Part shown: one piece after another, positions 1 through 35,004 of the stretch
Layout of the letters: the number at the start of each line of letters is the position of its first letter
Position numbering within the stretch: the stretch's first letter is position 1
Assembly: GCA_018818645.1 (NCBI GenBank)
Contig: JAHIRQ010000141.1
Location: 1-35,004 of the forward strand
DNA length: 35,004 nt
Direction: 5' to 3'
DNA from: Bacillota bacterium
GTDB lineage: Bacteria > Bacillota_I > Bacilli_A > Acholeplasmatales > Acholeplasmataceae
Translations under genes and position numbers: made by a program
The notes under the pieces: model-generated
Told to the model about the DNA's origin: nothing
Databases searched by the model: none
What the model saw: only the letters and a program-made list of their open reading frames with translations

Positions 1-62
1 CGCACTAGACTTAGGATCTAGCGCCGCAAGGCGTGCAGGTTCAACTCCTGTCACCCGCACCA
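1..62 (+). tRNA. tRNA-Leu (anticodon UAG), 3' portion, truncated by window start
   Basis: Anticodon stem CTAGA/TCTAG with loop CTTAGGA (anticodon TAG), long variable arm CGCCGCAAGGCG, T-arm GCAGGTTCAACTCCTGT, 3' CCA at 60-62. Confidence 0.88.
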
Positions 63-263
63 CTTTGATTTATAAAGGCTTAATTGAATGGTAAATAGAT
101 ATTTGATATATCCATCACCATGATTATGCCTTTTTTTGTTTTATTCATTATTTTTGTATCTTTATATTGAATTCTTTCAATGGTATAATATTGGATAGAG
201 TATTTAAGCGTTTCATTTTTTTTAATAATATACATTTTTTTATCAATAAAACGGAGGGGTAAT

Positions 264-2963
264 ATGAGAAAAATTATGATTTTATCAGCATTGTTATTTT
301 TCTTTTTTGTATTGACAGCATGTAAACCTGAAACTGAGTTTGTATTGACTGCAAATAACATGGAATCTTTTTTTGACATTGAGTTTATGACTGAGTTTGA
401 AGACGATACTTTTAGAATTATAGTCGAAATTGAACCTATAAAAACACTAAGTGTTGTTGATGGTGAAATAGAATTATCAGTCTTACTGAGAACATACGAT
501 ATGGATACCATCCATGTTATTGAAAAAAGCAAAACTATTCAGCTAGACTCAAAAGATCCGATTGTGATTAGACAATCCATTGATAATGATATCTTATTGA
601 TTGAAATGTATGATTACGTGATCAAAAGCGCAAGTGGAACTATAAAAACGAGATTTGATATCGATATCACAGAAAAAACATATCAAATTCCTGAAATAAC
701 TTCATATCCCTTATGGTTTAGCATCGAACACGAAGAGCAAAACAATAACATTTATGAAGAAATCGAACAAAAATTGAATGCATTCCAATCAAGTAAAAAC
801 CAATTTGATATCGAAATGTCAACACAAGTCAGCATTGATGATGGAGAAGATTTGCTCGAATATGAAACAATTCAACAAATGCTTGTTCAGGACTCGCCAT
901 TTTATATAGAAATGATTCTAGAAGATACAAGGCTAATCATCACAGAGATGCAAGAAAAAGTAGTACAAATTACCATGCCAATAGCTCCAAATTCTGATGG
1001 GATTTATTCATACTATCCAATTGAGATTGAAGGAGAAAGCACAATATTAAACCCAATTACTGATGATGGGCTAGATCCTCTCACCATGAGATTTTCAAAG
1101 CTTAACAACAGACTTTATCACTTTATTACAAAAATGAAGAATTTCATGACTGAAGAGGAATTTCAAGAGATCATTGATACATATGGAGATGAGAATAGCA
1201 AAGATTTGATTGGGAATCAATATGTACAAGGACAAATCGAGTTTGCTACAAATTACATCAATATATCATATAGTATGAAGATAGTCATTGAAGGAATTTC
1301 AACAGAAATCATCGTTTCAATGCACATGGGATATAGCGAATTTACTCCAATTGATTTTTCAAATACCGAAAGTTATAAAATGCAAGCACCAACACGAATT
1401 GATTATGCTACTTTCGAATCACCTCTTGAAACCAAGATTGAGGGAAAAATGGAGGGGAGTGGACTCTATTATATGTTTGATCTTGATAGAGGATCTTATG
1501 TTATTGAGTCTGAAACGGATCAATTTGGGGGAATGCAGTTTAAAGTATTTAATGAAGACTATGAAGAGGTATACTTAGGATTGTTTGATGACAATCGAAG
1601 CAATCAAAATATGGGAATTGATTATGAACACCTTGTGATTGAAGATGCTGGTATATATTATATAAAAGCATCATATGCAATTTATGGACAACCATTTGAT
1701 TTTAAAGTATCTAAACTAGATTTTCATCTTTTAAGTACCAATCATATCGATTATGTTACTCAAAATAAGAGCTATAGTTTTGAACTTGAGAATCCATACG
1801 ATGCACATACTTTTAATTTCTACTTCGATGAAATCAAGGCGATTAAGATCACAGGTACAAATCTTCCAGATATTGTTGCTAAACCATATTTATATAGTGA
1901 CTTCCAGAAGTTTCATATTGAATCAGAAGAAACCTACTTCATATTAGCCCCGAATAGTCAAATTGTGTTTTTGAATGATTCACTGACTCAAAGTATGCAG
2001 TACAATGTAGAATTTGAAATCATCGACCAAACCCACTCTACTACAAAAAATGTGTCAAATATGGAAATGATTACCCAAACATATCACCCATCTGAAATCA
2101 TAACCGGGTCTGGTATACCAAAAACCTATCTCAAACTACTAGTTACAGAAGAAGCGAGATATCAACTCGATTTCGATATTAAATATGGAATGATTGATGT
2201 GAAATTATACACAGAAAATAATGTTTTTTTAGCAAATATCTGGGATGGATCACAAGCAGATTTATTGCCAGGAACCTATTATATCGAGTTTAATGATATT
2301 TATGGCTTCGTAGGGTCTGTGAAATATCAAAAAATAGATTTAAATATCCAAATCATAGAGCACACATTGCAAGAGATTGATTCACCAAACACAAATGTAA
2401 CTATTTCAAGTATTCAAGGAAATATTCAAGGAACACTAGATCTCATCTACTATCAATTCACTCTTGATGAAACAAGCTATATAATGATCAGTAAAGAACA
2501 TGCTCTATTTGATAGTATGAATGAAAAACTTAGCTTTAATAATTTACCATATGGGACTACGATCACTTATAAATTAGATCCAGGTACTTACAAAGTAAAG
2601 ATCAATGCTATCTATTATAATTTCCCTCAAAGCTATTCATTGATCCTAGCTAAAATAGTCAATCCGTATTTAGATGATAGTCATTTTGCGAAAGAGATTA
2701 CAAATGCATATCTCAATGTAAGTTACACTTTAGAATCAGATTATCATGGCGATCGAGATGTCATGAAATTAGTCATTACGCATAAGGATGAATATCTATT
2801 TCGCACCAATGTACAGTTTTCATTGTGTAATTCTAATCGTGTCAATATCGATACAATCTATGATTTACAAGATGGAGATTCAATTACACTAGAGCCTGGA
2901 ACTTATTATCTTGTTAGTTATCCTTGGTTCCCTCAGACATGGGCTTTTCGAATCTTGACATAA
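264..2963 (+). CDS. Large secreted lipoprotein with several diverged beta-sandwich (PPC-like) repeats
   Basis: Signal peptide with lipobox (FFFFVLTAC); GGAGGGG-type RBS; recurring motifs GIYYIKASY, GTYYIEFND, GTYKVKINA, GTYYLVSYP. Confidence 0.85.
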   Translation: MRKIMILSALLFFFFVLTACKPETEFVLTANNMESFFDIEFMTEFEDDTFRIIVEIEPIKTLSVVDGEIELSVLLRTYDMDTIHVIEKSKTIQLDSKDPIVIRQSIDNDILLIEMYDYVIKSASGTIKTRFDIDITEKTYQIPEITSYPLWFSIEHEEQNNNIYEEIEQKLNAFQSSKNQFDIEMSTQVSIDDGEDLLEYETIQQMLVQDSPFYIEMILEDTRLIITEMQEKVVQITMPIAPNSDGIYSYYPIEIEGESTILNPITDDGLDPLTMRFSKLNNRLYHFITKMKNFMTEEEFQEIIDTYGDENSKDLIGNQYVQGQIEFATNYINISYSMKIVIEGISTEIIVSMHMGYSEFTPIDFSNTESYKMQAPTRIDYATFESPLETKIEGKMEGSGLYYMFDLDRGSYVIESETDQFGGMQFKVFNEDYEEVYLGLFDDNRSNQNMGIDYEHLVIEDAGIYYIKASYAIYGQPFDFKVSKLDFHLLSTNHIDYVTQNKSYSFELENPYDAHTFNFYFDEIKAIKITGTNLPDIVAKPYLYSDFQKFHIESEETYFILAPNSQIVFLNDSLTQSMQYNVEFEIIDQTHSTTKNVSNMEMITQTYHPSEIITGSGIPKTYLKLLVTEEARYQLDFDIKYGMIDVKLYTENNVFLANIWDGSQADLLPGTYYIEFNDIYGFVGSVKYQKIDLNIQIIEHTLQEIDSPNTNVTISSIQGNIQGTLDLIYYQFTLDETSYIMISKEHALFDSMNEKLSFNNLPYGTTITYKLDPGTYKVKINAIYYNFPQSYSLILAKIVNPYLDDSHFAKEITNAYLNVSYTLESDYHGDRDVMKLVITHKDEYLFRTNVQFSLCNSNRVNIDTIYDLQDGDSITLEPGTYYLVSYPWFPQTWAFRILT

Positions 2964-3346
2964 GTAATAAGATAATTTCATTTACCTATGGTAAGAGTGT
3001 ATCTCAAAAAGATGAAAGCGAAATGTAAGAAGAATGAAACATAGATTATGGGAAATTTTGTTTGACTTGTTTACAAAGTTTACATTGTACGCAGTTTTGA
3101 CATTTTAGGGTGTATTTTTGTTGACAAATAGAGTATAATACTAATGTTGAGCATAACGTTTGTTTTTTGATGCTGATTATGTTCATTTTCAATGCTTTAC
3201 AAAAAGAGTTGATTAGGTTTAAATCAATTCTAGTCAATCAAAAATCAAAGGATTCACATTTTTTTTCGAAAAGCAGTAAAATTTTTAAAGGTTTGTGTTC
3301 ATATGTTATTAAAAATAAAAAGATATAGGTTTCAGGAGGGAGTATT

Positions 3347-6300
3347 ATGGTAGCAAAAAAAGTTATTAAATCAATGGATGGTAATGAAGCTGCAGCATAT
3401 TGTGCTTACGCTTTTACTGAAGTAGCCGGAATTTATCCGATTACACCATCAACACCAATGGCTCAATACGTTGACCTTTGGGCTTCAGAAGGCAAAAAGA
3501 ATTTATTCGGTATGCCTGTTAAGGTTATCGAAATGCAAAGTGAAGCAGGAGCAGCAGGAACAGTTCATGGATCCTTGCAAATGGGTGCTTTAACCACTAC
3601 GTTTACAGCTTCTCAGGGATTACTTTTAAAGATTCCTAATATGTATAAAATTGCTGGTCAATTATTTCCAGGGGTTATGCATGTTGCAGCAAGAAGTATT
3701 GCAGCTCAAGCATTATCTATTTTCGGAGATCATCAAGACGTCATGGCAGCTAGACAAACAGGTTGGGCAATGCTTGCATCAACATCTGTACAATCTGCAA
3801 TGGATTTAGGTGGTATTGCACATTTAGCAGCCATTAAATCAAGTATTCCATTTGTTCACTTTTTCGATGGCTTTAGAACCTCTCACGAAGTTCAATCTAT
3901 TGAAGTTCTTGATTATGAACTATTTGATAAGCTTATGGACAAAGAAGCAGTTGCTAAGTTTAGATCAAAAGGATTAAATCCAGCACATCCAGTATCTCGC
4001 GGTACTGCTCAAGGTGAAGATGTTTATTTCCAAACCAAGGTATTGCAAGCTTCTCATTATGATGTCATTCCTGGTATCGTTAATGATTATATGAAAGAAA
4101 TCTCTAAAGTTACTGGAAGAAATTATGCACCATTTGTTTATTATGGTGATCCAAAAGCAACAGACGTTGTTATTGCAATGGGTTCAGTGATTGAAACAGC
4201 ACAACAAACTGTAGATTACTTATTATCTGAAGGTAAGAAGGTTGGATTGTTATCTGTTCATTTATATCGTCCATTTTCTGCTGAGTTCTTCCTAGAAGCT
4301 ATGCCTTCAACTGTTGAAAGAATAACAGTGCTTGACAGAACTTTAGAAGCGGGTGCTACAGGAGATCCATTATTCCTAGATGTCCAATCTATTTATTATG
4401 GTAAAGAAAAACAACCACTTATTTTAGGCGGTCGCTATGGTTTATCTTCAAAAGATACGACTCCAGCATTAGTTTTATCAGTCTATGAAAATATGGCTGG
4501 TCCACAAAAGAACCATTTCACTGTCGGTATTAATGACGATGTTACACATACTTCACTTCCAATTGATGCTACTAGAGAGATTAGCGATAAAGACTCAACA
4601 GAGTTATTATTCTTTGGTCTTGGTTCAGATGGTACCGTTGGTGCTTGTAAAAATATTACAAAAATTGTTGGTGATCATACATCATTATATTCACAAGCTT
4701 ATGCTTCATATGACTCTAAAAAAGCTGGTGGTGTTACCCGTATGCACTTACGTTTCTCTAAGAAACCAATTCGTTCAACTTATCTAGTCAATTATCCACA
4801 TTTCGTTTCTTGTTCAACAGATACTTATCTAACAAAATACGATATGCTAAAGGGACTTAGAGAAGGTGGAACATTCCTACTCAATACAACTGCAAAAGCA
4901 GATGAGATTGCAACACTTCTTCCAAATAAGGTCAAGCGTCAGCTTGCTCAAAAGAAGGCTAAGTTCTATATCATCAATGCTGTTGACATTGCTTATGAAA
5001 TTGGCTTAGGTAGAAGAATAAATACAATTATGCAATCTGCATTCTTTAAACTTAGTGATCAATTAATGAATGCTGATGATGCGAATAAATATATGAAGGA
5101 ATATGCTGAAAAAACTTATGGTCGTAAAGGTGAAGCAATCGTTGAATTAAACAACGCTGCAATCGATGCAGGCTATAAGAATTTAGTTGAAATTAAAGTT
5201 CCGACAGATTGGGCTTTATTAGTAGATGAAGTTCCAGCTGAAACATCAGATCGTCCAGATTTCGTTAGAAAAATTGCTGATATCGTGAACTCGATTGAAG
5301 GGGATTCTCTACCTGTATCTGCATTCCTTGGGTATGAAGATGCTCATATGGAAAATGGAACAACTCAGTATGAAAAGCGTGGTATTGCTAACTTCGTTCC
5401 TGAGTGGAGATCTGAGAACTGTATTCAATGTAATCAATGCGTATTCGCATGTCCACATGCTGTTATCCGTGCATTCTTAGCAGACGGTACTGAAGTTGCT
5501 AATGCTCCTGAAGGTGCTAAGATGTTAGATGCTAAGGGTAAGGGTATGGAAGGTCTTAAGTTTACCATTCAGGTATCTACTCTTGATTGTACTGAATGCG
5601 GTATTTGTGTTCAAGTATGTCCAACTCCTACGAAGTCACTCGCTATGGTACCAATTGGGGATGAACTCGCTAAAGGCGCACAACAAACTGCTAACTATTT
5701 CTTTAACGAAGTTACCTATAAAGACATGGGTGTTGACAACCCTAAGAATTTAAGCTTTAACCAACCTTTATTTGAATTCTCAGGTGCATGTGCAGGCTGT
5801 GGAGAAACTCCTTATATCAAGGCTTTAACGCAGTTATACGGTGATCACATGGTATTAGCGAATGCAACTGGTTGTACATCTATTTATGGTGCGTCATTCC
5901 CATCGACTCCATATACAACTAACCCTGAAGGATTTGGTCCAGCTTGGGCGAATTCATTATTTGAAGATAACGCAGAATTTGGTTTCGGTATGAGAATTGC
6001 TTATGAAACCATGAGAGATAGAGTACAAACATTATTTGCTAACCATATGTCAGAAATGCCAGAAGCATTAAAGACTTTAGCTGAACAATGGATTGCAAAT
6101 AGAAAAAATGCATTAGAAACTAGAAAGATAAAATCAGAAATGATTCCGCTTCTAGAAAAGATTGATGCTCCTTATGCAAAAGAACTATTAAGCCTAAAAG
6201 ATTACTTCGTGAAGATTTCACAATGGATCATGGGTGGAGATGGTTGGGCTTATGACATTGGATACGGTGGTATCGACCATGTTATAGCAAATAACGAAGA

Positions 6301-6883
6301 TGTTAACATATTGGTACTAGACACAGAAGTTTACTCAAACACTGGTGGACAGTCTTCTAAATCAGCTCCTACAGGATCAATTGCTAAATTCACTGCAGCT
6401 GGTAAGAACACTAAGAAGAAAGATTTAGCAGCAATCGCGATGAGTTATGGCCACGTATATGTAGCACAAATCTCACACGGTGCTTCACCAATGCAAGTAT
6501 TAAGAGCTTTAAAAGAAGCAGAAAGCTTTGAAGGTCCTTCCATTATAATCGCGTATGCACCATGTATCGAACATGGTATCAAGGGTGGATTAACCAATAC
6601 ATTTGCTCAAGCTAAACTTGCTACAGAATGTGGCTATTGGCCAACATTCAGATTTGATCCAAGAAGAGAAGAAGAAGGAAAGAATCCTTTCATTATTGAT
6701 TCGAAGCAACCAGTTTGGGATAAATATCATGATTATCTTCTAAGCGAATCTAGATATTCACAGTTAGCTCAAATCAATCCAGATCATGCACAAGAACTTC
6801 TTGACAAAAACCTATTTGATGCAAAGAGAAGATGGTCAATGTACAAGAGATATGCTGCGATGGATTATAACGTTGAAGTATAA
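3347..6883 (+). CDS. nifJ: Pyruvate:ferredoxin (flavodoxin) oxidoreductase
   Basis: 1178 aa single-chain PFOR; YPITPSTPMAQ start region, two 4Fe-4S motifs (CIQCNQCVFACP, CTECGICVQVCP), TPP-domain motif DTEVYSNTGGQSSK; strong RBS AGGAGGG. Confidence 0.97.
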   Translation: MVAKKVIKSMDGNEAAAYCAYAFTEVAGIYPITPSTPMAQYVDLWASEGKKNLFGMPVKVIEMQSEAGAAGTVHGSLQMGALTTTFTASQGLLLKIPNMYKIAGQLFPGVMHVAARSIAAQALSIFGDHQDVMAARQTGWAMLASTSVQSAMDLGGIAHLAAIKSSIPFVHFFDGFRTSHEVQSIEVLDYELFDKLMDKEAVAKFRSKGLNPAHPVSRGTAQGEDVYFQTKVLQASHYDVIPGIVNDYMKEISKVTGRNYAPFVYYGDPKATDVVIAMGSVIETAQQTVDYLLSEGKKVGLLSVHLYRPFSAEFFLEAMPSTVERITVLDRTLEAGATGDPLFLDVQSIYYGKEKQPLILGGRYGLSSKDTTPALVLSVYENMAGPQKNHFTVGINDDVTHTSLPIDATREISDKDSTELLFFGLGSDGTVGACKNITKIVGDHTSLYSQAYASYDSKKAGGVTRMHLRFSKKPIRSTYLVNYPHFVSCSTDTYLTKYDMLKGLREGGTFLLNTTAKADEIATLLPNKVKRQLAQKKAKFYIINAVDIAYEIGLGRRINTIMQSAFFKLSDQLMNADDANKYMKEYAEKTYGRKGEAIVELNNAAIDAGYKNLVEIKVPTDWALLVDEVPAETSDRPDFVRKIADIVNSIEGDSLPVSAFLGYEDAHMENGTTQYEKRGIANFVPEWRSENCIQCNQCVFACPHAVIRAFLADGTEVANAPEGAKMLDAKGKGMEGLKFTIQVSTLDCTECGICVQVCPTPTKSLAMVPIGDELAKGAQQTANYFFNEVTYKDMGVDNPKNLSFNQPLFEFSGACAGCGETPYIKALTQLYGDHMVLANATGCTSIYGASFPSTPYTTNPEGFGPAWANSLFEDNAEFGFGMRIAYETMRDRVQTLFANHMSEMPEALKTLAEQWIANRKNALETRKIKSEMIPLLEKIDAPYAKELLSLKDYFVKISQWIMGGDGWAYDIGYGGIDHVIANNEDVNILVLDTEVYSNTGGQSSKSAPTGSIAKFTAAGKNTKKKDLAAIAMSYGHVYVAQISHGASPMQVLRALKEAESFEGPSIIIAYAPCIEHGIKGGLTNTFAQAKLATECGYWPTFRFDPRREEEGKNPFIIDSKQPVWDKYHDYLLSESRYSQLAQINPDHAQELLDKNLFDAKRRWSMYKRYAAMDYNVEV

Positions 6884-6913
6884 AAAGTAAATAAGATGTA
6901 AATAAATATTGAG

Positions 6914-6945
6914 GGAAAGGCGTTAAGCGCCTTTTTTTCTTTTTT
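6914..6945 (+). terminator. Rho-independent terminator after nifJ
   Basis: AAGGCGTTAAGCGCCTTTTTTT stem-loop plus T-tract. Confidence 0.85.
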
Positions 6946-7104
6946 ATTTATGAAAACGACATTGAATGAAAAAGTTCTATATGCAGCATATAATATATAA
7001 AAAATATAAATAAATGCATATAATTAGCATGAATTGCTGTATATCAATGAAAAATGGAAATCTTTATATTAAATATAAAAGGTGAAAATCAATGCGTTTC
7101 TTTC

Positions 7105-7118
7105 TGTAAACGTTTACA
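7105..7118. promoter_or_regulatory. Perfect palindrome TGTAAACGTTTACA, cre-like (CcpA/LacI-family operator)
   Basis: Matches the Firmicutes cre consensus TGWAARCGYTWWCW at every position; lies 15 bp upstream of the opp promoter -35. Confidence 0.75.
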
Positions 7119-7132
7119 AATGAAAAAAAGTA

Positions 7133-7161
7133 TTGACAAGATTTAATCTTAAATATATAAT
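7133..7161 (+). promoter_or_regulatory. Sigma-A type promoter for opp operon
   Basis: TTGACA (7133-7138), 17 bp spacer, TATAAT (7156-7161). Confidence 0.88.
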
Positions 7162-7219
7162 TAGGGAAACACTCAAACAAGAAGTGTAAGAAGAAAGAGA
7201 AATTTTAGGAGGAAACTGA

Positions 7220-9094
7220 ATGAAAAAATTTGTAAAAAGTGCATTAACATTAGTCGTTGCACTTGTCACAGTTCTTGTCCTCGTTGCCTGCAACCCAGAT
7301 GCAACCACTGAAGAACAAACACTAGTTGTTGGTTCACCAGAAATTAGTGGTAACTTCATGGCTGGTTTTGGTAACAGTGCATATGATGTCTGGGTAAGAG
7401 ACCTAATCAATGGTTATGGTACTTACGCTACAACTCCACTTGGCGAAGTTGTTCTTAATGAAACAGTTGTTAAGACAGTAGCTACAGCAGTTGATACAGT
7501 TACTGGCGACAAGACTTATACGTTCGTACTTCAGGAAGATCTATTATGGTCTGATGATGAGCCAATTATGGCTGATGACTTCGTATTTGCAATACTAATG
7601 TCAGCTTCAAAAGAATGGGTAACAGCTGGTGCATCATCTTCAGCTGGTGACTCATTAGTTGGTTATACTGAATACCGTGCTGGTACAACTTCAGCAGACG
7701 TAAGATTTAAGGGCGTTAAGCTTCTTGGAGACTATAGCTTCTCAGTTACAATCTCTGGTGAAGAACTTCCTTATTACTACGAAACATTATATGCTGCTTT
7801 TGGTCCAATGCCAATGCACGTATTAGCTCCTGCCGGAGCATCAATCGACTCTAACGCTGATGGCGCTAAAGTTGGTGCTGGTAACCTTGCTTTATTAGCA
7901 GACGTTGCTAAGATTGGTGGATATCGCTATGCTCCAGTCGTTTCAGCTGGACCTTATAAGTTTGTTAGCTTCGTTAACCAAGTTGTAACATTAGTTAAGG
8001 ATGACAACTTCAAGGGTAACTACGAAGGTAAGACTCCAACTATTCAAAATGTTATTATCAAGCGTGTTAACCAAACATTAGACGTTGATCTAGTTATCTC
8101 TGGAGAAATCGATCTAGTTACAGGCGTTATTGAAGGTTCTAAGATTCAAGCTGCTCAAGCTGCTGCATCTACAGCTACTCAATACTATTCACGTAATGGT
8201 TATGGTTTATTAGCTATGCAAGCACATTTTGGTCCAACTATGGATTATAAAGTGCGTCAAGCTATTGCTTACCTAACTGATCGTCAATATGTAACAGACG
8301 TTGTTCTTGATGGTTACGGTTCAATCGTATACTCAGAATACGGTCTTGCACAATGGATGTATGTTCAATCAGAAGACTGGGTCGATGCAAACATTAATAA
8401 GTATGCATTCTCAGTAACACAAGCGAACACTGTTCTTGATACTTCAGACTATAAGTTTGAATCAAACGGAACTACACCATTCAACCCAGCATTAGCAACT
8501 GCAGGAAGCAATTACTTCCGTCATAATGCAGCTGGTGAAGTGCTAGAAATTAGACATTTCGGTACTGAAAATAATATGGTTACTGATTCTCTACAAGCTA
8601 AGTTCGAAATCAACATGCAACTTGCTGGTATCAAGTATGATATCACAATTGGTGACTTCGCTACTCTACTTGACCATTACTACTATTCATATGAATTAGA
8701 TCCTGCTGACAAGCAATATCATATCTTCAACTTAGCAACTAACTTCTCAGTAGCATATGACCCATATTATTCATGGCATTCAGATTGGCTAGGAACTTGG
8801 TACAATGCGCACCAATTAGAAGATTCACCAACATCTCCAGCTGCTCCATTAGTAGGCGCTGAAAAGACTCTTGATGAATTGACTACTGCTCTACGTACTG
8901 TAGAACCAGGTAACACTACAGCTTATCTAGCATTATGGAGAGAATATCAACTTCGTTGGAACAAGTTAATTCCAAACGTACCTCTATATTCTAACCAATA
9001 TTATGATGTATTTGATACTAATCTTAAGGGTGTTGAAACTACTCCATTCTGGAACTGGGCAGCAGCTATTAATGATATGTATTTCGAAGGATAA
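7220..9094 (+). CDS. oppA: Oligopeptide ABC transporter substrate-binding lipoprotein
   Basis: Lipobox (VLVAC), SBP family 5 architecture, first gene of the opp operon. Confidence 0.92.
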   Translation: MKKFVKSALTLVVALVTVLVLVACNPDATTEEQTLVVGSPEISGNFMAGFGNSAYDVWVRDLINGYGTYATTPLGEVVLNETVVKTVATAVDTVTGDKTYTFVLQEDLLWSDDEPIMADDFVFAILMSASKEWVTAGASSSAGDSLVGYTEYRAGTTSADVRFKGVKLLGDYSFSVTISGEELPYYYETLYAAFGPMPMHVLAPAGASIDSNADGAKVGAGNLALLADVAKIGGYRYAPVVSAGPYKFVSFVNQVVTLVKDDNFKGNYEGKTPTIQNVIIKRVNQTLDVDLVISGEIDLVTGVIEGSKIQAAQAAASTATQYYSRNGYGLLAMQAHFGPTMDYKVRQAIAYLTDRQYVTDVVLDGYGSIVYSEYGLAQWMYVQSEDWVDANINKYAFSVTQANTVLDTSDYKFESNGTTPFNPALATAGSNYFRHNAAGEVLEIRHFGTENNMVTDSLQAKFEINMQLAGIKYDITIGDFATLLDHYYYSYELDPADKQYHIFNLATNFSVAYDPYYSWHSDWLGTWYNAHQLEDSPTSPAAPLVGAEKTLDELTTALRTVEPGNTTAYLALWREYQLRWNKLIPNVPLYSNQYYDVFDTNLKGVETTPFWNWAAAINDMYFEG

Positions 9095-9188
9095 TTCCTG
9101 ACAAAACACAATTAAAATTTAATTAGAACTTGAAAATGAGGAGAGTAGGTTTTATACGCTCTCCTTACTTTTCGGAAAAGGAGGCAAC

Positions 9189-10163
9189 ATGCTCAAGTTT
9201 TTACTAAGAAGACTGCTTTCTCTATTGCCAGTCATAATCATCATCTCAATCATGCTGTTTACGATTATGAAATTGATGCCAGGTGATCCAGTTCGATACA
9301 TGATCCCACCTGGATCAGTCCAAGATCCTGAAGTTTATGCTCAACTTTATGAAGCTGCAAAAATCAAATTAGGATTGGATAAACCAATTTTCATTCAGTA
9401 CTTCGTTTGGATGGGAAATATGCTGACAGGCGATTTTGGTTATTCTTCGAATTACCAATTAAGAGTCAATGAGGTTTTAAAAGAACCGCTTCGTAACAGT
9501 ATTATTATTAACGTATTCTCAATTTCTTTAGCTTTCTTAATCTCGATTCCAGTGGGTATTAAATCAGCAGTGAAGAAGGATTCTCTCCACGACCGTGGAT
9601 GGCAAATCTTTTCATTGGTTGGTATCTCAATGCCTACATTTTTCATTGGATTAACACTCATTTTCATATTTGCATTAAATCTAGGATGGTTACCATCTGG
9701 TGGTATGCCATTTGAGAATCCAGGCAGTGCAGGATATTATGTCAAGTTCCTACAACATTTAGTCTTACCGGTTGCTACCCTTACTCTTGGTGCTCTAGCT
9801 GGTACGATTCGTTATGTTCGTGGAGCTATGCTTGAAGCATTAAGCAAAGATTATATTCGTACAGCCCGTTCTAAAGGTTTAAGAGAAAAGGTTGTTATCT
9901 ATTCACATGCTTTCCGTAATGCGTTAATTCCAGTTGTAACAATTCTATCTTTTTCGATCGTAGGATTATTCGGTGGATCAGCAATTACAGAACAAATATT
10001 TGTTTGGAACGGTATTGGTACTGTGTTGATTCGTTCACTTCGTGTTAACGATTATAACTTAGTACTTGTATTGAATATGTTTTACGCCGTGTTGGCTCTT
10101 GTAGCAAATATCGTTATGGATGTTAGCTATGCACTAGTCGATCCACGCGTTAAGTTGGAATAG
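9189..10163 (+). CDS. oppB: Oligopeptide ABC transporter permease OppB
   Basis: LRRLLSLLPVIIIIS...MPGDPV N-terminus; BPD permease EAA-type region YIRTARSKGLREKVVIYSHAFRNALIPVV. Confidence 0.95.
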   Translation: MLKFLLRRLLSLLPVIIIISIMLFTIMKLMPGDPVRYMIPPGSVQDPEVYAQLYEAAKIKLGLDKPIFIQYFVWMGNMLTGDFGYSSNYQLRVNEVLKEPLRNSIIINVFSISLAFLISIPVGIKSAVKKDSLHDRGWQIFSLVGISMPTFFIGLTLIFIFALNLGWLPSGGMPFENPGSAGYYVKFLQHLVLPVATLTLGALAGTIRYVRGAMLEALSKDYIRTARSKGLREKVVIYSHAFRNALIPVVTILSFSIVGLFGGSAITEQIFVWNGIGTVLIRSLRVNDYNLVLVLNMFYAVLALVANIVMDVSYALVDPRVKLE

Positions 10164-10174
10164 GAGGATAAATC

Positions 10175-12046
10175 ATGACAACACTGAAAAGAATATTGAA
10201 GTCGATCGTTGATTTATTCAAGAGACTATTTCTCCCTAATAAAGAACCAATCGATGTTTATAAAGAAGAAGCTCTACTTTCTCCAGGGAAAGTTATCGCT
10301 AGAAGATTCATTAAGAACAAACTCGCTGTCATTGGTATTATAGGATTCGTTTCTATTTTCCTATTTTCATTTGGACTCTCGCTATTTGTTCCACTAAATT
10401 TATATTATACAAACACTTTCCATCGTAATTTACCTCCTAATTATCAATATTTAAATGTACCTAAGCAGTTAATTAAAGAAGGTATTGTTGAAATTGAGTC
10501 TGGGAATGCAAACTCTATTGGACTCTCTGAAGATGGCAACATCTTCGTTTGGGGTGCTAATTATCGTGATATGCTTGATGTTCCTGAAATTATAAAAACT
10601 AAAAATATAGTTGATGTTTCAGCTGGATCACAACACTTAATTGCTGTAGATGATCAAGGAGAAATTTATCTTTGGGGTTATAATCACCAGTATCAAGCAG
10701 AGATTCATTCACGTTTCGTAACTAGTTTCGCAAATGACCCGATTGTTTTAATTAAGGGTGGTATTGAACGTACACTAGCAATTACTGAATCTGGTGCTGT
10801 CTATATTTGGGGCGTTGGTGCAAATAATGTTGGGGATGTGATGAACCGTGCTCCATATTATTTCTACGAGGAAGATGAAGTAACCGTCATTAAGGCAGTT
10901 GATGTTGTATCTAACTTTAACAATGCTCTTGTCTTACTTGAAGATGGTACTGTTCAATTGATTGGTCTCCAATCTGATGTCGCACTAACTATGCCAGCTG
11001 AATTACAAGATGGGTCAGTTGAAATCACTCAAATTGGTTTAACGATTTATAATGCACTTGCTGTAGATACCAATGGTAATCTTTATGTTTGGGGTGCAAC
11101 AAGCTTTAGTCTTCATGGAGACTTTATCCCTGAGGGAGCAAAAACAAATGTAAAACAACTTGGCGTTGGTTATGATCATGCAGTTGTTCTAACAAATGAC
11201 AACAAAGTTTATGCTTGGGGAAATAATGATTTAGGTCAAACTGAAGTACCAAAGAATATTGATGATGTAAGAGATATTTTTATTGATACACATCAAAACT
11301 TTATCATTCATGAGGATGGTAGTGTTACTACATTTGGTTTAAAAGGATATATGCTAGGAACTGATGAACAAGGAAGAGATTTTATCATTCAATTGATTCA
11401 TGGTGGTAAGATTACCTTGACAGTTGGTGCGGTAGCAGTTCTAATTTCATTAGTCATTGGTGTTTCAGTTGGTTTAACTGCTGGATATTTTGGTGGTAGA
11501 ATCGATAACCTACTCATGAGATTTGCTGAAATTGTATCTTCATTCCCATTCCTACCATTCGCAATTACATTATCCGCATTACTATTAGGTGGTGCAACAA
11601 CTGAAGTTCAGCGTATGCTTATGATCATGGTTATTCTAGGGGTTCTCTCCTGGACTGGTTTAGCACGACTAATTCGTGGTCAAATTCTTTCTGAAAGAGA
11701 AAGAGATTATGTATTAGCAGCGAAGGCTTTAGGTATTAAACAAAAACACATTATATGGAGACATATTTTCCCAGCTGTTATCAGTATTGTTATTGTTAAC
11801 TTGACTCTTGGGTATGCAGGCTCGCTTCTAACAGAAGCTGGATTATCCTTCCTAGGATTTGGTGTGCAAAAACCAAACCCATCATGGGGTAATATTTTAA
11901 CTGCAGCACAGGATGTTAACGTAATTAGAATTTACTGGTGGCGTTGGATTTTACCAGGCTTAGCGATTATCATTGCTGCGTTAAGTATTAACTTAATTGG
12001 TGATGCATTGCGTGATGCAATGGATCCTAAGAATGCAGAACGATAG
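10175..12046 (+). CDS. oppC: Oligopeptide ABC transporter permease OppC with inserted RCC1-like beta-propeller
   Basis: OppC_N-like TM segment (ARRFIKNKLAVIGIIGFVSIFL), seven RCC1-like repeats with (Y/V)xWG motifs, then canonical LGTDEQGRD and permease EAA loop (DYVLAAKALGIKQKHIIWRHIFPAV). Confidence 0.93.
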   Translation: MTTLKRILKSIVDLFKRLFLPNKEPIDVYKEEALLSPGKVIARRFIKNKLAVIGIIGFVSIFLFSFGLSLFVPLNLYYTNTFHRNLPPNYQYLNVPKQLIKEGIVEIESGNANSIGLSEDGNIFVWGANYRDMLDVPEIIKTKNIVDVSAGSQHLIAVDDQGEIYLWGYNHQYQAEIHSRFVTSFANDPIVLIKGGIERTLAITESGAVYIWGVGANNVGDVMNRAPYYFYEEDEVTVIKAVDVVSNFNNALVLLEDGTVQLIGLQSDVALTMPAELQDGSVEITQIGLTIYNALAVDTNGNLYVWGATSFSLHGDFIPEGAKTNVKQLGVGYDHAVVLTNDNKVYAWGNNDLGQTEVPKNIDDVRDIFIDTHQNFIIHEDGSVTTFGLKGYMLGTDEQGRDFIIQLIHGGKITLTVGAVAVLISLVIGVSVGLTAGYFGGRIDNLLMRFAEIVSSFPFLPFAITLSALLLGGATTEVQRMLMIMVILGVLSWTGLARLIRGQILSERERDYVLAAKALGIKQKHIIWRHIFPAVISIVIVNLTLGYAGSLLTEAGLSFLGFGVQKPNPSWGNILTAAQDVNVIRIYWWRWILPGLAIIIAALSINLIGDALRDAMDPKNAER

Positions 12047-12051
12047 GAGGT

Positions 12052-13065
12052 ATGAACATGGATAAAGGAAACTTATTAGAAATTAGAAATTTACATACCT
12101 ACTTTGCTACTAAAAGAGGTTTGATTAAAGCCGTCAATGGTGTATCACTCAGTGTTAAGAATGGAAAAACACTTGGTATCGTTGGTGAATCCGGAAGTGG
12201 AAAGAGCGTTACTGCAATGAGTATATTAAAGCTCTTTGAACACAACCAAAAAATCCATGAAGGTGAAATTTGGTTTGATGGCGAAAAAATATCTGAACTT
12301 GATGAAGCTGACATGAGAAAAATTCGTGGGAATGAGATTTCAGTCATTTTCCAGGAACCAATGACCAGCTTGAATCCAGTTTTAACTGTAACAAGACAAA
12401 TCAGTGAAGTCTTAATGCTGCATCAGGATTTAGACAAAAAACAAGCACATGAAAGAACTGTACAATTACTTAAATCAGTTGGTATATCCAATCCAGATAA
12501 AATTGCGAATGCATATTCATTCCAGCTTTCTGGTGGGATGAGCCAGCGTGTAATGATTGCAATGGCTCTTGCTTGCCGCCCTAAATTATTAATAGCAGAT
12601 GAACCAACTACAGCTCTTGATGTTACCATTCAAGCTCAAATATTAAAGCTAATGAATGATTTAAAGAGTGAACTAGGAACTTCAATTATATTCGTTACCC
12701 ATGACCTTGGAGTTATCAATGAAATGGCTGATGATGTTGCTGTTATGTATTCAGGACAAGTTGTTGAAAATGCTTCAGCAAAAATGATTTTCTCTGGTAA
12801 AGCAAAATACTCCCATCCTTATACTGAAGGATTGATGAACTCAATTCCAAGACTTACTGATGATAGAGGAAAGAAACTAGAAGTTATTCCTGGTTCTGTA
12901 CCACATCCACTGGATTTACCAGTTGGTTGTAAGTTTGCACCACGTTGTAAGTATGCAACTGAAAAGTGTAAGGTTGAAGAACCAGCATTATTAGAAGTGG
13001 AAACAAACCATTCCATCCGTTGTTTCTATCCAGAAAGTGGGGTGCGCAGCAATGGCAAAGAATAG
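12052..13065 (+). CDS. oppD: Oligopeptide ABC transporter ATP-binding protein OppD
   Basis: Walker A GESGSGKS, signature LSGGMSQRV, Walker B LLIADEPTTALD, C-terminal oligo_HPY Cys motif (GCKFAPRCKYATEKC). Confidence 0.95.
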   Translation: MNMDKGNLLEIRNLHTYFATKRGLIKAVNGVSLSVKNGKTLGIVGESGSGKSVTAMSILKLFEHNQKIHEGEIWFDGEKISELDEADMRKIRGNEISVIFQEPMTSLNPVLTVTRQISEVLMLHQDLDKKQAHERTVQLLKSVGISNPDKIANAYSFQLSGGMSQRVMIAMALACRPKLLIADEPTTALDVTIQAQILKLMNDLKSELGTSIIFVTHDLGVINEMADDVAVMYSGQVVENASAKMIFSGKAKYSHPYTEGLMNSIPRLTDDRGKKLEVIPGSVPHPLDLPVGCKFAPRCKYATEKCKVEEPALLEVETNHSIRCFYPESGVRSNGKE

Positions 13066-14590
13066 TTTAAATAAGAAAGAAAAGCTATTAGAAATTAGAA
13101 AACTTAAAAAATTCTTCCCTCTAAAGCGCAATACGTTTTTAAACAAGAGACAAATTTATGTACGTGCAGTTGAAGACGTATCACTTGAAATCTATAAGGG
13201 CGAAACATTTGGTCTTGTAGGTGAATCAGGTTGCGGTAAATCAACTTTAGGACGTATTATTCTTCAATTGTATCCACCAACTAGTGGAAGTGCCGTTTAT
13301 TTTGGTTCTAGATTAGAAGATATGGATTTGCAATATATTGTTGAAGAAATCAAAAAATTACCTAAATATCAACATCGTGCAATCGAATGCTATAAGAGAA
13401 GTGAAAAATATGACCTTGAAGTTATTCAATTGAAAGAAGAACTTTCTCAAATTGAAAAGAGCAAGGAAATGGTTGACAAATCTTATGACCAAAAAGTAGC
13501 TAAGCTTGAAAAACTACAACATCATTCTAGAGAACAGAAAAAAGAAGCATCACGTCAACTTAGAGAAGCATCTAGAACTGTAGGATCATTGATTTTAGAA
13601 GAAAACATCGAAGAAATTAGTGATTTGTTATTAAAAGCTACAGATTTACACGGACATAATAGTGTAATATTTGCTGGTTTGGAAGGCAATGAAGATGCGA
13701 AGATGTCAGCTGAAGTTAAAAAATTATTTGGTATTATTCGCGATTATAAAGGCAAAAAAACACTACCTATTACTGAACGTACACTAGATCCTAAGTATCA
13801 AGAAAAGCTTGAAAAGAACCGTGAATACGGTATTAACTTATCACGTTTAGATCAAGAAGAAATGAGACAGCTTAGAAGAAAACTTCAAATCATATTCCAG
13901 GATCCATATTCATCACTAGATTCAAGAATGACAGTTGGCCAAATTATTGGTGAAGCTGTTGTTGAACATGGAATGTATCCAAAAGGATCTAAAGAACTTG
14001 AAACTTATGTCCTAGAGACCATGGCTAAATGTGGACTCGATGCATATATGCTACACCGCTTCCCTCACCAGTTTTCTGGTGGCCAAAGACAACGTATCGG
14101 TATTGCAAGAGCATTAGCTCTTAAGCCAGAATTCGTTGTTTGTGATGAAGCAGTATCAGCACTTGACGTATCGATTCAATCACAGATTATTAACTTGCTT
14201 GTAGAACTTAAGGATCAAGAAGATTTAACATATTTATTCATCTCTCATGACCTTTCAGTTATTAAGCATATTAGTGATAGAATTGGTGTCATGTACTTAG
14301 GTAACATGGTTGAACTTGGGCCATCTGATGAAATTTATGCAAACCCATTACATCCATATACGAAAGCTCTTTTATCAGCAATTCCAACAACAGACGAAAT
14401 TAAACAAGAACGCATCCTATTAGAAGGAGATATTCCATCGAACATCTTCCCACCATCAGGTTGTAAGTTTAGAACACGTTGCCCACTCGCTGTTGAAAAG
14501 TGTGCGAAGGTAGTTCCAGAATATCGTGAGATTTCTAAGGGACACTTTGTCGCTTGCCACTTCTATGAAAAAACAAAAGATATGAAGTAG
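13052..14590 (+). CDS. oppF: Oligopeptide ABC transporter ATP-binding protein OppF with ~170-aa charged/coiled-coil insertion
   Basis: Walker A GESGCGKST, Q-loop FQDPYSSL, signature FSGGQRQRIGIARAL, Walker B FVVCDEAVSALD, GCKFRTRCPLAVEKC. Start at 13052 (MAKNSLN) preferred over 13037. Confidence 0.93.
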   Translation: MAKNSLNKKEKLLEIRKLKKFFPLKRNTFLNKRQIYVRAVEDVSLEIYKGETFGLVGESGCGKSTLGRIILQLYPPTSGSAVYFGSRLEDMDLQYIVEEIKKLPKYQHRAIECYKRSEKYDLEVIQLKEELSQIEKSKEMVDKSYDQKVAKLEKLQHHSREQKKEASRQLREASRTVGSLILEENIEEISDLLLKATDLHGHNSVIFAGLEGNEDAKMSAEVKKLFGIIRDYKGKKTLPITERTLDPKYQEKLEKNREYGINLSRLDQEEMRQLRRKLQIIFQDPYSSLDSRMTVGQIIGEAVVEHGMYPKGSKELETYVLETMAKCGLDAYMLHRFPHQFSGGQRQRIGIARALALKPEFVVCDEAVSALDVSIQSQIINLLVELKDQEDLTYLFISHDLSVIKHISDRIGVMYLGNMVELGPSDEIYANPLHPYTKALLSAIPTTDEIKQERILLEGDIPSNIFPPSGCKFRTRCPLAVEKCAKVVPEYREISKGHFVACHFYEKTKDMK

Positions 14591-14591
14591 T

Positions 14592-14780
14592 ATGAGAAGA
14601 TACGAAACAGAGTCTGAAAAAGAAGCTAAACGCGCTCAAGCACGTAAAAATATTCAAGAAAATCCACCTGAAAAGGGAGATTTTCTAGCGATGGTTATTG
14701 CAGCATTTATTGTTTTATTACCGGTTATTTTAATCGTAATAGCAGTCTTTGTAGCAGTTATGTTAATATTTTTCACTTAA
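14592..14780 (+). CDS. Small single-TM protein, last gene of opp operon
   Basis: 62 aa, charged N-terminus plus one long hydrophobic helix; starts 1 nt after oppF stop; followed by a terminator. Confidence 0.65.
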   Translation: MRRYETESEKEAKRAQARKNIQENPPEKGDFLAMVIAAFIVLLPVILIVIAVFVAVMLIFFT

Positions 14781-14787
14781 ATAAAAA

Positions 14788-14828
14788 TAAAGCCAATCAT
14801 ATCAAAATCGATGATTGGCTTTTTTTGT
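14788..14828. terminator. Bidirectional terminator between opp operon and convergent S41 gene
   Basis: AAAGCCAATCAT...ATGATTGGCTTTTTTT. Confidence 0.88.
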
Positions 14829-14844
14829 TTAGTCTTATTTATTT

Positions 14845-17121
14845 TTATTCATCCGCTAATGCAAGTTCAATAACTTCGATTATTTTGGCAGAATTTTGAG
14901 TATCAGCTACTGGTAAAACATAATCAGGAGTGATTCCATCTTCAATCGAGAAATATTCATATCCATCGACTTCATTCCCAACACGATAGCTTAAGACGTT
15001 TAAACTACTCATATGGAAGAATGTTCCATCGGGTAAGACTACAGGAATAATCGATGAAGCACCACCACCAGATTTAGTACCAATAATTGTAGCGAATCCC
15101 ATGTGTTGACCAATAGATGTCATTAAGTTTGCTGCAGAGAATGTTACACGTGATGTAATAAAGAACCAATTAACATCTGTATAAGCGACTGTATCTACAT
15201 CAGCAAAATAGGTTACATTCGATTTGTCAGTCGGATTCATATAGCTCATTTCAATAGGTTGTTCGGTCATAAAGCCTAAAACTCTGATCAAGGCACCTAA
15301 ATTACCACCAGTATTGAAACTCAAATCAACAACAATATTTTCAACGTTTCTGTTTTCTAACATAATCGCATCCATTGTTTCTCTCATAAAGCGATGCGAA
15401 TCATCTCCATCAGGATCTTCTACAGTGGCTGTATAAAAACCATCGAGATAAATAACTGCTGTTTTACCACCATCAATAAAACGGTAATCAGGTGGAATAT
15501 TATCTGCATTTTGAGGATATGTTGTAGCAAATAAATCTTGCACATCAAATAATACATCATACCAGCTTCTTACTGTTGGTCCTACTTGTGCAACAGTTTC
15601 TAAAGCTAATTTAAATGAAGGAACTTCGTAGTATCCCGGGAAATGATAACTAGAATGTAAATCATCTAATGTTTTGTTAACGACATTGAAGATACCATTT
15701 GATAAATCTCTAGTTTTCCCAGTCATATAAGAATCTCTAGTACTTGTAAGTGTATTATAATAAGTGTCTATGCCTCTTTGAGATTTTAATCCAAAGAAGT
15801 AGTCTAGTGAGAAGACAAGTAAATCATAGGTTGCTACTAAGACATCTGGAGAAATATCAGTGCCATTCAGTGAACTGACCTTGATTGCATTGTATGCTCT
15901 TCCATCTTCAGTTTCACCAGTAGCATCATCTGTATCTGGGAATGCATAAATACCAGAATAACCATTACCATTATAATAAACATTGTAGTAAGAACCACCT
16001 GTAAATAGTAGGTTTGCTATATGGAATGGGAATAAATATTTAGTCTCAAGACCGTCTTGGTGAATCACTAAATCAAATCGGTAAGGAGTTAATTCTAATG
16101 TTACAGATTCGCCTTCTTCATAATAGGTTTCTAGATATGTTATGCCAGCACCATAATCGGTTGCTGTTTCATAAATATAACCTTCAAAAAAACTAAGTGT
16201 ATCCATGGTTACTGTATTCTCTTCAAAATCTATCGTTAAATAGAAGTCTTCAGTTTCTGTTCCAGTAACATTACCTTGATCATCTTCAATGTCATATTCA
16301 GCTTGATAATAGACTGTTACTGAATCACCATTGATAGTAAACTCAAAGTCATCAAAATATAGGAATCCTTCAAGGATGGATAAAAATTCCATGAAATCAA
16401 CATATGGAAGTGCACCATCTTCAGCAAAATATGTCGTTAGATTTGCATCAGCTACAGTAAACTCTGATGTTAAATTTGTAAATGGAAGTTCAACAGAGTC
16501 ATCAATAATTACATCAGTTTTTGCTGGTACAACAACCTCAAAATCGAAAAACTTTTGTTGCAAACCATAGGTGAGCTTAGCGGTAAGAGTCACAGTCACA
16601 TCATCTTCACCCATAGTCGGATGGAAAACAACGCCATGACGGTTGATGATAGCAGGATTGCTCGAAGACCAAGTAATCCCTGAATCATTGACTGTACCTT
16701 TGATTGGCAAATTCAACTTTGAAGCAGTGACTGGAGTATCTGCTAAGGAAATAGCAGCTGCATCAGCATCCATGTAAGCTGTTTGTAATGCAACATCAGC
16801 ACTCCATTTCGCATAAAGCTTGATATTGCCTGTAATCGGAGTTTCAAAATCAAATAATGAGGTTAAATTTAGATCTGTATACCACCCATCAAATAGGTAT
16901 GTAATTCGAGTTGGATCTTCAGGTTCAATAGCTTTCTCCCCGTCAACAACGGATTGTTCAGTGACGAGTGATCCCCCTGCCACCTCAAATGTAACCGTAA
17001 AGGATGTCTTCTCAGATTCCTTTGGTGTACATGAAACGAGTAAAAGCACAAAAGCTAAAAGTAATACGATTTTTCTAAGTTTCATAAAGTACCTCTTTTT
17101 CGTATTTATATGATTCATCAT
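14845..17121 (-). CDS. S41 (tail-specific) peptidase-like lipoprotein with InlB/Listeria-Bacteroides-type repeat and Ig-like domain
   Basis: Lipobox (LLLVSC); TFEVAGGSLVTEQSV...YLFDGWYTD...LYAKW repeat; WSSSNPAIIN Ig-like motif; S41-like core VVDLSFNTGGN, ITSRVTFSAAN, GTKSGGGAS. Possible start MKLRKIVLL slightly downstream of the ORF start. Confidence 0.85.
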   Translation of the reverse strand: MMNHINTKKRYFMKLRKIVLLLAFVLLLVSCTPKESEKTSFTVTFEVAGGSLVTEQSVVDGEKAIEPEDPTRITYLFDGWYTDLNLTSLFDFETPITGNIKLYAKWSADVALQTAYMDADAAAISLADTPVTASKLNLPIKGTVNDSGITWSSSNPAIINRHGVVFHPTMGEDDVTVTLTAKLTYGLQQKFFDFEVVVPAKTDVIIDDSVELPFTNLTSEFTVADANLTTYFAEDGALPYVDFMEFLSILEGFLYFDDFEFTINGDSVTVYYQAEYDIEDDQGNVTGTETEDFYLTIDFEENTVTMDTLSFFEGYIYETATDYGAGITYLETYYEEGESVTLELTPYRFDLVIHQDGLETKYLFPFHIANLLFTGGSYYNVYYNGNGYSGIYAFPDTDDATGETEDGRAYNAIKVSSLNGTDISPDVLVATYDLLVFSLDYFFGLKSQRGIDTYYNTLTSTRDSYMTGKTRDLSNGIFNVVNKTLDDLHSSYHFPGYYEVPSFKLALETVAQVGPTVRSWYDVLFDVQDLFATTYPQNADNIPPDYRFIDGGKTAVIYLDGFYTATVEDPDGDDSHRFMRETMDAIMLENRNVENIVVDLSFNTGGNLGALIRVLGFMTEQPIEMSYMNPTDKSNVTYFADVDTVAYTDVNWFFITSRVTFSAANLMTSIGQHMGFATIIGTKSGGGASSIIPVVLPDGTFFHMSSLNVLSYRVGNEVDGYEYFSIEDGITPDYVLPVADTQNSAKIIEVIELALADE

Positions 17122-17176
17122 ATATTAGTATAAAGAATAAATCTTTTTTTCAAATTTGTCAAGTTTAATCGTCAAA

Positions 17177-17205
17177 ATAAAAAAAACGGGCTTCATAGAA
17201 GCCCG
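17177..17205 (-). terminator. Orphan minus-strand Rho-independent terminator
   Basis: CGGGCTTC-tat-GAAGCCCG hairpin (17187-17205) followed on the minus strand by a long U-tract (A-run 17177-17186 on plus). Confidence 0.85.
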
Positions 17206-17347
17206 CATTTGGGAGTTAACCTTTTATGTAAGAATATATGTGGATGGCAGTCCAATATTCTAACAACGCGAGGTTTACGCAGTATTTTTTGGGAGAAAAA
17301 TACATAAAGTGTAGTTATTGTTCATAGAAAAGGAAACTAAACTACAT
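17177..17347 (-). ncRNA. Candidate structured small RNA (possibly 6S-like), unannotated
   Basis: Minus-strand TATAAT (plus 17352-17357), no credible ORF, several helices, strong terminator; no minus-strand CDS lies upstream to account for the terminator. Confidence 0.55.
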
Positions 17348-17403
17348 TTATATTATAATACACAATGAATGAAAAATCATGTAAGTTTACATAAAATTTT
17401 CAT

Positions 17404-17417
17404 TGAAAACGTTTCCC
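17404..17417. promoter_or_regulatory. Imperfect cre-like site TGAAAACGTTTCCC
   Basis: 12/14 match to TGWAARCGYTWWCW in the region between sufC and the candidate sRNA promoter. Confidence 0.3.
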
Positions 17418-17506
17418 GATTTTCTAAAAATTATAAATTAGCATATAAATAGCAATAAACACCCTAATGTTATATAATAGTTATGGAAAATCAAGGAGGT
17501 CATTTC

Positions 17507-18274
17507 ATGGCAAAATTAGAAATCAACAACCTTCACGTCGGAATTGAAGGAAAAGAAATATTAAAGGGAGTTAACTTAGTAGTTAATTCTGGAGAAGTTC
17601 ACGCAATTATGGGTCCTAATGGTACTGGTAAATCAACTCTTGCTAGTGCACTCATGGGTCATCCAAAATATGAAGTAACAGAAGGCAGTGCATTTTTAGA
17701 TGGAAAAGATCTTTTAGAGATGGAAGTTGATGAAAGAGCACGTGCTGGTTTATTTTTAGCAATGCAATATCCAGCAGAAGTTCCTGGAGTAACAAACAGT
17801 GATTTTATGCGTCAAGCCCTAAAGGCAACCTCAGGAAAAGAAGTTGGTCTTTTTGAATTCGCTATAAAGTATGAAAAAGTTGTTGAAGAGTTAAAGATGA
17901 GAGCTGACTTAGCTCACCGTTATCTAAACGAAGGATTTAGTGGTGGTGAAAGAAAAAGAAATGAAATTCTTCAATTGAAGGTTCTAAAACCTAAATTCGC
18001 AATTTTAGATGAAATTGATTCAGGTCTCGATGTCGATGCATTAAAAATCGTTGGGGAAAATGTAAGTAGTCTTGTAAATAGTGAGTTTGGATGTATACTG
18101 ATTACACATTACCAACGTATCCTAGATTATATTAAACCTACATTCGTACACATCATGATTGATGGCAAGATAGTGTTAAGTGGTGGACAAGAATTAATAG
18201 CTAAGATTGATAAGAATGGTTATGAATGGGTAAAAGAGGAACTAGGTATTGATTTTGTTGAAGGCGAACAATAA
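17507..18274 (+). CDS. sufC: Fe-S cluster assembly ATPase SufC
   Basis: Walker A GPNGTGKST, signature FSGGERKRNEILQL, ILDEIDSGLDVDAL; RBS AAGGAGGT upstream of ATG 17507. Confidence 0.96.
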   Translation: MAKLEINNLHVGIEGKEILKGVNLVVNSGEVHAIMGPNGTGKSTLASALMGHPKYEVTEGSAFLDGKDLLEMEVDERARAGLFLAMQYPAEVPGVTNSDFMRQALKATSGKEVGLFEFAIKYEKVVEELKMRADLAHRYLNEGFSGGERKRNEILQLKVLKPKFAILDEIDSGLDVDALKIVGENVSSLVNSEFGCILITHYQRILDYIKPTFVHIMIDGKIVLSGGQELIAKIDKNGYEWVKEELGIDFVEGEQ

Positions 18275-19149
18275 TGAAGTCGATTGTTCTCAAGAACCAC
18301 GAGGTAACATCAAAATTACCTTTGGGATTCACATATCAAAATCAAATTCTTACAATTCCTAAAAATACCCAATATCAAGATCCCATCAAAATTACAGTAG
18401 CAGACGATAACAATGAATCTTTTGAAATCGTTGTCTCAGAAAATACAGAAGTTAAAATCATCTTAGAACTTGCAAGTCATGATACAGACGAAAATAATTA
18501 TAAATTTAACCTGATAGCTAAACCAAACAGTATTGTTAAGTATTTGCTAGTCAGCGAACTTTCTAGTAAAAAAGCAGTTCTAGAGCACAATTTTAAAGCC
18601 GAAAGAGATTCTAAATTAGAACTTATCGGAGGATTTGTTAGTGATGTATTAGTCGCTAAGTTGAATGTAAATTTAGCAGGTGAAGGTGCAGAAGTCAAAA
18701 TGAGAGCTGTTGCAGTATCATCATTTGATAACAACCAAACTATTGATGTTCACATTACTCACAATGCACCAAACACATATGGCGATATGACCAATATTGG
18801 GATCGCTAATAAAAATGGTAAAATTGTTTTAAATGGCGTAGAAAAAATTGAAAAGGGGATGAAGAATGCTAATGCTTTCCAAACCTTAAAGGGAATTATT
18901 ACATCAGATACAGCAATTGTTGAAGTCAATCCAATCCTACTCATCGATGAATATGATGTTAAGGCAGGACATGGAGCAACTATAGGAAAGATTCAAGAAG
19001 ATGTATTATTCTATTTAAGAAGCAGAGGATTAACCCATATAGAAGCAGAAAAACTGATTATTAATGGATTCATTCGCCCAATTGTCGAAGAAATCGACGA
19101 TGAACCTCTTAAGGAAAGATTTGTGCATGTCGTCAATTCAAGAATATGA
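18274..19149 (+). CDS. sufD: Fe-S cluster assembly protein SufD
   Basis: Position between sufC and sufS; C-terminal SufBD motif KAGHGATIGKIQEDVLFYLRSRGLTHIEAEKLIINGFI. Confidence 0.93.
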   Translation: MKSIVLKNHEVTSKLPLGFTYQNQILTIPKNTQYQDPIKITVADDNNESFEIVVSENTEVKIILELASHDTDENNYKFNLIAKPNSIVKYLLVSELSSKKAVLEHNFKAERDSKLELIGGFVSDVLVAKLNVNLAGEGAEVKMRAVAVSSFDNNQTIDVHITHNAPNTYGDMTNIGIANKNGKIVLNGVEKIEKGMKNANAFQTLKGIITSDTAIVEVNPILLIDEYDVKAGHGATIGKIQEDVLFYLRSRGLTHIEAEKLIINGFIRPIVEEIDDEPLKERFVHVVNSRI

Positions 19150-20351
19150 TGGATGTATCAAAAATTAGATTGGATTTCCCAGTCTATCAAAAACAACCTA
19201 AACTAACCTATCTAGATTCTGCAGCATCATCACTTAAGGTAAAATCAGTGATTGATCAAATCGATCACTATTATATGTCTTTGGGTGTCAATGTGCATCG
19301 TGGAGCCTATGACCTAGCATATGAAGCAACTCGACTTTTTGAAGAAGCTAGAGTGACTGTAGCGAAGTTTATTCACGCAAATGAAGAAGAGATTATCTTC
19401 ACCAGAGGTACAACCTCTGCACTTAATTTCGTTGCAAATGCACTTCGTGATCGTTTAAGACCTGGTGACGAGATCATTACGAGTGAATTAGAGCATCATT
19501 CATCCTTACTTCCTTGGATGATGGTAGCGAAGAAAACTGGCGCAAAGTTAGTTTATATTCCACTCTCAAAGGAAGGTAGAATTACCGTAGATAACTTTAA
19601 GTCAGTCCTAACTGATCAAACTCGGGTGGTAGCCATTACACATGTCTCTAATGTCATGGGTTATCTAACACCTATTAAAGCAATCACAGAACTTGCACAT
19701 CAAAAGCAAGCAACAGTCATCTTGGATGCAGCACAATCTGTTCCTCATATGGAAGTTGATGTGAAGGATTTAGGTATTGACTATCTCGCTTTTTCTGGTC
19801 ATAAGATGTTTGGACCTTCAGGAGTAGGGGTACTTTATGGGAAGAAAGATCTTCTAAATCAACTCGAGCCTTTTGAGTATGGTGGAGAAATGGCTGATGA
19901 AGTCAGTAAAGATCAAGCAACCTGGAAAGATACACCACTTCGATTTGAAGCAGGAACACCGGTGATTAGTGGAGCTATAGGATTAGCAGCAGCAATACGT
20001 TATATCGAATCCATTGGATTCAAAGATATCCATGAACACACTGCAGCACTACATCAATACACCTTAGAAAAACTTAAAAAAGTAGAAGGTATAACGATTT
20101 ACAATCCAACTGCAGATAATCCAGTCATCACATTCAATGTGGATGGAGTACATCCTCATGATATTGCAACCATGTTAGATACTTATAAAGTCAGTGTGAG
20201 AGCAGGACATCATTGTGCTCAACTCGTTAGCAAATTTTTAGGAGTAAACTCTACGCTTCGAGCATCATTTCATCTTTATAATGACATCACTGACTGTGAT
20301 GTATTCGTAAGCAGTATCGTAGCTGCCAGAGATTTCTTTTTATCGTTTTAA
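19146..20351 (+). CDS. sufS: Cysteine desulfurase SufS
   Basis: YLDSAASSLK, VHRGAYDLAYEAT, FSGHKMFGPSGVGVLYGK (PLP Lys), RAGHHCAQ active Cys. Confidence 0.96.
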   Translation: MMDVSKIRLDFPVYQKQPKLTYLDSAASSLKVKSVIDQIDHYYMSLGVNVHRGAYDLAYEATRLFEEARVTVAKFIHANEEEIIFTRGTTSALNFVANALRDRLRPGDEIITSELEHHSSLLPWMMVAKKTGAKLVYIPLSKEGRITVDNFKSVLTDQTRVVAITHVSNVMGYLTPIKAITELAHQKQATVILDAAQSVPHMEVDVKDLGIDYLAFSGHKMFGPSGVGVLYGKKDLLNQLEPFEYGGEMADEVSKDQATWKDTPLRFEAGTPVISGAIGLAAAIRYIESIGFKDIHEHTAALHQYTLEKLKKVEGITIYNPTADNPVITFNVDGVHPHDIATMLDTYKVSVRAGHHCAQLVSKFLGVNSTLRASFHLYNDITDCDVFVSSIVAARDFFLSF

Positions 20352-20361
20352 AGGAGTAGAC

Positions 20362-20808
20362 ATGAATATCGAACATTTATATAGACAAGTGATTATGGAA
20401 CATTATAAGAATCCGAAAAATAGAGGATTTGTAGCAGATAATAGCTACATGACCGTTCATTTAAATAACCCAAGTTGTGGTGATGAAATGACCGTTCAAC
20501 TTAAAGTTCAAGATCATAAAATCACACATATTTTGCATCAAGGGACAGGCTGTTCTATATGCTGTTCAAGTGCAAGTGTCATGAGCGAAACACTCATGAA
20601 TAAAACACTTGATGAATCCATTTCAATTCTTCATGAATTTTATGAGTTAATTAAAGGGTATCCTTTTAACCCAGAGATTCTTAAAGGTGATGCGGTTGTT
20701 TATCAAGGTGTCGCACAATTTCCAGCACGCGTTAAGTGTGCAACTCTTGCTTGGAAAGCTGCTGAGCAAGGCATTTTAAAAATAAAGGAGGACGAATCAA
20801 ATGGATGA
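20362..20808 (+). CDS. sufU: SufU-type Fe-S scaffold/sulfur transfer protein
   Basis: [37 protein letters not shown] Cys motifs. Confidence 0.94.
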
Positions 20809-22210
20809 TAACAAAAAGAAGATAGACTCCATTATTGGTGACTATCAATTTGGTTTCCATACAGAATCAAAGCCTGTATTTGATACAGGAAAAGGTCTTA
20901 CTGAAGACATTATAAGAGTAATTAGCAAGGCGAAATCAGAACCACAATGGATGCTTGATTTCCGCTTGAAGAGCTATAAGAAATTCCTAGAATTAAAGAA
21001 TCCTACATGGGGTCCTGATCTATCATTTATCAACTTTGATGATTTTACATATTTTCTTAGAGCAAGTGATCGGGCTGAAACTAGCTGGGATGAAGTTCCA
21101 ACTGCAATTAAAGATACATTCGAAAAATTAGGTATTCCTGAAGCAGAAAGAAATTTCTTAGCAGGTGTTTCAACTCAATTTGAAAGTGAAGTCGTTTATC
21201 ATAATACAATAAAAGAACTAGAAGATCTTGGTGTAATCTATGTAGATACAGATACAGCACTTAGAGACTACCCAGATCTTGTTAAGAAATACTTTGGAAC
21301 AATTATTCCATTCTCTGATAATAAGTATGCTGCATTAAATAGTGCGGTGTGGAGTGGTGGTTCATTTATCTATGTACCAAAAGGTGTAAAGGTAACTAAG
21401 CCTCTTCAATCCTATTTTAGAATCAATTCAGATCAAATGGGACAGTTCGAAAGAACATTAATTATCGTTGATGAAGGTGCACAAGTCAACTATGTAGAAG
21501 GCTGTACTGCACCGGTTTATAGAAAAGATTCATTGCATGCTGCAATTGTAGAAATTGTTGTTTTAAAGGATGCTACATGTCGTTATACAACCATTCAAAA
21601 CTGGTCAACTAACGTCATCAACTTAGTTACGAAAAGAGCATTTGTCTATGAAAATGGACATATGGAATGGATTGATGGTAACATCGGAAGTAATGTGAAT
21701 ATGAAATACCCATCTTGTGTTTTACTTGGAGAAAGAGCAAAAGGAACTACAATATCTATTGCTTTTGCAGGTAAAGGACAATGGCAGGATACTGGTGCAA
21801 AAATGATTCACGTTGCTCCAAATACGACATCAACAATCATTTCTAAATCAATTAGTCGTGGTGGTGGTAAAGTGAACTACCGTGGTAAAGTTGACTTTGG
21901 TAAAAAAGCTAAAGGTGCGAAGGCACATGTTGAATGTGATACTATTATTCTGGATGACTTTTCTTATTCAGATACTATTCCATATAATAGCGTCAGAAAT
22001 AGTGACGTATTCCTTGAACATGAAGCAACCGTTTCAAAGATTTCTGAAGAACAACTTTTCTACTTAATGAGTAGAGGTTTATCTGAGGCTGAAGCGACTG
22101 AAATGATTGTAATGGGATTCATTGAACCATTTGCAAAGGAACTTCCAATGGAATATGCGATTGAACTCAATCAATTAATTAAACTTGAAATGGAAGGTTC
22201 AATTGGTTAA
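20801..22210 (+). CDS. sufB: Fe-S cluster assembly protein SufB
   Basis: 469 aa; [48 protein letters not shown]. Confidence 0.96.
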
Positions 22211-22227
22211 TCATTAGATTAAAGAAA

Positions 22228-22267
22228 ATAAAGATATTTGTGTGAATTTCGCAAATATCTTTTTTAT
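22228..22267 (+). terminator. Terminator of suf operon
   Basis: AAGATATTTG...CAAATATCTTTTTT. Confidence 0.85.
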
Positions 22268-22306
22268 TTACCCCTTTTAGCGTAAAATATTCTTAAGAGG
22301 TGTTAC

Positions 22307-23110
22307 TTGATGAAAAAGATTTATTCATTCCTCATCGTTTTAATCATGCTGATCGCACTAAGTGGTTGTGCAACAGTTAGAACTTATGATGACCTTTTAT
22401 CAGATTACCAAGTTCATTTGGAAGAAAATAAAGAAGTCTATCAATCTTATATTGATTATTTTAACTATATCTCAACAGAAACGATACAAAGTGTAGTTCT
22501 TGTAAAGAAAACTGTCACCGGATCTACTGGTTCTACGACCGGATCTGGGGTCATTTTTATGGAGGATGAACTTTATTATTTTGTGTTAACCAACAATCAT
22601 GTTGTCTATTACGCTGGTTCATCAAGTGTTACCTACACGGTAAGTGACTACTATGGAAATGACTATAGTGCAACAAAAATAGTATCATCTTCTGATTATG
22701 ATTTAGCAGTTGTCAGATTTAGAAAAACTGCTGTTTTACTTGAAGTTATCGAATTTGCTGAAGAAAATGCCCCAGTTGATTCAAAGCTCGCTGTCTTAGG
22801 TTATCCTAGCTTTCAAATCAACGCGATTACTTTAGGAGTCGTTAAAGATTATGCTTCTATTGTTATCGAAAGTAGTGATTCAGATGTTATTAATGTAGAA
22901 TTTGATGTCTTAGTTAGTGATGCCCCTGTGAAATCAGGTAGTAGTGGAAGTCTTGTAATCAATGAGCATTATCAATTGGCAGGAATTGTCTATGCTGGAA
23001 ATTTCTCAAACTCAAGTGACACATCCCAATTCTCTTTTGCGATTCCACTAGAGAAGGTCCTTGAATTTTTAGAAGCTGTTGGATATTCTATTGGAGGTGA
23101 GGAAGCATGA
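22307..23110 (+). CDS. Trypsin-like (S1C/HtrA-type) serine protease lipoprotein
   Basis: Lipobox (LIALSGC); triad contexts TNNHVV (His), SDYDLAVVRF (Asp), KSGSSGSLV (Ser). Confidence 0.88.
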   Translation: MMKKIYSFLIVLIMLIALSGCATVRTYDDLLSDYQVHLEENKEVYQSYIDYFNYISTETIQSVVLVKKTVTGSTGSTTGSGVIFMEDELYYFVLTNNHVVYYAGSSSVTYTVSDYYGNDYSATKIVSSSDYDLAVVRFRKTAVLLEVIEFAEENAPVDSKLAVLGYPSFQINAITLGVVKDYASIVIESSDSDVINVEFDVLVSDAPVKSGSSGSLVINEHYQLAGIVYAGNFSNSSDTSQFSFAIPLEKVLEFLEAVGYSIGGEEA

Positions 23111-23868
23111 AAAAACTTACATTCCTCATAATTCTCCTCTCATTCTTACTTTCAGGTTGTACATTCTTCGTTGTTGAAGAGGACTCAGAAGAATATGTTG
23201 CTTTATCAAACCAATATGATAATTATATATTAAGTGATATCAATCAATTAGAAAATTTTCAGTCATTTATTAATGGTGTAACACTCTCTTCATCATTGGC
23301 AAGTGTTATGATTGAAGTTAAGGTTTATTCCTCTTTAGGTTTACTTCTTGAAACAAGATATGGTTCTGGGGTTATTTTTCATGAAGATAGTGCAAATTAT
23401 CATATTTTAACAACCTTTGAGTTAACCAATGTAGACGATAGACAAACCATATCGATTGAAATTTCAGATTATTTGGGAAGAACCTATCGAGCTTTCACAA
23501 GAAGAGACTCGAGCGAACTTGGTTTATCCGGTATTCGTGTAGCCAAAAACTCACAACGTATATTGGGAGTATTAGCTATCGCTGATTATCCACCTTTAGT
23601 TGGTCAACCAGTCATGCTGATTGGCTATCAAAGAAGAATCATCAATGCATTGACAATGGGAATGATTATTGAAGTCAATCATAATGAAGATAATGAATTA
23701 ATCAATTTAAAAACCACTGTATTATCTGATAATTTTGGAAATGGTGGTGTCATGATTGACATGAATCATGAAATCATCGGCATTCAATACGAAGTTGAAA
23801 ATGGATTTACATATGCCCATGGTTTAGATGTTATACAAGCATTTCACACGTATTATTTAGCACCATAA
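23107..23868 (+). CDS. Catalytically dead paralog of the upstream trypsin-like lipoprotein
   Basis: Lipobox (FLLSGC); aligns to the upstream protein (GSGVIF, ISDYLGR, INALTMGMI, LAIADYP), but all three triad positions are replaced. Confidence 0.85.
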   Translation: MKKLTFLIILLSFLLSGCTFFVVEEDSEEYVALSNQYDNYILSDINQLENFQSFINGVTLSSSLASVMIEVKVYSSLGLLLETRYGSGVIFHEDSANYHILTTFELTNVDDRQTISIEISDYLGRTYRAFTRRDSSELGLSGIRVAKNSQRILGVLAIADYPPLVGQPVMLIGYQRRIINALTMGMIIEVNHNEDNELINLKTTVLSDNFGNGGVMIDMNHEIIGIQYEVENGFTYAHGLDVIQAFHTYYLAP

Positions 23869-23905
23869 CAATTCTATGAATCTATAATCAATAAGGAGAA
23901 AAAAA

Positions 23906-24481
23906 TTGTACCGATATTTGATTATTGAAAGCAAAAATGAAATTAAATCAGATGAGCAAATCATCGTTTCAATATTCTCAGAATTTATCAACTTTGATCG
24001 TATTGAAACAGAGGAAAAGGCCATTTATCTCTATTACCAACAGGAAACAGATGTTTCCTTTTTGGACGTTATTTTGAATATGATGAGTGATACTTTATCA
24101 GATCTTCGAATTTATGTCTCCTATCAATTTGAAAATCAAACAGATTTACAACATCATATCGATTTTATCAAAAAGAAATTACAACTTATTTCTTTTAATA
24201 AATACGTCTATTTAGATGATAAAGTAGTCTTAAAAGCATTACTAGATCAAATCGATCACGAAATAAAGAAATTTATTTTCAGAAAATATCTTAATGATCA
24301 GATGATGCAAGAAAGTATAAAAACCTATCTTGAATCGAACCAAAATATGAGTTTAGCAGCGAAAAAGCTATATGTACATCGAAATACATTAATCCAAAGA
24401 CTTGATAAGTTTTTTCAAACGACTGGGTTTGATGTTAGGCTATTTACAGATGCATATTTGATTTATCATCTAATCAAATGA
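23906..24481 (+). CDS. PucR/CdaR-type HTH regulator (YxkF-like), TTG start
   Basis: C-terminal HTH: LNDQMMQESIKTYLESNQNMSLAAKKLYVHRNTLIQRLDKF; AAGGAG RBS before TTG. Confidence 0.82.
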   Translation: MYRYLIIESKNEIKSDEQIIVSIFSEFINFDRIETEEKAIYLYYQQETDVSFLDVILNMMSDTLSDLRIYVSYQFENQTDLQHHIDFIKKKLQLISFNKYVYLDDKVVLKALLDQIDHEIKKFIFRKYLNDQMMQESIKTYLESNQNMSLAAKKLYVHRNTLIQRLDKFFQTTGFDVRLFTDAYLIYHLIK

Positions 24482-24482
24482 A

Positions 24483-24512
24483 AATGTGTGCACTTTGCAC
24501 ATTTTTTTTAAC
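24483..24512 (+). terminator. Terminator after PucR-type regulator
   Basis: AATGTGTGCACTTTGCACATTTTTTTT. Confidence 0.8.
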
Positions 24513-24562
24513 TCATGGACTTGCTATAATAGTCGTATAATGTAATAAAAAGGGAGAAAAAA

Positions 24563-25726
24563 ATGGCTACTTTAAAATTAAGAGATATTAATAAAGTTTA
24601 CCCAAATGGTGTACAAGCCGTCTTCGATTTCAATCTTGATATCAGAGACAAAGAATTTATCGTGTTTGTCGGACCATCTGGTTGTGGGAAATCAACTACA
24701 CTCAGAATGATTGCAGGACTAGAAGAAATCACATCAGGTGAATTATACATTGATGAAGAATTAGTGAATGACAAAGCACCAAAAGATAGAAATATCGCGA
24801 TGGTGTTCCAATCCTATGCACTATATCCTCATATGACTGTTTATGATAACATGGCTTTTGGTCTAAAACTTAGAAAAATGCCAAAAGATATTATCAATGA
24901 AAAAGTAAATGAAGCTGCTGAGATCTTAGGTTTAGTTCCTTATCTAAAGCGTAAACCAAAAGCTCTTTCAGGTGGACAAAGACAACGTGTTGCCTTAGGT
25001 AGAGCAATCGTTCGTAATGCTAAAGTATTCTTAATGGATGAACCACTATCAAACCTTGATGCTAAGCTACGTGTTCAAATGCGCGGTGAATTGATTAAAC
25101 TACATAACAAGATTGAAACCACTACAATTTATGTAACCCATGACCAAATTGAAGCGATGACAATGGCAAGCCGTATCGTCGTTATGAAAGATGGTTATAT
25201 TATGCAAGTTGGCGCACCAAAACAAATTTATGATTTCCCAAACAATTTATTCGTTGCTGGATTCATCGGAACTCCTCCAATGAACTTTGTACGCGGTGTT
25301 GTTGATAAGAACCAAAAGTTTGTTGCTGGAGACCATACAGTCGTTGTTCCTGATGATAAATTTGAAATTCTTAGACAAAACAGTTTAGTTGGTAAAGAAG
25401 TTATTTTAGGTATTCGTCCTGAAGATATTCATGATGAACAAGTTGTAATGGATACATATCCAGGGGCTGTTCTTGATATCGTCGTAGACGTTGCCGAACT
25501 TCTTGGTTCTGAAACTAATATTTATACATCTATCAATGGTCATAATGTTTGCGCATCTATCAATGCACGTACAGGCGTACGTATTGGCGATAAGATGAAG
25601 CTTGCGTTAGATATGCATAAATGTCATTTCTTCAATCCAGAAACTGAACAACGTTTAGTTTTACTTGAAGATGACAATAAACCAGCAAAAAAAGTAGTTA
25701 AAAAAGCTGAAGAAAAGACTGAATAA
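24563..25726 (+). CDS. Carbohydrate ABC transporter ATPase, MsmX/UgpC family
   Basis: GPSGCGKSTTLRMIAGLEEITSGELYID, ALSGGQRQRVALGRAIVRNAKVFLMDEPLSNLDAKLRVQMR; C-terminal TOBE-like region; no cognate SBP/permease nearby. Confidence 0.94.
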   Translation: MATLKLRDINKVYPNGVQAVFDFNLDIRDKEFIVFVGPSGCGKSTTLRMIAGLEEITSGELYIDEELVNDKAPKDRNIAMVFQSYALYPHMTVYDNMAFGLKLRKMPKDIINEKVNEAAEILGLVPYLKRKPKALSGGQRQRVALGRAIVRNAKVFLMDEPLSNLDAKLRVQMRGELIKLHNKIETTTIYVTHDQIEAMTMASRIVVMKDGYIMQVGAPKQIYDFPNNLFVAGFIGTPPMNFVRGVVDKNQKFVAGDHTVVVPDDKFEILRQNSLVGKEVILGIRPEDIHDEQVVMDTYPGAVLDIVVDVAELLGSETNIYTSINGHNVCASINARTGVRIGDKMKLALDMHKCHFFNPETEQRLVLLEDDNKPAKKVVKKAEEKTE

Positions 25727-25728
25727 TA

Positions 25729-25756
25729 CGAAAAAGGCCAACTGGCCTTTTTTTTA
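25729..25756 (+). terminator. Terminator after msmX/ugpC-like gene
   Basis: AAAAAGGCCAACTGGCCTTTTTTTT. Confidence 0.85.
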
Positions 25757-25767
25757 TTTATAAAACG

Positions 25768-26181
25768 ATGATAGAATATATTGTTAATACCAATAGTGGA
25801 TGTATGATTTATCAAGAAGAAGGAAATAAGCTGATGAAATGCAGTAATTTGAGTTATGTGAAGAGTTTATGTGTGGAACATCTATTTACCTATGATGGAT
25901 ATTTAAAGGCGGTAAAAATGAAATTTGATATCTCCCATAAAATCCCTTTATTCATAACAGAGTCGATTCAATTAATCCCTTTATCAAGAACAAGGGATTA
26001 TGAAAATATTTGGATTAATTATGCAACTATTTATAAAATTGAAGAAATAGATACATTACTTAAAATTACTTTCTATAGTCATCAGTATATTTATTTAAAA
26101 ATAAGTTTAAAAACTTTGAAGCAGCAAATCAAGTATTTAGATGAGATTAGAAATACTAAAGTAAAACACTTTCATTGCTAA
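25768..26181 (+). CDS. Small ComK-like protein (competence transcription factor family)
   Basis: Reads along B. subtilis ComK: EYIVN near the N-terminus, then FDISHKIPLFITESIQLIPLSRTRDYENIWINYATIYKIE versus ComK TKISHKPPIMVDPSNQIFLFPTLSSTRPQCGWISHVHVKEF. Confidence 0.75.
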   Translation: MIEYIVNTNSGCMIYQEEGNKLMKCSNLSYVKSLCVEHLFTYDGYLKAVKMKFDISHKIPLFITESIQLIPLSRTRDYENIWINYATIYKIEEIDTLLKITFYSHQYIYLKISLKTLKQQIKYLDEIRNTKVKHFHC

Positions 26182-26206
26182 TATTATAGAAAATGTTTAG
26201 AAATAG

Positions 26207-26215
26207 TGTTATAAT
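26207..26215 (+). promoter_or_regulatory. Extended -10 promoter (TGTTATAAT) for pgk operon
   Basis: TG-N-TATAAT 46 bp upstream of pgk ATG; weak -35 (TAGAAA) at 17 bp. Confidence 0.65.
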
Positions 26216-26263
26216 AATACCGGTTTTAATATAAACGATAACATCATTCAAGGAGGTTAAATG

Positions 26264-27460
26264 ATGGCTAAAAAGACAATTAGAGATATTGATCTTAAAG
26301 GAAAAAAAGTTTTAATTCGAGTAGATTTCAACGTTCCACTAAAAAATGGGGAAATTAGTGATGAAAACAGAATCGTTGAAGCACTTCCAACTATCAAGTA
26401 TGTGTTGGAAAAAGGTGGTAGAGCAATCGTATTTTCTCATCTCGGACGCGTTAAAGATGAAACTGACAAGGCAAAAAACAGTTTAGAAGTTGTAGCAAAA
26501 AGATTATCAACTCACTTAAATCAAAAGGTAACCTTTGTACCTGTGACAAAAGGTAAGGAATTAGAAGACGCAGTTTCTAATCTTAAGGATGGAGAAGTCC
26601 TAATGTTTGAAAACACTAGATTTGAAGATCTAGATGGTAATAAGGAAAGTAAAAATAATCCAGACCTTGGAAAATATTGGGCATCTTTAGGTGATGTATT
26701 TGTCAATGATGCATTCGGTACTGCACATCGTGCAGCAGCATCTAACGTGGGGATTGCTGCAAATATTAAAGATACAGTCGCTGGTTTCCTTTTGGAAAAG
26801 GAAGTTAACTTTATTGGTGGAACTTTAGAAAACCCAAAAAGACCTTTCGTCGCTATTTTAGGTGGAGCAAAGGTTTCAGATAAAATTGAAGTGATTCAAA
26901 ACCTACTTAAGATTGCTGATAAAGTCTTAATTGGTGGTGGAATGGCGTTCACCTTCTTTAAAGCAATGGGTTATGAAGTTGGTAAAAGCTTGTTAGAAGA
27001 AGATAAAGTTGAATTAGCGAAAGAATTATTACAATTAGCTAATGGTAAAATAGAGCTTGGTGATGATGTCTATACTGGAAAATCATTTGATCCAAATACA
27101 GAAAAAAATGTTCGCTCAATCGATTCCATTCCAGCAGATGAGATGGGTCTAGATATTGGGCCAAGAACTACAGCACTTTTTGAATCCTTTATTAAAGATG
27201 CAAAAACTGTCATATGGAATGGACCACTTGGCGTATTTGAATTTCCAAGATTCTCAGAAGGTACAAAGAGTGTAGCACAAACGATTGCAGACATTAAAAA
27301 TCAAGCTACCACAATTATCGGTGGTGGAGATTCAGCAGCTGCTGTTATTCAATTTGGACTACAAGAAGGATTTACTCATATTTCAACCGGTGGTGGAGCA
27401 TCACTTGAATACCTAGAAGGCAAGGTATTACCAGGTATCCAATGTGTTGATGACCTATAA
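26264..27460 (+). CDS. pgk: Phosphoglycerate kinase
   Basis: [53 protein letters not shown]. Confidence 0.97.
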
Positions 27461-27999
27461 TGGATTTAGGTAAAAAAATTCGTGCCTTGAGATTAGGAAA
27501 TAGCTTAACTCAAGAAGAACTTGCGAATCGACTTGAATTAACGAAAGGTTACATATCTCAGCTTGAAAACAATCTTACATCTCCATCCATGCAAACTTTG
27601 TTTGCAATATTAGAAGTCTTAGGAACAGATGTTCATGAGTTTTTTAGTAAGGAAGAAGATGTAACTGCAGTTTATAAGAAAGAAGACTTTTATATTAAAG
27701 AAAACATAGAACTAAAGCATATGATTAGTTGGATTGTTCCAAACGCATTAAAATATGAAATGGAGCCCATTATCATCGATTTGGAACCAGGGGGACAATC
27801 AGAAATTGATGATCCACATCCAGGTGAAGAGTTTGGATATGTTTTAGAAGGTCAAGTGACATTAATTATCAATAAAAAAAGATATATTATTCGTAAAGGT
27901 GAAACATTTTATTATTTAGCAAATAAAGAACATTACTTGATGAATAATAGCTCCAATAGTGCTAAGGTTCTGTGGATTAGCACCCCACCAATGTTTTAG
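27460..27999 (+). CDS. XRE-family HTH regulator with C-terminal cupin domain
   Basis: HTH LTQEELANRLELTKGYISQLENNLTSPSMQTL; cupin motif HPGEEFGYVLEGQVTLIINKKRYIIRKGETFYY. Confidence 0.92.
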   Translation: MDLGKKIRALRLGNSLTQEELANRLELTKGYISQLENNLTSPSMQTLFAILEVLGTDVHEFFSKEEDVTAVYKKEDFYIKENIELKHMISWIVPNALKYEMEPIIIDLEPGGQSEIDDPHPGEEFGYVLEGQVTLIINKKRYIIRKGETFYYLANKEHYLMNNSSNSAKVLWISTPPMF

Positions 28000-28012
28000 A
28001 GGAGGAAAGAAA

Positions 28013-28258
28013 ATGGAAAAAGAGATTATGATCAGAAGTACACAAGGTTTGCATGCTAGTTTAGCAGCAAAAGTTGTTCAAACTGCATCAAAGTATGCAG
28101 TTGAAATTGAGTTACATTACTACAATAAAGTGATTGACTTAAAGTCTATCTTAGCATTAATGTCACTTGCAGTACCACATGGAGAAAATGTGCGTATCGT
28201 TGCAAGAGGAGCACGTGCTGAAGAAGCAATCAAAGACGTGTCTTCAATTTTAGGTTAA
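28013..28258 (+). CDS. HPr-like phosphocarrier family protein (atypical His site GLHASLA)
   Basis: QGLHASLAAKVVQTASKYAVEIELHYYNKVIDLKSILALMSLAVPHG; strong RBS AGAGGAGG upstream of ATG 28013, which is preferred over the longer ORF start. Confidence 0.9.
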   Translation: MEKEIMIRSTQGLHASLAAKVVQTASKYAVEIELHYYNKVIDLKSILALMSLAVPHGENVRIVARGARAEEAIKDVSSILG

Positions 28259-28262
28259 GTCT

Positions 28263-29024
28263 ATGAAAAGAAGACCAATTATTGCAGGAAACTGGAAAAT
28301 GTATAAGACTAAAGATGATGCACTAGCATTTATCTATGCAGTCAATGTTGAAGTTCCAGATAAAGAAAAAGTAGAATCAGTGATTTGCTCTCCAGCAATC
28401 TTTTTACGTGATTTAGTAAAAAGAGAAGGGGAAAATTTAAGAATTGGTGCACAAAATATGCATTATGCAGATGAAGGTGCGTTCACAGGTGAAATCTCTG
28501 CAGCAATGTTAAAATCCTATGGTGTAGACTATGTTGTAATTGGACATAGCGAACGTCGTGCATATTTCAATGAAACTGATGAAACTGTTAATTTAAAACT
28601 CATTGCAGCACTAAATCAAGACTTGACTCCAATCGTTTGCGTCGGTGAATCTCTAGACATTAGAGAAGCTGGAACAACAGATAAGGTTGTTAAGAAACAA
28701 ATTGAAAAAGCTTATCTCAACGTAAGTAAAGACAATGCTTTAAAAACTGTTGTTGCTTATGAACCTATTTGGGCAATTGGAACTGGTGTGACAGCAACTC
28801 CAGATCAAGCAAATGACACGATTATTGCAATCCGTCATGTGTTGGAAAAACTATATGGTAAAGAAGTTAGCGAACCAATCCGTATTTTATATGGTGGTTC
28901 AGTGAATGTTAAGAATGTAGATAGCTTACTTGCAATGTCAGATATTGACGGTGCATTAGTTGGTGGTGCATCCTTAGATCCAAATTCATTTCTCACATTA
29001 GTACGTGCTGCATTAAAGAAATAA
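28263..29024 (+). CDS. tpiA: Triosephosphate isomerase
   Basis: AGNWKMYKT, VIGHSERRAYF, VAYEPIWAIGTG, ILYGGSVNVKN. Confidence 0.97.
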   Translation: MKRRPIIAGNWKMYKTKDDALAFIYAVNVEVPDKEKVESVICSPAIFLRDLVKREGENLRIGAQNMHYADEGAFTGEISAAMLKSYGVDYVVIGHSERRAYFNETDETVNLKLIAALNQDLTPIVCVGESLDIREAGTTDKVVKKQIEKAYLNVSKDNALKTVVAYEPIWAIGTGVTATPDQANDTIIAIRHVLEKLYGKEVSEPIRILYGGSVNVKNVDSLLAMSDIDGALVGGASLDPNSFLTLVRAALKK

Positions 29025-29048
29025 ATAAGACCTTTCTAGGTCTTTTTA
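29022..29048 (+). terminator. Terminator after tpiA
   Basis: AAGACCTTTCTAGGTCTTTTTAT. Confidence 0.75.
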
Positions 29049-29123
29049 TTATATTTTTTGAATATTTCCATTAAATTAGTTTGAAAATCAAAGAAATTAA
29101 ACAATGTGTAATCTCTCAAAATG

Positions 29124-29152
29124 TTGACTATTATCTAATTCATTGGTAAAAT
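29124..29152 (+). promoter_or_regulatory. Sigma-A type promoter for first small membrane protein
   Basis: TTGACT, 17 bp, TAAAAT. Confidence 0.7.
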
Positions 29153-29185
29153 GAGTCTAGCGAATATCATGAGGGGGCGAATGGG

Positions 29186-29692
29186 ATGAAGCGATATAAA
29201 AGAAGGGTTTTTGTATTTGACACAATTTTTGTTTTTATCATGATAGCACTAGTCACCTTGTATGGACATTTAATTGCGTTTTATACTGCACATACCCTTT
29301 TTATCGTTTTCATTTTTATAATCATCATGACTGCATCCATCTATGTTCATGATGTAATCAGACAAGCTTTGCATCAAAAGATTAAAGGCTTACGTGTAGT
29401 TATTCAAGGTTCCAAGAAGAAAGTTTGTTTCCCCAATACAATCACAGTGAATGAAATAAGGAAAAAAAACCATCAACTGGTTTATCGCTATCAGGGGTAT
29501 AATATACCAGTATGCTTTGTAGAACACGTTGATCAAGAAAAAGCACACCTCTATCCATTTTGTGAGGTGGATGATGACACAGGTCATGTATACGAAGTCA
29601 TAGAAAACTATCGATATGAATTTTTTCTAGTTAAAGATATACATCAGAAAAAATACATTGTGAATCGCACTCAAGTCTTATCAATTGAATGA
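29186..29692 (+). CDS. Membrane protein: two TM helices plus ~100-aa C-terminal soluble domain (paralog A)
   Basis: Two hydrophobic N-terminal segments, then VYRYQGYNIPVCFVEH...YEFFLVKDIHQKKYIVNRTQV. Confidence 0.75.
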   Translation: MKRYKRRVFVFDTIFVFIMIALVTLYGHLIAFYTAHTLFIVFIFIIIMTASIYVHDVIRQALHQKIKGLRVVIQGSKKKVCFPNTITVNEIRKKNHQLVYRYQGYNIPVCFVEHVDQEKAHLYPFCEVDDDTGHVYEVIENYRYEFFLVKDIHQKKYIVNRTQVLSIE

Positions 29693-29713
29693 CTAGTTAC
29701 TATATGCTAAAAT
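29685..29713 (+). promoter_or_regulatory. Sigma-A type promoter for second small membrane protein
   Basis: TTGAAT, 17 bp, TAAAAT, overlapping the 3' end of the upstream gene. Confidence 0.6.
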
Positions 29714-29739
29714 GAGATTAAGAATCGGAGGTATAACAT

Positions 29740-30252
29740 ATGTTATATGAATCTGTATCGAATCGAAAGCAAAAAATTTTCAAATCACATATTTTCTTCT
29801 TAATTGCACCTACGATTACTCTTGGAATTGTCATCTACTTATACCCAGGAAACCTTTTATTATGGACAATGAGTTATGTGGCTTTTTCTATGATGTTTAC
29901 GATTTCACTTTTAAATCATATTGGAAAGTTGAAGAAGACTCTTGTCGGATTAAATGTGAATGTTGTTTCTTCAAACAACCATATTCCCTTCCCTCAAAAG
30001 TTTCGTGACAAGCTTTCATCTGTCTCAGAATTCACAAAGTACTATCGATATAGAAAGCACCAGATTCCAACTAGCTTTGTAGAGTTTAAGGAAGGAAATA
30101 CAGTTTATTTATATCAAATAATTGAAGAGCCATGTGAAAAAGAAGTTTATCAAATTATAGAAATACATGATTTCCAATATGTTTTGGTTCAAGATAATAA
30201 CAAAAAAAAGAAAATTGTTCATTTGGGAAATCTAAGAGCTGCAACTGAATGA
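29740..30252 (+). CDS. Membrane protein: two TM helices plus ~100-aa C-terminal soluble domain (paralog B)
   Basis: Same layout as paralog A: YRYRKHQIPTSFVEF...FQYVLVQDNNKKKKIVHLGNL. Confidence 0.75.
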   Translation: MLYESVSNRKQKIFKSHIFFLIAPTITLGIVIYLYPGNLLLWTMSYVAFSMMFTISLLNHIGKLKKTLVGLNVNVVSSNNHIPFPQKFRDKLSSVSEFTKYYRYRKHQIPTSFVEFKEGNTVYLYQIIEEPCEKEVYQIIEIHDFQYVLVQDNNKKKKIVHLGNLRAATE

Positions 30253-30269
30253 AAAAATGATTGAGCACA

Positions 30270-30306
30270 AAAAAAGATGATTCCTAGGAACCATCTTTTA
30301 TTTTTG
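30270..30306. terminator. Bidirectional terminator between paralog B and rpsD
   Basis: AAAGATGATTCCTAGGAACCATCTTTTA. Confidence 0.8.
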
Positions 30307-30906
30307 TTATCTGTTGTAGAATTCAACAATCAACTGTTCATTGATTTCCTGAAGAATTTCATTACGTTCTGGATAACGAACAAATGTTCCAACATTTGTA
30401 TCCTTATCGAATGATACGAATTCGACAGATGCATATTGTCCTTCAAGAGCTTCTTGAACAACCTTTAAGCCTTTAGAAGTTTCTCTAAGTTGAATTTTTT
30501 GGCCAGCTTGAAGACGATATGATGGAATATCAACTTTTTTACCATCAACAAGGAAATGTCCATGATTAACCAATTGGCGCGCTTGAGCTCTAGTTCTTGC
30601 AAGTCCTAAACGATAGACGACATTGTCTAAACGAGATTCAAGTAGACGCAAGAAGTTTTCACCATGCTTACCCTTCATCTTGTCAGCTTCATTGAAAGTC
30701 TTTCTAAATTGCTTTTCGGATACTCCATAAGTAAATCTAACTTTTTGTTTTTCATGAAGTTGATCACCGTAGCCACTTGTTTTAGAACGACGTTGTCCAT
30801 GTTGACCTGGTGCATAAGGGCGCTTCTTTAATTCTTTTCCTGTTTCAGAAATAGAATAACCTAAACGACGTGATATTTTCCATGATGGTCCTGTGTAACG
30901 TGACAT
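30307..30906 (-). CDS. rpsD: 30S ribosomal protein S4
   Basis: [37 protein letters not shown]4 domain [42 protein letters not shown]. Confidence 0.98.
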
Positions 30907-31070
30907 AAATTTTTACCTCCTTTTTTATTTTTGGTAGGCAAAAACTGCAAAATACTTTAAATAAAGGTATCCCGTTGTTCTTTTCACCTTAAAGCAGTAT
31001 AAGGTTACTAGGGGCTCCAAATGAGAAGGGATCGCACTTTAAAAAATAGGCTGCCTGCTTTTTACCGACG
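30907..31070 (-). promoter_or_regulatory. Structured rpsD mRNA leader (putative S4 autoregulatory leader)
   Basis: ~160-nt untranslated leader; helix ATCCC/GGGAT (30969-30973 with 31028-31032) and hairpin ACCTTA/TAAGGT (30986-31005). Confidence 0.6.
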
Positions 31071-31076
31071 CTATTC

Positions 31077-31105
31077 ATTTTACCCTATAGGGTATTAAAT
31101 GTCAA
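31077..31105 (-). promoter_or_regulatory. Sigma-A type promoter of rpsD with palindromic spacer
   Basis: Minus strand TTGACA (31105-31100), 17 bp, TAAAAT (31082-31077); palindrome TACCCTATAGGGTA at 31081-31094. Confidence 0.8.
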
Positions 31106-31544
31106 TTGTTTTTACTAATAACTTAACGAAATCTTCGAAGAACTCTACGATTTCACTGTCAAAGCGGTTTATAATTGGACTATCTACATCTAGGACACCA
31201 AAAAGCTTGTCTTTGATGAATATAGGAACTACAACTTCACTTCGACTGTTTGAGTCACATGCAATGTGATTATCGTGTGATAATACATCTTTGATGACCA
31301 TTGTTTTTTTAAGTACTGCAGCTTCACCACAAACACCTTTTCCCAAAGGGATAACAGAGCAAGCGACATGTCCTTGAAAAGGACCTACTGTTAAGTTTAT
31401 ACCATCAAATAAATAAAAGCCTACCCAATTCAATCGATCGAAAGAGTCATTTAAGAAAGCTGATGCATTAGAAAGAATGGAAATTTGGTTAGGTTGAGTT
31501 TCTAAAAGCGCTAAAGCTGTTTCTAATAGTTCTTGATTTTTCAT
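31095..31544 (-). CDS. GAF-domain free methionine-(R)-sulfoxide reductase (fRMsr)-like protein
   Basis: NWVGFYLFDG, VGPFQGHVACSVIPLGKGVCGEA, HIACDSNSRSEVVVPIF, GVLDVDSP. Confidence 0.92.
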   Translation of the reverse strand: MKNQELLETALALLETQPNQISILSNASAFLNDSFDRLNWVGFYLFDGINLTVGPFQGHVACSVIPLGKGVCGEAAVLKKTMVIKDVLSHDNHIACDSNSRSEVVVPIFIKDKLFGVLDVDSPIINRFDSEIVEFFEDFVKLLVKTIDI

Positions 31545-31601
31545 GATATCACCACCTCATTTATTATAACATATATGTTAAAATAGATATGGTGATAAAA
31601 C

Positions 31602-32879
31602 ATGACAAAGAAAATATTAATCCGTTTTGGCGATATGATGCTGAAAGGTCGAAATATAGGTTTTTTTATTAAGAAGGTAAGAGCACATTTAGTGAGTAGA
31701 TTGCAAGGACTAGAAGTAAAATATGAGTTCACTCATGATCGTATCTTTATCGGTTACGATGAGAAGGATGAAGAGACTATCATTCAAAGACTGAAACAAA
31801 TACAAGGAATCTATAATTTTAGTGTTGTATATGTCGCAAAGCCTAATTTAGATGATATGATCAGTAAAGCCATTCAAGTATTGAATATTGAAATGGACGA
31901 GCCTATGGTAAGGTTAAAGATAGAAACAAAAAGACATGATAAGAGTTTTCCAATGACAAGCTTGGAAATCACACAAAAAGTCGCAAGTCCAATTCTAAAT
32001 GGTGCAGACAAGAAATTCATTGTAGATGTTAAAAACCCGAAGGAAATTCTTTATCTAGAGCTTAGAAGCGATGTCGCATATGTATACATGAAAAGTATAA
32101 AGGGTATGGGTGGTTTTCCATTTGGAACACAAGGTAAAGGATTATTGATGATGAGTGGTGGAATTGATTCACCTGTTGCTGCATATCTAGCAATGAAACA
32201 AGGAATTGAAGTCGAATTGTTTCATTTTGAATCGACACCGATGACTCCTTTGGAATCTGTTCAAAAAGTAATTGATCTTTCAAAAATACTTGCTGAGTAT
32301 ACACCAACTGGATCGATTAAGCTTCATTTGGTTCCATTTAAGAAACTTCACGAGGAAATCCTAGATAAAGTATTTGATCCATATACCATAACGGTGATGA
32401 GAAGAATGATGTATCGTCTAGCAGAAAGATATGCAAAGAAGAAAAAAATGCTTTGCATTATCAACGGTGAATCCGTTGGACAAGTTGCTAGCCAAACATT
32501 AAATAGCATGCAAGTCATCGAAGCAGTAACAAAAATGCCTATATTAAGACCAGTACTTACGTATGATAAACAAGAAATTGTTGATATTTCTAAAAAGATT
32601 CATACATATGATATTTCAATACGACCATTTAATGATTGTTGCAGTATATATGTTCCTAAAGAGCCAGCAACAAGACCTATGGAAGTTTATGCATTAAAGT
32701 ATGAACGTGACATGGAATATGATAATTTATTGATAGAGGCACTTGATCAAATCAAAACAATAGAAGTCAGAAAAGATTCGAATTTTAATATATCGAAATA
32801 TGGATTTATGGTAAGTGAAGCATTAGTTCTTTATGAAAAGGAAATGATGGATAATGGTCATTACATCGAAACAAAATAA
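31602..32879 (+). CDS. thiI: tRNA 4-thiouridine synthetase ThiI
   Basis: RFGDMMLKGRN start, THUMP region, PP-loop MMSGGIDSPVAAY, RMMYRLAERYA, NDCCSIYVPKEPATRP. Confidence 0.95.
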   Translation: MTKKILIRFGDMMLKGRNIGFFIKKVRAHLVSRLQGLEVKYEFTHDRIFIGYDEKDEETIIQRLKQIQGIYNFSVVYVAKPNLDDMISKAIQVLNIEMDEPMVRLKIETKRHDKSFPMTSLEITQKVASPILNGADKKFIVDVKNPKEILYLELRSDVAYVYMKSIKGMGGFPFGTQGKGLLMMSGGIDSPVAAYLAMKQGIEVELFHFESTPMTPLESVQKVIDLSKILAEYTPTGSIKLHLVPFKKLHEEILDKVFDPYTITVMRRMMYRLAERYAKKKKMLCIINGESVGQVASQTLNSMQVIEAVTKMPILRPVLTYDKQEIVDISKKIHTYDISIRPFNDCCSIYVPKEPATRPMEVYALKYERDMEYDNLLIEALDQIKTIEVRKDSNFNISKYGFMVSEALVLYEKEMMDNGHYIETK

Positions 32880-33555
32880 GTCATTTAAACTTTGGAAAAA
32901 CTTAAAACTCAAAAAATACCGTGATGCTCATGGTATGTTTTTGGTTTATGGTAAACATCTTGTTGAAAAAGCAAAAGAACATCACGCAATCTTAGAAATT
33001 TTGACGACATCTGAAATCGAAGGATGTACCACTTTAACCAAAGAGTTAATGGACGATTTACAACAAGCCGAAACCTATTTTGATTTAATCGCTGTTTGTA
33101 AAAAGAATAACCCAAAAATAGATAGTCCTAAGGTATTAATGCTTGATGATGTTCAAGACCCTGATAATGTTGGAGCACTGATTAGAAGTGCAGCAGCATT
33201 CGGTTTTCTACATATCATTGTTTCTTTAAAATCTGCAGATTTTTATAATGAAAAAGTGATTCGTGCTTCCAAAGGAGCTATTTTTGATGTATATTTAGAA
33301 AGAAAACCCCTTGAAGAATCAATACTTAGTTTTATTGATAAGGAGTATCAAATCATTTATGCGGATGCCCATGAAAGTGGAAGTGTCAATAAAACTAAAA
33401 AAACAGTTTTAATTCTTGGAAATGAAGGACACGGTATCTCTGATTCAATCAAGGCGTTATCAGATCAATCCATACATATTCAAACTGAAAATGTTGAAAG
33501 TCTTAATGTCAGTGTAGCTGGCGGAATTTTAATGTATGAGTGGAGAAAACTATGA
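32854..33555 (+). CDS. SpoU/TrmH-family RNA 2'-O-methyltransferase
   Basis: LDDVQDPDNVGALIRSAAAFGF, RASKGAIFDV, LILGNEGHGIS, ESLNVSVAGGILMYEW. Confidence 0.94.
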   Translation: MVITSKQNKSFKLWKNLKLKKYRDAHGMFLVYGKHLVEKAKEHHAILEILTTSEIEGCTTLTKELMDDLQQAETYFDLIAVCKKNNPKIDSPKVLMLDDVQDPDNVGALIRSAAAFGFLHIIVSLKSADFYNEKVIRASKGAIFDVYLERKPLEESILSFIDKEYQIIYADAHESGSVNKTKKTVLILGNEGHGISDSIKALSDQSIHIQTENVESLNVSVAGGILMYEWRKL

Positions 33556-34457
33556 AACCAAACATCACAGGATTTTTTGATTATGATGGGACAGCATCCT
33601 TTCAGGATCAAATCGCAATCGCACAAAAAAATCAATTAGATTACATTTGCTTAAGATCATATAATGGTGAACGGATTATTGAACTTAGTGACGGTGATTT
33701 AAAAAAGATTTTGCTAGAATTAAAAACAGCAAAACTAAAAATTGCTATCCTAGATACGGGTATTCAATCCTATGATATCTATGATGACAGAAAGCATGCT
33801 GAAGCCTTAGATGAATTTAAATATATGATTAAAGTTGCTGATAAGCTCAAAGTTAGCTATCTATTTTTTAGGTTACCTAAATTCAATGATGTTATTGAAG
33901 AATATGAGAATATCTATAAAAGACTAGAACCATATGTAGAAGCAGCAATGAAAAACAGCAAAAAAATAATAATATTACCTGTGAATGGATATAAGGCGAA
34001 TACGTATGTTTATCTATTAAAAAAGATTAAATCCAATACACTAAGCTTAGCCTTTGATCCTGTAGCAATCATGATGAATAATGAATCTACAACAACTGCT
34101 TACCGATTACTGAGAACAATGATTGGAGCATTTATAGCTGAAGATGCAGATCATCAAAATGTTCCTAAATTACTCGGATATGGTAAAACAGATATCATTA
34201 CAATATTTAAAAAATTACTTCGAGATAGATATTCTGGATTTTTAATGGTAGATAATAAATTTCATACAAGTGTTTTTAATGAAGAACCACAAAAGGTGGG
34301 ATTCTTCAAGAAAATATTTTCAAATGACAAAAAGAAAAAAGAAAACGAAATGTCAGATTTATCTAAAAAGATTTTTCCGAATGAAGAAACAAAAAATGTC
34401 ACCATCGATGACATTTTAGAAAATCAAATCAAAGTACTTCGAGTTATATTTAAATAG
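33540..34457 (+). CDS. Xylose isomerase/AP endonuclease-like TIM-barrel protein with charged C-terminal extension
   Basis: Barrel-like alternation (YICLRSYNGE, KIAILDTGIQSY, YLFFRLPKF, LSLAFDPVAIM, GYGKTDIITIFKKLLRDRYSGFLMVDN); C-terminal KKKKENEMSD tail. Confidence 0.7.
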   Translation: MEKTMKPNITGFFDYDGTASFQDQIAIAQKNQLDYICLRSYNGERIIELSDGDLKKILLELKTAKLKIAILDTGIQSYDIYDDRKHAEALDEFKYMIKVADKLKVSYLFFRLPKFNDVIEEYENIYKRLEPYVEAAMKNSKKIIILPVNGYKANTYVYLLKKIKSNTLSLAFDPVAIMMNNESTTTAYRLLRTMIGAFIAEDADHQNVPKLLGYGKTDIITIFKKLLRDRYSGFLMVDNKFHTSVFNEEPQKVGFFKKIFSNDKKKKENEMSDLSKKIFPNEETKNVTIDDILENQIKVLRVIFK

Positions 34458-35004
34458 CTTCTTCCTCAGTAATATATTCAAATGCAGGCTTTGCATTGGG
34501 TATTTCAGGGAATAGCTTCGTCGTATATAAAATCCCATTTAAGTGATCAAATTCATGTTGAAATACGATGCCTACATAACCTTCTAAATGAAGTTCAATA
34601 GGAATTAGTTCACCACTTGGAATATCAAATGAAAGTGCTTCAAAAGAGACTGACGAATATCTAGGGGTTAATCCTTCAGTAATGCGATCAACACTTAAAC
34701 ATCCTTCACCACCTGGAATGTAAATAATCCCATGACCCTTACCCTTTAGAACAGGGTTAACCAATGCATATGAATATAGGGTTCCATCAAAATCGGTAAC
34801 ATGGACAGCAAACATCCTCTTGGATACATTGACCTGAGGAGCAGCAATACCAACAGCTGGTCTCAAATCATATTTCTCAACCATCTCATCGTCTTGTGAA
34901 TTCTTCACATATTCAAGCATTTCTTTTAATAGTTTTTTATCCGCTTGTGTTAAAGGTACTTTGACTTCTCTAGCTACTGTTTCAAGAGTTTTATGACCTT
35001 CGCG
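34450..35004 (-). CDS. def: Peptide deformylase (5' end beyond window)
   Basis: VGIAAPQ, EGCLSVD, QHEFDHLNG; reading frame continues upstream of M34920 (REGHKTLETVAREVKVPLTQADKKLLKE) to the window edge. Confidence 0.95.
   Translation of the reverse strand, partial: REGHKTLETVAREVKVPLTQADKKLLKEMLEYVKNSQDDEMVEKYDLRPAVGIAAPQVNVSKRMFAVHVTDFDGTLYSYALVNPVLKGKGHGIIYIPGGEGCLSVDRITEGLTPRYSSVSFEALSFDIPSGELIPIELHLEGYVGIVFQHEFDHLNGILYTTKLFPEIPNAKPAFEYITEEEAI

Follow-up and report, generated by a model that had tools for sequence, protein, structure and literature searches.

An OppC permease of a bacterial peptide importer carries an RCC1-like domain, predicted to be a seven-bladed propeller, in the loop between its first two transmembrane (TM) segments. 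This fusion is real, conserved and, as far as our searches reach, functionally undescribed, and it is a variant of a known peptide importer rather than a novel kind of system. Few bacterial transporters have been studied as much as peptide importers, whose outer surface is usually drawn as OppA on short loops. The first-pass annotation of the stretch of DNA analysed here (35,004 nucleotides; hereafter, the window) had stated that no functional description of an RCC1 propeller in an ABC permease was known; we likewise found none in the open-access literature. Our search for reports joining RCC1 with an oligopeptide permease was also negative within that literature, subscription journals being mostly outside its reach.

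The oppC gene and its operon

Open reading frames (ORFs) and Pfam matches give the gene order oppA-oppB-oppC-oppD-oppF, with oppC as the third gene. The features are as follows (window coordinates, strand, description, basis).

7220..9094, +, oppA, lipoprotein-type substrate-binding protein (SBP_bac_5); profile match, lipobox LVAC read off the sequence
9189..10163, +, oppB, permease of ordinary length (324 aa); profile match
10175..12046, +, oppC with RCC1 propeller insert, 623 aa; ORF with OppC_N, WD40_RLD/RCC1_2 and BPD_transp_1 in a single frame, orthologous fusions in other genomes
10322..10378, +, TM1, aa 50-68 of OppC; hydropathy and charge
10397..10483, +, pre-propeller linker, aa 75-103, N85 and P88 near-invariant; conservation over 19 fusions
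10484..10555, +, blade 1, aa 104-127; three predicted strands, RCC1 repeat
10607..10678, +, blade 2, aa 145-168; predicted strands, RCC1 repeat
10742..10813, +, blade 3, aa 190-213; predicted strands, RCC1 repeat
10895..10966, +, blade 4, aa 241-264; predicted strands, RCC1 repeat
11024..11095, +, blade 5, aa 284-307; predicted strands, RCC1 repeat
11150..11221, +, blade 6, aa 326-349; predicted strands, RCC1 repeat
11267..11338, +, blade 7, aa 365-388; predicted strands, RCC1 repeat
11339..11383, +, junction LKGYMLGTDEQGRDF, aa 389-403, with G391, G395, D397 and G400 invariant in fusions; conservation
11459..12031, +, BPD_transp_1 permease domain, aa 429-619, most of TM2-TM6 and the cytoplasmic EAA loop; profile match, hydropathy
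12052..13065, +, oppD ATPase, ordinary Walker A to Q-loop spacing (47 aa); profile match, spacing
13037..14590, +, oppF ATPase, Walker A to Q-loop spacing of 217 aa versus 42 (about 175 residues extra); profile match, spacing

The protein is recognisable as an OppC-type peptide permease by PF12911 (OppC_N, aa 36-88; 34.6 bits, E 1.7e-8, cut-off 23.9), by PF00528 (BPD_transp_1, aa 429-619; 111.6 bits, E 5e-32) together with its EAA loop, and by its operon with OppA, OppB, OppD and OppF. With OppC/DppC permeases it shares six TM segments, the LGTDEQGRD motif, the EAA loop and the place in oppABCDF, and it differs from them by about 330 outside residues between TM1 and TM2 that hold the propeller. 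The nearest NCBIfam model is NF045476 (Opp4C), whose score of 314.4 bits falls short of the 350-bit whole-protein cut-off; the other fusions tested also score below it. When the protein is aligned with the solved E. coli OppC, residue 80 of the latter pairs with residue 390, so that the additional length falls between TM1 and TM2.

The insert itself scores above the cut-offs of two RCC1-type profiles, PF25390 (RCC1-like domain; 175.8 bits, E 2.1e-51, cut-off 150; best stretch aa 138-399) and PF13540 (RCC1_2; 117.4 bits, E 1.4e-34, cut-off 22), and a sequence search against the PDB retrieves HERC2 (1.5e-19), UVR8 (6e-17) and BLIP-II (1.7e-14). The seven blade strings quoted in the first-pass annotation are all present, in frame and in order, in the 623-aa ORF (aa 114-127, 154-168, 200-213, 251-264, 294-307, 336-349 and 375-388). 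Its placement of the insert at nucleotides 10484-11340, corresponding to aa 104-389, holds for the propeller proper (aa 104-388), and the whole extracytoplasmic insert has to be extended to aa ~75-403.

Elsewhere in the window, a lipoprotein-like protein with List_Bact_rpt, aBig_2 and peptidase S41 domains is encoded beside the opp operon (14845-17121, - strand), and an 899-aa ORF at 264-2963 (+ strand) has no NCBIfam match.

Predicted fold and topology

Modelled by itself with AlphaFold2 from five sequences, the insert (aa 86-395; mean pLDDT 73, pTM 0.76) contains 21 blade strands arranged as seven blades of three. Its best Foldseek matches in the PDB include UVR8 (E 1e-16) and BLIP-II (E 3e-16), and HERC2, RPGR and RCC1 are also found. 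The earlier suggestion that seven blades would close a propeller is thus borne out by the predicted model. The full-length model shows the same blades; however, since the alignment had only five close sequences, its membrane part is too poor (pLDDT about 30-40) to orient the propeller relative to the membrane.

Hydropathy places TM1 at aa 50-68 and the next TM segment from about aa 407, with six TM segments in total and none within the insert. The N-terminus (aa 1-49) has a net charge of +7 and the insert one of -26. Placing the N-terminus inside puts the EAA loop (aa 514-535) in the cytoplasm, as required, and the insert outside. The computed layout is therefore six TM segments with the insert between TM1 and TM2 on the extracytoplasmic side, and hydropathy, charge and EAA-loop position all agree with the location proposed earlier.

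With UVR8, BLIP-II, HERC2 and RCC1 the domain shares seven WG-type repeats and the same predicted fold, but it sits in a membrane transporter, faces outside and is about 15-25% identical in the fold matches; there is no reason to expect exchange-factor or photoreceptor activity from it. As far as the permease is concerned, a parallel is MalF-P2 of the E. coli maltose importer. By prediction, OppC too has a large folded extracytoplasmic domain inside a permease loop, and both belong to type I importers with a separate binding protein. The searches detected no homology between MalF-P2 and the propeller, and both the importer family and the fold are different.

Distribution and authenticity

The window's own genome has one full copy of the OppC-propeller, and the fusion occurs in 6 of the 20 genomes of the genus. 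Among 395 genomes of the class, families f1, f9, f19, f22 and f24 contain full or split matches, which places the fusion in four families besides its own. The frames with these matches measure about 600-1149 aa, and the domain order is identical in the ORFs that were read from them. Within the order of G236, a full-length match (frame of 551-641 aa) occurs in 20 of 148 genomes, and every one of these belongs to family f22, whose 16S tentatively points to Erysipelotrichaceae; for the f22 genomes whose locus was not fetched, the fusion is deduced from frame length. A single-genome, lineage-specific oddity can thus be dismissed. No full-length fusion was found outside this class in a search of 392 genomes of the phylum, and no relative was found in viral contigs. 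Plasmid homologues with the propeller were not found either, plasmid matches spanning at most about half of the query and mostly the permease.

Among named genomes, the fusion was found in that of Peloplasma aerotolerans M4Ah, a congener isolated from a mud volcano (PMC11122141). This organism grows on tryptone, needs yeast extract and does not grow on casamino acids (PMC11122141), a pattern that fits, but does not prove, putative peptide import by the fusion system. Because the same join occurs at one position in independent assemblies and in the isolate genome, the assembly or fusion artefact that the first-pass annotation had allowed for is excluded, as is an annotation artefact or a chance join.

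We also considered a tie to the missing cell wall. Fusion genomes of Acholeplasmatales, of f24 and, for the most part, of f19 lack the mraY gene, whereas those of f22 and f9 and G154 have it, so that the fusion occurs both with and without this gene and such a tie is ruled out.

In one genome (G115; L182:3857-7288), OppC reaches 1144 aa, and long insertions, one of them coiled-coil-like, break up the propeller blades. The window's genome additionally encodes large RCC1-repeat proteins (L199:2702-7537, G000 contig 34; L200:2136-4295, G000 contig 88), which also carry repeats resembling List_Bact_rpt; the start of the L200 protein is lipoprotein-like. The propeller could have been derived locally from such proteins. 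A study of Hepatoplasmataceae reports further mollicute proteins with RCC1-like propellers (PMC10928387).

Origin, selection and conservation

In the permease-domain tree, the 24 fusions form one clade (support 99/93), with 41 propeller-free OppCs outside. This tree requires one change to the fusion and zero losses among the 24, and the propeller was never exchanged for another fold inside the clade. The nearest relatives of the clade, family f16 among others, have ordinary short loops, and the propeller tree matches the permease tree in well-supported branches. The fusion therefore arose once within the sampled genomes. Some f16 members (L183, L184, L240 and L242) encode OppCs of ~530 aa with an enlarged N-terminal part, together with an ordinary OppF.

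The history of the operon differs from that of its host. Between the window's genome and G224, which belongs to another order, RpoB is 59.5% identical, whereas the OppC permease is 87.3% identical and the Opp proteins as a whole are 67-82% identical. Because this similarity lies far above that of RpoB, the opp operon (window 7220-14590, compared with L136) has been transferred horizontally.

When the window is compared with congeners G003 and G006, dN/dS is 0.15-0.16 in the propeller and 0.04-0.05 in the permease; for G006 and G004 it is 0.08 and 0.03, respectively. With the distant G224, the values are 0.36 and 0.07, synonymous sites being near saturation. The propeller is thus under purifying selection (0.08-0.16 among congeners), while at replacement sites it changes several times faster than the permease. 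Over 19 fusions, conservation is highest in the WG strands and at N85 and P88 on the N-terminal side of the propeller and G388, G391 and G395 on its C-terminal side; blade 1 is the best-kept blade. Conservation is among the lowest in the long inter-blade loops, whose entropy is 2.0-2.4 bits as compared with 0.99 in the permease. This pattern is consistent with a propeller that is held rigidly while its working face varies.

Enlarged OppF and other long-loop OppCs

Walker A and the Q-loop of OppF normally lie 42 aa apart. In the 15 propeller operons whose OppF could be read, this spacing is always 158-421 aa, an enlargement of 115-380 residues. In propeller-free sister operons it is 42, and OppD of the propeller operons is normal. 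The extra ~175 residues in the window's OppF (about 13350-13830) look like a coiled coil.

A second clade of long-loop OppCs, separate from the propeller clade, has enlarged OppFs as well. These OppCs of Acholeplasmatales share with the fusion the site of the extra residues and the enlarged OppF, but their insert lacks RCC1 repeats. In L029, L036, L041, L043, L045 and relatives, the OppC ORFs are about 620-690 aa long, with at least 300 extra residues in the same loop, and sequence searches of this insert against Pfam and the PDB gave no match. This insert would be an undescribed extracytoplasmic domain.

Across 98 systems, OppF is long in 43 of the 47 with a long-loop OppC and in 6 of the 51 with a short-loop one, leaving exceptions of both kinds (four long-loop OppCs with a normal OppF, six short-loop ones with a long OppF). 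Counted row by row, the association is strong (Fisher 2.6e-16), but the rows are related. When shared ancestry is counted, there are about two independent coincidences and the paired test is not significant, which is why we treat the association as a lead only.

Possible roles of the propeller

The first-pass annotation had put forward a docking platform, a peptide sensor or a gate. The explanation that we favour by analogy, tentatively and at somewhat less than an even chance, is that the propeller, fixed on the outside opposite the OppB scoop, may serve as a docking site for the lipoprotein OppA. The two ends of a closed propeller lie side by side, so that the TM1-TM2 loop could accommodate it with no need for the helices to move apart; the conserved junctions would fix it in place beside the entrance. 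Tethered in this way, it might serve as a permanent platform touching the membrane-anchored OppA. It would steady OppA above the pore while the OppB scoop opens OppA and the peptide is released, a mode of action like that of MalF-P2 in the maltose importer, with a different fold and on the OppC side.

Docking is favoured because the Dpp arrangement and MalF-P2 offer precedents. In E. coli DppABCDF, DppA caps both DppB and DppC, and the DppB scoop inserts between the lobes of DppA and grips it (PMC12136057). This scoop, a short helix-loop-helix, occupies the extracytoplasmic TM1-TM2 region of the partner permease (PMC12136057); the propeller, a whole domain, lies in the matching region of OppC. 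MalF-P2, in turn, touches MalE (PMC3150292). Furthermore, solved complexes among the Foldseek matches show the RCC1-type propellers BLIP-II and UVR8 to be protein-binding modules. The oppABCDF setting of the propeller is also constant, oppA adjoining oppBC in each of the propeller operons examined. On the other hand, no common binding site is visible, and the inter-blade loops, which are the usual binding surface, are variable; co-evolution with OppA could be the cause of this variability. The OppAs of propeller-free sister operons resemble that of the window (37-39%) as closely as do those of most more distant propeller operons (27-44%). The propeller is therefore not needed for such an OppA to work.

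The fast evolution of the inter-blade loops on a conserved scaffold might instead indicate that the propeller is a capture device in its own right, its variable loops binding peptides, proteins or a surface polymer in the manner of BLIP-II and so delivering substrate to the importer. BLIP-II is among the closest solved folds, and large, secreted-looking RCC1-repeat proteins are encoded in the same genome. Nevertheless, we consider this unlikely, as a complete OppA gene adjoins oppBC in 16 of 16 propeller operons examined and a conserved pocket was not found in the propeller. The constant presence of OppA also means that the propeller is no substitute for the binding protein, and its replacement of OppA is ruled out.

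Another idea is that the outer propeller and the inner OppF insertion are two ends of one OppC-OppF regulatory path, acting as a sensor or gate. The long OppF in every readable propeller operon, set against 42 aa in the sister operons, its recurrence with the independent long-loop OppC clade, and the contact between DppC and DppF, which pair in E. coli (PMC12136057), would be consistent with this. We regard it as rather improbable, given the small number of independent coincidences on the tree, the non-significant paired test, the exceptions in both directions and the lack of any signalling partner in view. A wider proposal, in which the outer OppC propeller and the inner insertion in OppF, its presumed partner ATPase, are coupled as a regulatory or docking pair and define an undescribed importer class, is similarly doubtful. 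If true, an accessory unit on one transporter half would control when the loaded binding protein delivers its peptide, and such importers would occur in several families within a single bacterial class.

A purely structural role, as a spacer, a shield or an anchor in the envelope that would protect the entrance or hold the importer at the surface without taking part in transport directly, seems less probable still. The loop has been enlarged independently in several OppC clades with no recognisable common domain, and these genomes encode further RCC1-repeat proteins that are apparently located at the surface; yet the propeller was never lost or replaced within the fusion clade, and its occurrence irrespective of mraY gives no link to the cell wall. 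Selectively neutral decoration, to which the faster replacement-site evolution might point, is very improbable in view of the dN/dS values among congeners, the open frames and the seven blades kept across families. Nothing was found in favour of an artefactual fusion, which the shared join already refutes.

Implications

The propeller, for which OppA docking remains our preferred role, is a removable module through which the holding and release of the binding protein can be studied, and a site where specificity or regulation could be added. Since the fusion is present in a cultured organism, it is experimentally accessible. The parallel enlargement of OppF, expected across the membrane from OppC, provides a second testable lead.
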